64,000 bases of DNA from Synechococcus sp. SynAce01 (GTDB lineage Bacteria; Cyanobacteriota; Cyanobacteriia; PCC-6307; Cyanobiaceae): assembly GCF_001885215.1 (NCBI RefSeq), contig NZ_CP018091.1, positions 806,001 through 870,000 on the forward strand, in the 5' to 3' direction. The position numbers and the translations under genes were made by a program. The notes under the pieces are model-generated. The model was not told the origin of the DNA. It did not search any database and worked only from the letters and a program-made list of their open reading frames with translations. Shown piece after piece: positions 1 to 64,000 of this stretch (position 1 is its first letter; every line of letters begins with the position of its first letter).

Positions 1-778
1 CCCTGGCATCGCGCAGGCTGACCAAAGACGCTCGGACCGATTCCTGGCCAATGCGCACGTTCTCATCGGAGAGTTGCAGATCGAAGTAGGACTGGGCCAC
101 CTGCAGCCTGAGATCACGCAGGGCAATCAGGTACTGGTTCTGGGCCTGCTCGAATTGGTCACGGGCCCTGGCGATCTGGGGCACCCGCTGGGGATTGATC
201 AGATCCCAGTTGATGCCGATGTTCATCTGGGCGCCGAAGCGCAATCCGGTGGTGGCTCCGGGGTTGGAGAAGCTGCCATCGCTGCTGCTCTGGAAGCGGT
301 AGTTGTTGCTGAGGCCTGGAAAGCTGTTGCTGGTGCTGAGGTTGATGTTGGGGTACCAGGCCGAGATCTGGGCCCTGAGGTTGGACTTCGCCTGATCCAT
401 CTGGGAGGCGACCGCCTTGAGGTTGGGGTTGTTGACCTCAGCCAGGGTTTCCACATCACTGAGCCCCAGGGGTCTCAGTTCCTGAATCCGCACCTGATTG
501 GGCGTGATCGGCAAGGCCAGCGCGGGGGGAGCGGCCAGGGGTTGCAGGGCGGGGCTGAGTTCCGTCGCCGCCGGTGCCAGCACGGAGGGATCCGCAAGGG
601 GGCGCTCGCCAACCACCTCCGGAGCCAGGGGGATACCCGTGGATTGAGGGACAACAGCCTCCTGCGCAGGCGGATCCTGGGCTGGGGCCTCGGCCTCCTG
701 GCTCCAACCCGGCCGTGCAACGGCGGGTACCAAGGCCATCCCTGCCAGTGCCGTGATTGCAAGGATCGATGGCCGCAC
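1..778 (-). CDS. TolC-family outer membrane efflux protein, truncated by the left window edge
   Basis: The gene reads right to left and runs off position 1, so only about 259 N-terminal residues are visible. It starts with a hydrophobic signal-like segment (VRPSILAITALAGMALVPA), followed by a Pro/Ala-rich linker. From about residue 110 come the amphipathic, Asn/Gln-rich helices of the outer membrane efflux family, with AEVNNPNLKAVASQMDQAKS, then an AWYPNINLS strand, then RARDQFEQAQNQYLIALRDL. TolC trimers form the outer membrane duct of tripartite exporters. The proposed start is GTG at 778. A TTG at 787 is in frame and possible. It lies about 30 nt after the preceding gene on the same strand, so the two may be co-transcribed. 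The partner pump is not in the window. Confidence 0.8.
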   Translation of the reverse strand, partial: MRPSILAITALAGMALVPAVARPGWSQEAEAPAQDPPAQEAVVPQSTGIPLAPEVVGERPLADPSVLAPAATELSPALQPLAAPPALALPITPNQVRIQELRPLGLSDVETLAEVNNPNLKAVASQMDQAKSNLRAQISAWYPNINLSTSNSFPGLSNNYRFQSSSDGSFSNPGATTGLRFGAQMNIGINWDLINPQRVPQIARARDQFEQAQNQYLIALRDLRLQVAQSYFDLQLSDENVRIGQESVRASLVSLRDAR

Positions 779-807
779 GCCAAACAAATCGGTTGTTCCG
801 ACAGAGC

Positions 808-2196
808 TTAAGGAACAAGCCCTTCGCTGCCGACACAAGCGGCCACGAAATCATCTGCCCCAGCCACCAGCGCAATCGGCACCGGGCACTGGGCAGCGAA
901 CTGCTCGAGGCTCATGTCGTCAAGGAAGACGGGCTCCCCTTGCCGCAGCAGCACCGAGGGGAGAAGCAGCTGATCGCCCAGGTCCTTGTCCGCCAGCCCC
1001 AGCAAAAGATCCGAGCCGGTCAGCAGGCCGGTCACCACCTGGTCCTGGCCCCAATACGGGCTGGGTAAGCCATGCAGGATCAGCTCCAGGCCATCCACGG
1101 CATTGAGCCGCTCCACCACCGGGCTGAGGGCGCCAGCCACCAGTTGCCCCACCACCCAGCTGACCCGCCGCGGAGCGGCCAGGCGCTCGGGGAGGCGGCG
1201 GGTGGCCTGATCGAGGGCATCGAGGAAGGCGCGGATGGTGCCGACACCGTTCTCCTGCTGGGGCAGGTCTTCGTAGGCGGAGCGGGGCGGCAGGGGCAGG
1301 CCCGCAATCAGATACCACTCATCGGAGAGCCAGGCGAAACGGCTGCCCAGCGGCCCCAGGCACTCCTGCTGGAAGGGCTCCACCAGCTCAATGACGGCAC
1401 GGGCGCAGGCCCGGTCGACGGGCACAAGGGAATCCTGATCGGGGCGGAAACGGGTCAGCCCCACCGGCACCACCGCCGCCGAGAGCACCGCCGGCCAGGG
1501 CTCAGCGGCAAAGCCGGCCAGATCCCTGAGGCTGCGCAGCAACGCCTCACCGTCGTTCAGGCCCGGGCAGACCACCACCTGAGCATGGATCTGCAGGCGC
1601 CGTTCGGCAAACCAGCCCAACTGGTCGAGCAGCAGGCCGGCCCGGGGATTGACCAGCAGGCGGCTGCGCAGCGCAGGCTCGGTGGCGTGAACGGAGACAA
1701 ACAACGGGGAGAGCCGCTGTTCTTCGATGCGCTGCCAGTCGGCAGCATTGAGATTGGTGAGCGTGAGATAGGAGCCGTAGAGAAAGCTGAGCCGGTAGTC
1801 GTCGTCCTTGACGTACAAACTGCGGCGTTTGCCCGGCGGTTGCTGGTCGATGAAGCAGAAGGCGCAATGGTTGTTGCATTGGCGCAAGCCATCAAAAAGC
1901 GCTTCGGTGAAGCCCAGGCCGAGGCCGTCATCGGCGTCCTTTTCGATCTCCAGCCGATGGCTGCTGCCGCTGGGATCCTCCACCTCGAGCACCAGCTCTT
2001 CCTCGCCGACGAGAACCCGCAGATCGATCAGATCCCTCGGCCGCACGCCGTTGATGCTCAGCAGCCGGTCGCCGGGTTGAAAACCGAGCTCTTCGCCGAT
2101 CGATCCCGGCTCAACAGTGGCCACCACGGCTGGTTGGGGCCAACGGCCCGCTTCGGCGGAGGCCAGCTGGATACCGGCGGAAGGCTCATTCCACAC
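808..2196 (-). CDS. PDZ-containing radical SAM-like iron-sulfur protein (DUF512, cyanobacterial TIGR03279 type)
   Basis: This 462-residue protein has an N-terminal PDZ-like region (about residues 22-75, with EPGSIGEELGFQPGDRLLSI). A radical-SAM-type cysteine triplet follows at C107-x3-C111-x2-C114 (CNNHCAFCFIDQ). The rest matches the DUF512 family in layout, with the YLTLTN and NDGEALLRSL stretches typical of it. The family is widespread in cyanobacteria and clostridia. Its reaction is not established as far as I know. The start is GTG at 2196. The gene sits 23 nt after uppP on the same strand and 29 nt before the TolC-like gene, which suggests one transcript, although the products have no obvious common pathway. 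The family call is firm and the function unknown. Confidence 0.85.
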   Translation of the reverse strand: MWNEPSAGIQLASAEAGRWPQPAVVATVEPGSIGEELGFQPGDRLLSINGVRPRDLIDLRVLVGEEELVLEVEDPSGSSHRLEIEKDADDGLGLGFTEALFDGLRQCNNHCAFCFIDQQPPGKRRSLYVKDDDYRLSFLYGSYLTLTNLNAADWQRIEEQRLSPLFVSVHATEPALRSRLLVNPRAGLLLDQLGWFAERRLQIHAQVVVCPGLNDGEALLRSLRDLAGFAAEPWPAVLSAAVVPVGLTRFRPDQDSLVPVDRACARAVIELVEPFQQECLGPLGSRFAWLSDEWYLIAGLPLPPRSAYEDLPQQENGVGTIRAFLDALDQATRRLPERLAAPRRVSWVVGQLVAGALSPVVERLNAVDGLELILHGLPSPYWGQDQVVTGLLTGSDLLLGLADKDLGDQLLLPSVLLRQGEPVFLDDMSLEQFAAQCPVPIALVAGADDFVAACVGSEGLVP

Positions 2197-2219
2197 GGGA
2201 TCGATGGCTCAGGGGGCCT

Positions 2220-3092
2220 TCAGTTTGGCGGAGTGCCGCTCTTGGCCACCCAGATCAGCAGGACAACGCCGAAAGCCAGCCTGTAGCCGACGAACAACCA
2301 GGTGCTGTGGGTCTGGAGGAAGCGCAGCAACCAGGCGATCGCCAGCCAGGACACCACCGCCGCCGCCGCGATCCCCACCAGCATCGGAACCGGGCCGAGA
2401 ACCGCATCAGCGGCAAAAGCCGTCCTCAGCTCCACCAGCCCGGCCAGGCTGATGGCCGGGATACCCAGCAGGAAGGAGAAACGGGCGGCGTCGGCACGCC
2501 GCCAGCCATCGAATAAAGACGCCGTCAGCGTGCTGCCCGAACGGGAGACGCCGGGGATCACCGCCAGAGCCTGGGCCATGCCCACCAGGGCCCCATCGAT
2601 GGGCCTCACCTGGGGCAGGTCCCGACGCCGGCGCCCAACGCTTTCGGCCAGGGCCAGCAGCAGGGCCATCACGATCGAAACGATGGCGATCGAGGTGATC
2701 CCGCGCAGGGCAGAGGTTTCGTAGCCCGGCCAGAAGCCCTTGATCGCCAGCCCGGCCACCAGGATCGGCAGGGTGCCGATCAGCATCGCCTGGCCAAGCC
2801 GAGCTGAGGGATCGGTCCAATCGCCCTGCTGCCAGGCCCGGCTGATGCCATGGATCACGGCGGCCAGATCACGGCGGAAGTAAATGATCACCGCGCCGAT
2901 GCTGCCCAACTGGATGACCGCCGTGACGGCCACACCGGGATCACCCCAGCCCAGCAGCACCGGCACCACCTTGAGATGGGCCGTGCTGCTGATCGGCAGA
3001 AACTCCGTGAGCCCCTGAACCACTCCCAGCACCAGGGCATGCCAGCACGCTTCAAGAAGCCCCAGCGCTGGCGGGGAGATGGCGGCAGGCAT
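2220..3092 (-). CDS. uppP: Undecaprenyl-diphosphatase (BacA/UppP)
   Basis: UppP removes a phosphate from undecaprenyl diphosphate and so recycles the lipid carrier of peptidoglycan and other surface polymers in the inner membrane. The 290-residue product has the two family signatures: QGLTEFLPISSTAHL near residue 26 (the Glu-rich motif) and PGVSRSGSTLTASLFDGWRR in the second half (the catalytic Arg/Ser motif). Hydrophobic segments throughout give about eight membrane helices. An upstream in-frame ATG at 3143 would add 17 residues of poor quality and run into the divergent DUF3120 region, so ATG 3092 is preferred. It is first in a minus-strand run with the DUF512 and TolC-like genes. Confidence 0.93.
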   Translation of the reverse strand: MPAAISPPALGLLEACWHALVLGVVQGLTEFLPISSTAHLKVVPVLLGWGDPGVAVTAVIQLGSIGAVIIYFRRDLAAVIHGISRAWQQGDWTDPSARLGQAMLIGTLPILVAGLAIKGFWPGYETSALRGITSIAIVSIVMALLLALAESVGRRRRDLPQVRPIDGALVGMAQALAVIPGVSRSGSTLTASLFDGWRRADAARFSFLLGIPAISLAGLVELRTAFAADAVLGPVPMLVGIAAAAVVSWLAIAWLLRFLQTHSTWLFVGYRLAFGVVLLIWVAKSGTPPN

Positions 3093-3219
3093 CGGGATTG
3101 AGAATCCAAAGCGATCTGACCCTATGGCCCCGACCCATGCCATCTGGAGCAGCCAACTGGCGCAGCCCTTCCCCGTTCGCAGGGAGCGGTCCCTTAAGGT
3201 TGCTTACCTTTCTTCATAC

Positions 3220-3960
3220 ATGTTGGTGAGCGGGGTTCCAGTCACCTTCCCCAAGACCGAGGACAGCCTGACGATTCGGCTGACCTTGCCGCTCGACCAG
3301 GAGCGCACGGATTCATGGCGTCTCGTTGCTGTCGCCGCTGCACTGATCGTGGTGCCGGTGTTCCTGCAGGCCCCCTGGGTGCGGCTGCAGCCCTTTAGTG
3401 CGGCGGTTTTCACCGCCTGCCTGCTGGGCGTGGCCCTTCGGCTTGAGCAGCATGGTCGCGGGTCCTGGCGCCAGATCGGCCTTCTCCTGGTGGGCTTTTC
3501 GGGCAGCTGGCTGGGGGGGTGTCTGTTCTGGGGCTGGTTCCGCCTGCATCCGCTCCTGCATCTGCCGATCGAAGCCTTCGCCCTTCCCCTGGCCATAGCC
3601 GGCCTGAGGGGGCGCTGGCACCTGGCCTCCTGCTTTTATCTGGCTTCCCTGCTGGGCACGGCCTGCACCGATGCGGCCATGGCCCTCACCGGGGTGATGC
3701 CGTTCTGGCCCCTGGTCCTCAACGCCTCGCTCGCCGATGCGCCCCTGTTGCTGGCTGAAGCCGCCCGACAGGTGCTGCATCCCTTCGCCTTGCTCGTGGT
3801 GGCGGGCTTCGCCGCCGGGCTCATGGCCCTGGGCCGCCGGCTGGCGGCGGAAGACTGCGCCGGCCGGGTCGCCGCCGCAGCCCTGGTCATGACCCTGGCC
3901 GTCGATGGCCTGTTCCTGATGGCGGCCTTGCTCGCCCCCCAGTTCAGTGGGCTGATCTGA
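3220..3960 (+). CDS. DUF3120 family membrane protein
   Basis: The product is a 246-residue, very hydrophobic protein with about six predicted membrane segments after a short N-terminal tail. The region VVPVFLQAPWVRLQPFSA and the following helix pattern resemble the cyanobacterial family DUF3120, whose function I do not know. The frame stays open upstream to 3079, but that part is poor in family-like residues and overlaps the start of uppP. The ATG at 3220 (MLVSGVPVTFP) is therefore the likelier start. It is divergent from uppP, with about 127 bp of shared upstream DNA. Family assignment is from remembered sequence, not a search. Confidence 0.7.
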   Translation: MLVSGVPVTFPKTEDSLTIRLTLPLDQERTDSWRLVAVAAALIVVPVFLQAPWVRLQPFSAAVFTACLLGVALRLEQHGRGSWRQIGLLLVGFSGSWLGGCLFWGWFRLHPLLHLPIEAFALPLAIAGLRGRWHLASCFYLASLLGTACTDAAMALTGVMPFWPLVLNASLADAPLLLAEAARQVLHPFALLVVAGFAAGLMALGRRLAAEDCAGRVAAAALVMTLAVDGLFLMAALLAPQFSGLI

Positions 3961-4071
3961 AAGCCTGGCTTGAAGAACTGCGAAAACTAGAGCGGGCTGA
4001 GAGGGAACAGCGGCAGCCTGGCTGTAGCGTTGCTTTGGTCCCGCCTGGGGGCCCACGCAAGGAGAATTTTG

Positions 4072-4449
4072 ATGAAACGGCTGGTTGCCTGGCTGATGAG
4101 CGGCGTGCTTCTGGCCGGCCTGCTCCTTTCCCTGTTCCTTCCCTCCGCCGCTCAGGCCGCAGAGCGCCGAAATCTGGTGGACGACAAGATTGCCTCCGCC
4201 CAGGGGAAGGTGGATCTCAACAATTCCTCAGTTCGAAGCTTCCAGCAATTTCCTGGCATGTATCCAACCCTGGCCGGCAAGATCGTGATCAGTGGGCCCT
4301 ACGAATCGATCGATGACGTGCTCAGCCTCGATCTGACCGAGCGTCAGAAGGAACTGTTCGAAAAGTATCGCGATAATTTCATCATCACGCCGTCTTCAAT
4401 CGCCCTCAACGAAGGCTTTGATCGCATCAACAACGGCGTCTACCGCTGA
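4072..4449 (+). CDS. psbU: Photosystem II extrinsic protein U (12 kDa)
   Basis: PsbU binds the lumenal face of photosystem II and stabilises the oxygen-evolving manganese cluster. The 125-residue precursor has a signal peptide (MKRL, hydrophobic core, then PSAAQAAE, cleavage likely after AQA). The mature part holds the helix-hairpin-helix type fold with VDLNNSSVRSFQQFPGMYPTLAGKIV and PYESIDDVLSL-LTERQKELFEKY, both characteristic of PsbU. It ends in NNGVYR, as PsbU usually ends in NNG-YR/K. A good Shine-Dalgarno, AAGGAGAA, lies 8-12 nt before ATG 4072, which rules out the in-frame ATG at 4030. It is followed after 32 bp by nadB. Confidence 0.95.
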   Translation: MKRLVAWLMSGVLLAGLLLSLFLPSAAQAAERRNLVDDKIASAQGKVDLNNSSVRSFQQFPGMYPTLAGKIVISGPYESIDDVLSLDLTERQKELFEKYRDNFIITPSSIALNEGFDRINNGVYR

Positions 4450-4481
4450 GCCCTAAGCTCCAGCTCCCGCCTTGAGGCGGC

Positions 4482-6200
4482 ATGGCTGCGGACGCTCGAT
4501 CTCAACCGCTCCTGGCCAGCCATTGGGATGTGGTGGTGGTCGGTGGCGGCGCCGCCGGGCTGATGACCTGCCTGGAACTTCCCGTTGGCTTGCGGGTGTT
4601 GTTGATCAGCAAGGACAGAGCACCGCTCTCGGCCAGCCGCTGGGCCCAGGGGGGCATCGCGGCGGTGACCAGGCCGGAAGACAGCTTCACGAGCCACCGC
4701 CAAGACACGCTCAAGGCCGGTGCCGGTCTCTGCGATCCCCAGGCCGTTGAGCTGCTCGTTCGTCAGGCGCCGGCCTGTGTGGAGCGCTTGCTGCAGCTCG
4801 GCATGGCGTTCGATCGCAGCAATGGAGGTCTGAGCACCACCTTGGAGGCCGCCCACAGCCACCGCCGGGTGCTGCATGCCCAGGACCGCACCGGCGGAGC
4901 CCTGGTGGACGCCCTCGAGCGGGAGGCCAAGCGGCGCCCGCTGCTGGAGCAGCGCCAGGGCCTGCTGGCCCTGAAACTCTGGGTCGAACGGGGCCGCTGC
5001 CAGGGTCTGCAGGTTCTCGATGGCCTGCAGGTGCGCTGGCTGCGGGCCCGGGCCGTGGTGCTCGCCAGCGGCGGCGGCGGCCACCTGTTCGAGAAAACCA
5101 CCAACCCGGCCCAGGCCACCGGCGACGGGGTGGCGATGGCCTGGCAAGCCGGCGCCCAGGTGCGCGATCTCGAATTCGTTCAGTTCCACCCGACCGCCTT
5201 GATGCTGGCGGGCGCTCCCCACTTCCTGATCTCTGAAGCGGTGAGGGGCGAGGGCGCCCGGCTGGTGGACCACAGCGGCCAGAGCCCCGTGGCCCAGCTG
5301 GCGGGGGGGGATCTGGCCCCTCGCGATCAGGTCAGCCGCGCCCTGGTGCGAACCATGCAGGAGCAAAAGGTGGACCAGCTCTGGCTCGATCTGCGGCCGA
5401 TCGGCGACGCGCGACTGGAACGGCAGTTCCCCACCATCCTGGGGCGCTGCCGGGAGCTTGGCCTGGAGCCGACCACCACGCCGATCCCGATTGCACCGGC
5501 GGCGCATTACTGGATGGGCGGCGTCAGCACCGATCTCAGCGCGGCCACCAGCCTGCCGGGGCTCTATGCCGTCGGAGAGGTGGCCTGCACCGGAGTGCAT
5601 GGTGCCAATCGCCTGGCCAGCAATTCGCTGATGGAATGCCTGGTGTTTGCGCGCCAGCTGGGCGGGTTGACCCTGGCAGACCCTGACGGGCCAACCACTG
5701 CCGAGTCAGCCGTGGGCGGGCCGCAATCTGAACCCTGCACCGAGGCCCAGGCCCATGGCCCCGTGGATCGGGACAACGCCGCCATCGCCGGCCAGATCGC
5801 GGCGCTGCGGCGGCGCTGCTGGCGGGTGGCCGGGGTCGAACGTTGTGGCAGCGAGCTGCGCCAGGCCCTCGCGGACCTGCGGCTCGAGAAGCTCGAACTG
5901 GAGCATGAGCCTCTGCTGCGCGAGCTGGAACAGCTCGAACCCGGCCAGCGTCTGGCCCTCAGCCCAGCCCAGCGCCGCCGCCTGGAGCCGCTCCAGGACC
6001 TGCGGCAGATGCTGACGCTGGCGATCCTGCTGGTTGAAGCCGCCGAGTTCCGGCAGGAAAGCCGTGGCGGGCACTTCCGCACCGATGCCGCCAGCACCCA
6101 GCCGTTCTGGCAGCGCCACACGGTTCAGCAAAAAGACGCTGCGATTCAGACCGCCGCCCTCGGCCAGATCAGCAGCCCTAGGAGGGATCGGCGGGCTTGA
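4482..6200 (+). CDS. nadB: L-aspartate oxidase
   Basis: NadB oxidises L-aspartate to iminoaspartate, the first step of de novo NAD synthesis, with FAD as cofactor. The 572-residue protein opens with a dinucleotide-binding fold (DVVVVGGGAAGL near residue 16). It has SASRWAQGGIAAV, a hallmark of the fumarate reductase/NadB flavoproteins, then HFLISEAVRGEGARL, AAHYWMGGV and HGANRLASNSLMECLVFARQ. The C-terminal third is the helical flavoprotein tail. Length fits the family. The last 23 nt overlap the convergent VKOR gene. Neighbouring psbU is on the same strand but unrelated in function. Confidence 0.95.
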   Translation: MAADARSQPLLASHWDVVVVGGGAAGLMTCLELPVGLRVLLISKDRAPLSASRWAQGGIAAVTRPEDSFTSHRQDTLKAGAGLCDPQAVELLVRQAPACVERLLQLGMAFDRSNGGLSTTLEAAHSHRRVLHAQDRTGGALVDALEREAKRRPLLEQRQGLLALKLWVERGRCQGLQVLDGLQVRWLRARAVVLASGGGGHLFEKTTNPAQATGDGVAMAWQAGAQVRDLEFVQFHPTALMLAGAPHFLISEAVRGEGARLVDHSGQSPVAQLAGGDLAPRDQVSRALVRTMQEQKVDQLWLDLRPIGDARLERQFPTILGRCRELGLEPTTTPIPIAPAAHYWMGGVSTDLSAATSLPGLYAVGEVACTGVHGANRLASNSLMECLVFARQLGGLTLADPDGPTTAESAVGGPQSEPCTEAQAHGPVDRDNAAIAGQIAALRRRCWRVAGVERCGSELRQALADLRLEKLELEHEPLLRELEQLEPGQRLALSPAQRRRLEPLQDLRQMLTLAILLVEAAEFRQESRGGHFRTDAASTQPFWQRHTVQQKDAAIQTAALGQISSPRRDRRA

Positions 6201-7104
6201 AGCCGCTCAGCTCAGCCAGCCGAGCCAGGGGCTTGACGCCTGAATCCAGGCGGCCGTTGATCTCCCAGCTGGGGAAGCCCTGAATGTTCTTCTGATCGCA
6301 CAGCGCTTTCTGGCTGTTCACCCCGTCGGCAGCGCACTCAACGATGGTGAGATCCTTGTAGGCCTCCTTGCCGAACATCTCTTTCTGCTCGTGGCAATGG
6401 GGGCACCAGTAGGCCGAATACATCACAGCGCCGGTGGCCTTGAGATGCTCAGCCAAAGCCACGGTCGCCGGGGTGCTGGCACTCATCACCACGGGCGGGG
6501 TGCCACGGGTTGACAGGGCCGCCGGCCGATCGACGGAGGCGGCCCAGCCCAGCCCAACCAGACCCACCACCAGGGCCAGAATCACGGCGCGGAAGATGAG
6601 CTGGCCACGGTCGGGCCAGTCCCCGCCGATCAGGCTGAGAACGAACAGCGCCACACTCAGAACCGCCGAGAGCACGCAGAAAAAGCAGAAGGCCTGGATC
6701 TTGAAGACCAGCAGTCCCATCAGCAGCAGGCTGAAGACCGCCATGCCACCGCTGGCCAGAAACAGGCCCCACCAGCTCAGCGCCGAGAGATTGGCCCGTT
6801 GCTCACCCTTCCAGACCAGCGGCAGCAAGGCCATCACCAACACGGCGGTGTAGGCCAGAAAGCCGAACAGGGAGAGCGGCTGGCCCAGCACACTTCCCCA
6901 GACGCTGTTGAGCACCTTGTCGCAGCCCTCGGCACCACCCGGGCAGTTGAGCGGACCGATCAGGCCCCAGCGCTTGAGGGTGATCGCGCCGGTGTCGATC
7001 GCACCGATCGTGGCCAGAACCGCCATCAGGACGCGGATCCAGCGCCGGCCCGGTTCGTTACGGCGGCGGCTGCCCAGCCGGCTGGTGAGTCGGGTGTTGG
7101 TCAA
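6178..7104 (-). CDS. Vitamin K epoxide reductase-thioredoxin fusion (LTO1-type disulfide-forming enzyme)
   Basis: This 308-residue protein joins an integral-membrane VKOR domain to a C-terminal thioredoxin-like domain. Such fusions make disulfide bonds in the lumen or periplasm and pass electrons to a quinone; plant LTO1 is the homologue, needed for photosystem II assembly. Visible redox pairs are C54/C61 (CPGGAEGC), C140/C143 (CFFC, quinone-proximal) and C234/C237 (WCPHC, thioredoxin site), all intact. Several membrane helices lie between residues 25 and 190. The start is a TTG at 7104 that overlaps the btpA stop in a TTGA, so translation is probably coupled to btpA. The partner BtpA is a photosystem I biogenesis factor. 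Confidence 0.92.
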   Translation of the reverse strand: MTNTRLTSRLGSRRRNEPGRRWIRVLMAVLATIGAIDTGAITLKRWGLIGPLNCPGGAEGCDKVLNSVWGSVLGQPLSLFGFLAYTAVLVMALLPLVWKGEQRANLSALSWWGLFLASGGMAVFSLLLMGLLVFKIQAFCFFCVLSAVLSVALFVLSLIGGDWPDRGQLIFRAVILALVVGLVGLGWAASVDRPAALSTRGTPPVVMSASTPATVALAEHLKATGAVMYSAYWCPHCHEQKEMFGKEAYKDLTIVECAADGVNSQKALCDQKNIQGFPSWEINGRLDSGVKPLARLAELSGFKPADPS

Positions 7105-8000
7105 AGAAAAGGAACCGAATGTTGGAATTGTGGCAGGACCCGTTGACCACTGGATTGGTTGCGGATCGCCTGGTCGAGAGCGCTCTGGAGCGCCGCCACC
7201 CGGGCCGGATCCACGGGTCGCTCGATCAGCCCATCCTCTTTCATCTCCGTGCCGGCGATCACCCCATCGCAGTGGGGAACCAGCGCGGCGATCCGATCTT
7301 CGGAGGCGCCGCTGCCGATCAGCACGGGGGCGCCCCTGGCCGCCGCCGTCGCCCGCTCCAGATCACGGCGGGCGGTGGGCTGGCCGGTGCCCACACCAGA
7401 AACGATCACCCCATCAGCCCCACCACGCTGGAGTACATCGGCCACGGCTTCGGCCATGCCCAGCGGTGCCAGCGGAGACCCGTGCTTGACGAGCACATCG
7501 GCGAGAATCAGAACCGATTCGGCGGCCAGCAGGCGCCTGCGGCGCAACAGTTCGGCGGCCTGCCCCTCGATCACGCCCTGGTCGGTCACGCAGGCTCCGC
7601 TGAGCACATTCACCCGCAGGAAACGGGCCCCACTCACCTGGGCGATCGCCAGCGCCGAGAGGGGATCGTTGCGCAGCACGTTGATGCCCAGGGGCAGGGG
7701 CGTGGCCGCCGCCACGCTGGTGGCGATCCGGGTCATGGCGGCCACGGTTTCCGCCGGCACCGTTCCGCGCCAGAACGGCACATCTCCGAAGTTCTCGACA
7801 ATCAGGCCATCGGCGCCGCCCTCGGCGTAGGCCCGGGCATCGGCGAGGGCCGCCGCCAGCACCGCCCCGAAATCACCGCACCAGCCAGGCGACCCCGGCA
7901 ACGGCTGCAGATGCACCACCCCAATCAAAGGGCAACGCAGTGGGAACAGGCCCTGCCAGCGGCAGGCGGCGGGATCAGGGGCTTGGGGCGTAGATCTCAT
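7101..8000 (-). CDS. btpA: Photosystem I biogenesis protein BtpA (BtpA/SgcQ family)
   Basis: BtpA is a thylakoid-associated TIM-barrel protein needed for stable accumulation of photosystem I reaction-centre proteins in Synechocystis. The 299-residue product has the family's LIGVVHLQPLPGSP opening, GGADGLIVENFGDVPFW, PLGINVLRNDPLSALAIA, FLRVNVLSGACVTDQG and GADGVIVSGVGTG. An upstream ATG at 8051 is in frame but would overlap the start of the divergent rimO, and its 17 extra residues look non-coding. ATG 8000 is therefore chosen. Its stop overlaps the start of the VKOR fusion, placing two photosystem-assembly functions on one transcript. The 35 bp to rimO must hold both promoters. Confidence 0.9.
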   Translation of the reverse strand: MRSTPQAPDPAACRWQGLFPLRCPLIGVVHLQPLPGSPGWCGDFGAVLAAALADARAYAEGGADGLIVENFGDVPFWRGTVPAETVAAMTRIATSVAAATPLPLGINVLRNDPLSALAIAQVSGARFLRVNVLSGACVTDQGVIEGQAAELLRRRRLLAAESVLILADVLVKHGSPLAPLGMAEAVADVLQRGGADGVIVSGVGTGQPTARRDLERATAAARGAPVLIGSGASEDRIAALVPHCDGVIAGTEMKEDGLIERPVDPARVAALQSALDQAIRNQSSGQRVLPQFQHSVPFL

Positions 8001-8035
8001 AGGGTGTCCATTCCGGCCCTGGGCTCGATCGTTCG

Positions 8036-9412
8036 ATGAGCAAAACCGCAAGCAAGCCCACTGTGGCCTTTGCGCACCTGGGCTGCGAGAAAAATCGCGT
8101 CGACACCGAGCACATGCTCGGCTTGCTGGCCTCGGCGGGCTACGGCATCAGCGCCGACGAGAACGAGGCGGCCCTGGTGGTGGTGAACACCTGCAGTTTC
8201 ATCCAGGAGGCCCGGGAAGAGTCGGTGCGCACCTTGGTCGAGCTGGCCGAAAAGGGCAAGGAACTGATCATCGCCGGCTGCCTCGCCCAGCATTTCCAGG
8301 AGGAATTGCTCGAATCATTGCCCGAGGCCAAAGCGATCGTGGGCACCGGTGACTACCAGCACATCGTGGAGGTGCTGGAGCGGGTGGAGGCTGGCGAGCG
8401 GGTCAACCGGGTGAGCGCCGAGCCCACCTTCGTGGCCGACGAACACCTGCCCCGCTACCGCACCACCACCGAGGCGGTCGCCTACCTGAAGGTGGCCGAG
8501 GGCTGCGACTACCGCTGCGCCTTCTGCATCATCCCGAAGCTGCGCGGCGACCAGCGCTCCCGGCCGATCGAGTCGATCGTGGCGGAAGCCCACCAGCTGG
8601 CGGCCCAAGGCGTCAAGGAGCTGATCCTGATCAGCCAGATCACCACCAATTACGGCCTCGACATCTACGGCAAGCCCCGCCTGGCCGACCTGCTGCGCGC
8701 CCTCGGCGAGGTGGAGATCCCCTGGATCCGGGTGCATTACGCCTATCCCACCGGCCTGACGCCCGACGTGCTCAACGCCTACCGGGAGGTGCCCAATGTG
8801 CTGCCCTACCTCGATCTCCCCTTGCAGCACAGCCATCCCTCGGTGCTCAAGGCGATGAACCGCCCCTGGCAGGCCAACGTCAACGGGGCGCTGCTCGATC
8901 GCATCCGCGCCCAGCTGCCCGAGGCGGTGCTGCGCACCACCTTCATCGTCGGCTTCCCGGGCGAAACCGAGGAACAGTTCGAGCACCTGCTGGCCTTCGT
9001 TGAAGAACAGAAGTTCGACCATGTCGGCGTGTTCACCTTTTCTTCAGAAGAGGGAACCGCCGCCGCTGATCTGCCCGATCAGGTTCCGGCCTTGGTGGCG
9101 ATCGAGCGGCGCAACCGCTTGATGGAACTTCAGCAACCGATCGCCGCGGCCCGCAACGCCAGCTGGGTCGGCCGCATCGTTGATGTGCTGATCGAACAGG
9201 AAAACCCAGCCAGTGGCGAGATGCTGGGACGCTGCGCCCGCTTCGCTCCCGAGGTGGATGGGGAAGTGCGGGTCCAGGTGGGCGAAGGCGGCCTCTGCGC
9301 CAGCCCTGGCGCCCTGGTGCCGGCGCGCATCACCGCCTCCGACCACTACGACCTTGAAGCGGTGCTGGTGGGCAGCAAAGCCATGGTGGCCAATCTCAGG
9401 GGACGCGGTTGA
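8036..9412 (+). CDS. rimO: Ribosomal protein S12 methylthiotransferase
   Basis: RimO adds a methylthio group to the conserved aspartate of ribosomal protein S12. The 458-residue protein has all three domains. The N-terminal UPF0004 domain carries iron-sulfur cysteines C17 ([12 protein letters not shown]), C53 (NTCSFI) and C82 (AGCLAQ). The radical SAM core has C157-x3-C161-x2-C164 ([16 protein letters not shown]). The C-terminal TRAM-like region covers about residues 390-458. [10 protein letters not shown] and [10 protein letters not shown] favour RimO over MiaB. It is divergent from btpA and convergent with the small petL-like gene. Confidence 0.95.
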
Positions 9413-9501
9413 GGGACTGGATCCTGCTGGCCATGAGCGGGCCAGGCTGGTGATGACCTTCCTGATCGGCCTGGTGCTGGCCCCGGAACCGCTGGCTGGG
9501 A

Positions 9502-9594
9502 TCAGATCAACTTGATGCCTCTGAGCACGGTGGAGAGCAGGAAGGCCGTGACCAGCCCAGCTCCAACAAGACCGAGATAGAGCACGACGCCCAT
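9502..9594 (-). CDS. petL: Miniature membrane protein, probable cytochrome b6f subunit PetL
   Basis: A 30-residue single-helix protein starting MGVVLYLGLVGAGLV and ending LRGIKLI. This layout (short lead, Y-[LI]-G, hydrophobic helix, then a LR-x-x-K-[IL]-[IL] tail) matches cyanobacterial PetL as I remember it. PetL is a small subunit that stabilises the cytochrome b6f dimer in the thylakoid membrane. The ATG and TGA are clear, and no other reading of the stretch is coding. The gene stands alone, convergent with rimO. An alternative is another unassigned picocyanobacterial single-helix protein, since identity rests on very few residues. Confidence 0.6.
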   Translation of the reverse strand: MGVVLYLGLVGAGLVTAFLLSTVLRGIKLI

Positions 9595-9613
9595 GGTCGC
9601 CAAAGACACACAA

Positions 9614-9650
9614 CCCCGTCATTAGAGCAGAAGAGGCTCTGATTCCGGGG
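9614..9650. repeat. Nested inverted repeat upstream of the petL-like gene
   Basis: The arms CCCCG (9614-9618) and CGGGG (9646-9650) enclose a second pair, AGAGC (9624-9628) and GCTCT (9636-9640). It lies 20 bp upstream of the minus-strand petL-like start, so it would fold in its 5' leader or act as an operator. There is no T-tract on either side, which argues against a terminator. Confidence 0.35.
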
Positions 9651-9715
9651 GGAGCGCCTAAGGTGACCGTCAATCAGCACGGGATACGACCGCACCTGGG
9701 GAAGGGTGGGTCCCC

Positions 9716-11344
9716 GTGGTCATCACTCCCCGGAACGGCATGCGCACCCTGCTCATCTACCCGGAATTCCCGAAGACATTCTGGAGCTACGAAAAGATCC
9801 TCGAGCTCGTCAATCGCAAGGTGTTGCTGCCGCCCCTGGGCATGGTCACCGTGGCGGCCCTGTTGCCCCAGCACTGGGAGTTCAAGCTCGCTGATCGCAA
9901 CGTCAGGGAGGTCACCGAAGCCGAGTGGAACTGGGCGGAGCTGGTGATCATTTCCGGGATGATCGTGCAGAAGGCCGACATGGCCGTGCAGATGGCCAAG
10001 GCCAAGCAACGGGGCCTGCCGGTGGCCGTGGGCGGGCCGTTCGCCAGCTCCACCCCCGATGCTCCTGAGCTGGATCTTGCCGATTTCAAGATCCTTGACG
10101 AAGGCGAAATCACCCTGCCGCTGTTCATCGAAGCGATCGAGAAGGGGGAAACCAAGGGCCGCTTCAGCTCCGAAGGCGAGAAGCCCGATGTCACCGGCAC
10201 GCCGATTCCCCGCTTCGATCTTCTTGAGCTCGATGCCTATGACTCGATGTCGGTGCAGTTCTCGAGGGGTTGTCCCTTCCAATGCGAGTTCTGCGACATC
10301 ATTGTTCTTTACGGCCGCAAACCGCGCACCAAAACGCCAGAGCAACTGGTGGGCGAACTTCAATATCTCTACGATCTGGGCTGGCGCCGTTCCATCTTCC
10401 TGGTCGACGACAACTTCATCGGCAACAAACGCAACGCCAAGTTGCTGTTGCCTGCGATCAAGGAATGGCAGATTGAGCACGGCTACCCCTTCAGCTTCGC
10501 CACCGAGGCTTCAGTCGACTTGGCCTCAGACGAGGAGATGATGTTGATGATGGCGGAAAGCCGCTTCGACAGCGTTTTCCTGGGCATCGAAACCCCCGAC
10601 GAAGGCAGCCTGGAAACGGCCAAGAAGCTGCAGAACATGCGCAGCTCTCTGGAGGAATCCGTTGATCGCATCACCTCCTACGGAATCCGGGTGATGGCTG
10701 GATTCATCATCGGCTTCGATGGCGAGAAGACGGGAGCCGGCCAGCGGATCGTTGAATTCGTCAGCCGCACCGGAATCCCTGCCGCGATGATGGGCATGCT
10801 GCAGGCACTGCCGAACACCGGCCTCTGGCATCGCCTCGAGAAAGAGGGCCGGCTGGTGCAGGACAAATCCTCGGCCAAGGGCGTCAACCAGACCAACCTG
10901 CTCAACTTCGTGCCGACCCGGCCGATCAGGGAGATCGCCACCGAGTACGTCGACGCCTTCTGCGCCCTCTATGAACCCAACGCCTACATGGACCGGGTTT
11001 ATCACTACTACCTGAAGGTGGGCGAGCCGCGCTGGCAAAAGTATCTCAAGCCCGCCGATGCCAAAGCCAAGCTTCCCAGCTGGACCGATGTGCGCGCTCT
11101 GGGCATTGTCGTCTGGCGGCAGGGAATCAAGCGCGACACCCGCGGCCGCTTCTGGCGCTACATGTTCGGCATTGCCCGCAAAAATCCCTCCCAGCTCGAG
11201 CAATTCCTCGTGGTGCTGGCCCACAACGAGCACTTCATGGAATACCGCAGTGTGGTCACCATGGAAATCGAAGGTCAGCTCAAGAGCCTGCCTCCCGAGC
11301 TGCCGCCGGCTACCGCAGACGTCAAAGAGCTGCAACCGGTCTGA
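9716..11344 (+). CDS. B12-binding radical SAM protein (DUF4070-type)
   Basis: This 542-residue protein has an N-terminal cobalamin-binding-type Rossmann region (about residues 10-145, with LVIISGMIVQKADM and VAVGGPFASS). A radical SAM core follows with C186-x3-C190-x2-C193 (SRGCPFQCEFCD) and DDNFIGNK, then a helical C-terminal domain. The architecture is that of class B radical SAM enzymes, which include HpnP, BchQ/BchR and many unassigned cyanobacterial paralogues. Substrate cannot be read from the sequence. GTG 9716 has a purine-rich GGAAGGGTGGG ahead of it, but ATG 9740 (MRTLLIYPEFPK) is the commoner start in this family. It stands alone between convergent neighbours. Confidence 0.85.
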   Translation: MVITPRNGMRTLLIYPEFPKTFWSYEKILELVNRKVLLPPLGMVTVAALLPQHWEFKLADRNVREVTEAEWNWAELVIISGMIVQKADMAVQMAKAKQRGLPVAVGGPFASSTPDAPELDLADFKILDEGEITLPLFIEAIEKGETKGRFSSEGEKPDVTGTPIPRFDLLELDAYDSMSVQFSRGCPFQCEFCDIIVLYGRKPRTKTPEQLVGELQYLYDLGWRRSIFLVDDNFIGNKRNAKLLLPAIKEWQIEHGYPFSFATEASVDLASDEEMMLMMAESRFDSVFLGIETPDEGSLETAKKLQNMRSSLEESVDRITSYGIRVMAGFIIGFDGEKTGAGQRIVEFVSRTGIPAAMMGMLQALPNTGLWHRLEKEGRLVQDKSSAKGVNQTNLLNFVPTRPIREIATEYVDAFCALYEPNAYMDRVYHYYLKVGEPRWQKYLKPADAKAKLPSWTDVRALGIVVWRQGIKRDTRGRFWRYMFGIARKNPSQLEQFLVVLAHNEHFMEYRSVVTMEIEGQLKSLPPELPPATADVKELQPV

Positions 11345-11351
11345 TCAGCTG

Positions 11352-11377
11352 GTCTGAACTTCCGGTCTGAACTTCCG
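11352..11377. repeat. Two tandem copies of a 13-bp unit
   Basis: The unit GTCTGAACTTCCG occurs at 11352-11364 and again at 11365-11377, followed by a degenerate third half (TTCTGAGCGG). It fills the 45-bp gap between the B12 radical SAM gene and the convergent DUF4346 gene. It looks like local slippage in a 3' region, and no function is evident. Confidence 0.5.
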
Positions 11378-11389
11378 TTCTGAGCGGTC

Positions 11390-11794
11390 TCAGTCCTGGA
11401 TGTAGGGCCGGCCTTCCTGCAGGCACCGCTCGGCTCTCTGCAGTTCCCTGCCGAGATAAAGGGCGTGGTCGAGACGGCTGATCGGCAGGGGCACGGGCCG
11501 TTCGCTCAGCTGAATGCCCAGTTCCTTTGCCGTACGGCCGCGATACACCCGCTGCGGCAAGCGCACCTCGCCGCCGCGGCAGCTCAAGACCTCGCCGGAG
11601 TCCGGATCGGTGGCGAGCCCCTGGGCATTGATGCCATTGCCGTAGTGCTCGGCAATCAGTTCACCAGCCGCCGGGTCCAGCTTGATCAAGAGGTAGCCAG
11701 CAGGATCAAGCTCGATGCTCCGCTGCGACAGCTGCTCATCCAGCGCCTGCCGCAATTCGGCCGTGATCGGCTCCGGCTGAACCTGGTTCATCAA
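11390..11794 (-). CDS. DUF4346 family protein
   Basis: A soluble 134-residue protein of cyanobacterial type. The stretch LDPAGYLLIKLDPAAGELIAEHYGNGINAQGLATDPDSGEVLSC with downstream RVYRGRTAKELGIQL-ERP is typical of DUF4346 as I recall it. The C-terminal LDHALYLGRELQRAERCLQEGRPYIQD is also characteristic. Its role is unknown to me. No signal peptide or membrane segment is visible. Two ATGs lie at 11794 and 11791, and either may be used. It follows the COG3146 gene on the same strand after 45 bp, including a G6/C6 hairpin at 11810-11826. Confidence 0.75.
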   Translation of the reverse strand: MMNQVQPEPITAELRQALDEQLSQRSIELDPAGYLLIKLDPAAGELIAEHYGNGINAQGLATDPDSGEVLSCRGGEVRLPQRVYRGRTAKELGIQLSERPVPLPISRLDHALYLGRELQRAERCLQEGRPYIQD

Positions 11795-11809
11795 CCTGTG
11801 ACTGCACGC

Positions 11810-11826
11810 GGGGGGAACAGCCCCCC
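11810..11826 (+). terminator. G6-C6 hairpin followed by TTT, possible weak terminator
   Basis: Six G (11810-11815), a five-base loop AACAG and six C (11821-11826) are followed on the plus strand by TTTCCTT. There is no plus-strand gene directly upstream, and on the minus strand no T-run follows. It may instead separate the two minus-strand genes on its sides. Confidence 0.3.
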
Positions 11827-11839
11827 TTTCCTTAGAGGC

Positions 11840-13078
11840 TCAGCCTAAATCTCCGCCTCGGCCAAGCGAATTGGCTTCCGGTTGTCCGTCCAGGGCCCCC
11901 TGGGGCGCTGCCAGCGGCAGGTCACGGCGGCTGAAGGGAAGCTCGGCATTCTCCGCCTCAATCTCCTCAAGCAACTGGGCATTGGCCGGCGGCAGCCAGC
12001 CGCGCAGGAGGCTGTCAAAACGGGGGTCACTCCAGCGGTGCAGGGAGGCCCTGGGCTGGGCCAGAAAGCCGCGCCGGCGCTTGTGGCTGCCGCCCGCACC
12101 TGGATCGAAAGAACGAAGCCCCTGCTGGATCGCCCACTCAATGGGGGCGTAATAACAGACCTCGAAATGGAGATTCTCGATTTCTTCTGTGCTGCCCCAA
12201 TAGCGTCCCCAGAGGGTGTCATGGCTGTACACGCAGAGCGACATCGCCACCGGATCGAAGGGATCACCGCGGTGGGCACTGAACAGCACCAGATTCTCGC
12301 GCAGTTGCTCAGCGGCGAAAGCAAAGAAGGCCTCGGTGAGGTACTGACTGCCCCAGGCCCCCCAGCGCTGACAATGCCGGGCATAGAAGCTGTGCATGTG
12401 CCGCACCATCGAGGCCGGCAGGTCGTCCCCCGCCAGCGGTGTGACGGTCAGACCAGCAGCGCCGATCGAGCGGCGCTCACGGCGGATGTTGCGGCGCTGG
12501 TTGGCATTGAAGCTGGCGAGATAGTCGTCGAAGCTTTTGAAGTCTCCATTGCTCCAGAGGCTCTGCTGGTTGAGCCAGGTGGCGCAGCCCGCCGCTTCCG
12601 CCAGGCCCTGCCAGGCGGGGTCGACGTAGAGAAAGTTGCAACTGAGGATGTGATGCTCGCGGCAGAAGTCGTCGATCAGCTCGAGCATCAGCGCCGTCAG
12701 TGCGGCGGCTTCTTCACCAGCGGCAATATGGAAGCGGTAGCCCTGCACCGGACTGACCGGGCTCATCCCCAGCAGTTTCGGGTAGTAGCGCAGGCCCAGC
12801 TGACCAGCCAACTGGGCGAACGATTGATCAAAAACGAACTCGCCATAGCTGTGGCCCTTGAGATAGAGCGGCGCCACGGCGATGAGGTTGTGCTCGCGCC
12901 AGAGGCTCAGATGGCACGGTTGCCAACCCTGGCGGGGCGCCACACTGCCGGAGGTTTCAAGCCCCTGCAGCCAGCGCCAGCTGTAGAACGGCAAGCCGGC
13001 CGGGGCTGTCAGCGCCTGCCATTGCGCTTCGGGGATCTCCTCCATCGCCCGATGCCAGCGGGCCAGCAGCTCAGCCAT
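11840..13078 (-). CDS. GNAT-fold protein of the COG3146 / DUF482 family
   Basis: The 412-residue product belongs to the family often named peptidogalycan biosynthesis protein, a FemAB/GNAT-like acyltransferase fold. Supporting segments are PFYSWRWLQGLE near the N-terminus, LYLKGHSYGEFVFDQSFA, YYPKLLGMSPVSPVQGYRF, NANQRRNIRRERRSI, WGRYWGSTEEIENLHFEVCYYAPIEWAIQQGLRSFDPGAGGSHKRRRGF and a C-terminal helix. Substrate is not known for the family. It is soluble, with no signal peptide. The start at ATG 13078 is supported by full-length conservation. A divergent small secreted protein begins 47 bp away. Confidence 0.8.
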   Translation of the reverse strand: MAELLARWHRAMEEIPEAQWQALTAPAGLPFYSWRWLQGLETSGSVAPRQGWQPCHLSLWREHNLIAVAPLYLKGHSYGEFVFDQSFAQLAGQLGLRYYPKLLGMSPVSPVQGYRFHIAAGEEAAALTALMLELIDDFCREHHILSCNFLYVDPAWQGLAEAAGCATWLNQQSLWSNGDFKSFDDYLASFNANQRRNIRRERRSIGAAGLTVTPLAGDDLPASMVRHMHSFYARHCQRWGAWGSQYLTEAFFAFAAEQLRENLVLFSAHRGDPFDPVAMSLCVYSHDTLWGRYWGSTEEIENLHFEVCYYAPIEWAIQQGLRSFDPGAGGSHKRRRGFLAQPRASLHRWSDPRFDSLLRGWLPPANAQLLEEIEAENAELPFSRRDLPLAAPQGALDGQPEANSLGRGGDLG

Positions 13079-13125
13079 GGTGCAAAGGGGATCCGGCCGA
13101 GGGGCGGCTGCGCAAAACTAACCGG

Positions 13126-13578
13126 ATGAGGCCAATGACCGAGCGCCCTGTCGCGATCCCCCCAGCACTGCTGGGCGCCCTCGCTGCCGCAGCCCTGAGC
13201 ACCGTTGCGCTCAGGGCTGCGCCCGCGCGGGCCGGCTTGTTGGGTCCTGTTCTGCAGTTGATGCGCCCCCAGCTCGAGCGACGGCTGAGCGAGATCTGCC
13301 TGGACGCGGCAGCCGGCAACCAGGCCGCCCTTGAAGAGATCCTCAGGGGGCCGTGCCGCCAGGTAGCCGGGAGCGCCAGCCAATGCCTGATCAAGGAAGC
13401 CGAATCCAGCGGACGCAGTCTCGGGGTGATGACCGAGATGCTGGCTGGCCGGTTGGGCGACGACATCGAAGTGGTGATCAAACGCTGCGCCGCCCGTCTG
13501 CTCGGACTTCCCAGCGACACCCTTAAGGATGTGCCACTGCAGAAGCTGCAAAAGCGCTTCCGGATCCCTTCGGGTTAA
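13126..13578 (+). CDS. Small secreted or membrane-anchored protein of unknown function
   Basis: I do not recognise this 150-residue protein. It has an N-terminal hydrophobic segment (about residues 12-37, ending APARAG) that reads as a signal peptide with cleavage after ARA. A basic, helical body follows with four cysteines (ICLDAAAGN, GPCRQV, QCLIKE, KRCAARL), which could form two disulfides outside the membrane. Starts at ATG 13126 or 13135 are both possible. Codon use and the absence of competing frames support a real gene. It is divergent from the COG3146 gene and convergent with the RibD-type gene. Confidence 0.65.
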   Translation: MRPMTERPVAIPPALLGALAAAALSTVALRAAPARAGLLGPVLQLMRPQLERRLSEICLDAAAGNQAALEEILRGPCRQVAGSASQCLIKEAESSGRSLGVMTEMLAGRLGDDIEVVIKRCAARLLGLPSDTLKDVPLQKLQKRFRIPSG

Positions 13579-13645
13579 TCGGTCAAAGGGTCAGCGGGGT
13601 AGCTGCTCAATCAGGCCGATCGGTGGATGGCTTGCTCCATCTTGG

Positions 13646-14308
13646 CTACCGGTCTTGGTGCCGAACCCGGCGGTAGCGCAGCAGCAGTTCTCCCTCTCCG
13701 AGCGGGCGTTGCTCCAGCAGGTCCCAGTTTTGCGGGGGGATCGACGCCGCCCATGGCACCCAGCCGTGGGGGCCACCCAGCAGGACCGGGCAGACGGTGA
13801 GCTGGAGCTCGTCCACCAACTGCTCAGCCAGCAGGGCGGATGCCAGCTCGGCGCCACCGAGCAGCACCAGCCGCTCCAACCCCAACCGTTGAAGCGCTTC
13901 TAAGCTCTCCGGCCAGGCTTCCAGCCGCAACAGGCGCGAGAAGCCGGCGCGGACACCAGAGGCCCGAAGCGGCCCTGCCTGCAGCAACCAGCGCTCCAGC
14001 GGCTGATCGAAAAAGGGCAGGCATGGATCCAGCAGGCCCTGACGGCTGACCACCACGGCGATCGGCTGTGGCGAGCGGCAGCTGCCCAGCCGGGCTTCAA
14101 GCAGCTGGGGCCGATGGATCAGGCAGGTGTCGCCGTGCTGCCTGAGGGTGCCTGCGCCAATCAGGCAGCCATCGGCCCAGGCCAGGGCCTCTTCCAACAC
14201 CTGGCGATCACCTCGGCCTCCGAGCTGGGCTGCGCCGCCACTCGGGGGAGCCAGTCGGCCGTCGAGGCTGACCGCCAACACCAAGCGCAGCCAGGGCCGT
14301 GGGCTCAA
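13646..14308 (-). CDS. RibD C-terminal-domain reductase (pyrimidine/pterin reductase-like)
   Basis: The 220-residue protein matches the RibD_C / dihydrofolate reductase-like fold. It opens with RPWLRLVLAVSLDGRLAPPSGG and has ADGCLIGAGTLRQHGDTC. The end carries the NADPH-site pattern LVLLGGAELASALLAEQLVDELQLTVCPVLLGG. There is no deaminase domain, so it is a stand-alone reductase. Its TTG start (14308) overlaps the TGA of the tandem PTPS gene in a TTGA, a sign of translational coupling. That neighbour suggests a pterin or deazapurine substrate rather than the riboflavin pathway, but this is inference. Family confidence is high and substrate unknown. Confidence 0.8.
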   Translation of the reverse strand: MSPRPWLRLVLAVSLDGRLAPPSGGAAQLGGRGDRQVLEEALAWADGCLIGAGTLRQHGDTCLIHRPQLLEARLGSCRSPQPIAVVVSRQGLLDPCLPFFDQPLERWLLQAGPLRASGVRAGFSRLLRLEAWPESLEALQRLGLERLVLLGGAELASALLAEQLVDELQLTVCPVLLGGPHGWVPWAASIPPQNWDLLEQRPLGEGELLLRYRRVRHQDR

Positions 14309-15261
14309 ACGGCGGCGAGGGCCTCCAGCGATGCCGGCCGCATCTCCAGAAGCGGCACTTCGGCAAAGACCTCGGCGGCATTGTTCGGGCTCTCCTGCAG
14401 GCGCACCTTATGCAAGCTGGCGCCCGCGGCGGCAATCGGTGCCGTCAGCAGGTCGGCGATGTGCAGGGCGATGTTTTCGGCGGTGGGCACGCAGGCGGCG
14501 AAATGGGCCACATCCTTGTTGAGGAAGGTGTGATCGAAGGGCTCCACCACCAGATTGTTCACCAGCTGCTGCAGCACGGCCAGGTCGCAGACCATGCCGG
14601 TACGCGGATCGATCGTGCCGCGCACCGTGACATCGAGCAGGTAGTTGTGGCCATGGCCGTGGGGGCGGGCGCACTTGCCGTAGATCTGCTCGTTCTCGGC
14701 CTGGGAGAGCTCGGGACGGGCCAGCCGGTGGGCGGCAGCGAAGTGAGTGCGAATCGAGAGGAAGGCTTCCATGGTGTTGTCGAGCAGGTCGGCCCAGAGG
14801 GTGGGTTGTTCGTAGAGGCGCAGACCGATCAGGGGCAGATGCGGCGCCAGGCGCTGCCAGATCGCCTGGAGCAGGGCTTCGGTGGTGGGCAGTCGGCCCT
14901 CGGGCCGGCTGAGATCAAATTCGGGCCAGCAGTCGTTGAGGAAGCGGAAGTCGAGGGGCTCGGTCACCTCACGCCGGATGGCGTGCTTGACATCCGAGAG
15001 GTTCAGCACCATGCCGTCCTGGTCGAGACCACCAGCCATCGACACGATCAGTTCATAGTTGTGGCCATGGCCCGGGGCCAGGCTGCAACGGCCGAACCTG
15101 GCCTCGTTCTGCGCATCACTTAACTCCGGCAGCCGATAGAGATGGCTGGAGCTGAACGTGGCCCGGCGGGTGATCACGCAGGGTCGCCCCTGGCCATGGG
15201 CGCCAGCCAGCGTCGGCCCGGGAGGCTCGCACAGCGTTGGTGGGGTCAACGTTGTGGTCAT
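14305..15261 (-). CDS. Tandem double 6-pyruvoyl-tetrahydropterin synthase / QueD-family protein
   Basis: This 318-residue protein contains two PTPS/QueD domains in one chain. Domain 1 (about 30-160) has zinc histidines H40, H65 and H67 (GHGHNY) and cysteine C59, but the expected Asp-His pair reads D104-F105 (LDFRFLN). Domain 2 (about 168-305) has H178, C197 (YGKCARPHGHGHNY), H203, H205 and an intact D243-H244 (FDHTFLN). So domain 2 has the full Cys-Asp-His triad and domain 1 lacks the histidine. PTPS makes 6-pyruvoyl-tetrahydropterin, and QueD makes carboxytetrahydropterin for queuosine. ATG 15261 is preferred over in-frame upstream codons because the added sequence looks non-coding. It is coupled to the RibD-type reductase downstream. 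Confidence 0.85.
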   Translation of the reverse strand: MTTTLTPPTLCEPPGPTLAGAHGQGRPCVITRRATFSSSHLYRLPELSDAQNEARFGRCSLAPGHGHNYELIVSMAGGLDQDGMVLNLSDVKHAIRREVTEPLDFRFLNDCWPEFDLSRPEGRLPTTEALLQAIWQRLAPHLPLIGLRLYEQPTLWADLLDNTMEAFLSIRTHFAAAHRLARPELSQAENEQIYGKCARPHGHGHNYLLDVTVRGTIDPRTGMVCDLAVLQQLVNNLVVEPFDHTFLNKDVAHFAACVPTAENIALHIADLLTAPIAAAGASLHKVRLQESPNNAAEVFAEVPLLEMRPASLEALAAV

Positions 15262-15371
15262 CCTTGATCGTCCCGGCAGTTGGGTCATCCTAGGGAGCGT
15301 GATCAGGCAGAGCTGGTTGGGCCATCCACCCTCCAGCGCCACGCCAGTCCCCATCAGGCCGCTCCCCGCCC

Positions 15372-15983
15372 TTGTCTGCTTCCGATCCCAGCCCATTGCC
15401 ACAGCCTTTGCCGCAACCATCTGCGCAGACTTCCCCGCAGGCCCTGAGCGAGCGTCTTGGCGGCATCAACATTTATTTGGTCGGCATGATGGGCGCCGGC
15501 AAGAGCGCCGTCGGCCGCCCCCTGGCCGACGCTCTGGGCTATCGCTTCGTTGACGCCGACCAGGTTCTGGAGCAGGCCGCGGGACGACCGATCCCAGACG
15601 TGTTCAGAACCGATGGCGAAGCCGGGTTCCGTGAGCTTGAGGCCTCCGTACTCGCGCGGATCTCGGCCTGGCATTCGCTGGTTGTGGCCACCGGCGGCGG
15701 CGTGGTGTTGCGACGCGAGAACTGGGGCCAGCTGCAACAGGGGTTGGTGGTCTGGCTGGATGCACCGCTGCCCCTGGTGCTCGAAAGGCTGAACGCCGAT
15801 CCAACCCCGCGCCCCTTGATGCAGGCCAGCACCGATCCGGCCATGAGCCTGGCGGAGCTAATGGCGCAGCGACAGCCGCTCTATGCCCAGGCGGACCTGC
15901 AGATCCAGCAGGACGGCCGGCCGGCTGGCGCGGTGGCCCAACAGGTGCTTGAGGCGTTGCCCGGCGTGCTCAAAGACCGTTAA
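15372..15983 (+). CDS. aroK: Shikimate kinase
   Basis: AroK phosphorylates shikimate at the 3-hydroxyl in aromatic amino acid synthesis. The 203-residue protein has the P-loop GMMGAGKS at residues 38-45, FVDAD for shikimate/Mg binding, FRTDGEAGFRELE, and ATGGGVVLRREN (the GGG shikimate-binding motif). The RPLM lid-region motif is also present. About 30 N-terminal residues are Pro/Ser/Gln-rich and outside the core, common in picocyanobacterial copies. The start TTG 15372 is the first good one in frame. Its last 4 nt overlap the convergent crr7 gene. Confidence 0.93.
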   Translation: MSASDPSPLPQPLPQPSAQTSPQALSERLGGINIYLVGMMGAGKSAVGRPLADALGYRFVDADQVLEQAAGRPIPDVFRTDGEAGFRELEASVLARISAWHSLVVATGGGVVLRRENWGQLQQGLVVWLDAPLPLVLERLNADPTPRPLMQASTDPAMSLAELMAQRQPLYAQADLQIQQDGRPAGAVAQQVLEALPGVLKDR

Positions 15984-16243
15984 CGGCGGGGCGGCTCCAG
16001 ACGCACGGCGAACCACTGCACGGCAACGCCGGGCTCCAGCTCCAGTTCGCAGGCGGTGTCGAGCAAGCGTTCGGCCCGGGCCCGGTTGTCAGGAAGGGCA
16101 ACCAGATCACTGGGAGGCTCCGGCAGCGCCGCCAGCCGCTCGATCAGCCAATCGAGGGTCTCGGCTGCCGTCAGGGTGCGCTCGCCCACCTGGGGCTCGA
16201 GAACCACGTAGTGATCAAGTTCGCGCAGCAGGGGATCGGACAT
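15980..16243 (-). CDS. CRR7 homologue (chlororespiratory reduction 7, NDH-1 related)
   Basis: The 87-residue product begins MSDPLLRELDHYVVLEPQ, continues LTAAETLDWLIERL and ends LLDTACELELEPGVAVQWFAVRLEPP. This matches the CRR7 family (remembered pattern: DPL-x(n)-VVLEP, then LLDTSCEL-PGE-LQWYAVRLEK). In plants CRR7 is needed for chloroplast NDH complex accumulation, and cyanobacteria carry short homologues. The upstream in-frame ATG at 16303 would overlap the GST gene, so ATG 16243 is chosen. It is soluble. Other NDH-1 genes here, ndhO and ndhM, are far away. Confidence 0.75.
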   Translation of the reverse strand: MSDPLLRELDHYVVLEPQVGERTLTAAETLDWLIERLAALPEPPSDLVALPDNRARAERLLDTACELELEPGVAVQWFAVRLEPPRR

Positions 16244-16259
16244 GGCACAGGGTGTCGGT

Positions 16260-16997
16260 TCAGTCTGGGGCCTGATCTGGAACGCCCACCCCACCGCGGC
16301 CAAGGCTCAGGTAGAGCCGGTCCCGCCAGTCGAACAGGGAAACCAGCAGGGGATGGTCGGCAAAGCCAGGAACGCCCTGGCCGGCCAGGGGCGCACCGGC
16401 GCTGGCGGGGAACTTGAGCAGGGAGAGCTGGGCGGCCACAGCCAGATCAGCCAAGGACAACTGATCGCCGACCAGAAAGGGGCGACCAGCGGCCAGCACC
16501 GCCAGCTGCTCCAGGCTGGCCTGCAACTGCTGACGGCCGTCACGCCCGATCAGCTCTCCAAGGCCAGTGAGCAGTTCCCCGGGCAAGGCCCCAACCAGGG
16601 AGCGCAGTGGCCCCGGCGTTGCTTCGGGCAGCAAGGCGCTGCGCAGCAGGCCGTCGTGGCTGGCGGCCTGGAGCAGGGCCAGGCGAACCCCGGCGGCCAT
16701 GGCCGTATCGGCCCAGTCTTCGAGCAGGAGGACGCGGGCACGTTCGAGCGGATCGCTGGGGAGCAGCGACACACCCTCGCCTTTGCGCTCCAGATAGTCG
16801 GCAATGGCGGATGAATCGGCGATCACCTCCGCTCCATCGCGGAGCACGGGCACCTGGCGCTGGCCAGAGAGCCGGAACAAGTCGAGCTGACCCAGGCCAG
16901 GGGTGACCTCGATCACGGTGTAGTCGAGTTGTCTGGCGGCCAAGACCAGCCGAACCTTCTCGCAGAAGGAAGAATGCCTGAACTGAAAAAGCTCCAA
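16260..16997 (-). CDS. Glutathione S-transferase family protein
   Basis: The core has an N-terminal thioredoxin-like GST domain: [34 protein letters not shown] with a Ser-Phe-Cys near the active-site position, then [23 protein letters not shown] with the cis-Pro and glutathione-binding D/ESSAI. An all-helical C-terminal domain follows with [21 protein letters not shown], the GST N-capping box. The chosen TTG start at 16997 gives 245 residues. ATG 17084 would add a 29-residue basic tail without GST similarity and would touch the divergent DUF751 gene. It lies 16 bp upstream of crr7 on the same strand. Substrate is unknown. Confidence 0.85.
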
Positions 16998-17082
16998 CTT
17001 CGTCGCCTCGGACCCCGTGGCGGCAGAGTAGCTGTGATTCCGCCACGCCTCGCGCTGGGACTGCCGCGCCATACCGCCTGCC

Positions 17083-17289
17083 ATGAAGGACTTTTTCCTG
17101 AACGTGACGCGCTATCCGCGTTATCTGGTGGCCATCAGCCTGGGGGTGTTCAACTCGGTGTTCGAGCCGCTGGCCAAGCGGCGCAGCAACCCGGTCACCG
17201 CCGTCGCCCTGGTGGGCGCCCTGGTCAGCGGCATGCTCAGCCTCACCCTGGTGCTGCGTGCGATGGTGAACCCCTCACCACTGGCTTAG
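17083..17289 (+). CDS. DUF751 (Ycf33-like) small membrane protein
   Basis: A 68-residue protein, [43 protein letters not shown], with two membrane helices flanking a basic loop. This is the DUF751/Ycf33 family found in cyanobacteria and some plastids, with no assigned function. It precedes rbfA by two bases on the same strand, so the two are likely co-transcribed. It is divergent from the GST gene. Confidence 0.82.
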
Positions 17290-17291
17290 GC

Positions 17292-17723
17292 ATGGCACAG
17301 GGCCGACGGGTGGAGCGGGTCGCGGCGCTGATCCGGCGAGAGGTGAGTGAACTGCTCGTCCATGGGCTTAAGGACGAACGCATTGCCCTGGGCATGGTCA
17401 GCGTCACCACGGTGGAGGTGGCCGGCGACCTGCAGCACTGCAAAATTTTCGTGAGCATCTTCGGCAGCGAAGATGACCGCCAGGAAGCCTTGGCCGGGCT
17501 GAAATCGGCCACGCCTTTTGTCAAAGGGGAACTGGGCCGCAGGCTCAAGCTGCGGCGCACCCCTGAGGTGATCTTCCAGCTCGATCGCGGCATCGAAAAA
17601 GGCACCACGGTGCTGGGGCTGCTCAACCAACTCGGGCGGCAACGGCTGGAGCGGGGAGAGATTCCAGCTGGCAGCGATGAACCAGGCGTTGATGAGCTAA
17701 CCCGCGATGACAGCCCAGCCTGA
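17292..17723 (+). CDS. rbfA: Ribosome-binding factor A
   Basis: RbfA helps mature the 5' end of 16S rRNA on the small subunit. The 143-residue product has the single KH-like domain: [31 protein letters not shown], then [55 protein letters not shown]. An acidic C-terminal tail follows. ATG 17292 gives the usual N-terminus, and the longer open frame upstream is not used. The 3' end overlaps the following glycosidase by 17 nt. Confidence 0.93.
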
Positions 17724-19341
17724 CTGGCGCCGCTTGAGCTTGAAGGAGCAGGTGGCGCGCCTGGTCGTGTTGCGTGGCAGCGGCCATCTCAGCGATGGCC
17801 AGCGCCGCTATCCCCGCTGGGAGCTGCCCAATGCGGAGCTGCAGCGGCTGTTGCGCCTGGGCGTGGGCGGAGTGATTCTCCTCGGTGGCAGTGCCGCCGA
17901 GCTGCGCCTGCGCACGGGCCAGCTCCGGGCCTGGGCGGGCCATCCCCTGCTGCTCTGCGCCGATGTCGAAGAAGGGGTCGGCCAACGCTTTGAGGGGGCC
18001 AGCTGGCTGGTTCCGCCGATGGCCCTCGGTCTGCTCCACCGCAGCGATCCTGCCAGGGCCGTCCTTCTGGCGACCGCCTACGGGCGCTGCACTGGCCGCC
18101 AGGCTCGCCTGCTGGGTCTGAACTGGGTACTGGCGCCGGTCTGTGATGTCAACAACAACCCGGCCAACCCGGTCATCAACGTGCGGGCCTGGGGGGAAGA
18201 TCCAGGCAGCGTCGGAGAGCTGGCGACCGCCTTTCTCCTCGGCACCCAGGCCGAGGGGGTGCTGGCCTGCGCCAAACACTTCCCCGGCCACGGCGACACC
18301 AGCAGCGATTCACACCTGGAGCTGCCCGTTCTCGCCCACGACCGCGAGCGGCTTGAGGCCCTGGAGCTGCCCCCCTTCCGCCAGGCGATCGCGGCCGGGG
18401 TCGCCAGTGTGATGACCGCCCACCTGCAACTGCCGGCACTGGATCCCCAGCGTCCGGCCACCCTTTCAGCGGCAGTGCTCGATCAGCTGCTGCGCCAGGA
18501 CCTCGGCTTCGCTGGGCTTGTGGTGACCGATGCCCTGGTGATGGAGGCGATCGCCGGGCAGTGGGGCGCTGGCGAAGCGGCGGTGCTGGCCTTTGCCGCC
18601 GGCTCCGACCTGCTGTTGATGCCCGCCGACGCCGATGCCGCCATCGAAGCCCTGCTCGAAGCCCTGCAGAGCGGGCGGATCCCCATGGCCCGGCTCGAGC
18701 AGAGCCTGGAGCGGCGCGAGCGCGCACTCTCCTCTACGTCGCTGCCGGCCCCGGACCCAGGCGATGCGCTGTCTCTCGGCGATCTCGAAGGGCTCGAATC
18801 GAACGCAGAACGGGCACTGGCCAGGGAACTGGCGACGCTGAGCCTGCAGGCTCAGGGTGTGGCCCAGCTACCGGCGGGGCCAGGCCTGAACCTGATCCGG
18901 CTCGACAGCAGCGTGGCCAACGCCTTCCTGCCGCTGATGGCACCGGCCCTGCAGCGCCCGACCGCTTTGGGCTACGCGGCCTGCCTGATCGATGGACGCA
19001 GCCCGAGCCCCTGGAACAACGACACCAGCGCACCCCTGGCCCTGGAGCGGCTACCGGCCGGCCCGGTGCTGCTGCAGCTGTTCGTGCGCGGGAATCCCTT
19101 CCGGGGAAGTGCGGGCGGGGAGGAACCCTGGCCTGCGGTAGTGACCCAGCTGCTGGGAGCCGGGCGCCTGGCCGGGCTCGCCGTTTACGGCAGCCCCTAT
19201 CTCTGGCAAACGTTGCAGCCGTTGCTGCCAGCCGATCTGCCCGCGGCCTACAGCCCGGGGCAGATGCCTCTCGCCCAGGCCATGCTGCTCGAGCGCCTCG
19301 GACTGGGCGCAGGCGGCATCGAAGGCGGTTTCACCGACTAG
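17707..19341 (+). CDS. Glycoside hydrolase family 3 protein (beta-N-acetylhexosaminidase, NagZ-like)
   Basis: The 544-residue protein has the family 3 TIM barrel: [58 protein letters not shown]. The NagZ signature [19 protein letters not shown] is present, with the His/Asp of the catalytic loop. [15 protein letters not shown] carries the nucleophile Asp. NagZ removes GlcNAc from muropeptides in cell-wall recycling. The last 200 residues form an extra C-terminal domain beyond minimal NagZ, usual in cyanobacterial copies. It overlaps rbfA by 17 nt and has no signal peptide. Confidence 0.88.
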
Positions 19342-19347
19342 GGCCCG

Positions 19348-20052
19348 CTAAGGGGCAGGCGCGGGCGTGGGACAGGTGCGTGCTTCGAAGTCGCAGCTGA
19401 AGATCGTGGGCTTCTGCCAGCTGAGCGGAATCTCCAGCAGATCGCGCGGTCCGGTCCAGCCCTGGGCCATGAAAATCACCGCCGCCAAGCAGTTCATGGC
19501 GATGTGCCAGCGCCGCCAGTGCAGGTGCTTATGGATTTCCGGGCGGCTGGCCACCGAAAACAGCATCAGGCCGGTCAGGCCGGCACCGCCCCAGAAATGC
19601 GATTGCCAGAAGGCCGGCTCGAGCGGATTGTCGCCGAGACGAAACACCTCGGGCTGCAGCCCGAGGGCAATCACCCCAGCCCAACAGATGAAAGCGAAGG
19701 CAGCGCGGTAGATCGGCTTTCGTGCCCGCCAGAGCGCCACGAAGGCCACAGTGGTGCCGATCAGCGCCAGCAGCAGCAAGGCCAGCCGTGGGGCCCCACC
19801 GGTGAACTCCTGAAGCGTGTTCTTGGTGGCGATGACCACCACCAGGGCGATCAGCACGATGCCCACCACCCCGCCGGCCAACCACTTGCCCAGATCGGCA
19901 TGGTCCCGGCCCACCGTGGGCGGATGCTTGACCTGCTGGAGACGCCGGCTGCGGGTCTGCTGGGCCAGCCGCAGCACCACACCCAGGAGGGGATAAACCA
20001 ACACCACCGCGAGGAAGGGATGGAGCAGCCAGAAGGCATCAACGGTGGTCAT
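19348..20052 (-). CDS. DUF4079 family membrane protein
   Basis: A 234-residue integral membrane protein with about six helices. MTTVDAFWLLHPFLAVVLVYPLLGVVLRLAQQTRSRR, the HFWGGAGLTGLMLFS helix, and HLHWRRWHIAMNCLAAVIFMAQGWTGPRDLLEIPLSWQ are typical of DUF4079. The conserved histidines in membrane-adjacent positions suggest a b-type haem or quinone site, but this is inference. It ends with a short tail beyond the family core. It is convergent with the glycosidase (6 bp gap) and divergent from the TPR glycosyltransferase. Confidence 0.75.
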   Translation of the reverse strand: MTTVDAFWLLHPFLAVVLVYPLLGVVLRLAQQTRSRRLQQVKHPPTVGRDHADLGKWLAGGVVGIVLIALVVVIATKNTLQEFTGGAPRLALLLLALIGTTVAFVALWRARKPIYRAAFAFICWAGVIALGLQPEVFRLGDNPLEPAFWQSHFWGGAGLTGLMLFSVASRPEIHKHLHWRRWHIAMNCLAAVIFMAQGWTGPRDLLEIPLSWQKPTIFSCDFEARTCPTPAPAP

Positions 20053-20306
20053 CGAAACTCAGCAACGGGTTGAAACAGTGGGTTTGCGTGGGTCTGCGTG
20101 GATCGGCGCGGCGGAGAAACCAGGGGAGGTGCCCTGCTTAGCGCGTCCAGGCTGTGGGTGTTGCCAGGGATCGGCCCGTGACAAAGGGCAGGAGATGTAC
20201 CGCCAGGAGGTTCAACCGGATTGCCACCAGATGGGGGTACACCCAAAGCGAGCGCCGAGCTGGGGCGGAGAGGCCCCTTAGTCTCCCTCCAAGCGCTGCC
20301 CTCTCG

Positions 20307-21500
20307 ATGCTCAGCCTCTCGATGATCGTGCGGGACGAGGCGGAGCGGCTCGCCGCCTGCCTGACGTCGGTGCAGGGCTTCGTGGATGAGCAGGTGGTGG
20401 TCGACACCGGCTCCCGCGATGCGACAGCCGCGATCGCGCGGCAGCACGGCGCCACGGTTCACACCATCCCCTGGCCCGGTGACTTCGCCCCGGCGCGCAA
20501 CTTGGCCCTGGGCTGGGTCAACGGCGATTGGGTGCTGGTGCTCGATGCCGACGAGCAGCTTCTGCCGGAGGCCTGGGAGCCGTTGCGACAGTTGATGGCC
20601 CAGCCTGACCTGCTGCTGATCAACCTGTTGCGCTTCGAGCGTGGCGCCAAGCAGTCGCCCTATTCCAGGGTGAGCCGGCTGTTCCGGCGCCATCCAGACA
20701 TCCGCTGGAGCCGCCCGTACCACGCGATGGTGGACGACAGCGTGCTTGCCTTGTGCGCCAAGGAGCCCCATTGGCGCATTGCCGATTGCCCCCAGCCGGC
20801 CCTCTGCCATGACGGCTACAGGCCGGAGCTGCTGTCCGCTGGCAACAAGGCCAACCGCCTGCGCCGTGCCATGGAGCAGGAGCTGCGCGAGCACCCCGGC
20901 GATCCCTACGCCAGCGCCAAGTTGGCTGGGCTGGAGATCAGCGAAGGACGACTGGATCGCGCCCAGCTGCTGCTGCGCGACGGGCTGGCCCACTGTCCCG
21001 AGCAGGCCCATCCTGAGCGCTACGAACTGCTGCTGCACCTGGCGATGGCCGAAGCTCCGGCGGCTCCCGAGCAGGCCATCAGCCACTACCGCCAGGCCCT
21101 GGCCCTGCCACTGGATCCGCGGCTGAGCTTCGCGGCGCAGCTGAACCTCAGCGCCCTGCTGCTGCGCCAGGGCGAGAGCGAGGCCGCCCTGGCACTGGCA
21201 GAACAGGCCGCCCGCAGCGCGCCAGAGCTGGCCACTGGCTGGCTCAACCTGGGGCTGATCCGCCGCAGGCAGGGCGCGATCGCCGGGGCGCTGGAGGCCT
21301 ACGCCACCGCCCTGGAGTGCGATCCCGACCACCCCGAAACCCATCAGAACCTTGCCGTGGCTCAGCTTCTCGGCGGCAACATCGATGCGGCACGGGCCAG
21401 CTTTCGCCAGGCAATCCAGCTGCTGAGCCTCCAAGGCCGGCATCAGGAAGCCAGCCGGCTGCGGCAGCAGGCCGGAGCCACCATCAAGCTGGAGGCCTGA
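20307..21500 (+). CDS. Family 2 glycosyltransferase with TPR repeats
   Basis: The 397-residue product opens MLSLSMIVRDEAERLAACLTSV and has VVVDTGSRDATAAIA and WVLVLDADEQL, the GT2 nucleotide-sugar binding and DxD-type motifs. From about residue 200 it carries three or four tetratricopeptide repeats (for example ATGWLNLGLIRRRQGAIAGALEAYATALECDPDHPETHQNLAVAQLLGG). This GT2-TPR layout is common in cyanobacteria and suggests transfer to a protein or cell-surface acceptor. The open frame extends upstream to 20154, but ATG 20307 is the family start. The 254 bp between it and the divergent DUF4079 gene show no other gene. It is followed 4 bp later by hemD. Confidence 0.88.
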   Translation: MLSLSMIVRDEAERLAACLTSVQGFVDEQVVVDTGSRDATAAIARQHGATVHTIPWPGDFAPARNLALGWVNGDWVLVLDADEQLLPEAWEPLRQLMAQPDLLLINLLRFERGAKQSPYSRVSRLFRRHPDIRWSRPYHAMVDDSVLALCAKEPHWRIADCPQPALCHDGYRPELLSAGNKANRLRRAMEQELREHPGDPYASAKLAGLEISEGRLDRAQLLLRDGLAHCPEQAHPERYELLLHLAMAEAPAAPEQAISHYRQALALPLDPRLSFAAQLNLSALLLRQGESEAALALAEQAARSAPELATGWLNLGLIRRRQGAIAGALEAYATALECDPDHPETHQNLAVAQLLGGNIDAARASFRQAIQLLSLQGRHQEASRLRQQAGATIKLEA

Positions 21501-21504
21501 GCCC

Positions 21505-22335
21505 ATGGGCGCAGCGTGGCGGCCACCCCTACAGGACCGCACCATTGTGGTGACCAGGGCCGAGAGTCAGCTCGCCGAAGCCCGGCAACGGTTCGAGCGA
21601 GCCGGCGCCCAGGTGCTCGACCTGCCGGCCCTGGTGATTGGCCCCCCGGACGAATGGGGCCCGCTTGACGATGCCCTCGGCGAACTCGCCGACTTCCACT
21701 GGCTGATCTTCTCGAGCAGTAATGGCGTCGACGCCGTGGAGCAGCGACTGGAGCGGATCGGCACCAATCTCTCGCGACGCCCCGGCACGGTGAAAATCGC
21801 GGCAGTGGGCCGAAAAACCGCTGCGCGCCTTGAAGCGCTGCGGGCACCGGCGGATTTCGTGCCGCCAACTTTCGTCGCCGACAGCCTGATCGAGAACTTT
21901 CCCGTGTCTGGCTGGGGCCTGCGGCTGCTGCTGCCACGTGTCCAGAGCGGCGGGCGCACCTTGCTGGGCGAAGCCTTTGCCGAGGCCGGCGCCCGGGTCG
22001 TTGAAGCGGCCGCCTATGAATCGCGCTGCCCGGCCCGCATGCCCGTCGCCACCGCCCTTGCCCTCGAGCAGGGCCGCATCGATGCGCTCACCTTCAGCAG
22101 CGGCAAAACGGTGATCCATACCTGCCGGCTGCTGCAGCGCAGCTTCGGTGACGACTGGCAGCGCCAGCTGGCGCCGGTGGCCTTGATCTCGATCGGCCCC
22201 CAGACCAGCCGCACCTGCAGGGAGCTGCTCGGCCGGGTGGATGCTGAGGCCGATCCCTACGACCTCAGCGGTCTGGTGCAGGCCTGCATCGCCAGCCTGG
22301 CGGGGCGACCGCTGCTCAGGGCAACGCCGGACTGA
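21505..22335 (+). CDS. hemD: Uroporphyrinogen-III synthase
   Basis: HemD cyclises hydroxymethylbilane to uroporphyrinogen III, the branch point to haem, chlorophyll and bilins. The 276-residue protein has the two-lobed family layout: IVVTRAESQLAEARQRFERAGAQVLDLPALVI, then WLIFSSSNGVDAVEQRL, AAVGRKTAARLE, LLLPRVQSGGRTLLGEAFAEAGARVVEAAAYESR. DALTFSSGKTVIHTCRLL and ISIGPQTSRTCRELLGRV follow. Sequence conservation in this family is low, but the SSNGV and GxxT patterns are diagnostic. Its end overlaps a convergent lipoprotein gene by 20 nt. Confidence 0.9.
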   Translation: MGAAWRPPLQDRTIVVTRAESQLAEARQRFERAGAQVLDLPALVIGPPDEWGPLDDALGELADFHWLIFSSSNGVDAVEQRLERIGTNLSRRPGTVKIAAVGRKTAARLEALRAPADFVPPTFVADSLIENFPVSGWGLRLLLPRVQSGGRTLLGEAFAEAGARVVEAAAYESRCPARMPVATALALEQGRIDALTFSSGKTVIHTCRLLQRSFGDDWQRQLAPVALISIGPQTSRTCRELLGRVDAEADPYDLSGLVQACIASLAGRPLLRATPD

Positions 22336-22951
22336 GCCAGGTGGTGACCAGCTGCTTGCCCGAACGCAGCTGGAGGCTGCCGTTGCCGGCATCGATCGAG
22401 GCGACGCTCCAGCCGGGGGGGAGCATGGGCGTCTGACTGCCCCCTTGATCGCCGATCGAAACGCTGCCGCTCTCGTTGCCGAAGGCCACCAGAGCCTGCT
22501 TAACCCCGGCAACACTGATAACGCCGTTGAACTGAAACCCTGGCGGCAGTGCCACCGGTGTCGCCTTCGAAGAGGGCGTGGGATTGGCCTTGGCGGAGCT
22601 AGCGACGGGCGCGGAACCAGAGGTGGCCACGGGCTGAGGTCCCCTGGCGTCGGGAAGAGGAGCGAAGGGATCGCTGCGACGCTCCGCACTGGCGGCCAAC
22701 ACCTGTTGCCCAGTGGGCAGTGGAGTGAAGGCCTTGCCGATCGTTGTGGCGGAGCGCTCGGTCTGTGCTGCGGACTTGGGTGCCAGAAGTGCGGTGGCAG
22801 GGTCAGCTGCAGGAGCCTGGGCCTCGGGAGACGGTGACGATGGAGGTGGCGTTCCGCCGCAGGCGATCAGGGCCAGGAGTCCTGGCAGCAGCAGCAGCAG
22901 TTTGGCCCTGCTGCTTTCGTCCTCAACGGCTTGGAAGATCACCTTCAACAA
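22316..22951 (-). CDS. Predicted lipoprotein with PilP-like C-terminal region, function unknown
   Basis: The 211-residue product has a lipobox-like LLPGLLALIACGG (Cys near residue 32), followed by about 100 residues rich in Pro, Ala and Ser. A short folded C-terminal domain reads FQFNGVISVAGVKQALVAFGNESGSVSIGDQG...LPPGWSVASIDAGNGSLQLRSG. This layout recalls PilP of type IV pilus machinery and other pilus-associated lipoproteins, but I would not name it on this basis. The N-terminal 20 residues ahead of the hydrophobic core are unusual for a lipoprotein, and a later start may be used. It overlaps the SRPBCC gene by 29 nt and hemD by 20 nt. Confidence 0.6.
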   Translation of the reverse strand: MLKVIFQAVEDESSRAKLLLLLPGLLALIACGGTPPPSSPSPEAQAPAADPATALLAPKSAAQTERSATTIGKAFTPLPTGQQVLAASAERRSDPFAPLPDARGPQPVATSGSAPVASSAKANPTPSSKATPVALPPGFQFNGVISVAGVKQALVAFGNESGSVSIGDQGGSQTPMLPPGWSVASIDAGNGSLQLRSGKQLVTTWLSPALP

Positions 22952-23369
22952 GGTCCCTGAAGCGATCCAGATTGGCCTGGAGCTCCCTGGTCACAATTCC
23001 CCCCAGGATGGCTGGTTCCATCAAGGGGGCAAGCACCCCGGGCAACTCGTAGCTGACCGTCAGCCGAACGGCGGTGAGTGAAGGGGTCTGGGGATAGAAG
23101 CGCACCGCCCCTTTGGTGGGTAGTCCTCCCACCGATTCCCAGTGCAGCTGCTGGGCTTCAACCCGCTGGCTGATTCTGGCTTTCCAGTGGAAGCGGAACC
23201 CCTGGGCTGAGAGGGTCCAGTCGGTGAGATCGGGATCCTCCAGGGTTTTGACCGATTCAATCCAGCGCATCCAGCGCGGCATCGCCTCAAGGTCACTCCA
23301 AACCTCCCAGACCCGCTCAGCCGAAGCCTGGATATCGGTGGTGACGCTGTGCTCCATCCAACGGCCCAT
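22923..23369 (-). CDS. SRPBCC (polyketide cyclase/COQ10-like) family protein
   Basis: The 148-residue protein has a single START-like helix-grip domain: EHSVTTDIQASAERVWEVWSDLEAMPRWMRWIESVKTL, then FRFHWKARISQ and QLHWESVGGLPTKGAVRFYPQT. LTVSYELPGVLAPLMEPAILGGIVTRELQANLDRFRDLVE completes it. Such proteins bind hydrophobic ligands. Cyanobacterial copies commonly lie next to crtQ, as here, with a 5-bp gap. Binding of carotenoid intermediates is a plausible but unproven role. Start ATG 23369 or the second ATG four codons later. Confidence 0.83.
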   Translation of the reverse strand: MGRWMEHSVTTDIQASAERVWEVWSDLEAMPRWMRWIESVKTLEDPDLTDWTLSAQGFRFHWKARISQRVEAQQLHWESVGGLPTKGAVRFYPQTPSLTAVRLTVSYELPGVLAPLMEPAILGGIVTRELQANLDRFRDLVEGDLPSR

Positions 23370-23374
23370 GCTGA

Positions 23375-24853
23375 TCAGGCCACCACAGCGCTGCTGGCCA
23401 GCCGTGCCGGCTGGTCAAGAATCACCGCAGCAGCCAGGCGACCGCTCATCGTGGCCCCTTCCATCGAATCGATGTAATCCTGGCGCGTGTAACTGCCGGC
23501 CAGGAAGAAATTTCGAACCGGTGTGCGCTGCTCTGGGCGATAGGGCTCCATGCCAGGCGCCTCACGGTAGAGCGACTGGGCCAATTTCATCACGTTGCTC
23601 CAGGTCAAGGTGAGAGTCTTCGCCGAGGGAAACAGCTGCCGCACCTGGGCATCAACGTCGGCGACGATTTCCGCGTTCTTGCGGGAAATCCAGGGATCCC
23701 CCGGCGTGAGCACGCACTGCAGCAGGGATCCCTGGCCCTCTCGACGGTAATCGGCGGGGCTGGCCAAGGCGAGGTCAGCGAAGCAACTGAAATCGGCGTC
23801 AGCGGTGTAAAGAAGATTGTTCAAGCCGCTGGGGGTTCCCAGGTCACGGCGGGCCCGCTCCTGCTCGGCCGATTCACCGAGCTCGGTCACCCAGCCGTCG
23901 TAGCGGAGCTGCACCGTGGCCACAGGCACCGTATCGAGTTTGTAGATGTGCTCGAACTGGGGGTAGCGCCGCCAGGCCTGGGGCAGGAGGCGCTGGATCC
24001 CCGGCACATCGCAGGCCGCCAGGTAGGCATCGGCCTCAATCACCCGCTCCCCGTCCGGGGTGCCCAGGGTGAGGGCGCTCACCTCGGGAGCGTCGGCGCC
24101 GTCCTGGTGGTAGTGCACCTCCTTGACGCGATGGCGCAGATGCAGGCGGGCACCGCGGGCCTCGATGTAATCCAGGATCGGTCGATGCAGCCAGCGATGG
24201 GGCGACCCCTTGAGCAAGTTGAGCTTGGAGGCCTCGGTTTTCGACGCGAACATCAAGAAGATGGTCAGCATGCAGCGGGCCGACATGGCGCCGCAATCGA
24301 TGAAACCCAGGGCATAGGAGATCGGGTCCCAGAGCCGCTGCAGGCTGCGCTCGCTGCCACCGTGGCTGAGGAACCACTCCTTGAAACTGATCCGATCCAG
24401 CTCGCGGATCACCTTCATGGCACCGTCGTAGTCGATCAGTCCGCGCACGATCGGGCTGGTGCCCAGGGCCAGGGCATTGCGCAGCTTGTCGATCCAGTCG
24501 AGCTGGGGCGTGGTGAAGAAAGCCTTGAGGCCGTTGAACGGGGCGCCGATTAAAAAGCGAAAATCCAGCTCCCGCAGGTCGCCCCCCTTGTTCACGAACA
24601 GGTGGGTGTGGTCTTTGGGGAGGAGGTTCTCGAACGCCCCCACCTTGCGCATCAAGGCAAACAGGTTGGCGTAATTAAAAAAGAACACGTGCAACCCCAT
24701 CTCGATGTGGTTGCCGTCGGCGTCCTCCCAGCTGCCCACCTTGCCGCCGACGAACGGACGGGATTCGTAGAGATCCACCTGGTGGCCGGCCTCACACAGA
24801 TCCACGGCGGCCGAGAGACCCGCCAGACCCGCACCCACGATGGCGACTCGCAC
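23375..24853 (-). CDS. crtQ: 9,9'-di-cis-zeta-carotene desaturase
   Basis: CrtQ converts zeta-carotene through neurosporene to prolycopene, feeding electrons to plastoquinone. The 492-residue protein starts [19 protein letters not shown] with the FAD-binding fold, then [63 protein letters not shown] and the C-terminal [28 protein letters not shown] close the FAD site. [12 protein letters not shown] and the WDPI stretch favour the zeta-carotene desaturase over CrtP, which is also present at 59979-61373. The downstream SRPBCC gene is probably co-transcribed. A long inverted repeat lies 24-84 bp upstream. Confidence 0.95.
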
Positions 24854-24876
24854 CTTGCCTGCTCCAGGAGATCAAG

Positions 24877-24937
24877 ACTCTATGGAGCCGGCCAGCCGGG
24901 CTGCGGTTGCCCGAAGTTGGCCGGACGTCCATAGAGT
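24877..24937. repeat. 61-bp nested inverted repeat between crtQ and a HesB/IscA gene
   Basis: Three pairs of arms nest around a 7-base centre. ACTCTATGGA (24877-24886) pairs with TCCATAGAGT (24928-24937). CCGGCCA (24888-24894) pairs with TGGCCGG (24918-24924). CGGGC (24897-24901) pairs with GCCCG (24909-24913). That is 22 complementary base pairs with small bulges. It fills most of the 121-bp divergent region and could act as an operator, a cruciform, or a leader hairpin of either transcript. No T-run follows on either strand. Confidence 0.7.
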
Positions 24938-24974
24938 GCCCATAAGACAGACCAGATCCTCTGAGGCGGCACCG

Positions 24975-25376
24975 ATGACCAGCGCGATCTCCAATCCACC
25001 GGCCGCCACGGCCCACACCGGCAAGGACGGCAAAGGCATCCTGATCACCGATCCGGCCATGAAGCAGCTGGCCGGCCTCACCCAGCAGCTGGGCGATCAG
25101 AAACTGCTGCGGGTGGGCGTGCGCTCCGGCGGCTGCAGCGGCATGAGCTACACGATGGATTTCGTCGAAGCCGATTCGATCCTTCCAGGCGACGAGGTCT
25201 ACGTCTATGAACCGTCCGGGGCAGCCAGCTTTCGGGTGGTCTGCGACCCCAAAAGCCTGCTGTACATCTATGGGATGCAGCTTGATTTCAGCTCGGCCCT
25301 GATCGGCGGTGGCTTCAACTTCACCAATCCCAATGCCAGCCAGACCTGCGGTTGCGGCAGCTCCTTCGCCGTCTGA
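24975..25376 (+). CDS. HesB/IscA/SufA-type iron-sulfur assembly protein
   Basis: A-type carriers bind and pass Fe-S clusters to target proteins. The 133-residue product has the family domain from about residue 22: ILITDPAMKQLAGLTQQ, LRVGVRSGGCSGMSYTMDF, and the C-terminal pair in QTCGCGSSFAV. All three cluster-binding cysteines are present. The N-terminal 20 residues are an unstructured extension. ATG 24975 is preferred over the in-frame ATG at 24840, which lies inside the crtQ start. It is divergent from crtQ and shares the inverted-repeat region. Confidence 0.92.
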   Translation: MTSAISNPPAATAHTGKDGKGILITDPAMKQLAGLTQQLGDQKLLRVGVRSGGCSGMSYTMDFVEADSILPGDEVYVYEPSGAASFRVVCDPKSLLYIYGMQLDFSSALIGGGFNFTNPNASQTCGCGSSFAV

Positions 25377-25450
25377 GCGCGCCGGCCGGCAGCGTCCTGC
25401 GGTCCGGCGGCGTGGGAATCTGATCGCCTGACCCGCCAGAGCGTTAGCCG

Positions 25451-25879
25451 ATGTCGGCCCCCACGGACACCACGGAATCCCTGTTCGATCAGGCGATGGG
25501 CCGTTATCAGGGCGGTGCCCCGGCCGCCGAGGTGATCGATGATTTCCTCGCCATCACGGCCCAGGCGCCGCGCCTGTCAGCCGCCTGGACTTGCCTGTCC
25601 TGGTTGCAGCTGCTGGACGATCAGCCCGAGCCGGGCCTGCGCTCCGCTCGCACAGCGGTGAAGCTCAACCCCCAGGACCCCCAGGCCAGGATCAATCTCT
25701 GCCTGGCCATGCTCGACACGGGCGCCAAGGGAGTGCGCGAGCACATCGATCTGGTGTTGCGGGTCACGGCGATGGCGCCTGAACTCTCGGCCGACCTGCA
25801 GGCCTCGATCGCCGATGGATTGCGCCGCAAGCCCGGTTGGCGCTCGCTGGAGAAGGTGAGGGACTGGTTGCAGGGCTGA
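25451..25879 (+). CDS. Small tetratricopeptide-repeat protein
   Basis: The 142-residue soluble protein has TPR-like helical pairs: LFDQAMGRYQGGAPAAEVIDDFLAITAQAPRLSAAWTCLSWLQLL, then PGLRSARTAVKLNPQDPQARINLCLAML. A basic C-terminal helix GLRRKPGWRSLEKVRDWLQG follows. TPR proteins act as interaction scaffolds, and no partner is evident. It lies 29 bp ahead of the LpxB-related gene, same strand. The 74 bp before it shows nothing but GC-rich sequence. Confidence 0.75.
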   Translation: MSAPTDTTESLFDQAMGRYQGGAPAAEVIDDFLAITAQAPRLSAAWTCLSWLQLLDDQPEPGLRSARTAVKLNPQDPQARINLCLAMLDTGAKGVREHIDLVLRVTAMAPELSADLQASIADGLRRKPGWRSLEKVRDWLQG

Positions 25880-25907
25880 GCCCGTTGAGGGCGGGAGGCC
25901 AAACGCC

Positions 25908-27089
25908 GTGACGCGCGTTCTGTTGCTCAGCAATGGCCATGGAGAGGATCTCAGCGGCAGCCTGATTGGCCAGCGGCTTCAGGCCCGGGGTGTTGCAGTG
26001 GCCGCAGTGCCACTGGTGGGGCACGGCGCCGCCTACCGGCAGGCGGGCCTGAGCGTGCTCGGCCAGACCCGGGAGTTCAGCACCGGCGGGCTGGGTTACA
26101 CCAGCCTGGGAGGCAGGCTGACGGAGGTGTTCCAGGGCCAGGCCACCTACCTGTTGCGGAGGCTGGGGCTGTTCCTGCGGCGAAGCCGCTCGGTGGACCT
26201 GGTGGTGGTGATCGGTGATGTGCTGCCAGTCCTGTTTGCCTGGTGCAGCCGCAGGTCTGTTGTCACCTATCTGGTGGCCTACTCCAGCCACTACGAGGGT
26301 CGGCTGCGGCTGCCCTGGCCCTGCGGCGCCTGCCTGAGAAGCCGACGCTTCCGGCGCGTGTTCAGCCGCGACGCCCTCAGCGCCGCCGACCTCAGCGCCC
26401 AGCTGGGCCGCAGCGTGCAGTTCCTCGGCAATCCCTTTCTTGATCCCGCCTTGGCTGGGGCCAGCGCGCCCACGGCGTCGCGGCAGCATCTGGGCCTCCT
26501 GCCAGGCAGCCGCCTGCCGGAGGCCCAGCGCAATCTGGCCTTGATGCTGGAGGTGCTCATCCGCCTGCCGCCACCCCTCCAGAAACCGGAACGGCTCGGG
26601 CTGACGGCGGCGTTGGTCAAGGATTTCCAGGCCGGGCAGGTGGCGGAGCTGGCCGCCAGGCAGGGGTGGCGGCTTGAGGGACAGACCCTGCGGCGCGGCA
26701 GCCTGGAGCTCCAACTCCGCTGGGGGCAATTCCCAACGGTGCTGCAGCGCTCCAATCTGCTGCTCTCGATGACCGGCACCGCTGCTGAGCAGGCCGTGGG
26801 GCTGGGCAAACCGGTGGTACAACTGGCCGGCTGCGGCCCCCAGTTCACCCCTGCCTTCGCCGAGGCCCAGCGACGGCTGCTGGGGAGTTCGCTGGCCTGC
26901 ACAGACGGCGAGCCGGGCTCGGAGCAGAGCCTGATGGGCTGCGCCGAGCTGCTCACAAGCCAGCTCAAGGCCCTGGGCGAGGGCCCGGAGTGGGCCGAAC
27001 GCTGCCGAAGCAATGGATTGGAGCGGATCGGAGGTCCGGGCGGCTCAGCCAGAATGGTTGCAGAGATCCTGGCGGTGCTGGATGGCTGA
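25908..27089 (+). CDS. Lipid-A-disaccharide synthase-related protein (TIGR03492 type)
   Basis: The 393-residue protein opens VLLLSNGHGEDLSGSLIGQRLQARGVAVAAVPLVGHGAAY and has SVDLVVVIGDVLPVLFAW. A second Rossmann half carries LLPGSRLPEAQRNLALMLEVL and NLLLSMTGTAAEQAVGLGKPVVQL. This GT-B architecture resembles LpxB, but the cyanobacterial family is a separate, uncharacterised branch. A glycolipid transferase role is inference. The start is GTG 25908. Its 3' end overlaps the next small membrane gene by 8 nt. Confidence 0.82.
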   Translation: MTRVLLLSNGHGEDLSGSLIGQRLQARGVAVAAVPLVGHGAAYRQAGLSVLGQTREFSTGGLGYTSLGGRLTEVFQGQATYLLRRLGLFLRRSRSVDLVVVIGDVLPVLFAWCSRRSVVTYLVAYSSHYEGRLRLPWPCGACLRSRRFRRVFSRDALSAADLSAQLGRSVQFLGNPFLDPALAGASAPTASRQHLGLLPGSRLPEAQRNLALMLEVLIRLPPPLQKPERLGLTAALVKDFQAGQVAELAARQGWRLEGQTLRRGSLELQLRWGQFPTVLQRSNLLLSMTGTAAEQAVGLGKPVVQLAGCGPQFTPAFAEAQRRLLGSSLACTDGEPGSEQSLMGCAELLTSQLKALGEGPEWAERCRSNGLERIGGPGGSARMVAEILAVLDG

Positions 27090-27378
27090 AGCGTCTTCCC
27101 TTCCCTGGCTGGAGCGATTGAAGGGCTGGATCGACGGCCTGCTGGTGCTGAACGTGTTCGTGGTGATGGGCGGGGCCCTCTGGTTCGCCGTGTCCGTGGG
27201 CCTGCACGTGGGCCTGCATGGCCAGAAGCTGGAGGCGCCGCTGATCCTGTTTCAGAAGCTCTGGGAACCGCTGTTCACCCCGGCGATCGGCCTGCTGATG
27301 GCCGCTGCCGTGCTCAGCGGGGTGCTGGGGTGGTGGCAGCGGCGAGGGCGCCGGCAAGATCTGGATAACGGAAGTTGA
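27082..27378 (+). CDS. Small two-helix membrane protein, unknown function
   Basis: The 98-residue product has a short lead (MAEASSLPWLERLKGWIDG), one membrane helix (LLVLNVFVVMGGALWFAVSVGLHVGL), a loop and a second helix (TPAIGLLMAAAVLSGVLGWW) before a basic tail. I do not recognise the family. ATG 27082 overlaps the preceding LpxB-related stop by 8 nt, suggesting coupling. It overlaps the convergent epimerase by 65 nt. Confidence 0.65.
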   Translation: MAEASSLPWLERLKGWIDGLLVLNVFVVMGGALWFAVSVGLHVGLHGQKLEAPLILFQKLWEPLFTPAIGLLMAAAVLSGVLGWWQRRGRRQDLDNGS

Positions 27379-28249
27379 AGCCTTGGTGCTGCAGGCGCTC
27401 AGCCAGCACGTACTGACCCTCCAGAACCACCTGGGCGCCGTCGCCGAGCATGAGCTGCAGCACCGGGGCGGGCACCGGCAGAAAGCTGGGCCGCCCCAGC
27501 GCCTTGCCGAGGGCGGCAGCGAACTCTTTCATCGAAACCGGGTTGGGCGCCACGGCGTTGTAGACCCCGCCAAAAGCCGGATCCTCGAGCGCCGAGGCGA
27601 TCAGCAGGCAGAGGTCGCTGCGCTGGATCCAGCTCATCCATTGCCTCCCGGTGCCGATCGGGCCACCGAAACCGGCCTGGAACACCGGCAACATCTTGCC
27701 GAGGGCGCCGCCGTCGGCCCCGAGCACGATGCCGATGCGCAGGGTCACCACCCGGGAGAAGGCCGCCGCTTCTGCCGCCGCCGCCTCCCACTGGCTGCAG
27801 AGCCGACCCAAGAAATCGTCTGCTGCCGGGCTGGTCTCAGCGAAGCGCTGCTCCGGGCTGGAGCCATAGACACCCACCGCGGAGCCGTTCACGAGCACCG
27901 CAGGTTTCTGCTGCTGCAGGGCCATCGCCTCCACCAGCAGGCGGGTGGTCTGCACGCGGCTGTCCAACAGCAGGCGGCAGTGCTCAGGGGTCCAACGCTT
28001 TTCGGCGATCGGTTCACCGGCCAGGTTGACCACCCCTTCGGCGCCAGCGATGGCCTCAGCCAGCGGCGCTTGCTGCCAGCTGGCCGTCTGGGAGGGATCG
28101 GCCTGAATCCGATGCAGCTGCGGATGATCCAGGCCAGCCAGGCTGTTGGCGCCTCGGCTCACCACGGTGCAGCCATGGCCACGCTCCAGCAGCCAGGGGA
28201 CCAACTCCCGTCCAACAAAGCCCGTGCATCCCAGGAGAAGCAGCCGCAT
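27314..28249 (-). CDS. TIGR01777 family oxidoreductase / epimerase
   Basis: The 311-residue protein has an N-terminal NAD(P) fold (MRLLLLGCTGFVGRELVPWLLERGHGCTVVSR), EGVVNLAGEPIAEKRWTPEHCRLLLDSRVQTTRLLVEA, and VLVNGSAVGVYG. The DUF1731-type C-terminal end is AALGKALGRPSFLPVPAPVLQLMLGDGAQVVLEGQYVLAERLQHQGFNFRYPDLAGAL. These are diagnostic of TIGR01777, a short-chain dehydrogenase-like family named after E. coli YfcH. Substrate unknown; plant homologues are linked to chloroplast division. It precedes no obvious partner. Confidence 0.88.
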   Translation of the reverse strand: MRLLLLGCTGFVGRELVPWLLERGHGCTVVSRGANSLAGLDHPQLHRIQADPSQTASWQQAPLAEAIAGAEGVVNLAGEPIAEKRWTPEHCRLLLDSRVQTTRLLVEAMALQQQKPAVLVNGSAVGVYGSSPEQRFAETSPAADDFLGRLCSQWEAAAAEAAAFSRVVTLRIGIVLGADGGALGKMLPVFQAGFGGPIGTGRQWMSWIQRSDLCLLIASALEDPAFGGVYNAVAPNPVSMKEFAAALGKALGRPSFLPVPAPVLQLMLGDGAQVVLEGQYVLAERLQHQGFNFRYPDLAGALAAATTPAPR

Positions 28250-28282
28250 GCCGATGGTTCCGATCGCTGGTGGGAACCCAGG

Positions 28283-29536
28283 CTAGGAGTAGGGGTCGTG
28301 GAGCACCGCTGACGTTGTGGTCAGGCCGAGGCGACGGGCCAGGGGCACCAGGGCAAAGCCCTGGAAGAGCAGACCCATCAGCACCACCCCCAGGGCCAGG
28401 GACGGCATCAGGCGCCCCCAGGAAACATCGCTGGCGGCGGCCTGAATCGCCATGGCGATCGGCACCGCCCCGCGCAGGCCGGCCAGGCCCACAAAGGTCT
28501 TCTCCGCCTGGCCAAAGGGCGAACCCAGCAACATCCCCTGCACCATCAAGCTCCGCGCCAGCAACATCACCAGAAACAAAGCCAACGACCAGGGCAACGC
28601 CTGAACCACCTCCTGGGGATCCACCACCAGGCCCATGCAGAGAAACAGCATCAGCTCGGCCATCTTGGCGAAGCCGGCCTGGGCCTCCTCCATGGCGGGC
28701 TGATCGCACGTCGGGCTGTTTCCCAGCACCAGCCCGACGATGAACGCCGCCAGCAGACCACTGCCGCCCAACAACTGGGTGACCCCCACCACCAGCATCA
28801 ACTCGGCCAGGCTCATCACCGCCAGCACCGAAGGGCTGACCCGCCGCCGATGCGTGGACAGCAACTGCTGGGCCAGGCTGCCGCCCAAGAAACCCAACAG
28901 GCCACCGAGGAGGAACTGGCGTACCACGTCGATCACAAGCCCCGACGGGGCCGTGGTCGCTCCGCCCGCGCTGGCCAGGGCCAGGGCCAGACCCGCAAAC
29001 ACCACGGCCACCGGATCATTCACAGCCGATTCCATCTCGATCAGGGCCAGCAAGCGGGGTGGCAGGTGGCCTGAGAGCGGCCGCAGCATCGCCATCACGG
29101 CCGACGCATCGGTGCTGCAGACCATGGCCCCTACGAACAGGGCCAGGGGCAGGCTGGTGGGAAGCAGGCTGCCCGGCAGGCTCTGAAAGCCCAGCACCGC
29201 CACCATCACCAGCAAAGCCGTGATCAGGGAGCCGGCGGTGGCCAGGCGGGTGGCCGGCTTGACGATGCTGAGGACCCTGGCCCAGTTGGTGGTGAGCCCA
29301 CCGAAGAACAGCACCAGCACCAGGGCCACCTGGGCCACCTCTTCGGCCCTGGCCAGGCTGAGCAGTGCCTTGGCTCCACCGGGGATGGCCTCCAGGTTGT
29401 TGTCGGTGAGCAGGCCCAGCGCCAGCACCAGCAAGATCCCGGGCACGCGTACCTTGAAGGCGAAGGTATCGAGCAGTACGGCGACCAGCAGCAGGGCGCC
29501 GAACACGGCCAGCATGGCGGCCAGGTTCGTGGTCAC
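28283..29536 (-). CDS. Monovalent cation:proton antiporter (CPA1/NhaP-like)
   Basis: The 417-residue protein has about twelve membrane helices. Diagnostic stretches are FFGGLTTNWARV, LFVGAMVCSTDASAVMAML and the ion-site motif IEMESAVNDPVAVVFAG (Asn-Asp pair). GLAGLRGAVPIAMAI also fits. It likely exchanges Na+ or K+ for H+ in the plasma or thylakoid membrane. The length lacks the long cytosolic TrkA tail of CPA2 types. GTG 29536 is preferred; the open frame extends to 29611, overlapping the start of divergent ndhO. ATG 29515 is another option. The start is uncertain. Confidence 0.85.
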   Translation of the reverse strand: MTTNLAAMLAVFGALLLVAVLLDTFAFKVRVPGILLVLALGLLTDNNLEAIPGGAKALLSLARAEEVAQVALVLVLFFGGLTTNWARVLSIVKPATRLATAGSLITALLVMVAVLGFQSLPGSLLPTSLPLALFVGAMVCSTDASAVMAMLRPLSGHLPPRLLALIEMESAVNDPVAVVFAGLALALASAGGATTAPSGLVIDVVRQFLLGGLLGFLGGSLAQQLLSTHRRRVSPSVLAVMSLAELMLVVGVTQLLGGSGLLAAFIVGLVLGNSPTCDQPAMEEAQAGFAKMAELMLFLCMGLVVDPQEVVQALPWSLALFLVMLLARSLMVQGMLLGSPFGQAEKTFVGLAGLRGAVPIAMAIQAAASDVSWGRLMPSLALGVVLMGLLFQGFALVPLARRLGLTTTSAVLHDPYS

Positions 29537-29592
29537 AGGCAGGCAGCGGAGTCGAGGGGGTTCTAGCCTGATGGAGACGCAAAGTCTTTGAG

Positions 29593-29820
29593 ATGGCCCA
29601 AACACCGGCACCAGCTTTCAAGAAGGGCTCTCTGGTGAAGGTGAGTGCGAGCGCCTATGCGGGCAGCCTGGAGGCGTCCGCCAGTGATCCCACCCCACCG
29701 GCCTATCTGTTTGAAGGCCCCGGCGAGGTGCTCGCCCTCAAGGGTGACTACGCCCAGCTGCACTGGAGTCTGCCGATCCCCGATGTCTGGTTGCGCACCG
29801 ACCAGCTTGAGCCATTCTGA
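29593..29820 (+). CDS. ndhO: NAD(P)H-quinone oxidoreductase subunit O
   Basis: The 75-residue product reads KKGSLVKVSASAYAGSLEASASDPTPPAYLFEGPGEVLALKGDYAQLHWSLPIPDVWLRTDQLEPF. It matches cyanobacterial NdhO (KKGSLVRV, SLEAxASDP-PAYxF, GEVL, IWLRxDQLE-F). NdhO sits on the cytoplasmic side of the thylakoid NDH-1 complex and has been described as a modulator of its activity in cyclic electron flow. It is monocistronic in appearance: divergent from the antiporter and convergent with the J-domain gene at 19 bp. Confidence 0.92.
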   Translation: MAQTPAPAFKKGSLVKVSASAYAGSLEASASDPTPPAYLFEGPGEVLALKGDYAQLHWSLPIPDVWLRTDQLEPF

Positions 29821-29839
29821 GCTGAGGCTTCACCCCACC

Positions 29840-30505
29840 TCACCCCTCTAAGTGCTTGCGATCCTGCAGCAGCTGGCTACGCAGTTGCCTGGCTTCGCGC
29901 AGCATTTCTCTGCCGTCGTGGAGGTAGTTGTCCACGTAACCCAGCGTGTAGCGCTCAAATTCAGCCAGGGCATCCTGCACTTGGCTGAAACAGTGATAAA
30001 GGCTGAGCCCCACATCAGCGGCAACGCCAGGGCAGGCCATGGAGCGATAGAGCGCCACCACCTTCTCGAGTTTCTGCTGGCTGGTCTCGAGAAAATCGCA
30101 GAACGTCGCCATCAGGTCGTCGTCGTAGGGATCGGCTGAGAGGGCGCGCAGCTGGGCTGGAAACGGATTGATCACCTGAGCCAGCAGACGATCGATCGGC
30201 CCATACACCTGCCGCAGCCAGGCGCTGATCTCGCTGTCACGCCGGGCCCTGGCGCGAGCCGGCCGCACCACCGCCGCCCCCTGGCCAGCGACCCTGCCGC
30301 GCTCGGCGTCGTAGCGGCGACGCTTCTCCCGATCACCCAGCACGGCCCAGGCGGCGTTGAGGGCGAGGATCCGCTTGGCATCGCCACCCACATCGGGATG
30401 GTGCCGCTTGGCCAGGGTTCGATAGGCCGCCTTGAGCTCAGCGGCACTGGCTGAGGGGGGCATGCCGAGCACGGCATACAACTCGGTGGGGAGCGGCAAT
30501 GCCAT
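29840..30505 (-). CDS. J-domain (DnaJ-like) protein
   Basis: The 221-residue protein has an N-terminal J domain (residues 8-68): LYAVLGMPPSASAAELKAAYRTLAKRHHPDVGGDAKRILALNAAWAVLGDREKRRRYD, with HPD intact for Hsp70 stimulation. The remainder lacks the Gly/Phe, zinc-finger and client-binding regions of DnaJ. It is instead helical, with RARRDSEISAWLRQVYGPIDRLLAQVINPFPAQLRALSADPYDDDLM, a type III J protein. The conserved tail is a cyanobacterial family feature. The partner DnaK is not here. Confidence 0.88.
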   Translation of the reverse strand: MALPLPTELYAVLGMPPSASAAELKAAYRTLAKRHHPDVGGDAKRILALNAAWAVLGDREKRRRYDAERGRVAGQGAAVVRPARARARRDSEISAWLRQVYGPIDRLLAQVINPFPAQLRALSADPYDDDLMATFCDFLETSQQKLEKVVALYRSMACPGVAADVGLSLYHCFSQVQDALAEFERYTLGYVDNYLHDGREMLREARQLRSQLLQDRKHLEG

Positions 30506-30563
30506 CGAATGCGTCCGTCTCTCCCATCATCTCCACCTCTGCCCCAGGTCTGCGGCTGCCAAC

Positions 30564-30588
30564 AAAAAGCCCCCCGTTTCCGGGAGGC
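30564..30588 (-). terminator. Rho-independent terminator of the first porin gene
   Basis: On the minus strand an 8-bp stem GCCTCCCG/CGGGGGGC (one G-T pair) with a GAAA tetraloop is followed by five T. It lies about 50 bp after the porin stop at 30637 and just upstream of the J-domain gene start, so it insulates the two. Confidence 0.85.
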
Positions 30589-30636
30589 CAAGGAGGTGGT
30601 GTGCGAGGAAAAGGTCCTGAAGGGTTCAGGACCGGA

Positions 30637-32319
30637 TCAGAATTTGAACCTCGTCTGAATCAGGCCGCCGAAAACGTTGAAATCGCCATTACTACTGGTG
30701 AGCTGACCGAGGGGACGGCTGAGGTAGAAGATCGCTGGAGTCACCGAGATGTTATCGGTGACCTGGAACTTGTACCACCATTCCCAGACGAAGTTGCCGT
30801 CGTTGGGTGTGGTGTTCTGGCCATCAATGGAACCCTGAGACAACTGGGTGGCGAAGGTGGCCTGGCCCACAGCCATGCCGGCATCGTTGCCCTTGGCAAA
30901 CACATCCTTCCACTTGAGGCCGGCGAACCAGCTCTGCGACTGTGTCACAAAGGGATCTTCGAATTCATTGCCGGAGCTGTTGATGGAGTTATCGGACAGA
31001 GAGTTCAAGCCCCAGCCCACGCTGATCGAAGGAATGATTCCAGGGTTCTTGGGCTGCCAGTAGGCGTTGACAGCAAAGTTGTTGGACTCGCCGTTGGCCA
31101 AGAACCAACTGTTAGAGGAGACGAAGTTGGTACCACGGCGGAAGTTGGTGCCTTGCTGGCCGTAGCGATAGGCCAGTGAAACATTCCACTGAGGTGCAGT
31201 GTAGTTCAGCTGGGCCGTGATGCTGCCACGAGCACAATCGGTACCAATACCACCTTCGCTTCCTGAGCAGTTATTGGGATTGCCGTCAAAGACCTGGCCA
31301 ACATTGCCTTGCTGCGCCACGTAGTTCGCCGCGAAGCTGAAGCGACCACGACCTTTCTCGACATTCTGCCTCCAGATGGCAGCAACCAGCGCACCGGTGG
31401 CTTTGTTATAAACGCCAGGAGCACCGTTAACAGAGAAGTAGTCGAGTATCCCGCTGCCATAAACCGAAGGCGTGACAGCCAAGGATTCGGTATTTCTAGC
31501 CCTGGGGCCAACAACAAACGTGAATTGATCGCCAACTGGGAATCGATAGTAGAGCCTGTCAACGCCGACACTGTTATTCCCTCCGATCCCACTGCTTGCT
31601 CGATCAAGAGCAGAAGTGTTCACACCATCGCCAGCAAAGGCGTTTTCGAAGTTGCCTGAACGAAGACGGGTGAACAGCAGATCCTTGCCGGTGAAGCTCG
31701 TCTCGAGATTGAGACGAACGTCATAGCTGAAATTGGTGGATCCGAACTGCTGGTTGTAGTTATCGGCATCATTGCCAGGGCCAAAGGCTCCGGATGAGCT
31801 ATTTCCACCGGCATTCACCGCACCAAGCACGAAGGTGGCTTCACCTTTGAGCACGGTGGTGGTGGAGAACTGACTGGCTTCGAGTTCACCCACTTTGGCC
31901 TCAAGGCCATCGACCCGGCCCTTGAGCACGGAGAGTTCAACCTCGAACTCCTTCATCAGCCGGCGCAATTCATCGGTCACCTCGGTGATCCGATCCAGGC
32001 AGGCGTTGAGCAGGGCGGCGGCTTCCCAGCGGCTCAGCGGGCGCTTGCCGCGGAAGGTGCCATCGGGATAGCCAGCCACGCAGCCGTAACGCTCAACCAG
32101 ATTGGAGAGAGCCTGATAGGCCCATTCCGTTGGCTGAACATCGGAGAACTGGGTGATGCTGGTGACTTGATTCCGGCTTTTCGCGGAACCAGGCCGGGCA
32201 TAGGCGTTGATGGCCTCAAGATTGAGGCCATCAACATTCAAATCAGAAGCGGACGCGGCCAGCGGACTGAGCAGCCCAAGGGCAGCCGGTGCCAGCAGGA
32301 ATTTCTGGAACAGTTTCAT
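30637..32319 (-). CDS. SLH-domain outer membrane porin (iron uptake porin / Som family), copy 1
   Basis: The 560-residue precursor has a signal peptide (MKLFQKFLLAPAALGLLSPLAASASD). An S-layer homology domain follows (FSDVQPTEWAYQALSNLVERYGCVAGYPDGTFRGKRPLSRWEAAALLNACLD), then a coiled coil (ELRRLMKEFEVELSVLKGRVDGLEAKVGELEA). The long OprB-like beta-barrel ends GGLIQTRFKF, with the C-terminal Phe. These are the major cyanobacterial porins anchored to peptidoglycan by SLH. ATG 32319 has AGGA as Shine-Dalgarno, which is also the site of Yfr1 complementarity. The open frame upstream to 32436 is not used. A paralogue lies directly upstream in tandem. Confidence 0.93.
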   Translation of the reverse strand: MKLFQKFLLAPAALGLLSPLAASASDLNVDGLNLEAINAYARPGSAKSRNQVTSITQFSDVQPTEWAYQALSNLVERYGCVAGYPDGTFRGKRPLSRWEAAALLNACLDRITEVTDELRRLMKEFEVELSVLKGRVDGLEAKVGELEASQFSTTTVLKGEATFVLGAVNAGGNSSSGAFGPGNDADNYNQQFGSTNFSYDVRLNLETSFTGKDLLFTRLRSGNFENAFAGDGVNTSALDRASSGIGGNNSVGVDRLYYRFPVGDQFTFVVGPRARNTESLAVTPSVYGSGILDYFSVNGAPGVYNKATGALVAAIWRQNVEKGRGRFSFAANYVAQQGNVGQVFDGNPNNCSGSEGGIGTDCARGSITAQLNYTAPQWNVSLAYRYGQQGTNFRRGTNFVSSNSWFLANGESNNFAVNAYWQPKNPGIIPSISVGWGLNSLSDNSINSSGNEFEDPFVTQSQSWFAGLKWKDVFAKGNDAGMAVGQATFATQLSQGSIDGQNTTPNDGNFVWEWWYKFQVTDNISVTPAIFYLSRPLGQLTSSNGDFNVFGGLIQTRFKF

Positions 32320-32323
32320 TGGA

Positions 32324-32333
32324 TCCTCACACC
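32324..32333 (-). promoter_or_regulatory. Candidate Yfr1 small-RNA target site on porin 1 mRNA
   Basis: The mRNA here reads GGUGUGAGGA, ten bases, ending 4 nt before the AUG and covering the ribosome binding site. It is the exact complement of UCCUCACACC, part of the conserved single-stranded core of the cyanobacterial RNA Yfr1 (ACUCCUCACAC). In Prochlorococcus MED4, Yfr1 is reported to repress two porin mRNAs by pairing in their 5' leaders. Yfr1 itself is not in this window. Confidence 0.7.
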
Positions 32334-32533
32334 AATTGAGGGGGCGACCGTTAGGAAGCTTGGCGCAAGTGTATCGAATATGCCAAAAAAATTGTCGCAT
32401 CTGATCACAACTTGGTGTGCTCAGCGATACACGCACAAGCCGGCTGCTCCTGCTGCTTCAGCACAGTCAAATCCGGCTCATCCAACAAAGCAACAGCACA
32501 AGGGTGCCCACACAAAGAGAGATTCAAAAGGCC

Positions 32534-32561
32534 AAAAAAAAGCCGCGACAGAAGCCGCGGC
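32534..32561 (-). terminator. Rho-independent terminator of the second porin gene
   Basis: On the minus strand a perfect 6-bp stem GCCGCG/CGCGGC with an 8-base loop is followed by eight T. It lies about 77 bp after the stop of porin 2 (32638), so the two porins are probably transcribed separately. Confidence 0.85.
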
Positions 32562-32637
32562 AGAAGCAAGGAGGAATGGCTGACTGTGTGAGGGGTCAGC
32601 CAGGTTGATCACTGATCAAGAGATTGAATCGCTGAGA

Positions 32638-34293
32638 TCAGAACTTGAAGGTGGTCTTGACGAGACCGCCAAAGTTGTTGAAGGTTTCGTCGCTATCAGA
32701 CTTTTGGAGCTGACCCAGTGGTGCACTCAAGTAGAAGATCGCAGGTGTCACGCTGATATTGTCGGTAACCTGGAACTTATACCACCACTCCCAGGCATAG
32801 TTGCCGTCGTTGGGATCGATCAAGTCGTCATCACCCCAGCTGGTAAGGAAGGTGGCCTGGCCGACAGCCATGCCGGCGGCGTTGCCCTTGATGAAGACGT
32901 CGGTCCACTGCAGACCCACATACCAAGACTGGCTCACGGCGCCATCAATGACGTCTTCAACAGCACCGGCAGAGCTGCTACTCGCGTTGTGGGAATTAAG
33001 ACCCCAACCCGTGCTGATCGAAGGAATCCAACTGGAATTAGAAGGCTGCCAATAAGCGCTGATGCCAACAGAATTCACGCTGTCAGACAGAGCAAAGCCC
33101 AGATTGGCTAACGGAGTGCCGTTACCGCTGTACAGACCAACGAGACCACCCTGAGGTGATGTGTAGGTATAGGTCGCAGCAAGGCCAAAGTTCTCGTTGT
33201 TCCAAGCGACTTGGGCAGTACCCGTCTGAGCTGAGGACTCGTTACCGATGCCGCCAGGGTTATTCGAGAAGATGTTAGGGCCGCCGTTGTTACCATTAGC
33301 GGCTACATAGTTAGCACTGATGCTAAAACCACCGCTCTGCCACCACAGGCCAGCACCGGAGCCAAGAGCCAAGGAATAAGCACCGGGAGCACCGGCGTAG
33401 GTGAAGACATCAAGAACTGTGTCAGCCGGGTAGACGCTAGGCCATACGGCAAGCATGTCATCCTGACGAACTCTGGCACCAAAGGTGGCAGTAAAACTCT
33501 TGCCGACGGGGAACTGGTAGAAGAGGCGGTCAATGCCAACGCTGTTGGCACCAGAGCCTTCTTCAAAGGCGACTTCGAAGGTGTTCAGGCCGACGGGTCC
33601 AGTACCCCAAGGGCTGGAGCCGAAGTTGCCGGCGCGAAGGCGAGTGCGGAGCAGATCCTTACCGGTGAAGCTGGTGTCGAGGTCAAGCCGCAGGTCGTAG
33701 TTGAATGCTGTAGCTCCCTGCTGGGTAGCCGCAGCATCAGAGAATCTCTGACCAGGAAGTACCGAGCCGCCTGAAAGTACGGACTCAGCAATGCTAGCCC
33801 TGGCTGAACCGCCATAGGAGTTGGCGCCAACAATGAAAGTGGCTTGGCCGCTGAGCTTGGTGGTGGTGGAGAACTGATTGGCCTCCAGCTCGCCGACTTT
33901 GGCCTCCAGGCCATCGACCCGGCCCTTGAGCACGGCCAGTTCGGTTTCAAACTCCTTCATCAGCCGGCGGAGTTCATCGGTCACCTCGGTGATCCGGTCC
34001 AGGCAGGCGTTGAGCAGGGCAGCGGCTTCCCAGCGGCTCAGCGGGCGCTTGCCACGGAAGGTTCCATCGGGATAGCCAGCCACGCAGCCGTAGCGCTCCA
34101 CCAGGTTGGAGAGAGCCTGGTAGGCCCACTCGGTGGGCTGCACATCACTGAACTGGGTGATGCTGGTGACTTGCTCCTGGGAGTCGGCGTAGCGGTTGAC
34201 GCCGTCAATGTTGAGCTCTGATGCCGTAGCGGCCATTGGTGCCAACAGACCAAGGGCTGCAGGCGCCAGCAGCATTTGCTGGAAAAGTTTCAT
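32638..34293 (-). CDS. SLH-domain outer membrane porin (iron uptake porin / Som family), copy 2
   Basis: The 551-residue precursor is a paralogue of copy 1. The signal peptide (MKLFQQMLLAPAALGLLAPMAATASE), SLH domain and coiled coil are almost identical to copy 1 over the first 150 residues. The barrel diverges strongly, with different loops and the end GGLVKTTFKF. Both genes share the motif YKFQVTDNISVTPAIFYLS near the C-terminus. This pattern of conserved anchor and variable barrel suggests different solutes or different exposure to phage and predators, but that is inference. ATG 34293 has a GAGGA Shine-Dalgarno. It has its own Yfr1-complementary site and its own terminator. Confidence 0.93.
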   Translation of the reverse strand: MKLFQQMLLAPAALGLLAPMAATASELNIDGVNRYADSQEQVTSITQFSDVQPTEWAYQALSNLVERYGCVAGYPDGTFRGKRPLSRWEAAALLNACLDRITEVTDELRRLMKEFETELAVLKGRVDGLEAKVGELEANQFSTTTKLSGQATFIVGANSYGGSARASIAESVLSGGSVLPGQRFSDAAATQQGATAFNYDLRLDLDTSFTGKDLLRTRLRAGNFGSSPWGTGPVGLNTFEVAFEEGSGANSVGIDRLFYQFPVGKSFTATFGARVRQDDMLAVWPSVYPADTVLDVFTYAGAPGAYSLALGSGAGLWWQSGGFSISANYVAANGNNGGPNIFSNNPGGIGNESSAQTGTAQVAWNNENFGLAATYTYTSPQGGLVGLYSGNGTPLANLGFALSDSVNSVGISAYWQPSNSSWIPSISTGWGLNSHNASSSSAGAVEDVIDGAVSQSWYVGLQWTDVFIKGNAAGMAVGQATFLTSWGDDDLIDPNDGNYAWEWWYKFQVTDNISVTPAIFYLSAPLGQLQKSDSDETFNNFGGLVKTTFKF

Positions 34294-34297
34294 GAGG

Positions 34298-34306
34298 TCC
34301 TCACAC
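34298..34306 (-). promoter_or_regulatory. Candidate Yfr1 small-RNA target site on porin 2 mRNA
   Basis: The mRNA reads GUGUGAGGA, nine bases, ending 4 nt before the AUG and including the Shine-Dalgarno. It is complementary to the UCCUCACAC core of Yfr1. The flanking bases differ from porin 1, so the nine shared bases stand out as the constrained element of an otherwise diverged leader. Confidence 0.68.
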
Positions 34307-34456
34307 ACGAGTTGGCGCAATGCGCACAAGGCAACCATCGTTCAAGGGGGCCAGCTTGGCGAGGGGAGATGTGACAGAACGCACAACGTCCTTGGCAGGC
34401 CACGGCAGGTTCAAACTGGCGGCACTGACGCGTCGGATGCCCTGACCTCCCGATCG

Positions 34457-36547
34457 ATGCCACAACGGCGGTGGTGGCTGGCCCTGGCGACGATCTGGGT
34501 GCTGGGCACCCTGGCCGACAGGCTCTGGCTGCAGCTCGATCAGCGGCTGCCGGCCTGGGACCAGGCCGATTACCTCAACAGCGCCGTTGACCATGGCCGC
34601 GCCCTGGGGCTGCTGCCTGCCGGAGGCTGGCAGGGCTGGGATGCCCTGCTGGATCTCTCCCCGAAAATTCCGCCGCTGGCCAGCCTGGTCAACGGCACGG
34701 TGATGGCCGTCGCCGGCGACAGCGCTGATCAGGCCAGCTGGGCACTGGCGCTCTGGCAGGCGTTGTTGCTGCTGGTGGTGGGCTGCTGGGGACGCCAGTT
34801 GCTGGGCCCGGGATTCGGCTTGCTCGCCGCCAGCCTCACCACTCTCAGCCCCGCCCTGGCGGCGTTGAGGGTGGATTTCACCCTGGATCTGCCGCTGGCG
34901 GCCACGGCGACGCTGGCCCTGTGGTTGCTCGGCCGCTGGCAAGCCCCCGATACCGAAGGTGGCCGTTGGAGTCAAGCGATCGCGGCGGCCCTGGCGGTGG
35001 CGGCGGCCGTGCTCGTCAAACAGAGCGCCCTGTTGGTGCTGCTGGCGCCGTGCCTCTGGGCTGCTCTCCAGGGCTTGCGGCAACGGGGGCGGCGGCTGCA
35101 GGTGCTGGTGGCCCTGGCCACCGTGCTGGGGCTCTGCCTGCCCTGGCTACGCCACAACTGGATCACCACCATCGGCGGCACCAACCGGGCCGTGCTGGAA
35201 GCGGCCACCACGGAGGGAGATCCCGATCCCTTCAGCCTGGCGAGCCTGCTCTGGTACCCGCGTCTTCTGCCCCAGCAACTGGGCTGGGTCAGCCTCAGCC
35301 TCGGGCTCGTGGGCGGCAGCCTGGCCGCTCTGCAGCGCTGGCGGCAGCCACCACAAAGCCCCAGGCAAAGCCCAGGGCAAACAAGCCTGGTCCTGCCCAG
35401 CGGCTGGGCCTGGTTGATCGGTTGCACGCTCAGCGGCTGGCTGATCACGACCTTGAGCCCCAACAAGGACCCGCGCTACCTGGCCCCCGTGCTGCCCTTG
35501 CTGGTGTTGCTCCTGGCGGGCGGCTGGTGGCAGCTGTTCGTCATGGCCAGGCGGCGCTGGGGCACCCCGCTGGGTGGCGGGCTGCTGGGAATCGGGCTGC
35601 TGGCCGCCGGCGTGAGCACCACCGTTGGCCAAAGCCAGGCGATCGAGAGCCACGAAGGCGCCCCAATCGGCGCAATCACCGCGGCCATTCGCCGCCAAGC
35701 TCAGGATGCCCCGGTCACCGTTGTGGTGGTTCCGACCAGCAAAGATCTCAACCAGCACTCCTTCACCCATGCCGGCAGGAGAAACGGCGGACGGATCGTC
35801 GGCCGCGAAACAGGCAAACAGCGGCGTGAGCACGCGCTGATTCTCCGCCAGGCCAGCTGGCTGCTGCTCGCCACGGGCGACCAGGGCACCAAGCGGAAGG
35901 CTTCACGCAGGCTGGGCGCTCAGGTGCGCTCCGATCCACGCTTCGCCCTGGCCGCCAGCTGGCCATGGAGCGAGGGGCGGCAGCTGGAGCTCTGGCAGCG
36001 GCGAGCGCAGGCCCCCTCCCCGGAACGCTTCGACACCAGCTTCATCCGCCTGGCCCAGGGCCTTGAAGCGGGGCCCAGCGGCCTTGCCGCAGTTTTTGAC
36101 GCGATCGGTCCCCAGCACCAGCTCGATGGCCACTTCCTCTACCAGAAGCGGGTTCAGGCCTGGGCTGAAGCCCGCCTCAGCAGCCAGCCCAACGACGACG
36201 AAGCCCTCTGGAGCCTGGCCCTGCTGGCGGTGTTGCAGAACCGCCCCGTCACGGCCGACCGCTGGTTCAGCCGCCTCGAGGGGCTCCACCCCACCAACCC
36301 CTGGCCGTCGGCCTACCGCTCGGTGGTGCTGCTGGCCGGCTGGAATCCCTGGCGATCCCATGCCGTGGCGGCCAAGGCGGCGGCCAGGGCAGCCACGCAG
36401 CAGCGCCAGCCCGTGCTTGAGGCCCTCGCCGATCTCTCCGGAGCCCTCAGCGGCAGACCCGCGAGCCTGCGCGGAAGCTTCCGCTCGCTGCCGATCGCCA
36501 TTGAAGAGGTGACCCGGAATCTGGAGTCAGCCGCGAAGCAACCATGA
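34457..36547 (+). CDS. Family 39-type membrane glycosyltransferase with C-terminal soluble domain
   Basis: The 696-residue protein begins MPQRRWWLALATIWVLGTLADRLWLQLDQRLPAWDQADYLNSAVDHG. The acidic WDQADY pair after helix 1 is the usual catalytic Asp position of GT39/GT83 enzymes. About ten membrane helices follow to residue 400, with NKDPRYLAPVLPLL as the typical later motif. A soluble region of about 290 residues ends in TPR-like helices (DEALWSLALLAVLQNRPVTADRWFSRLEGLHP). Such enzymes move a sugar from a polyprenyl phosphate to lipid or protein outside the membrane. The frame is open upstream to 34196, but ATG 34457 is the natural start. It overlaps the next gene by ATGA. Confidence 0.78.
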   Translation: MPQRRWWLALATIWVLGTLADRLWLQLDQRLPAWDQADYLNSAVDHGRALGLLPAGGWQGWDALLDLSPKIPPLASLVNGTVMAVAGDSADQASWALALWQALLLLVVGCWGRQLLGPGFGLLAASLTTLSPALAALRVDFTLDLPLAATATLALWLLGRWQAPDTEGGRWSQAIAAALAVAAAVLVKQSALLVLLAPCLWAALQGLRQRGRRLQVLVALATVLGLCLPWLRHNWITTIGGTNRAVLEAATTEGDPDPFSLASLLWYPRLLPQQLGWVSLSLGLVGGSLAALQRWRQPPQSPRQSPGQTSLVLPSGWAWLIGCTLSGWLITTLSPNKDPRYLAPVLPLLVLLLAGGWWQLFVMARRRWGTPLGGGLLGIGLLAAGVSTTVGQSQAIESHEGAPIGAITAAIRRQAQDAPVTVVVVPTSKDLNQHSFTHAGRRNGGRIVGRETGKQRREHALILRQASWLLLATGDQGTKRKASRRLGAQVRSDPRFALAASWPWSEGRQLELWQRRAQAPSPERFDTSFIRLAQGLEAGPSGLAAVFDAIGPQHQLDGHFLYQKRVQAWAEARLSSQPNDDEALWSLALLAVLQNRPVTADRWFSRLEGLHPTNPWPSAYRSVVLLAGWNPWRSHAVAAKAAARAATQQRQPVLEALADLSGALSGRPASLRGSFRSLPIAIEEVTRNLESAAKQP

Positions 36548-38229
36548 ACCAGCCACTAGAGCCCCGCTCGACGCTGCCGATCGGCCCTGTTCTGCTGCTG
36601 CTCTGGCTGGTGGCCCTGGTGCTCGCCACCGCCGGGCTCGGCGATCTGCCCCTGCGGGACTGGGACGAAGGGATCGTGGCCAGGGTGGCCCTGGAGACCA
36701 GCTGGAGCCCCTGGCCAGAACGCCTCCTGCCCAGCTACTGGGGCGAGCCCTATCTGAACAAGCCGCCTGGGTTGCACTGGCTGATGGCGGCGGGCTTCGA
36801 GGCCTGGCGGCAGCTGGGCGGCCATGGCCTCCAGGAGCTGCCACCGGAATGGCTGGTGCGGCTGGCACCAGCGCTGCTCTCCAGCCTGCTGGTGCCCCTG
36901 ATCGGCCTGCTTCAGCTGCGCCTGCGTCCAGGCGAGCGCACCGCCGCCGTCTGCAGCGCCCTGATCGCCCTGACCCTGCTACCCCTGGCCCGGCACGGTC
37001 GCCTGGCCATGCTCGATGGCGTCCAACTGCTGGCCATGGTGCTGCTCTGGTTGGGCCTGCTGCGTGCCCAGCGGCGGCGAGCCAAAGCCGCTGGGCTGAT
37101 CGCCGGTGGGTTCATCGCAGGACTTGCCGCCAGTGGCCTGCTGCTGCTCAAAGCGCCGGTCGTGCTGCCGGTGCTGGCCAGCGGCTTGCTGCTGCGCCTG
37201 CTTGACCGCGATCTTCGCGGTCGCGACTGGGCCTGGCTTGGCCTGGGCCTGGCGCTGGGCCTGGCCCCTGGCCTGGCCTGGCACGGTTGGCATCTGCTGC
37301 AGCGCGGTGATCAGGCCCTGGTGATGTGGGGCGGCCAGGGACTCTCGCGCCTCACCAGTTCTGTGGAGAGCCACAGCGGCGGGCCGATCGAGCCCTTGCT
37401 GGAGGTGCTGGAGGGCGGCTGGCCCTGGTTGCCGCTTTGGCCCTTCGGGCTGGCCCTGGCCTGGCGGCAGCGGCGCGAACGGGCCGGTCGCTGGAGCCTT
37501 GGGTTGAGCCTGGCCACCGCCTGGATGGTGTTGCCGTTGCAAACCCAGCTGCCCTGGTACAGCCTGCTGCTCTGGCCACCGTTCTGCCTGGTCTGCGCAC
37601 CGGTCCTCGCCTCGATTCTCTCTGGGAAGGTCACAGGGGTTCTGCGTCGTCTGCCCTGGTTCTGGGGCCTGCTGGGCCTGGTCCTTCTGGCCACTTCGCT
37701 GCTGATTCTCCCTGCCGCCCCAGGCCTTCTGCCCGGGCTCGGGGCCTATCGGTTCCTGCCCTTTCCAGCAGGCCTGGGCCTGGCCGGCGGAGCCCTGCTG
37801 CTGGTTCAGGCTTCCAGCTGTCGCCGCCGGCAGGGGCTGATGCTGCTTGCCGCCGGCTGGTGTGTGTCGCTGCTGCTGCTGTTTATCAGCCCGCTCTGGA
37901 TCTGGGAGTTGAATGAGCACTGGTCGGTGTTGCCGGCCGCAGAGCTGGCCAGAAGCGCGGCCGCGCCTGGTGACGCCCAACCCTTGGAGATTTTCATGGA
38001 GGGGAAAAGCGGCCAAAGGCCAAGCCTGCGCTGGTATGCCGGCAGGGCGATTGCAGCGTTACCGAAGCAAGCCGATGGGGCCATCCCCGCCGATTTCCTG
38101 CTGATCCGTCAGGAGCCCAGCGGCTTGCCAGCCGCCCTGCTGACCGACGGCACCCTTTGCCGACTTGAGGCCGTTGCCGATCAGAGCTGGCAACGTTGGC
38201 GCTGTTCCACCAAGGCCCCGGATTTCTGA
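36544..38229 (+). CDS. ArnT-like family 39/83 membrane glycosyltransferase
   Basis: The 561-residue protein has the ArnT/PMT pattern: helix 1, then LGDLPLRDWDEGIVARVALE (catalytic-type Asp-Glu), then YWGEPYLNKPPGLHWLMAAGFEAWR. NKPPLxxW is the diagnostic motif of this superfamily. About eleven membrane helices are followed by a short soluble end. It probably transfers a sugar from undecaprenyl phosphate to an outer-membrane lipid or surface glycan. ATG 36544 overlaps the stop of the preceding glycosyltransferase (ATGA), so both are coupled. Confidence 0.88.
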   Translation: MNQPLEPRSTLPIGPVLLLLWLVALVLATAGLGDLPLRDWDEGIVARVALETSWSPWPERLLPSYWGEPYLNKPPGLHWLMAAGFEAWRQLGGHGLQELPPEWLVRLAPALLSSLLVPLIGLLQLRLRPGERTAAVCSALIALTLLPLARHGRLAMLDGVQLLAMVLLWLGLLRAQRRRAKAAGLIAGGFIAGLAASGLLLLKAPVVLPVLASGLLLRLLDRDLRGRDWAWLGLGLALGLAPGLAWHGWHLLQRGDQALVMWGGQGLSRLTSSVESHSGGPIEPLLEVLEGGWPWLPLWPFGLALAWRQRRERAGRWSLGLSLATAWMVLPLQTQLPWYSLLLWPPFCLVCAPVLASILSGKVTGVLRRLPWFWGLLGLVLLATSLLILPAAPGLLPGLGAYRFLPFPAGLGLAGGALLLVQASSCRRRQGLMLLAAGWCVSLLLLFISPLWIWELNEHWSVLPAAELARSAAAPGDAQPLEIFMEGKSGQRPSLRWYAGRAIAALPKQADGAIPADFLLIRQEPSGLPAALLTDGTLCRLEAVADQSWQRWRCSTKAPDF

Positions 38230-38251
38230 GAATTTGAAGCTCTTGAAGGTT

Positions 38252-39883
38252 ATGAAGCGCAGCCCTGAGGCCGACAGCCAACGCACTGTGCTGTTGGCTG
38301 CCGCCGTATTTGCCGTGGTTGGGCTGCTGCTGCAGTGGTGGCGCCTCCAGGTGCTGACGGCCTCCTACGACCAGGGCATTTTTCTGCAGGTGCTCTGGAG
38401 CGGCCTGCAGGGCCACCCGTTTGAAAGCACGCTCTCCTCCCAGCTCTCCACCAACGTGATCCATGCCGGAGAGCTGCCGGCCGTGGGGTATCACCGCCTC
38501 GGCCAGCACTTCACGCCGATCCTGCTGCTCTGGTCGCCGCTGGTGGCGGTGTTTGGCATCTGGGCCCTTCCCCTGGTGCAGGTGGGGTTGATCACCGCCG
38601 CCGGGCTGGTGCTGCATCGCCTGGCACGCAACACGCTTGTGGATCCCCGTCTGGCGGCCTTCGTGGCCTGCAGCTTCTACGCCGCCAATGCGGTGATCGG
38701 GCCCACCTGGGGCAACTTCACCGATCTCTGCCAACTCCCCCTGGCCTTTTTCCTGTTGATGCTGGGGCTACAGCGGCAGCGCTGGTGGTTGGTGGCCGTC
38801 GCCGCTGTTGCCCTGCCGCTGATCCGGGAGGACACCGGCGTTCTGCTGGTGGGAATCGCCCTCTGGATGGTGGTGCGGCGACAGCATCCCCTCGGGCTGG
38901 CCATGGCCCTGGGGGGGCTGGGGATTGGCTGGGTGCTGCTGGTGACCAACCTGTTGATGCCGATCTTCAGTGACGACAACTCCCGCCGGTTCATGGTGGA
39001 GAACTTTGGCCAGTACATCGGAGATGCCGAGCAAGCCAGCAGCCTGGGCGTACTGAGCAGCGCTCTGGGCCAGCCCCTGCTGGTGCTCAGGGAGCTGGTC
39101 TCGCCGCCGCTTGAAACCCTGCGCTATCTGCTGGCCCAGGGGCTGCCGCTGATGCTGATCCCCTTGATCTCGCTGGACAGTTGGCTGCTGATGGGCTTGC
39201 CCCTGATGGGCTTGCTGCTCGCCCAGGGCAGTAACAATCCCCTCTCGATCAATCTGCGCTACACCCTGCTGGTGGTGCCTGGTTTGTTCTACGGCGCCCT
39301 GGAATGGTGGAGCCGCCGAGAAGCGCTGTTTCAAAGCCGCCGACTACGGCGCGTCTGGCTGGGTTGCCTGCTGCTCTCGCTGTTGTTCACCCTGATGGCC
39401 AATCCGAACCGCAGCCTCTCGTTCCTGATCCCCGACAGCGTGCAGCCCTGGGTGTACAGCTCACCGATGCAGCAGTGGCAGCACGGGCAGGCCGCCCGCA
39501 ACCTGCTGCAGAAGATCCCGGCAGATGCCACCGTGGCGGCCAGCACGCCTCTGGTGCCTCACCTGGCCCAACGGGAGGTGTTGGTGCGCTTCCCCAACGG
39601 CATTGACTACCGCGATCGGGACGGGCAGGAACGGACGGTCGATTGGATTGCCGTGGATCTCGATTGGTTGGCGCGCTATGAGGCCGCCTTCGCCTCCGAC
39701 CGGGCCCTGCTGCGCAGATCCCTACGCCGATTGGATCAGATGACAGGAGAGACAACAGAAGAGGGGCACCGCTTCGGCGTGCGCGGCTTTGCCAGTGGCG
39801 TGGTGCTGCTTGCGAAAGGGGAAAACGATCAACCCGAAGCGCGCCAACAGCTGGATCAACTGATCGAGCGGCTCCGCCGGTGA
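38252..39883 (+). CDS. DUF2079 membrane protein
   Basis: The 543-residue polytopic protein has the DUF2079 layout. After helix 1 it reads ASYDQGIFLQVLWSGLQGHPFESTLSSQLSTN...YHRLGQHFTPILLLWSPLVAVFG, with the DxG and HF motifs of this family. About ten helices and a lumenal or periplasmic tail follow. DUF2079 is distantly related to the GT-C glycosyltransferases. ATG 38252 lies 22 bp after the ArnT-like gene, completing a three-gene cluster of similar membrane enzymes. The 3' end is followed by a hairpin at 39919-39953. Confidence 0.85.
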   Translation: MKRSPEADSQRTVLLAAAVFAVVGLLLQWWRLQVLTASYDQGIFLQVLWSGLQGHPFESTLSSQLSTNVIHAGELPAVGYHRLGQHFTPILLLWSPLVAVFGIWALPLVQVGLITAAGLVLHRLARNTLVDPRLAAFVACSFYAANAVIGPTWGNFTDLCQLPLAFFLLMLGLQRQRWWLVAVAAVALPLIREDTGVLLVGIALWMVVRRQHPLGLAMALGGLGIGWVLLVTNLLMPIFSDDNSRRFMVENFGQYIGDAEQASSLGVLSSALGQPLLVLRELVSPPLETLRYLLAQGLPLMLIPLISLDSWLLMGLPLMGLLLAQGSNNPLSINLRYTLLVVPGLFYGALEWWSRREALFQSRRLRRVWLGCLLLSLLFTLMANPNRSLSFLIPDSVQPWVYSSPMQQWQHGQAARNLLQKIPADATVAASTPLVPHLAQREVLVRFPNGIDYRDRDGQERTVDWIAVDLDWLARYEAAFASDRALLRRSLRRLDQMTGETTEEGHRFGVRGFASGVVLLAKGENDQPEARQQLDQLIERLRR

Positions 39884-39918
39884 ATTGCATCAAGGTGAAT
39901 GGCATCAAACAGAACGAT

Positions 39919-39953
39919 GCCCCCACCCCAGCCATGACGGCAGGGATGGGGGC
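39919..39953 (-). terminator. Strong hairpin, possible terminator of a short minus-strand transcript
   Basis: A 7-bp outer stem GCCCCCA/TGGGGGC (39919-39925 with 39947-39953) continues inward with CCC/GGG and GCC/GGC around a five-base loop. On the minus strand it is followed by ATCGTTCTGTTTG, T-rich but not a clean run. On the plus strand no T-run follows, so termination of the DUF2079 message here is less likely. Confidence 0.45.
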
Positions 39954-40011
39954 TCTCGCCGGGTCCGCTCTGGCGCGGAACCGTTTGAACTCGGAACTTA
40001 CGCCCTGAAAA

Positions 40012-40065
40012 TCAGACGACGTTCTCCGCGATCAGCAGACCCTTGCATTTCTCACTGTGAAACAC
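40012..40065 (-). CDS. Candidate 17-codon small protein or leader peptide
   Basis: The frame runs GTG 40065 to TGA 40012 and encodes MFHSEKCKGLLIAENVV (GTG read as Met). An unusually strong Shine-Dalgarno, GGAGGAGGT, ends 5 nt before the GTG. It sits between the psbD terminator and a strong hairpin, so it may be a separate short transcript of about 250 nt. I do not recognise the peptide. A non-coding RNA that merely contains a purine-rich loop is the main alternative. Confidence 0.35.
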   Translation of the reverse strand: MFHSEKCKGLLIAENVV

Positions 40066-40222
40066 GGACACCTCCTCCCTTGGGAAAAATGCCAGCCGGT
40101 GTTGCATTCGGAAGAGAGATCTGGAGACAAGCTCCTGAGCCAACGTCCACGACACTGCTGACAGAACCCAGTGATACTAACGGATTGCAGGGGTAAGCGC
40201 TGCAGGTCGGCAAGCAAACGAA

Positions 40223-40248
40223 CAAAAAAAGCGCTCCGAAGAACGCTT
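40223..40248 (-). terminator. Rho-independent terminator of psbD
   Basis: On the minus strand an 8-bp stem AAGCGTTC/GAGCGCTT (one T-G pair) closes a TTCG tetraloop and runs into seven T. It is 43 bp after the psbD stop. Its position shows that psbC does not follow, so this is a stand-alone psbD copy. Confidence 0.9.
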
Positions 40249-40290
40249 GATCAACAGGTGTTCAAAGGATTTGAACTGCTGGGCTAAGCC

Positions 40291-41349
40291 TCAAAGAGCG
40301 TTGCCCCTGGGCAGAACTTCTTCAGGGAAGACGAAGTTTTCATGGGGCTGGTCTGCCGGTGCCATCCAGGCACGCAGGCCTTCGTTCAGAAGAATGTTCT
40401 TCGTGTAGAAGGTCTCGAATTCCGGGTCTTCAGCCGCCCGGATCTCCTGGCTCACAAAGTCATACGCACGCAGATTCAGCGCCAGGCCAATGATGCCGAT
40501 GCTGCTGGTCCACAGGCCCATCACAGGCACGAACAGCATGAAGAAGTGCAGCCAGCGCTTGTTGGAAACGCAATCCCGAAGATCTGGCTCCAGAAACGGT
40601 TGGCCGTCACCATCGAGTAGGTCTCTTCTTCCTGCGTCGGCTCAAACGCCTTGAAGGTGTTCGACTGATCGGAATCCTCAAACAGCGTGTTCTCCACCGT
40701 GGCGCCGTGGATGGCACACAGCAGCGCACCGCCCAGAACCCCCGCCACGCCCATCATGTGGAACGGGTTCAGGGTCCAGTTGTGGAAGCCCTGCAGGAAC
40801 AGCAGGAAACGGAAGATCGCCGCCACACCGAAGCTCGGCGCGAAGAACCAGCTGCTCTGACCCAGTGGGTAGATCAGGAAGACGCTCACGAACACCGCGA
40901 TCGGGCCGGAGAAGGCAATCGCGTTGTAGGGGCGGATGCCCACCAGGCGGAGCAATCTCGAACTGACGCAGCATGAAGCCGATCAGCGAGAAAGCGCCGT
41001 GCAGCGCCACGAATGGCCAGAGGCCACCCAGCTGCACCCAGCGCACAAAATCGCCCTGGGCTTCCGGGCCCCAGAGCAGCAACAGGCTGTGGCCCATCGC
41101 ATCGGCCGGGGTGCTCACCGCTGCGGTGAGAAAATTGCAGCCTTCCAGGTAGCTGCTGGCGATCCCGTGGGTGTACCACGAGGTCGCGAAGGTGGTGCCG
41201 GTCAGCCAGCCGCCCAGGGCCAGGTAGGCCGTGGGGAACAGCAGCAGGCCGGACCAGCCCACAAAAACGAAACGGTCGCGCTTGAGCCAGTCATCGAGGA
41301 CGTCAAACCATCCCCGGGCTGCTGGCGCGCGCCCTAGAGCAATCGTCAT
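40291..41349 (-). pseudogene. psbD: Photosystem II D2 protein gene with two compensating frameshifts
   Basis: Across two frames the sequence encodes a full D2 protein, 352 codons from ATG 41349 ([21 protein letters not shown]) to [12 protein letters not shown]. The reading changes frame twice. Near 40950 one base is extra (FEIA to RLVG: GCTCCGCCTG where one base fewer is expected). Near 40566 one base is missing (IAF to SNKRW: GCGTTTCCAAC). Between the sites the protein reads normally in the shifted frame ([47 protein letters not shown]). D2 binds reaction-centre chlorophyll, pheophytin and QA. Translated as read, it would stop soon after the first site. Either these are assembly errors or a very recent loss in the second psbD copy. 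Confidence 0.9.
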
Positions 41350-41357
41350 GGATTCTC

Positions 41358-41375
41358 TTTACGAAGCTTTACAAA
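41358..41375 (+). promoter_or_regulatory. HLR1-like RpaB binding motif at the psbD 5' end
   Basis: The 18 bases TTTACGAAGCTTTACAAA fit the HLR1 consensus (G/T)TTACA(A/T)2 NN (G/T)TTACA(A/T)2 with one mismatch (ACG for ACA in the first half). HLR1 is the direct repeat bound by RpaB at high-light-controlled photosystem genes. It begins 8 bp upstream of the psbD ATG and would overlap the transcript start if the -10 box at 41379-41384 is right, a position suited to repression. Confidence 0.6.
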
Positions 41376-41378
41376 CCC

Positions 41379-41384
41379 ACTGTA
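41379..41384 (-). promoter_or_regulatory. Possible -10 box of psbD
   Basis: TACAGT on the minus strand lies 29 bp ahead of the ATG. No good -35 box is present at the expected spacing (CGCAGT). The call depends on the adjacent HLR1-like motif. The 232-bp gap between psbD and the next gene (41350-41581) holds nothing else I can support. Confidence 0.3.
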
Positions 41385-41581
41385 CGGGACGTTGGGAGGC
41401 TACTGCGGCTGAGAGAGCGCTGATTTCGCCAGATGAGTAAGGACACCTAGGGGCCAGAGACCAACAGGTGAGCCCCGGGGACCACGACGAAAAGCGCGGC
41501 GCCCTGCCATTCGCCAGAGTGGCTTCCGGCCTTTCCTTCTTTCCCGTGTACGTCGTCGAGCTTTCTCTCAAACTCAGTCCC

Positions 41582-41812
41582 ATGCCGATCTCTGTGCAGC
41601 GCAAGGAACTGGCTGACGCCCAGACCCTCTATGGCGAGATCAAGGCAGCCCTGGAGAGCGGCCAGCCCAAGGTGCTGGAGCTCTCCTGCGAAAAAGCCGA
41701 GGAGAAACAGATCAGCCTTTTGAGCAGCGAACTGGTGGCCGTGCAGCTGTATGAGAAATCCGCCACCGGAGGTGTGGGCAGCAAGCGTCCAGGCTTCTCC
41801 TTCGGGAGCTGA
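41582..41812 (+). CDS. Small conserved-looking protein, unknown function
   Basis: A 76-residue soluble protein, [66 protein letters not shown], ending KRPGFSFGS. It looks well ordered, with one helix-rich and one strand-rich half, and its codon use is like the neighbours'. I do not recognise the family. The open frame extends upstream to 41468, but ATG 41582 gives the compact domain. It is two bases ahead of the ABC ATPase gene, so probably co-transcribed. Confidence 0.65.
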
Positions 41813-41814
41813 CC

Positions 41815-42510
41815 TTGGCGAGCCCGCTGCGGGTGGAGAAGCTGGACTTCACCTGGCCCGGCGGCAGCCGCGCCCTACAGAATTGCAACCTGGAGCTGCC
41901 CCGCCCTGGGCTGTGGATGCTGGTGGGCGGCAACGGCAGTGGCAAGAGCACCCTGCTGCGGCTGATCGCCGGGCTGCTGGAGCCGGGTCACGGCCACATC
42001 CATTGCCCCGTCAAGGCGGCCTTGGTGTTCCAGAACCCCGATCACCAACTGCTGTTGCCGAGTTGTGCCACCGACCTGCAGCTCTCGCTGCCCGAAGGCC
42101 TCGATCAACACCAACGGCAGACCCGCTTGGCCGCCGCCCTGGCCCAGGTGGGTCTGGCAGGGTTCGAGCAGCGGCCGATCCACACCCTCAGCGGCGGCCA
42201 GAAGCAGCGTCTGGCCATCGCCGGCGCCCTCGCCAGTGAAGCCAGGCTGTTGCTGATGGATGAACCCACCGCCCTGCTCGACCCCACCAGCCAGCAGGAG
42301 GTGCTGAAGCTGATTCGCCGCCTGTGCAACCAGGCCCCGGCCAGCCTGACCGCGCTCTGGATCACCCATCGGCTCGAAGAACTCGACGGCTGCGACGGCG
42401 CCGCCTTGATGGACCAGGGCCGTCCGGGGCCCTGGCAGCAGGGCGTGACGCTGCGACAGCAACTGGAGAAGACCCTCACCCCCTTGCCGGGCGGCCGTGC
42501 TGAGCGGTAG
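41815..42510 (+). CDS. ABC transporter ATP-binding protein (ECF/CbiO-like)
   Basis: The 231-residue ATPase has Walker A GGNGSGKST, Q-loop VFQNPDHQLLLPS, signature LSGGQKQR, Walker B LLLMDEPTALLD and the switch His in ITHR. The VFQNPDHQL Q-loop is typical of energy-coupling-factor and cobalt/biotin-type ATPases rather than drug exporters. No membrane or substrate-binding partner is next to it, so the transported vitamin or metal is unknown. The start is TTG 41815. It is followed by tRNA-Asn 16 bp later. Confidence 0.88.
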   Translation: MASPLRVEKLDFTWPGGSRALQNCNLELPRPGLWMLVGGNGSGKSTLLRLIAGLLEPGHGHIHCPVKAALVFQNPDHQLLLPSCATDLQLSLPEGLDQHQRQTRLAAALAQVGLAGFEQRPIHTLSGGQKQRLAIAGALASEARLLLMDEPTALLDPTSQQEVLKLIRRLCNQAPASLTALWITHRLEELDGCDGAALMDQGRPGPWQQGVTLRQQLEKTLTPLPGGRAER

Positions 42511-42526
42511 GTTCTCCAAGCCACAA

Positions 42527-42598
42527 TCCTCGGTAGCTCAGTGGTAGAGCGGTCGGCTGTTAACCGATTGGTCGCAGGTTCGAATCCCGCCCGGGGAG
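42527..42598 (+). tRNA. tRNA-Asn (anticodon GTT)
   Basis: A complete 72-nt cloverleaf: acceptor TCCTCGG paired with CCGGGGA (one T-G pair), D-arm with TAGCTCAGTGGTAGAGC, and anticodon loop CTGTTAA giving GTT. The T-arm has GGTTCGAATCC. The discriminator base is G. The CCA end is not encoded. A terminator follows 10 bp later. Confidence 0.97.
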
Positions 42599-42607
42599 TT
42601 TTGTTCA

Positions 42608-42634
42608 AGCCTCAGCTCTGAGGCTCGTTTTTTT
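42608..42634 (+). terminator. Rho-independent terminator after tRNA-Asn
   Basis: A perfect 7-bp stem AGCCTCA/TGAGGCT with loop GCTC, then CG and seven T on the plus strand. Confidence 0.9.
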
Positions 42635-42839
42635 CTATTTGGGGGCTTGACAGCCCGCCAATCGAAAGAGAAGCTGAAGATGGTTGGCGTTGCTTGGCAA
42701 GAGCGGCTTGGCGCTTGTTGCTCCATGGCCAACGCCAGCACTGGCTTGGATGCTGGTTTGGTTTTGATTCGGAGCTGGCAAGGTGCTCGCTGAACGAGGC
42801 CAATCAACGAATCCTGGTTCGACTTGAGTGAAAGAATCC

Positions 42840-42880
42840 GCCTTCTGCTTGCAGAAATCCCGCTTCTGCTTGCAGCAGTG
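42840..42880. repeat. 21-bp-period tandem direct repeat upstream of rpaA
   Basis: The 12-mer TTCTGCTTGCAG occurs at 42843-42854 and 42864-42875, 21 bp apart (two helical turns), each preceded by CGCC or CCGC. It ends about 48 bp before the rpaA start. Placement and phasing fit a binding site for a dimeric regulator. Confidence 0.55.
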
Positions 42881-42923
42881 AAAGTCTCCCCCCTTCGTTC
42901 GATACCGGATCTGTAGCCGTTCC

Positions 42924-43679
42924 ATGCAGCCAACTCCCAGGCCCCCATCCGCCCAACCCTGCATCCTGCTGATCGAGGACGACAAGGACATGCGGGAACT
43001 GGTGGCGGGGCACCTGGAACACAGGGGTTTCCGCGTGGAATGCGCCGAAGACGGCATCAAGGGGCAGGCCTTGGCGATGCAGACCAATCCCGACCTGATC
43101 CTGCTCGACCTGATGCTTCCCAAGGTGGATGGTCTGACTGTCTGCCAACGACTGAGGCGGGACGGCCGCAGCGCCCGGACGCCGATCCTGATGATGACCG
43201 CCCTGGGAGGCACAAAGGACAAGGTGAGCGGTTTCAACTCAGGCGCCGATGACTACCTGACCAAACCCTTCGACCTCGAAGAACTGCTGGCTCGGGTCAA
43301 AGCCCTGCTGCGCCGCAGTGACCGGGCCCAACTGCCCTGCGAGAAAAGCGAGATCCTCAGCTTCGGCCCCCTCACCCTGGTGCCGGAGCGATTCGAGGCG
43401 ATCTGGTTCGACAAAGCCGTGCGCCTCACCCACCTGGAATTCGAGCTGTTGCACTGTCTGATGCAACGCCATGGTCAGACCGTGGCCCCATCGCTGATCC
43501 TCAAGGAGGTCTGGGGCTACGAACCGGACGACGACATCGAAACCATCCGGGTGCATGTGCGCCACCTGCGCACCAAGCTGGAGCCTGATGCGCGCAAACC
43601 CCTCTACATCAAGACGGTGTACGGGGCTGGCTACTGCCTGGAGCTGCCGATCAGCCAGGCTGGCCCTCCTGCGCCATGA
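42924..43679 (+). CDS. rpaA: Response regulator RpaA (circadian output, OmpR family)
   Basis: RpaA is the main output regulator of the Kai clock, phosphorylated by SasA, and also affects phycobilisome association. The 251-residue protein has a receiver domain with acidic pair D19-D20, phospho-acceptor D62 ([13 protein letters not shown]) and the KPF lysine. The winged-helix domain reads [90 protein letters not shown] and the [10 protein letters not shown] stretch set RpaA apart from RpaB. It lies alone, with a repeat upstream, and its end overlaps the convergent holB by 29 nt. Confidence 0.93.
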
Positions 43680-44631
43680 GCTCCAGCAAGGCCACCTCCC
43701 AGGCCAGGCGGGGCTGAACAAAACCCCTGAGCTGACCCCGCAGGCGCTCGATGCGCCTCTGATCCGAGGCCCGGTGGTCACGCTGCCAGCGCTGCCACTG
43801 CCACCAGTTCAGCAGCCAGAGCTGCTGGTCGAGGTCCAGGGCCTCGCAGAGGTCGCGGGCCAGGGCGAGGGCCTCGATCGGAGCCGGGGATCCCTCCAGC
43901 AGCCGATCGGCCAACCCCTCGGGCAGGGCTCGCCACTGCTCGCGATGGTGCAGCAGGGCCCCGGGAGAGCCGGCGGCCAGATCCAGCAGCGCCGGCGGAT
44001 CGGGATCCGGCTGGGAGCTCTGAGCCGGGTCAAGCCGATCCAGCACCCGGGCCATCGCCGTGGCATCGAGCCGGGCGAAGGGGATCTGCTGGCAGCGGGA
44101 GCGGATGGTGGCGAGCAGGCGCTCCGGCGCCGAGCTGAGCAGGATCAGCACCCCCTCTCCTGGCTCTTCGAGGGTCTTGAGCAGGGCGTTGGCCGCCCCC
44201 TCCGCCATCGCCTCGACCGCTTCGATCACCACCAGACAGCGGCTCGATTCCAGCGGCCGGCGGGAGAGAAAGCGGCTGATCTCACGCACCTGCTCAAGCC
44301 GCAGCTGGGGCAGGCCCCGCTTGGAGAGGCCCTGCTCAGCCGCCTGGGAGGCCGGCACCAGCTGGCCCTGGTGCTGGTACGTGGGCTCCAGCCAGAGCAG
44401 GTCGGGGTGGTTCCCCTCCAGGAGCCGGCGCCGCAGCCGGACCGAACCGTCCGGGCCCGCCAGCAGGCCCTCAAGGAAGCGCCGGGCGGCGAGCCGCCGC
44501 CCCACCCCGTCGGGGCCTACAAACAGATAGGCCGTGGCCAGCCGCCCCTGGGCCAGGGTGGCCTGCAGCAGGCTGATGGCCTGGGCCTGGCCGATCAGGT
44601 CGTCGAACAGGTCAGCAAACAGCTCAGCCAT
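43651..44631 (-). CDS. holB: DNA polymerase III delta' subunit
   Basis: Delta' is part of the clamp loader of the replicative polymerase. The 326-residue product starts [57 protein letters not shown], with a modified P-loop (GPDGVGRR) as is normal in delta'. The AAA+ sensor and anchor segments are [68 protein letters not shown]. The frame is open to 44802, but ATG 44631 is the family start and overlaps the tmk stop by 8 nt. Confidence 0.9.
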
Positions 44632-45280
44632 CGAGCTCAGCCCCAACGGCCTGGCTGATCGCCCGGGCCACAGCAGGGGCCGCCGGGCTGGCATCGATGC
44701 GCCGCCAGTCGCGCTCGGCGGCAAGGGAGGCGAATCCTTGCTGAACGCGCCCGAGGAAAGCCACCCCCCCGGCCTCGATCCGATCGGCCGGGCGGTGGCC
44801 ACGCCGTTGCAGCGAGAGCTCCAGGGGCAGGTCCAGCCAGAGGGTGAGATCGGCGTTGAGCCCGCCGGTGGCGATCGCCTCCAGCGCGGCGATCAGCTCC
44901 AGGCTGAGGCCGCGGCCGTAGCCCTGGTAGGCCGCCGTCGAGCCGGTGAAGCGGTCGCACAGCACCCAGTCACCGGCTGCCAGCGCCGGGGCGATCCGTT
45001 CCTGCACGTGCTGGGCCCGGTCGGCCGCATAGAGCAGCAGCTCCGCCGTGGGACAGGGCTCCGACGCCTCAGGAGGATGGAGCAGCAACTGGCGCAGGGC
45101 CTGGCCGAGGGCGGTGCCACCGGGTTCACGGCTGATCAACAGCCGGCGCCCGGCGGGGAGCAGCCCACTGGCAGGCAGCCACTGGCGAAGGAGCTCGAGC
45201 TGGGTCGACTTGCCACAGCCGTCGATGCCTTCGAGCACCAGGAACCGGCCCCTGGCGGGGAGGGCGTCAGCGGCGACCAT
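44624..45280 (-). CDS. tmk: Thymidylate kinase
   Basis: Tmk phosphorylates dTMP to dTDP. The 218-residue protein has the P-loop FLVLEGIDGCGKSTQLELL (about residues 13-31), the DRY-like region LCDRFTGSTAAYQGYGRGL, and REPGGTALGQALRQLLL for dTMP binding. It is between the copper ATPase (14-nt overlap) and holB (8-nt overlap) on the minus strand. The tmk-holB pairing is common in bacteria. Confidence 0.94.
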   Translation of the reverse strand: MVAADALPARGRFLVLEGIDGCGKSTQLELLRQWLPASGLLPAGRRLLISREPGGTALGQALRQLLLHPPEASEPCPTAELLLYAADRAQHVQERIAPALAAGDWVLCDRFTGSTAAYQGYGRGLSLELIAALEAIATGGLNADLTLWLDLPLELSLQRRGHRPADRIEAGGVAFLGRVQQGFASLAAERDWRRIDASPAAPAVARAISQAVGAELDG

Positions 45281-47792
45281 GCAGGGACAGGGCGTTGAGC
45301 ACCACCGTGATCGAACTGGTGGCCATCAGCAGGGCGGCCAACGGAGGCGAAAGCAGCAGGCCGAAGCGGGGCAAGAGCAGCCCGGCGGCGAGGGGCAGCA
45401 TCACCAGGTTGTAACCGAACGCCCAGGCCAGGTTCTGGCGCACCTTGGCCATCGTGTCGCGGGCCAGGGCGAGGGCCTCGACCACGGCTTCGAGACGATC
45501 GCCCAGGATCACCAGATCGGCTGTGTCCTGGGCGATCTGGGTGCCCGTCGCCACCGCGATGCCGAGATCGGCGGCGGCCAGGGCAGGGGCATCGTTGATC
45601 CCATCGCCCACCATCGCCACTGGCCCCCGCTGGCGCCAGCGCACCAGCTGCTCCAGCTTCTGCTCAGGCAACAGCTCCCAGGCCATTGCCTCTGGCTCCA
45701 GGCCAAGCTCGGCGCCGAGCCGGCGTACCGCTTGGCGCTGATCGCCGCTGAGGATCGCCACGTCCATCCCCATGGCCTGGAGCGCCTCGAGGGTGCGCCC
45801 TGCGTCGGGGCGGGGTTGGTCGTCCACGCCCACCAGGCCGAGAACCCCATCGCCGGCGGCCACCGCCAGAACGGTGGCCCCCTGGGCTTCGAGCGCAGTC
45901 CGCGACGCCAGCAGCTTCGCGTCTGTGCGTACGCCCAGCCCCTCCAACCAGCCAGGCTTGCCGACCCGACAAACCCCATCGAAGCCGCCGATTTGCCCCT
46001 GCACGCCTGCCCCGGCAAAGGTGCGGCTGTCCTCCACCGCCAGCAGCGATAACTGGCGGGCCAAAGCCTCCTCCAACAGGGCCGTCGCCAGGGGGTGGCG
46101 AGTGTGTTGCTCCAGGCTGGCGGCCACTTGGAGCAGCCGTTCCGGGCTCAATTCAGGCCTTCCTTCCGGCTCGCATACCGGATCCAGATCCGCCGCCAGC
46201 TCCACGGCGATCACCTCCGGCCGGCCCTGGGTGAGGGTGCCGGTTTTGTCGAACAGAACGGTCTGCAGGCGGGAGGCTATCTCGATCGCATCGCCACCGC
46301 GGAACAGCAGGCCGGAGCGAGCCGCCAGGCCCGCTCCCACGGTGATGGCGGTGGGCGTGGCCAGGCCCAAGGCACAGGGGCAGGCCACCACGAGCACGGC
46401 AATCGCCAGTTGAAGCGCCAGTGAAAAAGGCGTACCGGCCACCGCCCCGAGCACGGCATGCCCGCCCATGCCGCCATGACCCTGGGGCGCGGCGGCCAAC
46501 ACCTGGGGCCACAACCTGGTGCCCCACTGCCACCAGAACACAAACGTGGCCAGGGCCAGCAGCAGCACCACCACGCTGAAACGGCCGGCAATCCGGTCGG
46601 CGAGGCTCTGGATCGGCGCCTTGCGCGCCTGGGCCTGCTCGACGAGGGCGATGATCCGGGCCAGGGCCGTTTCGGCGCCAGCCCGGCGCACCTCCAGCAC
46701 CAGCGGGGCCTGAAGATTGAGCATGCCGGCGGCCAGATCCGTGCCGGGCTGGGCCTCCAGCGGCAGGGGTTCTCCGGTGAAGCTCGAGACATCCACGGCC
46801 GAGCAGCCATCGAGCACCACACCATCGACCGGAATGCGGTCGCCGGGGAGCAGGCGCAGCCGGTCACCGGCGCGCAACCCGCCCACCGGCACCTGCCGAG
46901 GCGGGCCATCGCCGAGCAGGAGCAGGGCGGAATCGGGCTGAAGTTCGGCCAGTTGCTGGAGGGCACGGCCGGTGCGGAAGCGGGCCCGCTCCTCAAGGAA
47001 GCGGCCCAGCAGCACGAACCCCAGCAGCATCACCGGCTCGTTGAAGAAACAGGGCCAACCAGCGGCAGGCCAGAGAAAGGCGACCAGGCTGGCCAGGTAG
47101 GCACTACCCATCCCCAGGCCCACCAGGGTGTCCATGCTCGGCAGCCCATGGGCCGCCTGCCGGGCGCCGCGCACCAGGATCGGGCGCCCCGGCCCGAGCA
47201 GGGCGATGCTGGCCACCAGGGCGTGGAACCAAAGGGCACCAAGCGGCGACGCGGGCAGCGTGCCAGCCAGGGTGAGATGGCCCAGCACCGAGAGCAGCAG
47301 CAGGCCCAGGGCGACGATCAACTGCCGCCATTCCTGCCACCAGCGGGGATGGCCCTCCACCACCTCAGCCCTGCCGAGCGAGCGGCCCTGGCTGCGGGGT
47401 TGGGCCTTGAAACCGAGCGAGCGCAGGCTGGCGACCAGGGCCTCCACCGGCCCATCCCCCGCCTCAGCCCCAGCGGCGGGCAGGGGTTGATCCAGGCCCA
47501 CCCAGGCCGTGCGGGTGAGCAGGTTGACGCTGGCCTGGCGAACGCCTGGCTGCTCCAGCAGCCGTCGCTCGACCGCACGCACACAGCCGCCGCACTTCAT
47601 CCCCTCCACATCGAGGAGCAGCGGCGCCAGCTGTCCAGCGTCGATCGTCACGGATTCAGGCGCCACGGATTCCGGCGTCACCGATTGCGGTGCCACCGAT
47701 TGCGGCGACCCGGTGTCCAGCGCGGATGGAACGGGAGGCAAGGTCACAGTCAGGGTCGGGGCACCCAGGCTAGGGAGTCGGGACAGCGGCAA
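45267..47792 (-). CDS. Copper-translocating P1B-type ATPase
   Basis: The 841-residue pump has an N-terminal heavy-metal-associated domain with GMKCGGC (C67, C70), then eight membrane helices. It has the metal-site CPC in [14 protein letters not shown], the phosphorylation site [10 protein letters not shown] and [28 protein letters not shown] plus one HMA places it with CtaA and PacS, which deliver copper across the plasma membrane and into thylakoids for plastocyanin and cytochrome oxidase; the two cannot be told apart here. Residues 30-50 carry a 5-residue repeat ([20 protein letters not shown]) not found in the family core. It heads the tmk-holB run. Confidence 0.93.
47641..47705. repeat. 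15-bp minisatellite inside the copper ATPase gene
   Basis: Four imperfect copies of a 15-bp unit (GATTCAGGCGCCACG and variants such as GATTGCGGTGCCACC) lie in frame and encode the four pentapeptides before the HMA domain. The unit is a multiple of three, so gain or loss of copies would not shift the frame. Confidence 0.7.
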
Positions 47793-47845
47793 CCACCGCT
47801 GCCGGCAAGAGCGAAGATGAGGGAAGGAAGTGCTCCCTTGCCGCC

Positions 47846-48367
47846 GTGCCCCGCAGCCAACGCAACGACAACTTCATCGATAAAAGCTTCACGGTGATGG
47901 CGGACCTGATCCTCAAGGTGCTGCCCACCAACAGGCGCTCCAAGGAAGCCTTCGCCTATTACCGCGATGGCATGAGTGCCCAGGGCGACGGGGAATACGC
48001 CGAAGCCCTGGAGAACTACGAAGAAGCGCTCAGGCTCGAAGACGACCCGAACGACCGGGCTTTCATCCTTTACAACATGGCCCTGGTGTTCACCAGCAAT
48101 GGGGATCACCAGAAGGCTCTGGATCTCTACGACGAGGTCCTCGATCTCAACGCCAACATGCCCCAGGCTCTCAACAACATGGCGGTGATCCATCACCACC
48201 TGGGCTCCCTGGCTGAGGAACGGGGCGACACCGATGAGTCGGACCGCTGCTTCTCCCGCGCCGCCGAATTCTGGGGCAAGGCGATCCGGATGGCTCCGAA
48301 CAACTACATCGAGGCCCAGAACTGGCTGAAAACCAGCGGCCGAGGCTCAGTCGACGTCTACTTCTGA
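47846..48367 (+). CDS. ycf3: Photosystem I assembly protein Ycf3
   Basis: Ycf3 is a thylakoid-associated TPR chaperone for assembly of photosystem I. The 173-residue product reads [102 protein letters not shown]. It is very close to the family throughout, with three TPR units. The GTG start at 47846 gives the standard N-terminus. It is convergent with radA (4-bp gap) and divergent from the copper ATPase. Confidence 0.96.
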
Positions 48368-48371
48368 GTCT

Positions 48372-49823
48372 TCAATCGACTTCCGGATGGGTGGCTGGAT
48401 CGGCCGCTGGATCTACCCCCAGGGCGGCCACCAAGGCCTCCGCCACAGTGCCTGCCTCCAGTAGTTCCAGCCCCAATTCAGCCGCACTTTCCCCCAGGCC
48501 ACTGCCGCGGGGCACCACGGCACGGCGAAAGCCCAGGCGGGCGGCCTCCTGCAGACGCAGCTCCAGCTGGCCGACCGGCCGCAACTGCCCGCCCAGGCCC
48601 AGTTCGCCCACCAGAACGGTGCCGGCCGGCAAGGTCAGATCGCGAAAGCTGGTGACCACCGCCGCCGCCACACCGAGATCCGCCGCCGGCTCCTCCACAT
48701 CGAGGCCGCCGGCCACGGCGAGATAGCAATCGAAACGGGAGAGCGGCAGGCCCAGGTGCTTTTCCAGCACCGCCAGGATCTGGTGCAGACGGTTGATGCC
48801 GATGCCAGTGGCGGTGCGCCGCGGGCTGGCATAACTGGTGCTGCTCACCAGCGACTGCAACTCCACAAGGAGGGGTCGGGTGCCTTCGCAGGCCACGATC
48901 GTGGCCGTTCCTGCGGTCGGTCCATCGCTGCCTAGGAACAGCTCGCTGGGATTGCTCACTTCAGCGAGCCCCCGATCGCGCATCTCAAACACCCCCAGTT
49001 CCGCCGTGGCGCCGAAGCGGTTCTTCACTGCCCGCAGCAAGCGGTGACTGGCGAAACGGTCACCCTCGAAGGTGAGCACGGCATCAACCAGATGCTCCAG
49101 CACCTTCGGGCCGGCCAGCATGCCCTCCTTGGTGACATGGCCCACCAGCAGCAGGGCCGTGTCCTGGCGCTTGGCCAGGCGCTGCAAGGCGGCGGCGCAG
49201 TCGCGCACCTGGGCCACCGAGCCGGGCGCACTGCTGAGCTCGGCGTCGTGGAGCGCTTGGATGCTGTCGATGATCGCCACGGCCGGCCGCAGGGCTTCGA
49301 GCTCCTGGAGAACCAGCTCCAGGTCGGTTTCAGCCAGGAGCTGGAGGTTGATCGACTCCCCGCCGCCGGGCGAACCCAGCCGTCGCCAGCGCAGCTTCAC
49401 CTGCTGGGCCGACTCTTCGGCGCTCACATACAGCACCGAGCACGACTGCGCCATCACCTGGGCGCTCTGCAGCAGCAGGGTGGACTTGCCGATGCCCGGG
49501 TCGCCACCCACCAGCACCAGCGAACCCGGCACCAGGCCACCGCCCAGCACCCGATCGAGCTCGACGAAGCCGCTGGCCAGGCGCTGCAGCGGCCGCTCGC
49601 CGACGGCGTGAATCGGCTGGGATCGGCGGGGCTTGCCACGGCCTGTCGCCTCGCCTGTCCCCTCGCCGGCAGGCGGCCCCTGTCGCCTGCGGCGGCCATC
49701 GGCGGCAGGGGCCGCCTGCTCGATCAGCGTGTTCCAGCCACCACAGCCTGGACAGCGGCCTAAGTACTGGCGCGACTGCGCTCCACAGCTTTGGCAGACG
49801 TAGAAGGTGGAAAGGCGGGGCAA
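48372..49823 (-). CDS. radA: DNA repair protein RadA (Sms)
   Basis: RadA is a RecA-like branch-migration helicase acting in recombination repair. The 483-residue protein has the N-terminal zinc finger C10-x2-C13 and C24-x2-C27, and Walker A GGDPGIGKST. It also has the RadA-specific KNRFG motif (VKNRFGATAELG) and the C-terminal Lon-like domain (DCYLAVAGGLDVEEPAADLGVAAAVVTSFRDLTLPAGTVLVGELGLGGQLRPV). Length fits the family, with a basic insert (RRRRQGPPAGEGTGEATGRGKPRRS) after the zinc finger. It is divergent from rpaB at 91 bp. Confidence 0.95.
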   Translation of the reverse strand: MPRLSTFYVCQSCGAQSRQYLGRCPGCGGWNTLIEQAAPAADGRRRRQGPPAGEGTGEATGRGKPRRSQPIHAVGERPLQRLASGFVELDRVLGGGLVPGSLVLVGGDPGIGKSTLLLQSAQVMAQSCSVLYVSAEESAQQVKLRWRRLGSPGGGESINLQLLAETDLELVLQELEALRPAVAIIDSIQALHDAELSSAPGSVAQVRDCAAALQRLAKRQDTALLLVGHVTKEGMLAGPKVLEHLVDAVLTFEGDRFASHRLLRAVKNRFGATAELGVFEMRDRGLAEVSNPSELFLGSDGPTAGTATIVACEGTRPLLVELQSLVSSTSYASPRRTATGIGINRLHQILAVLEKHLGLPLSRFDCYLAVAGGLDVEEPAADLGVAAAVVTSFRDLTLPAGTVLVGELGLGGQLRPVGQLELRLQEAARLGFRRAVVPRGSGLGESAAELGLELLEAGTVAEALVAALGVDPAADPATHPEVD

Positions 49824-49914
49824 GGAGATGTATGAAGAATGGTGGCGTTGAGTGAACCAGAGGGCACTCGGCCCTTTTCAGTGGTCGCATCTGTTGTAGT
49901 CGTGTAGCGACGCG

Positions 49915-50661
49915 ATGACGGCATCCCCTCCCGCCAAGGAAACAATCCTGGTCGTCGATGACGAGGCCAGCATCCGCAGGATCCTGGAAACCCGCCTGTC
50001 GATGATTGGGTACCACGTGGTCACCGCCAGTGACGGCGTGGAGGCCTTGGAAGCCTTCCGCTGCTCCAGCCCCGACCTGGTCGTGCTCGACGTGATGATG
50101 CCGAAGCTGGATGGCTACGGGGTCTGCCAGGAGCTGCGCAAGGAATCCGACGTGCCGATCGTGATGCTCACCGCCCTCGGCGATGTGGCCGACCGGATCA
50201 CGGGCCTCGAACTCGGTGCCGACGACTACGTCGTCAAGCCGTTCAGCCCCAAGGAACTGGAGGCACGCATCCGCTGCGTGCTGCGCCGCGTCGACAAAGA
50301 GCAAGTGGTGGGGATCCCCAACTCCGGGGTGATCCAGGTCAGCGACCTGCGCATCGACACCAACAAACGCCAGGTGTACCGCAACGACGAGCGCATCCGC
50401 CTCACCGGCATGGAATTCAGCTTGCTGGAGCTGCTCGTCAGCCGCTCGGGCGAGCCGTTCAGCCGCGGCGAGATCCTCAAAGAGGTCTGGGGCTATACCC
50501 CGGAGCGTCATGTGGACACCCGTGTGGTGGATGTCCACATCTCCAGGCTGCGCTCCAAACTGGAAGACGATCCCGCCAACCCCGAGCTGATCCTCACAGC
50601 CCGGGGCACGGGTTATCTGTTCCAGCGCATCGTGGAATCCGTTGGTAGCGAAGGAGCCTGA
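49915..50661 (+). CDS. rpaB: Response regulator RpaB (Ycf27, OmpR family)
   Basis: RpaB is the essential regulator, phosphorylated by the kinase NblS/DspA, that controls light-stress and photosystem genes through HLR1 sites. The 248-residue protein has a receiver domain with D15-D16, phospho-acceptor D59 (LVVLDVMMPKLDG) and VKPFSPKELEARIR. The winged helix reads [71 protein letters not shown]. It heads rpaB-plsX-fabH-fabD-plsC on one strand, and its end overlaps plsX by 20 nt. An HLR1-like site is present on psbD in this window. Confidence 0.95.
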   Translation: MTASPPAKETILVVDDEASIRRILETRLSMIGYHVVTASDGVEALEAFRCSSPDLVVLDVMMPKLDGYGVCQELRKESDVPIVMLTALGDVADRITGLELGADDYVVKPFSPKELEARIRCVLRRVDKEQVVGIPNSGVIQVSDLRIDTNKRQVYRNDERIRLTGMEFSLLELLVSRSGEPFSRGEILKEVWGYTPERHVDTRVVDVHISRLRSKLEDDPANPELILTARGTGYLFQRIVESVGSEGA

Positions 50662-52024
50662 ATTCGATCCCCGGTACCGGCGTCCGAAGCCGAGCCGGGC
50701 CATCCGGCGGCTGGTGATCTGGTACCGCCGCAACGCTGCCGTGACCAGCCTGGTGGGCACCGCCACCTCCTCGGCGACCACGATGGCCTCGGCCGCCGGC
50801 TCGGTGGCGGGGTCTGTGGCGGGCTCGGTGGCCTCAACGGCCGGCTCGGTGCTCTACCCCCTGCGCCGGCTGCAGCAGGGTGCTGGAGGCCTTGAGGCGC
50901 CGATTCGCGAAGCCGATCGCCTCTGGGTGGCCGTCGATGGCATGGGTGGCGATTTCGCCCCCGGGCCGATCCTGGCGGGCTGCCTCGATGCCGTCCGGGT
51001 GCTGCCCCTGCGCGTGCGTTTCGTGGCCGAAGAGGCTGCGCTCCAGGAAGCCGTGGCCGCGCTCGACCTGGGCGAGGAACTCCGGGAGGCGGTGGCGGCG
51101 GGTTTGCTGGAGTTGATCAGCAGTGGCCCCTCGGTACAGATGCACGAGGAGGCCAGGGTGGTGCGCCGCAAGCGCGATGCCAGCATCAACCTGGCCATGG
51201 ACCAGGTCAGCCAGGGACAGGCGATGGCCGTCTATTCGGCGGGGAACTCCGGAGCCGTGATGGCCGCCGCCATTTTCCGGCTGGGCCGCTTGAAGGGCAT
51301 CGATCGCCCGGCGATCGGCGCCCTGTTCCCCACCAAAGACCCCGCCGAGCAGGTGCTGGTGCTGGATGTCGGCGCCAACATGGATTGCAAGCCGGCCTAT
51401 CTCCACCAGTTCGGCCTGCTGGGGAGCATCTACAGCCGCGATGTGCTGGGAGTGGCCAACCCCAGGATCGGCCTGCTCAACATCGGCGAAGAGTCGTGCA
51501 AGGGCAATGACCTCACGGTCAAGGCCTATCCGCTGCTGGAGGCCGAGAGTCGGCTTCGCTTTGCCGGCAACTGCGAGGGCCGCGACGTGCTCTCCGGCCA
51601 GTTCGATGTGGTCGTTTGTGACGGCTATACCGGCAACGTGCTGCTCAAGTTCCTGGAATCGGTGGGCGGCGTTCTGCTCGACGTGCTGCGGGCGGAACTG
51701 CCCCGTGGCCGCCGCGGCAAGGTTGGATCCGCCTTCCTGCGCAGCAACCTGGTGCGCATCAAGAAACGGCTCGACCATGCCGAACATGGCGGCGCCCTGC
51801 TGCTGGGTGTCAACGGCATCTGCGTGATCGGTCACGGCAGCAGCAAGGCCCTCTCGGTGGTCAGCGCCCTGCGCCTGGCCCACCGTGCCGCCAGCCACGG
51901 CGTCATGGACGATCTCCACCAGCTCAGTGCAGCCTCGACTGCCGAAGCGGGCCGTGAAGAAGCGGGCGCCGAACCCGGTCCTGAAGCCGGCGCCAAGGCC
52001 GGGGCCATCCCCGCCTGTGGTTGA
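50642..52024 (+). CDS. plsX: Phosphate acyltransferase PlsX with N-terminal extension
   Basis: PlsX makes acyl-phosphate from acyl-ACP, the first step of phospholipid synthesis. The 460-residue protein has the family core from about residue 92: RLWVAVDGMGGDFAPGPILAG, then YSAGNSGAVMAAAIFRLGRLKGIDRPAI, VLVLDVGANMDCKPAYLHQFGLLG and CDGYTGNVLLKFLESVGG. The first 90 residues are extra: a basic stretch (FDPRYRRPKPSRAIRRLVIWYRRN) and a repetitive Ala/Gly/Ser/Val segment (SAAGSVAGSVAGSVASTAGSV). A further Ala/Glu/Pro-rich tail ends the protein. TTG 50642 is the first start and overlaps rpaB. If a later start were used, the extension would be shorter. Confidence 0.92.
   Translation: MVAKEPEFDPRYRRPKPSRAIRRLVIWYRRNAAVTSLVGTATSSATTMASAAGSVAGSVAGSVASTAGSVLYPLRRLQQGAGGLEAPIREADRLWVAVDGMGGDFAPGPILAGCLDAVRVLPLRVRFVAEEAALQEAVAALDLGEELREAVAAGLLELISSGPSVQMHEEARVVRRKRDASINLAMDQVSQGQAMAVYSAGNSGAVMAAAIFRLGRLKGIDRPAIGALFPTKDPAEQVLVLDVGANMDCKPAYLHQFGLLGSIYSRDVLGVANPRIGLLNIGEESCKGNDLTVKAYPLLEAESRLRFAGNCEGRDVLSGQFDVVVCDGYTGNVLLKFLESVGGVLLDVLRAELPRGRRGKVGSAFLRSNLVRIKKRLDHAEHGGALLLGVNGICVIGHGSSKALSVVSALRLAHRAASHGVMDDLHQLSAASTAEAGREEAGAEPGPEAGAKAGAIPACG
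50790..50854. repeat. 12-bp repeats in the plsX N-terminal coding region
   Basis: The unit encoding AGSV (GCCGGCTCGGTG and variants) recurs four times around a spacer coding for AST. Units are in frame and vary mainly at third positions. Confidence 0.65.
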
Positions 52025-52036
52025 CTGAGCCCAACT

Positions 52037-53077
52037 GTGGTCGCGCAGGTGTCGCTCGGTCAATGGAGCGCTGGGATGGCGCTGGTGGGATGTGGCAGTG
52101 CCCTGCCCAGCCTCAGCCTGAGCAATGACCAGCTCAGCCATCGGGTCGAGACCAACGACGCCTGGATTCGCAGCCGTACCGGCATCGCCGCCCGGCGGGT
52201 CGCTGGGCCCGGGGAGACACTCACCAGCCTGGCCACCGATGCGGGGCGGGCGGCTCTGGCCCATGCGGGCTGGCAGCCTCAGGATCTCGATCTGATCCTG
52301 CTGGCCACCTCCAGCCCCGACGACCTCTTCGGCACGGCCCCCCGCATCCAGGCGGCCCTTGGGGCAAACCAGGCGGTGGCCTTCGATCTGACGGCGGCCT
52401 GCAGTGGCTTCCTGTTTGCCCTGATCACGGCCGGCCATTACCTGCGCTGCGGCACGATGCGGCGCGTCCTGGTGATCGGCGCTGACCAGCTCAGCCGCTG
52501 GATTGACTGGGATGACCGCAGCACCTGCGTCCTGTTCGGCGATGGCGCCGCCGCTGTGGCGCTCGAAGCCTGCCCTGGCGCTGACGATGGTCTGCTGGGT
52601 TTCCGAATGCACTCCGATGGCCGCCGCGCCGAGTGCCTGACCCTGCAGCAGGGCCAGGAGCGCCATCCCCTGGTGGAGGGCCATACCGCCCAGCGCGGTG
52701 GCTTCCAGCCGATTCAGATGAATGGGCAGGAGGTCTACAAGTTCGCCGTGCGCGAGGTGCCTGCCGTGCTGGAAGCCCTGCTGAAGGACACCGGCACCGC
52801 CACCAGCCAGATCGACTGGCTGCTGCTGCACCAGGCCAACCAACGGATCCTCGATGCGGTGGGCACACGCCTGGGGATTCCAGCTGATCGGGTGCTCAGC
52901 AACCTGGCCGCCTACGGCAACACCTCCGCCGCCACCATCCCCTTGATGCTCGATGAGGCCGTGCGGGATGGCCGGATCGCCCCCGGCCATCTGATCGCCA
53001 CCAGTGGCTTCGGCGCTGGTTTGAGCTGGGGGGCCGCCCTGCTGCGCTGGCGGGGTCCCGGCGGCAGCGGCGCCTAA
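52037..53077 (+). CDS. fabH: Beta-ketoacyl-ACP synthase III
   Basis: FabH condenses acetyl-CoA with malonyl-ACP to begin fatty acid synthesis. The 346-residue protein has the catalytic Cys in AFDLTAACSGF (C122), His in WLLLHQANQRI and Asn in AYGNTSAATIPLML. The core starts with MALVGCGSALPSLSLSNDQLSHRVETNDAWIRSRTGI. The GTG start at 52037 adds a 13-residue lead; the internal ATG (MALVGCG) is an alternative. It is 12 bp after plsX and 28 bp before fabD. Confidence 0.96.
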   Translation: MVAQVSLGQWSAGMALVGCGSALPSLSLSNDQLSHRVETNDAWIRSRTGIAARRVAGPGETLTSLATDAGRAALAHAGWQPQDLDLILLATSSPDDLFGTAPRIQAALGANQAVAFDLTAACSGFLFALITAGHYLRCGTMRRVLVIGADQLSRWIDWDDRSTCVLFGDGAAAVALEACPGADDGLLGFRMHSDGRRAECLTLQQGQERHPLVEGHTAQRGGFQPIQMNGQEVYKFAVREVPAVLEALLKDTGTATSQIDWLLLHQANQRILDAVGTRLGIPADRVLSNLAAYGNTSAATIPLMLDEAVRDGRIAPGHLIATSGFGAGLSWGAALLRWRGPGGSGA

Positions 53078-53105
53078 TCTCCAGCCGGTTCAACGCGCTG
53101 CCTCC

Positions 53106-54005
53106 ATGACCATTGCCTGGGTGTTTCCCGGCCAGGGATCACAGAAACTCGGCATGGCTGAAGGCCTGCTGGAGCTCCCTGGCGCCAGGCAGCGCTTCGC
53201 GATCGCTTCGGAGCTGCTGGGCCGTGATCTGCTGGCGATCTGCTCCGGCAGCGTCCCGGATCAGCCCGACCAGCTCCACGACCTCAACGACACCCGCAAC
53301 ACCCAGCCCGCCCTGTTTGTGGTGGAAAGTCTGCTGGTGGATGGGCTGCTCGCCCAGGGGCGCACAGCCCAACTGGTGGCGGGCCACAGTCTGGGGGAAT
53401 TGGTGGCCCTCTATGCCGCCGGTGTTTTTGACGTCGCCACCGGCCTGCGGCTGATCCAGTGCCGCAGCAACCTGATGGCCGCTGCCGGCGGTGGGGCCAT
53501 GACGGCCGTGATTGGCTTCGATCGCAACGAACTGGAGCGGCTGGTGGCCAGCAGCGACGGGGTGGTGATCGCCAACGACAACAGTGCGGCCCAGGTGGTG
53601 ATTTCCGGGACACCGGAGGCTGTGGGCGAGGTGAGCCGTGCCCTGCGCTGTAAGCGCGCCATCCCTCTGGCGGTGTCTGGCGCTTTTCACTCGCCGATGA
53701 TGCAAGAGGCGGCTGCGGCCTTCGCGGCGGAACTGGACGCTGTGCCCTTCGCCACGGCCTCTATCCCGGTGCTGAGCAACACCGATCCCAGCCCCCAGAC
53801 CAATGGCGAGCTGCTCAAGGAGAGGCTGGCTGGGCAGATGGTGCGTGGCGTTCGCTGGCGCGAAACAATGGCCCAGTTCCAAGCCGAGGGGATCGGCACC
53901 GTGGTGGAGATCGGGCCAGGGAACGTGCTCAGCGGCCTGGTCAAACGGGAGCTTGAGGGGGTGGTCAGCGCCCGGATCGCTTGCGCCGAGGATCTGGGCC
54001 TTTGA
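53106..54005 (+). CDS. fabD: Malonyl CoA-acyl carrier protein transacylase
   Basis: FabD transfers malonyl groups to acyl carrier protein. The 299-residue product starts MTIAWVFPGQGSQKLGM and has the active-site serine S95 in VAGHSLGELVALYAAGVFD. RSNLMAAAGGGAMTAVIG (Arg and Gln-side pocket) and VSGAFHSPMMQEAA (second catalytic His) follow. The stop overlaps the plsC start in TTGA. Part of the lipid operon downstream of rpaB. Confidence 0.96.
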   Translation: MTIAWVFPGQGSQKLGMAEGLLELPGARQRFAIASELLGRDLLAICSGSVPDQPDQLHDLNDTRNTQPALFVVESLLVDGLLAQGRTAQLVAGHSLGELVALYAAGVFDVATGLRLIQCRSNLMAAAGGGAMTAVIGFDRNELERLVASSDGVVIANDNSAAQVVISGTPEAVGEVSRALRCKRAIPLAVSGAFHSPMMQEAAAAFAAELDAVPFATASIPVLSNTDPSPQTNGELLKERLAGQMVRGVRWRETMAQFQAEGIGTVVEIGPGNVLSGLVKRELEGVVSARIACAEDLGL

Positions 54006-54733
54006 GCAACCTGCCCCTGGTTCCAGATCCCGGCCTGCCCAGGCCGGCCCTGCTGACACCGCGGCCCAGCGTCACCTACCGGCTGATCAGCTCCCTGCTG
54101 GTGTTTCCGATCTACCGGCTGCTCTTCCGCGGCCATACGGCAGACAACCGCCAGGTGCCGCTGCAGGGACCGCTGGTGGTGGTCGCCAACCACGGGTCCC
54201 ATCTCGATCCGCCCCTGCTGGGCCATGCCCTCGGCCGCCCGGTGGCCTTCATGGCCAAGGCCGAACTGTTCAAGGTGCCGCTTCTCGGCGCGATCATCCG
54301 GGCCTGTGGGGCCTACCCGGTGTCACGGGGTGCCAGCGACCGTGAGGCGATTCGCGTCGCCATGGCCCGCCTGGCGGAGGGCTGGGCCACCGGCGTGTTT
54401 CTCGATGGCACCCGCCAAGCTGACGGTCGGGTGAACGATCCCCAGCTGGGGGCCGCGTTCCTGGCCGCCAGGGCCGGTGCACCCCTGCTGCCTGTCGCGA
54501 TCGTCAACAGCCACCGGGCCCTGGGTCAGGGGCGGCCCTGGCCACGGCTCGTACCGATCCACATCCGCATCGGTCAGCCGATTGCGCCACCGGCCACGCG
54601 CCAGCGCGCCGACCTTGAGGCCACCACCCTTGCCTGCCAGCAACAGATCAACGGCCTACTGGACCAGGGGCTGCTGCCGGCGGCGCCGGTCCGAGCCGCT
54701 CTGCCGCCCATTGGCGCAGGTCGCGGCCACTGA
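54002..54733 (+). CDS. plsC: 1-acyl-sn-glycerol-3-phosphate acyltransferase
   Basis: PlsC acylates lysophosphatidate to phosphatidate, after PlsX/PlsY. The 243-residue product has the HX4D motif in VVVANHGSHLDPPLLGHALGRPVAFMAKAELFKVPLLGAIIRACGAYPVSRG and FLDGTRQADG (motif III, Gly-Thr-Arg in place of EGTR). PLLPVAIVNSH follows. The TTG start at 54002 overlaps the fabD stop. Its last 86 nt overlap the convergent ydcF-like gene, a long overlap whose final stretch lies beyond the acyltransferase core. Confidence 0.9.
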   Translation: MSNLPLVPDPGLPRPALLTPRPSVTYRLISSLLVFPIYRLLFRGHTADNRQVPLQGPLVVVANHGSHLDPPLLGHALGRPVAFMAKAELFKVPLLGAIIRACGAYPVSRGASDREAIRVAMARLAEGWATGVFLDGTRQADGRVNDPQLGAAFLAARAGAPLLPVAIVNSHRALGQGRPWPRLVPIHIRIGQPIAPPATRQRADLEATTLACQQQINGLLDQGLLPAAPVRAALPPIGAGRGH

Positions 54734-55259
54734 TCACCCAGACCAGCGCCCGCAGGCCATCCCGCCAGATTTTGCGGCGGCTCTCCGGTGCACAGTCGGC
54801 TCCGCAGGGTACCGGCACCGGGCTGAGCTCAATGCCGCGGCTACCGGCGACGATCCGGCCCACCAGCAACGCCCGCTCCATGTGATCACTGCTGGTCACC
54901 AGCAGGACATGGCGAATACCGTCGCGCCGGAGGTCATCCACCACGGTGGTGAAGTTGCTGACGGTGTCTGAGGCGCGGTAGTCGAGCTGGTATTGATTCC
55001 GGCCCAGGCCTTCCTGACGCAGCAACCACTGGGCATATTCGGGATTGCTGCCACCGCTCACCATCAGTGGCAGGCCGTAGCGATGGGCCAGCTGGCCGGC
55101 GAGCTTTTCGCGGGCCACATCGCCGCCGAGCGCCAGGATCAACTGGGGGCCGGAGCGCGAGGCCGGAGCGAACGGGGGCAAGGGGAAACCCAGCGCCGTG
55201 GCGCGAATCAAGCCGGCCACTCCCAAGGCCAGCACCGCCCAGAGCAGGAGCCGCCGCAT
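54648..55259 (-). CDS. YdcF/SanA-like DUF218 family protein
   Basis: The 203-residue protein has an N-terminal membrane anchor (MRRLLLWAVLALGVAGLI), then the DUF218 fold: PQLILALGGDVAREKLAGQLAHRYGLPLMVSGGSN, then YRASDTVSNFTTVVDDLRRDGIRHVLLVTSSDHMERALLVGRIV. This family includes ElyC and SanA, implicated in envelope integrity and lipid-carrier metabolism. It shares one base with the tsaB stop (TGATG) on the same strand. Overlap with plsC at its 3' end is 86 nt. Confidence 0.85.
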   Translation of the reverse strand: MRRLLLWAVLALGVAGLIRATALGFPLPPFAPASRSGPQLILALGGDVAREKLAGQLAHRYGLPLMVSGGSNPEYAQWLLRQEGLGRNQYQLDYRASDTVSNFTTVVDDLRRDGIRHVLLVTSSDHMERALLVGRIVAGSRGIELSPVPVPCGADCAPESRRKIWRDGLRALVWVISGRDLRQWAAERLGPAPPAAAPGPVGR

Positions 55260-55915
55260 CAGCCCAACTCCACCGGGCTTGTCGGATAGAGCGGCAACAC
55301 CGGCTGCCAGGGCGCCGTGATCTGGGCTGCTGCTGCCGCCTGGCTCAAGGCCAGCAGCTGGGCCAGGTCAGCCGCCGGCTCCACCCGGGCCTCCAGGCGC
55401 CTGGCCGCCGGCCCTTCCCCAGGGGTGCGCAGCAATCGCGGCGCCTGGAGTTCTTGGAGCCCCCCCGGCACGGCCGGATCCAGCAGATAGCAGCCGGAGA
55501 CCAGGCCACGACGCGGCAAGGTCTGCTCAATCCAGAACGGTTCAGCGTCGTCGTTGAGCTCACCGGCCAACCAGAGGCGACGGGCGATCAGCAGAAAGCT
55601 GCTGAAGCCATCGAGGGGAAGCTGCAATTGCTGGGCCAGGGTGCGGGCCAGGAGCACCGTGAGCCGGGTGCCCGTGAAGCCGCCTGGCCCGGTGGCGACC
55701 GCCAGCCGGCCCAGGTGGCTCCAGCGCCGGGCCGGCAGCAACTCCTCGAGGCAGCCCAGCAATTCGTTGCCCAGGGCCCTGCCCAGCGGGTGAGTGGCGA
55801 TCTGGGCAGCGGCAGGTTCGCCGCCGGGCTGGCGAGCGCCCAATGCCTGCAGGCCCACCGCCAGGGTGTCGCTGCTGCTGTGCAGGGCCAGGAGCAAGGG
55901 AGGGTGCTCCGTCAT
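55259..55915 (-). CDS. tsaB: tRNA threonylcarbamoyladenosine biosynthesis protein TsaB
   Basis: TsaB is the non-catalytic partner of TsaD in forming t6A37 of tRNAs. The 218-residue product has the ASKHA-type fold: LLLALHSSSDTLAVGLQAL, then LGRLAVATGPGGFTGTRLTVLLARTLAQQLQLPLDGFSSFLLIA. The GPGSFTGLR-like motif reads GPGGFTGTR. ATG 55915 overlaps the ycf34 stop (ATGA). The in-frame ATG at 55996 lies inside ycf34 and is not used. It forms a tight ycf34-tsaB-ydcF run. Confidence 0.9.
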   Translation of the reverse strand: MTEHPPLLLALHSSSDTLAVGLQALGARQPGGEPAAAQIATHPLGRALGNELLGCLEELLPARRWSHLGRLAVATGPGGFTGTRLTVLLARTLAQQLQLPLDGFSSFLLIARRLWLAGELNDDAEPFWIEQTLPRRGLVSGCYLLDPAVPGGLQELQAPRLLRTPGEGPAARRLEARVEPAADLAQLLALSQAAAAAQITAPWQPVLPLYPTSPVELG

Positions 55916-56163
55916 CGCGGCAGCAACTGCCCAGGCCGGAGCCGGAGCCAACGCCCCGGTTCGGCCTTGAAGCTCAGGCAACCCCGCACGTCCCACTCCA
56001 CACCCACCTGGGCCTGGGGAAGGTCGATCACCTGAACATGGATCCGGGGTTCGATCGGCTGAAAATCGGGGGTCGCACTGAGATGGTCCACACCATGTTG
56101 GCGCTCAACCGCGTGATAGGCCTGGCAACGGTCGACCCAGTGGCAGTCCACGCAGATGCACAT
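55912..56163 (-). CDS. ycf34: Ycf34 family iron-sulfur protein
   Basis: The 83-residue product reads MCICVDCHWVDRCQAYHAVERQHGVDHLSATPDFQPIEPRIHVQVIDLP and ends GCLSFKAEPGRWLRLRPGQLLPR, matching Ycf34. The cysteines C2, C4, C7 and C13 are conserved. Ycf34 of Synechocystis has been reported to bind an Fe-S cluster and to affect photosynthetic electron transport. ATG 56163 lies inside the divergent nucleotidyltransferase gene start. The stop overlaps tsaB. Confidence 0.93.
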   Translation of the reverse strand: MCICVDCHWVDRCQAYHAVERQHGVDHLSATPDFQPIEPRIHVQVIDLPQAQVGVEWDVRGCLSFKAEPGRWLRLRPGQLLPR

Positions 56164-57490
56164 CCCCCAGCGGCCCACGGATCGCTCCATTCTGGGGTGG
56201 AGTGAGCAGGGTGCATCGGGCCTGGCCCTAGCCGCCGACCGCCTGCGGCTGGTGTTGGCCACGGACGCCTGGCCCCTGCCGGTTGCCGATCTCCCCGCCG
56301 GCTCGGCCCTGGTGGGCGGCGCCGTGCGCGATGGGCTGCTCGGGCGCCTGGCCGCGAGGCCCGACCTGGATCTGGTGGTTCCGGTGGAGGCCATTGCCCT
56401 CTGCCAGACACTCAGCCGTCGCCATGGCGGCAGCGCCGTGGTGCTGGACGCCAAGCGGTCGATCGCCAGGCTGGTTTTGAAGGGCTGGAGCATCGATCTG
56501 GCACGGCAGGTGGGGGGGAGCCTGGAGGCCGATCTGGCTCGGCGTGACTTTCGCCTCAATGCCCTGGCCCTGCCACTGCGGCCAGGCGCCCCCCTGCTCG
56601 ATCCCACCGCTGGCCTCAAGGACCTGGCCAATGGACAGGTGGTGGCTGTGGCGGAGGCCAATCTTCGCGAGGATCCTTTGCGCTTGCTGCGGGGGATCCG
56701 TCTGGCCGCCGAACTCGGTTTCGCGCTGGGAGAGGAAACCCTGGACTGGATCCAGGCCCATCACCACCTGATCACCCAGGTGGCCCCGGAGCGGGTGCTG
56801 GCGGAGCTGGAGAAACTGGCGGGCTGTCCTGATGGGGGCCAGGGTCTGGCTCTGGCCTACGAGAGCCACCTGCTTGAGAGCTGGCGGCCGCGGTGGCAGC
56901 TGGCCCCCGGCGCCACCGACCAAGGGCCCGATGCGCCCGATCGCGCAGCAACGGCACGCTGCCTGGAGCAGCTGACAACTGAGCAAGCCAGGCTCAGAGG
57001 TCTGCTGCCGCCGGAAAGCTCTGCGCCCCTTGGTTTGGCCCGCTTGGCCGTGCTCTTCGATGGCGCTGGCCTCGCCAGCCTGCGGGGCAGCCGCCAACTG
57101 CAACAGCGTTGCGAGCGGCTGCACCACTGGTGGCGGCTGTTGGGCCAGGACGACAAAGGGCCCGAGTCGCTTCTCGATCGGTTGCCTGAACCCGAGCGCC
57201 TGCGGTTGCACCAGCAGATCGCCGGCGATCTGCCTGCCTTGCTGCTGTTTTTCCCGCCTCCGCTGGCCTTGGCCTGGCTGGAGCGATGGCGTGATCCCGC
57301 CGATCCCCTGTTCCATCCCCACCCTCCGCTGGACGGACGCGAGCTGCAGGAACTCCTGGGCCTGGCTCCTTCGCGGCGGCTGGGGCAATTGCTGGGGCAC
57401 CTCTGCCTAGAGCGGGCCTTCGGCCGGATCAGCAATTCTGAAGAAGCGTTGAAGGCTGCCTCCATCTGGCTGAATGGAACCGCGTCGTGA
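56156..57490 (+). CDS. tRNA nucleotidyltransferase / poly(A) polymerase family protein
   Basis: The 444-residue class II nucleotidyltransferase has GSALVGGAVRDGLLGR, the catalytic DLDLVV, LARRDFRLNALALPL, and the NLREDPLRLLRGIRLAAELGF helix, then a helical C-terminal half. In cyanobacteria this family includes both CCA-adding and separate A-adding or C-adding enzymes, and the window shows only one, so the activity is not decided. ATG 56156 would overlap the ycf34 start by 8 bp head to head. A start inside the poorly conserved first 30 residues is possible. Confidence 0.88.
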   Translation: MHIPQRPTDRSILGWSEQGASGLALAADRLRLVLATDAWPLPVADLPAGSALVGGAVRDGLLGRLAARPDLDLVVPVEAIALCQTLSRRHGGSAVVLDAKRSIARLVLKGWSIDLARQVGGSLEADLARRDFRLNALALPLRPGAPLLDPTAGLKDLANGQVVAVAEANLREDPLRLLRGIRLAAELGFALGEETLDWIQAHHHLITQVAPERVLAELEKLAGCPDGGQGLALAYESHLLESWRPRWQLAPGATDQGPDAPDRAATARCLEQLTTEQARLRGLLPPESSAPLGLARLAVLFDGAGLASLRGSRQLQQRCERLHHWWRLLGQDDKGPESLLDRLPEPERLRLHQQIAGDLPALLLFFPPPLALAWLERWRDPADPLFHPHPPLDGRELQELLGLAPSRRLGQLLGHLCLERAFGRISNSEEALKAASIWLNGTAS

Positions 57491-57507
57491 TTTACTCTTA
57501 TTTGAAG

Positions 57508-57525
57508 AGGCATTACCAAATGCCT
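57508..57525. repeat. Short perfect hairpin after the nucleotidyltransferase gene
   Basis: AGGCATT and AATGCCT pair over 7 bp with loop ACCA, 18 bp after the stop codon. No T-run follows, so it may be a weak terminator or a leader element of the RNA-binding protein gene. The remaining bases to 57666 hold no gene. Confidence 0.4.
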
Positions 57526-57666
57526 GATCCGTCGTGCCCCAGGGGTGCCGGTTAATCATCAGACTTTTCCATCCATGGATTCCTGGGCCCCTGGCTCCTC
57601 GATCCAGCCTGTCGATCGATTGATCAGCGGCCTAGAGCCAGTTGTTTCCATTTCTCCTCTCTTCCC

Positions 57667-58101
57667 ATGAGCGTTCGCCTTTATGTCGGCAATCTGCCGC
57701 AAACTTTTGATGCCAAGGAGCTTGAAGCTCTGTTCAAGGCCGTTGGTGAAGGCGTGCGCTTCAAAACCGTTCAAGACCGCGAAACCGGCGCCTGCCGCGG
57801 CTTCGGGTTCGCCAATGTCGATGAAGAAAAGCTAGCTGACACCGTGATCGAGCAGCTCAATGGCCGCGATTTCGGCGGCAACACCCTGCGGATTGAGCGG
57901 TCCGAGCGCAAGGACGCACGCAGCACCCCCATCGCCGGCGGCAGTGATCGTCGTCCGGCCGGTGGAACCGCCGTGGCCCGCAAGGCCAGCAACAAGGTGG
58001 TACATAGCGACACCGTCACCGAAGGCGCCCCTGACCCACGCTGGGCCGGCGAACTCTCGAAGTTGAAGTCGTTGCTCGCCAACCAAACGGCCACGGTCTG
58101 A
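57667..58101 (+). CDS. RRM-type RNA-binding protein
   Basis: The 144-residue protein has one RNA recognition motif (residues 1-80): RNP2 is LYVGNLPQ and RNP1 is CRGFGFANV. A Gly/Ala/Arg tail of about 60 residues follows, with a conserved-looking end (APDPRWAGELSKLKSLLAN). Cyanobacterial Rbp proteins of this type are often cold-induced or involved in mRNA localisation to thylakoids. The 176-bp leader is longer than typical here and may regulate translation. It lies 11 bp ahead of the hydrolase gene. Confidence 0.92.
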   Translation: MSVRLYVGNLPQTFDAKELEALFKAVGEGVRFKTVQDRETGACRGFGFANVDEEKLADTVIEQLNGRDFGGNTLRIERSERKDARSTPIAGGSDRRPAGGTAVARKASNKVVHSDTVTEGAPDPRWAGELSKLKSLLANQTATV

Positions 58102-59043
58102 TCGCTCTAACCGTGGCGCCAACCTGGCAGTGGCAGGGCCACACGATCGGTTTCAGCCAAGCCGGCCCGGAAGGAGACACTCCTGATCGCTCCACGGTGA
58201 TCCTGATCCACGGTTTTGGCGCCTGCTCAGCCCACTGGCGTCACAACTTGCCGGTGCTGGCTGAGCGTTTTGATGTGTATGCGCTTGACCTGCTTGGCTT
58301 CGGGGCCAGCGCCAAGCCACGCTCCCGGCTCAAGGACGAGCCGCAGCTAGCCGGTTCCGTGCGCTACTGCTTCGATCTCTGGGCCACCCAGGTGTCCGAC
58401 TTCGTCGCCAGCCTGGAGCCGAATCAGCGCCGGGGGCCCCTGCAGCTGGTGGGCAATTCAATCGGGGGTCTGGTGGCCCTGCGGGCTTGCCAGGTGCTTG
58501 AGAGTCGCGGTATCGCCCCCACGCAGGTGATCCTGATCGACTGTGCCCAGCGCACCCTCGATGAGAAGCGCATCGCCAAACTGCCGGCCTTTGAGCGGCG
58601 GTTGCGGCCGCTGGTGAAGCAGCTGGTGCGTCAGCGCCGCATCGTGGCGCCCCTGTTCCGAATCCTGGCCCGTCCCTCCTTCATCCGCCAGGTGCTGGCC
58701 AAGGCCTATCCCAGTGGCGCCAATATCGACGCCGAGCTCGTGGAGATCCTGCACAGGCCGAGCACCGATCCGGGAGCGGCGGAGAGCTTCCGGGGATTCA
58801 TCAATCTTTTCGATGATCATCTTGCCCCTGAGCTGTTGGCAGACCTGTCGGTGCCGGTGCGCCTGCTCTGGGGCGAGCGGGACCCCTGGGAAAGCCCGGC
58901 GGAAGCGCTGGAGTGGAGTGAACAATTCGACTGCATTCAGGAGCTGAGGGTCCTGCCGGGGCTGGGACATTGCCCCCACGACGAAGCCCCCGAGCAAGTC
59001 AACCCGGTTCTGCTCGAATGGCTGAGTTTGGGTGAGAGCGAAA

Positions 59044-61379
<2,336 letters not shown>

Positions 61380-61485
61380 TCAAAAACCAAAATCAACCTT
61401 AAAAGGCCCAGGCCGCCCAGCGCTGAACGAGAGCTTCCTAAAGTCAGGTCGTGCGTCCTGTTCCGGCACTTCCGCCCCCCCTTTC

Positions 61486-61833
61486 ATGGCCGACGAACTC
61501 CTGCTCAAATCGACGACCCGTCACGTACGGCTGTTCACCGCCCGCCTGGAGGAGGAGCAACTCGTGGCCGATCCCTCCAAACTCACCCTCGACCTCGATC
61601 CCGACAACGAGTTTCTCTGGGAGCCGGCCGTGGTCGCGACCGTCCAGAAGCGGTTCAAGGACCTGGTGGCGGCCGACGCCGGCAAGGATCTCAGCGAATA
61701 CAACCTGCGCAGGATCGGCTCCGAGCTGGAGGGCACGATCCGGCAATTGCTGCAGGCCGGCGAGCTGAAGTACAACCCGGATGCCCGGGTCCTGAATTAT
61801 TCGATGGGATTGCCCCGCAGCCCGGAGGCCTGA
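61486..61833 (+). CDS. ndhM: NAD(P)H-quinone oxidoreductase subunit M
   Basis: The 115-residue product [57 protein letters not shown]...[41 protein letters not shown] matches NdhM, a cytoplasmic-side subunit of thylakoid NDH-1. ATG 61486 is the family start. The open frame upstream to 61300 lies inside crtP. One base separates it from the DUF3172 gene. Confidence 0.95.
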
Positions 61834-61834
61834 G

Positions 61835-62530
61835 ATGAACCGTTCCCGTTTCGACCGCGAGCGTGACCCCTCTTCGGCTCGTAACCGTTCCAGTAGCACC
61901 AACGGCGATCGCGACGCCTACGCGGCCTACGACGAGGAGCGCTACGGCGAACGCTCCCGTCCCCGCCGCCAGCCCGGCCGGGCCGGCATCGAGAGCAACG
62001 GCGCAAGCGGCGTCGGAGCGGCTCCTGCCCAGCCCTTCAAGTTCAATGTGGCCACCATGGCCGTGCTCGCCGGCGTGCTGGTGGTTGGCATCGGCATCGG
62101 CACCGCCCTCTCCAGCAACACGGTGGGCAACCAGGGCAACATCGCCAGCAGCCAGCAGCTCGACCTCGCCGTCCCGGATCCGGAGTTCTGCAAGCAGTGG
62201 GGTGCGAGTGCCTTCGTGAACGACATCGAGCTCTACACGACCATGAACCCGAGCAGCAGTTTCGTGACCCAGCCGACCCTGCAGGCCGGTTGCGTGATCC
62301 GCCGGGAAAACTGGAGCGTGTTGCAGAAGGAAGGCGCCGTGACCGCCGAGCAGATGCGCCAGTGCAAGCAGCGCATGAACACCTTTGCCTACATCGGCTC
62401 GATCCGGGACAGCCCAGTGGTCCGCTGCGTCTACCAGACCGACATCAGCGGCAACAAATTCCAGACCCGCGGCATCGCCGGAGCCGCCGATGACGCCGTC
62501 GGGATCACCCCCGAAGGGGATCAGTTCTGA
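61835..62530 (+). CDS. DUF3172 family membrane-anchored protein
   Basis: The 231-residue product has a charged N-terminal half (residues 1-70, Arg/Ser/Asp rich), one membrane helix ([23 protein letters not shown]), and an extracytoplasmic domain. That domain reads [56 protein letters not shown]...[26 protein letters not shown]. Four cysteines occur outside the membrane. This matches cyanobacterial DUF3172 as I recall it; function unknown. It follows ndhM by one base and overlaps the convergent rbcR by 10 nt. Confidence 0.78.
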
Positions 62531-63531
62531 GCCGCTGCGCTCTGGGCCGTCGCTGCAGCCAGCACTTCGGGGCTGGCTGCAGGCTTGGCTGGCTGGCGTA
62601 GGGGGCTATCCGGGCTGGCGAACTCAGGCAGCACTTCGCGGCGGAAAGCTTCAGAGGCCCTGGAGCAATAGCGGGCTGGGTGGGTGATCAACTTCAGCTG
62701 ACGCCGCACCAGCAAGTCGGCCACGGGGAGCCGTTGCAGGCTGCCGGTCGCCAGCTCCCGCTCGATCGAGACCACCGGCAGGAAGGCCGCTCCCAGACCA
62801 GACTGGACAGCATTTTTGATCGCCTCAAAGGAGTTGAGCTCCATCTCGATCTTGAGACGTTGCAACTCCAGGCCGGAGCGCGAGAGCAGATGGTCCACCA
62901 TTTTCCGGGTGGTCGACTGGGCATCAAGGCAGACGAAGCCAAGGCGGTAGAGGTCGTCTTTGTGCAGCTCGCTCAGGCGCGACAACGGATGCTTGACCGG
63001 CAGTACCAGGGCAAGTTCATCGTTGGCGTAGGGAACCACCTGCAGCAGGTCGTTGAGCTCAGACGGCAGCTCGCCGCCGATGATCGCCAGATCCACCTGG
63101 CCATTGGCCACGCTCCAGCTGGTGCGCCGGGTGCTGTGCACCTGCAGCTGCACCGCCACATCGGGATACTTCTGGCGGAACAGGCCGATCATCCGCGGCA
63201 TCAGATAGGTGCCCGTGGTCTGGCTGGCACCCACCACCAACGACCCCCCCTTGAGGTTGTGGAGATCCTCGATTGAGCGGCAGGCCTCCTGACACTGGCC
63301 GAGGATCCGGTCGCAGTAGCTCAACAGAAGGTGGCCGGCTTCGGTGAGCTGGGCCTTGCGGCCGCCCCGATCAAACAGGGAAACATCCAGCTGCTTCTCC
63401 AGATTCTGGATCTGCAGGCTGACCGCCGGCTGGGTCACGTAGAGGCTGTCCGCCGCCTTCTTGAAGCTGCCCTCGCTGGCAATGGCCCGCAGGATGCGCA
63501 GCTGATCGAGGGTGAAGGGCAGATCAGCCAT
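62521..63531 (-). CDS. rbcR: LysR-type regulator RbcR (Ycf30/CcmR-like group)
   Basis: The 336-residue protein has the LysR helix-turn-helix: [63 protein letters not shown]. The effector domain reads [62 protein letters not shown]. This is very close to RbcR, the activator of RuBisCO genes in cyanobacteria and red plastids; NdhR/CmpR are paralogues and not fully excluded. ATG 63531 is chosen over the in-frame 63618 start. A C-terminal Ala/Pro/Ser tail is extra. It is divergent from the Z-ISO-like gene across 59 bp. Confidence 0.88.
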
Positions 63532-63590
63532 GGAATGACCCGTGGGGCTTGCTCCAGCTGAGTGGGCGAACTCTAAGGGAAACCTTGCGG

Positions 63591-64000
63591 GTGAACCAAG
63601 CGGAGCAGCAGAGGGCAACAGGCCGTCAGAATCCGCCCAGCTGCGGCCGTTGCTTGCCCCTTGCAGACCACCAGTCCAGCCTGGAGATGCTGGCCCTCCT
63701 GTTCGCTTTCGCCGTAATCCACAGCGGCGGTGCGGCCCTGCGCGTCTGGGGGGAGAAGCGGATTGGCGCCCGGGCCTGGCGGCTGCTGTTCGCCGCGCTC
63801 AGCATTCCATCGGCCGTGCTGGTGATCGGCTATTTCCTCGCCCATCGCTACGACGGCGTGCGGCTCTGGAACCTGCAGGGCAGCGCCGGGCTGATCCCCC
63901 TGATCTGGATCGGCACGGCGATCAGCTTCTTCTTCCTCTATCCGGCCACCTACAACCTGCTGGAGATCCCGGCGCTGCTCAAACCTGAGCAGCGGCTCTA
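63591..64000 (+). CDS. NnrU-family membrane protein, probable 15-cis-zeta-carotene isomerase Z-ISO, truncated by the right window edge
   Basis: The visible part has [97 protein letters not shown]. The HRYDG-LW-LQG and FLYP-TxNLLE stretches match plant Z-ISO (as remembered), which converts tri-cis to di-cis zeta-carotene, the step between CrtP and CrtQ. At least three membrane helices are seen. GTG 63591 gives a 32-residue lead, and ATG 63687 starts right at helix 1; the choice is open. The C-terminus is outside the window. Confidence 0.75.

Follow-up and report, generated by a model that had tools for sequence, protein, structure and literature searches.

Tandem SLH-OprB porin genes of Synechococcus sp. 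SynAce01 as probable targets of the small RNA Yfr1

Yfr1 and porin mRNAs in other bacteria

The porin mRNAs PMM1119 and PMM1121 of Prochlorococcus MED4 are given as validated Yfr1 targets in the available excerpt of the sTarPicker study (PMC3142192), in line with the statement of the initial annotation that Yfr1 is reported to repress two porin mRNAs in that organism. In E. coli, Yfr1 reduced the expression of a PMM1121 reporter 4.7-fold, an effect relieved by Yfr2 (PMC6778093, excerpt), and in Nostoc the repression of alr0834 and alr4550 by Yfr1 was confirmed with Yfr1 mutants (PMC6974561, excerpt). The locus described here resembles the MED4 system in its Yfr1 core, in the som kind of porin, in the duplicated pair and in the pairing near the start codon. 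It differs in the organism, in a ten-pair match at one of the porins and in a third porin of the genome that has no site, and it is known here from sequence. The Yfr1 regulon of Nostoc PCC 7120 is likewise one in which porin mRNAs are repressed via the Yfr1 core, with the majority of predicted sites located at the start of translation. However, its verified targets include cell-wall genes, whereas in SynAce01 an exact-match search assigned the nine-base site to the leaders of two porins only.

In enterobacteria, the small RNAs MicA and MicF cover the Shine-Dalgarno region of the outer-membrane protein mRNAs ompA and ompF, respectively. These pairs work alike, although the RNAs and the porins are unrelated to those of cyanobacteria and belong to no common family. 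An outer-membrane protein mRNA may also be structured in cis, and an RNA thermometer is described for Yersinia ompA (PMC8245352, excerpt). Regulation of porins by Yfr1 is thus already known, and what is newly added is the present organism. Yfr1 occurs in nearly all cyanobacteria; the finding extends its control of porins to the SynAce01 lineage and lends support to the view that this function is conserved. It also sets site-bearing porins apart from a site-less class and exposes a leader hairpin that is directly testable in culturable strains.

The porin pair, its Yfr1 sites and the two small RNA genes

The window analysed is a 64,000-nucleotide stretch of contig NZ_CP018091.1 (positions 806,001 to 870,000), in which two porin genes form a tandem pair on the minus strand. 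Porin 1 (30637..32319, minus strand) encodes 560 aa with an SLH domain and an OprB-family barrel, and porin 2 (32638..34293, minus strand) encodes 551 aa of the same SLH and OprB families, with 62% identity to porin 1. PF04966 and PF00395 scored above their cut-offs in both proteins, which are therefore SLH-OprB (som-type) porins. An alternative in-frame GTG for porin 1 lies upstream at 32436; the start codon was placed at the MKLF ATG (32317..32319, minus strand) because this opens the signal-peptide-like N-terminus MKLFQKFLLAPAALGLL. In four loci (L048, L049, L050 and L086) the reading frame stays open through the porin leader and encodes GVRT(P) ahead of MKLF or MNLF, so that gene callers may set the start too far 5' and hide the Yfr1 site. 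Porin 1 probably has its own transcript, since a terminator-like hairpin with a run of eight T behind it lies between the genes, 3' of porin 2 (32542..32561, minus strand), in a region with eight terminator-like sites against 3.5 expected.

The Rfam Yfr1 family (RF01116) has one match in the genome, at 653130-653186 of the contig (minus strand), which scored 65.8 bits (cut-off 38) and contains ACTCCTCACACC. It is flanked by a thioredoxin-like frame with WCGPC and an IMP-dehydrogenase-like frame, one on each side (locus L001), which we take, on reading their motifs, to be trxA- and guaB-like. The gene was therefore found near trxA-guaB, as had been anticipated, and the guaB-trxA gap is the usual location of yfr1 (PMC6778093, excerpt). 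By alignment and fold, an unpaired core ACUCCUCACAC lies between two stems. In this genome the core reads ACUCCUCACACC, which contains the UCCUCACAC originally proposed, and its 11-base form ACTCCTCACAC has a single genomic copy, in yfr1. A Yfr2-type RNA gene is also present (Cyano-1 match, 45.7 bits, cut-off 41); it contains GTGTGAGGGGT, able to cover the Yfr1 core from end to end with 11 pairs, one of them G-U.

On the minus strand, 32333-32317 reads GGTGTGAGGATCCAATG. Within it, GGUGUGAGGA (32324..32333, minus strand) forms ten consecutive pairs with UCCUCACACC of Yfr1, overlaps the Shine-Dalgarno and is separated from the AUG by four bases. The initial annotation had proposed ten complementary bases within 32320-32340, a span that includes this site, and its suggestion that the pairing would hide the Shine-Dalgarno agrees with the predicted overlap. 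The porin 2 site, GUGUGAGGA (34298..34306, minus strand), forms nine pairs, and the sequences ahead of the ATG are GGTGTGAGGATCCA in porin 1 and TGTGTGAGGACCTC in porin 2.

We are largely confident that the two tandem som-type porin mRNAs are Yfr1 targets, repressed via pairing at the Shine-Dalgarno and relieved by Yfr2. The unpaired Yfr1 core would pair with the porin 1 or the porin 2 site, and as the paired stretches include the Shine-Dalgarno, shortly 5' of the AUG, ribosome binding would be blocked and porin synthesis lowered. Yfr2, by pairing with the same core, would relieve the repression. This reading is built on observed features, namely both RNA genes, the sites, their position, rank and conservation, and it borrows expression, the direction of regulation and the effect of Yfr2 from other organisms. 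With the yfr1 gene present and a site in both leaders, the expectation of the same RNA-porin control in this organism is supported by analogy, and Yfr1 very probably turns down both porin genes, as reported in related organisms.

At 32324-32333 lies the only exact copy of the porin 1 10-mer in the window. When up to one mismatch was tolerated, the window gave four matches against 4.2 expected, so that the count alone is unremarkable. A chance match was accordingly not rejected by the window count; it was rejected by genome-wide position together with conservation. The nine-base site GTGTGAGGA has eight copies in the genome, one antisense to yfr1, two in the porin leaders and five inside open frames of at least 200 codons, on one strand or both, and only the two in the porin leaders precede a convincing gene start. 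The pattern GTGTGAGG N3-9 ATG was found at five places, comprising the two porins and three at which no gene start is convincing, one of these inside a longer frame.

Predicted duplexes with Yfr1 had energies of -19.5 kcal/mol for porin 1 and -15.8 kcal/mol for porin 2, leaving net energies of -12.8 and -9.2 kcal/mol after opening costs. Among the 393 ATG starts of frames of at least 100 aa in the window, scored against the unpaired part of Yfr1 only, porin 1 ranked first by accessibility-corrected interaction energy. An unrelated start at 48983 ranked second (-10.5 kcal/mol), between the porins, which counts against the Yfr1 reading, and porin 2 took ranks three and four, with its internal and its true start (-9.2 kcal/mol). 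The expectation that both porins would top such a ranking was thus borne out for porin 1 by window energy and not for porin 2, which stood behind 48983. Energies were computed for the window alone; genome-wide, where exact patterns were used, both porins came out as the only 9-mer copies ahead of convincing gene starts.

Structure of the porin leaders around the site

It could also be envisaged that control is mainly in cis, with a CCUC-GAGG pairing that masks the Shine-Dalgarno, perhaps in a temperature-responsive manner, and Yfr1 in a secondary role, and we consider this unlikely. A CCTC able to pair, as CCUC, with GAGG begins 8-11 nt ahead of the site in 51 of the 64 leaders of the long-gap class, in which hairpin and site stand far apart; it is present anywhere in the last 20 nt in 53 of the 64, against 6.2 expected from shuffles and 2 of 57 leaders in the other class, the pattern having been chosen, like the Fur-like and CRP-like ones below, after examples had been seen. 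Porin 1 belongs to the CCUC class and porin 2 to the other. The predicted fold of the porin 1 leader includes the CCUC-GAGG pairing as a possible hairpin, CCUCA(AUUGGUG)UGAGG (32325..32341, minus strand), which could mask the Shine-Dalgarno in cis, and possible prior masking of the porin 1 site by such a structure counts against the Yfr1 reading. However, the porin 1 leader is no more stable than its shuffles (z -0.19 over 46 nt and 1.21 over 73 nt), and across both window leaders z ranged from -0.87 to 1.21, with no clear gain in folding over shuffles. Moreover, CCUC explains neither the GTGT of the site nor the class of leaders to which porin 2 belongs.

A second element was seen farther 5'. 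Among 158 distinct 45-base stretches 5' of the site, 104 contain a strong short hairpin, compared with 16.5 (sd 4.0) in dinucleotide shuffles, and in 91 representatives with less than 60% ungapped identity it was found in 56, compared with 8.8 (sd 2.4). The innermost five-pair stems are of 35 different kinds, with GGCGC/GCGCC in 41 and TCCCC/GGGGA in 16 of the 104, so that the pairing has often been kept while the letters changed. An upstream control segment (-140 to -95) also lay above shuffle level (30 of 100 at a score of at least 9), and the hairpin was therefore judged by shuffles together with the spacing to a -10-like box. In 121 leaders, -10-like hexamers gave 75 matches over 60 positions, 34 of them at 5-7 bases before the hairpin. 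A box at that distance was present in 33 of the 121 leaders, with 23 different stems, and the other 88 have none there. This spacing suggests that the hairpin may be the 5' end of the mRNA, which would place the Yfr1 site inside the transcript.

The leader hairpin of porin 2, UUG.GCGC-AUU-GCGCCAA (34312..34329, minus strand), is possibly such an mRNA 5' end, while the upstream leader hairpin of porin 1 is weak. A -10-like TACACT ahead of porin 1 (32368..32373, minus strand) predicts a start at about 32361, with a spacing that some of the relatives share. A sigma-70 scan found no promoter at porin 1, and the promoter was therefore judged from the hairpin spacing in relatives. On this basis a porin 1 transcript start downstream of 32333 looks unlikely.

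These features allow a tentative picture, possible though doubtful in its entirety, of a picocyanobacterial porin leader module. A 5'-terminal hairpin, with compensating changes, would protect the mRNA and be followed by a short linker or CCUC, with the Yfr1 site over the Shine-Dalgarno coming last. Leaders of the CCUC class would carry a copy of the Yfr1 pairing part, cis masking and Yfr1 would compete for one Shine-Dalgarno, and the GGUGU loop would serve as the entry point for Yfr1. Of the MED4 mRNAs, that of PMM1121 is one of the most long-lived (PMC2897979, excerpt), and, in a link that we infer, its longevity would fit a protective 5' hairpin. Nothing on a porin-leader hairpin was found in the literature searched, a weak absence given that most subscription journals lay outside its coverage.

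Upstream of porin 2 there is also a CRP-like palindrome, TGTGN8CACA (34370..34385, minus strand). In 35 of the 57 leaders of the porin 2 class the half-site TGKCACA precedes the Yfr1 site by 67-70 bases, and it is present at any position of the region in 9 of the 64 leaders of the CCUC (long-gap) class.

Conservation of the site and of its RNA partner

The family set comprised 41 genomes, SynAce01 included, each at least 95% complete. In these, GTGTGAGGA with an ATG 2-9 bases further on was found 111 times, against 13 for the reversed control, and a reading of all 111 sites placed SLH-OprB porins downstream of 81, spread over 36 of the 41 genomes. Nine of the 30 non-porin sites are the antisense strand of a Yfr1-core copy, and three of the others open long frames. 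One of these frames, L197 (at least 301 aa), does not look real. The other two look real and carry the exact site before the ATG, L125 (230 aa) being by reading a putative outer-membrane protein and L099 (204 aa) a putative metallo-hydrolase, and both are possible further Yfr1 targets. Porin leaders in G004 and G034 have an eight-base version of the site. No porin site was seen in two genomes with Yfr1, namely G012, where the porin genes are cut at contig ends and the leader is out of view, and G031, where only a site-less porin and a broken piece were found.

A set of named relatives, which shares 6 of the 158 distinct leader stretches with the family genomes, yielded 136 porin frames. Of the 115 that could be scored, 76 have the 9-mer, 14 an 8-mer and 25 neither, giving a site in 90 of 115, or in 86 of 111 once four duplicates from overlapping loci are removed. 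Synechococcus sp. WH 5701, which is culturable, is among these relatives and has the site at both of its porins (L025). The 25 without a site count against the Yfr1 reading, and include L041, which is cut at the locus edge ahead of the leader, and L033, which has one mismatch.

Since the pairing overlaps the Shine-Dalgarno, part of this conservation (GAGGA) is expected anyway, and the stretch might be only the strong extended Shine-Dalgarno of highly expressed porins, with the Yfr1 pairing incidental. GAGGA is a good Shine-Dalgarno, porins are usually abundant, and the two porins share ancestry (62% identical). Yet the GTGT 5' of GAGG is unneeded for ribosome binding and is nevertheless present in the 90 scorable leaders with a site, while the surrounding leader sequence and the distance from site to ATG vary. 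In addition, the 9-mer stands in no other convincing gene leader of the SynAce01 genome, and site-less porin paralogues occur in the same genomes, all of which makes this explanation very unlikely. Complementarity to the Yfr1 core is thus conserved at the translation start, as the reading of these porin mRNAs as Yfr1 targets would have it.

SynAce01 itself has a site-less porin, the third of its genome (contig 1, 2635675-2637204, plus strand; locus L093), with a Fur-box-like ATTATCATT upstream. Among the named relatives, with L041 left aside, a Fur-like pattern, picked post hoc, lies upstream of 8 of 24 site-less porins and 1 of 89 site-bearing ones.

In a phylum sample of 59 genomes there were 119 sites outside the SynAce01 genome and 44 control matches. 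Of the 29 sites that were read, one per genome, eight lie ahead of porins, all within the class. Others among those read stand before frames that by reading are alanine-racemase-like and GlmM-like, in agreement with the published cell-wall targets of Nostoc.

Rfam Yfr1 was found in 34 of the 40 relatives, with no match in G004, G006, G011, G020, G034 and G036. All of these except G011 keep their porin sites, so that Yfr1 itself is not required there. In G006, G020 and G036 the Yfr1 core stands in a different sequence, which resembles the published Yfr10 in kind and has a terminator-like stem behind it; G004 and G034 have one core copy followed by a terminator-like stem, and another that is the antisense of the Yfr2 match. 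These five genomes, in which ACUCCUCACAC occurs in other sequences and is followed by a terminator-like stem, speak for a Yfr10-type small RNA that shares the Yfr1 core, and not Yfr1, as the main user of the site. For SynAce01 this is highly improbable, as ACTCCTCACAC occurs in its genome once, in yfr1, and of the eight copies of TCCTCACAC, the complement of the porin site, the five that are neither in yfr1 nor in a porin leader all fall within long open frames.

The remaining genome, G011, alone among the 40 relatives has no Yfr2 match, and its three porins all lack the site. A clean co-loss of Yfr1 and the porin sites was considered and rejected, since a yfr1 relic persists between guaB and trxA (L281, 1400-1660), with the 11-base core intact and the stems no longer recognisable. 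Judged from these remnants, G011, which is a single lineage with a genome 95% complete, is a case of circuit decay in one lineage.

Finally, a G stands directly ahead of the site in 28 of the 57 leaders for which the next Yfr1 base is C, and in none of the 20 for which that base is A. This match to the next Yfr1 base, in counts that include lineage effects, may be taken as a sign of co-evolution between the porin leaders and Yfr1.
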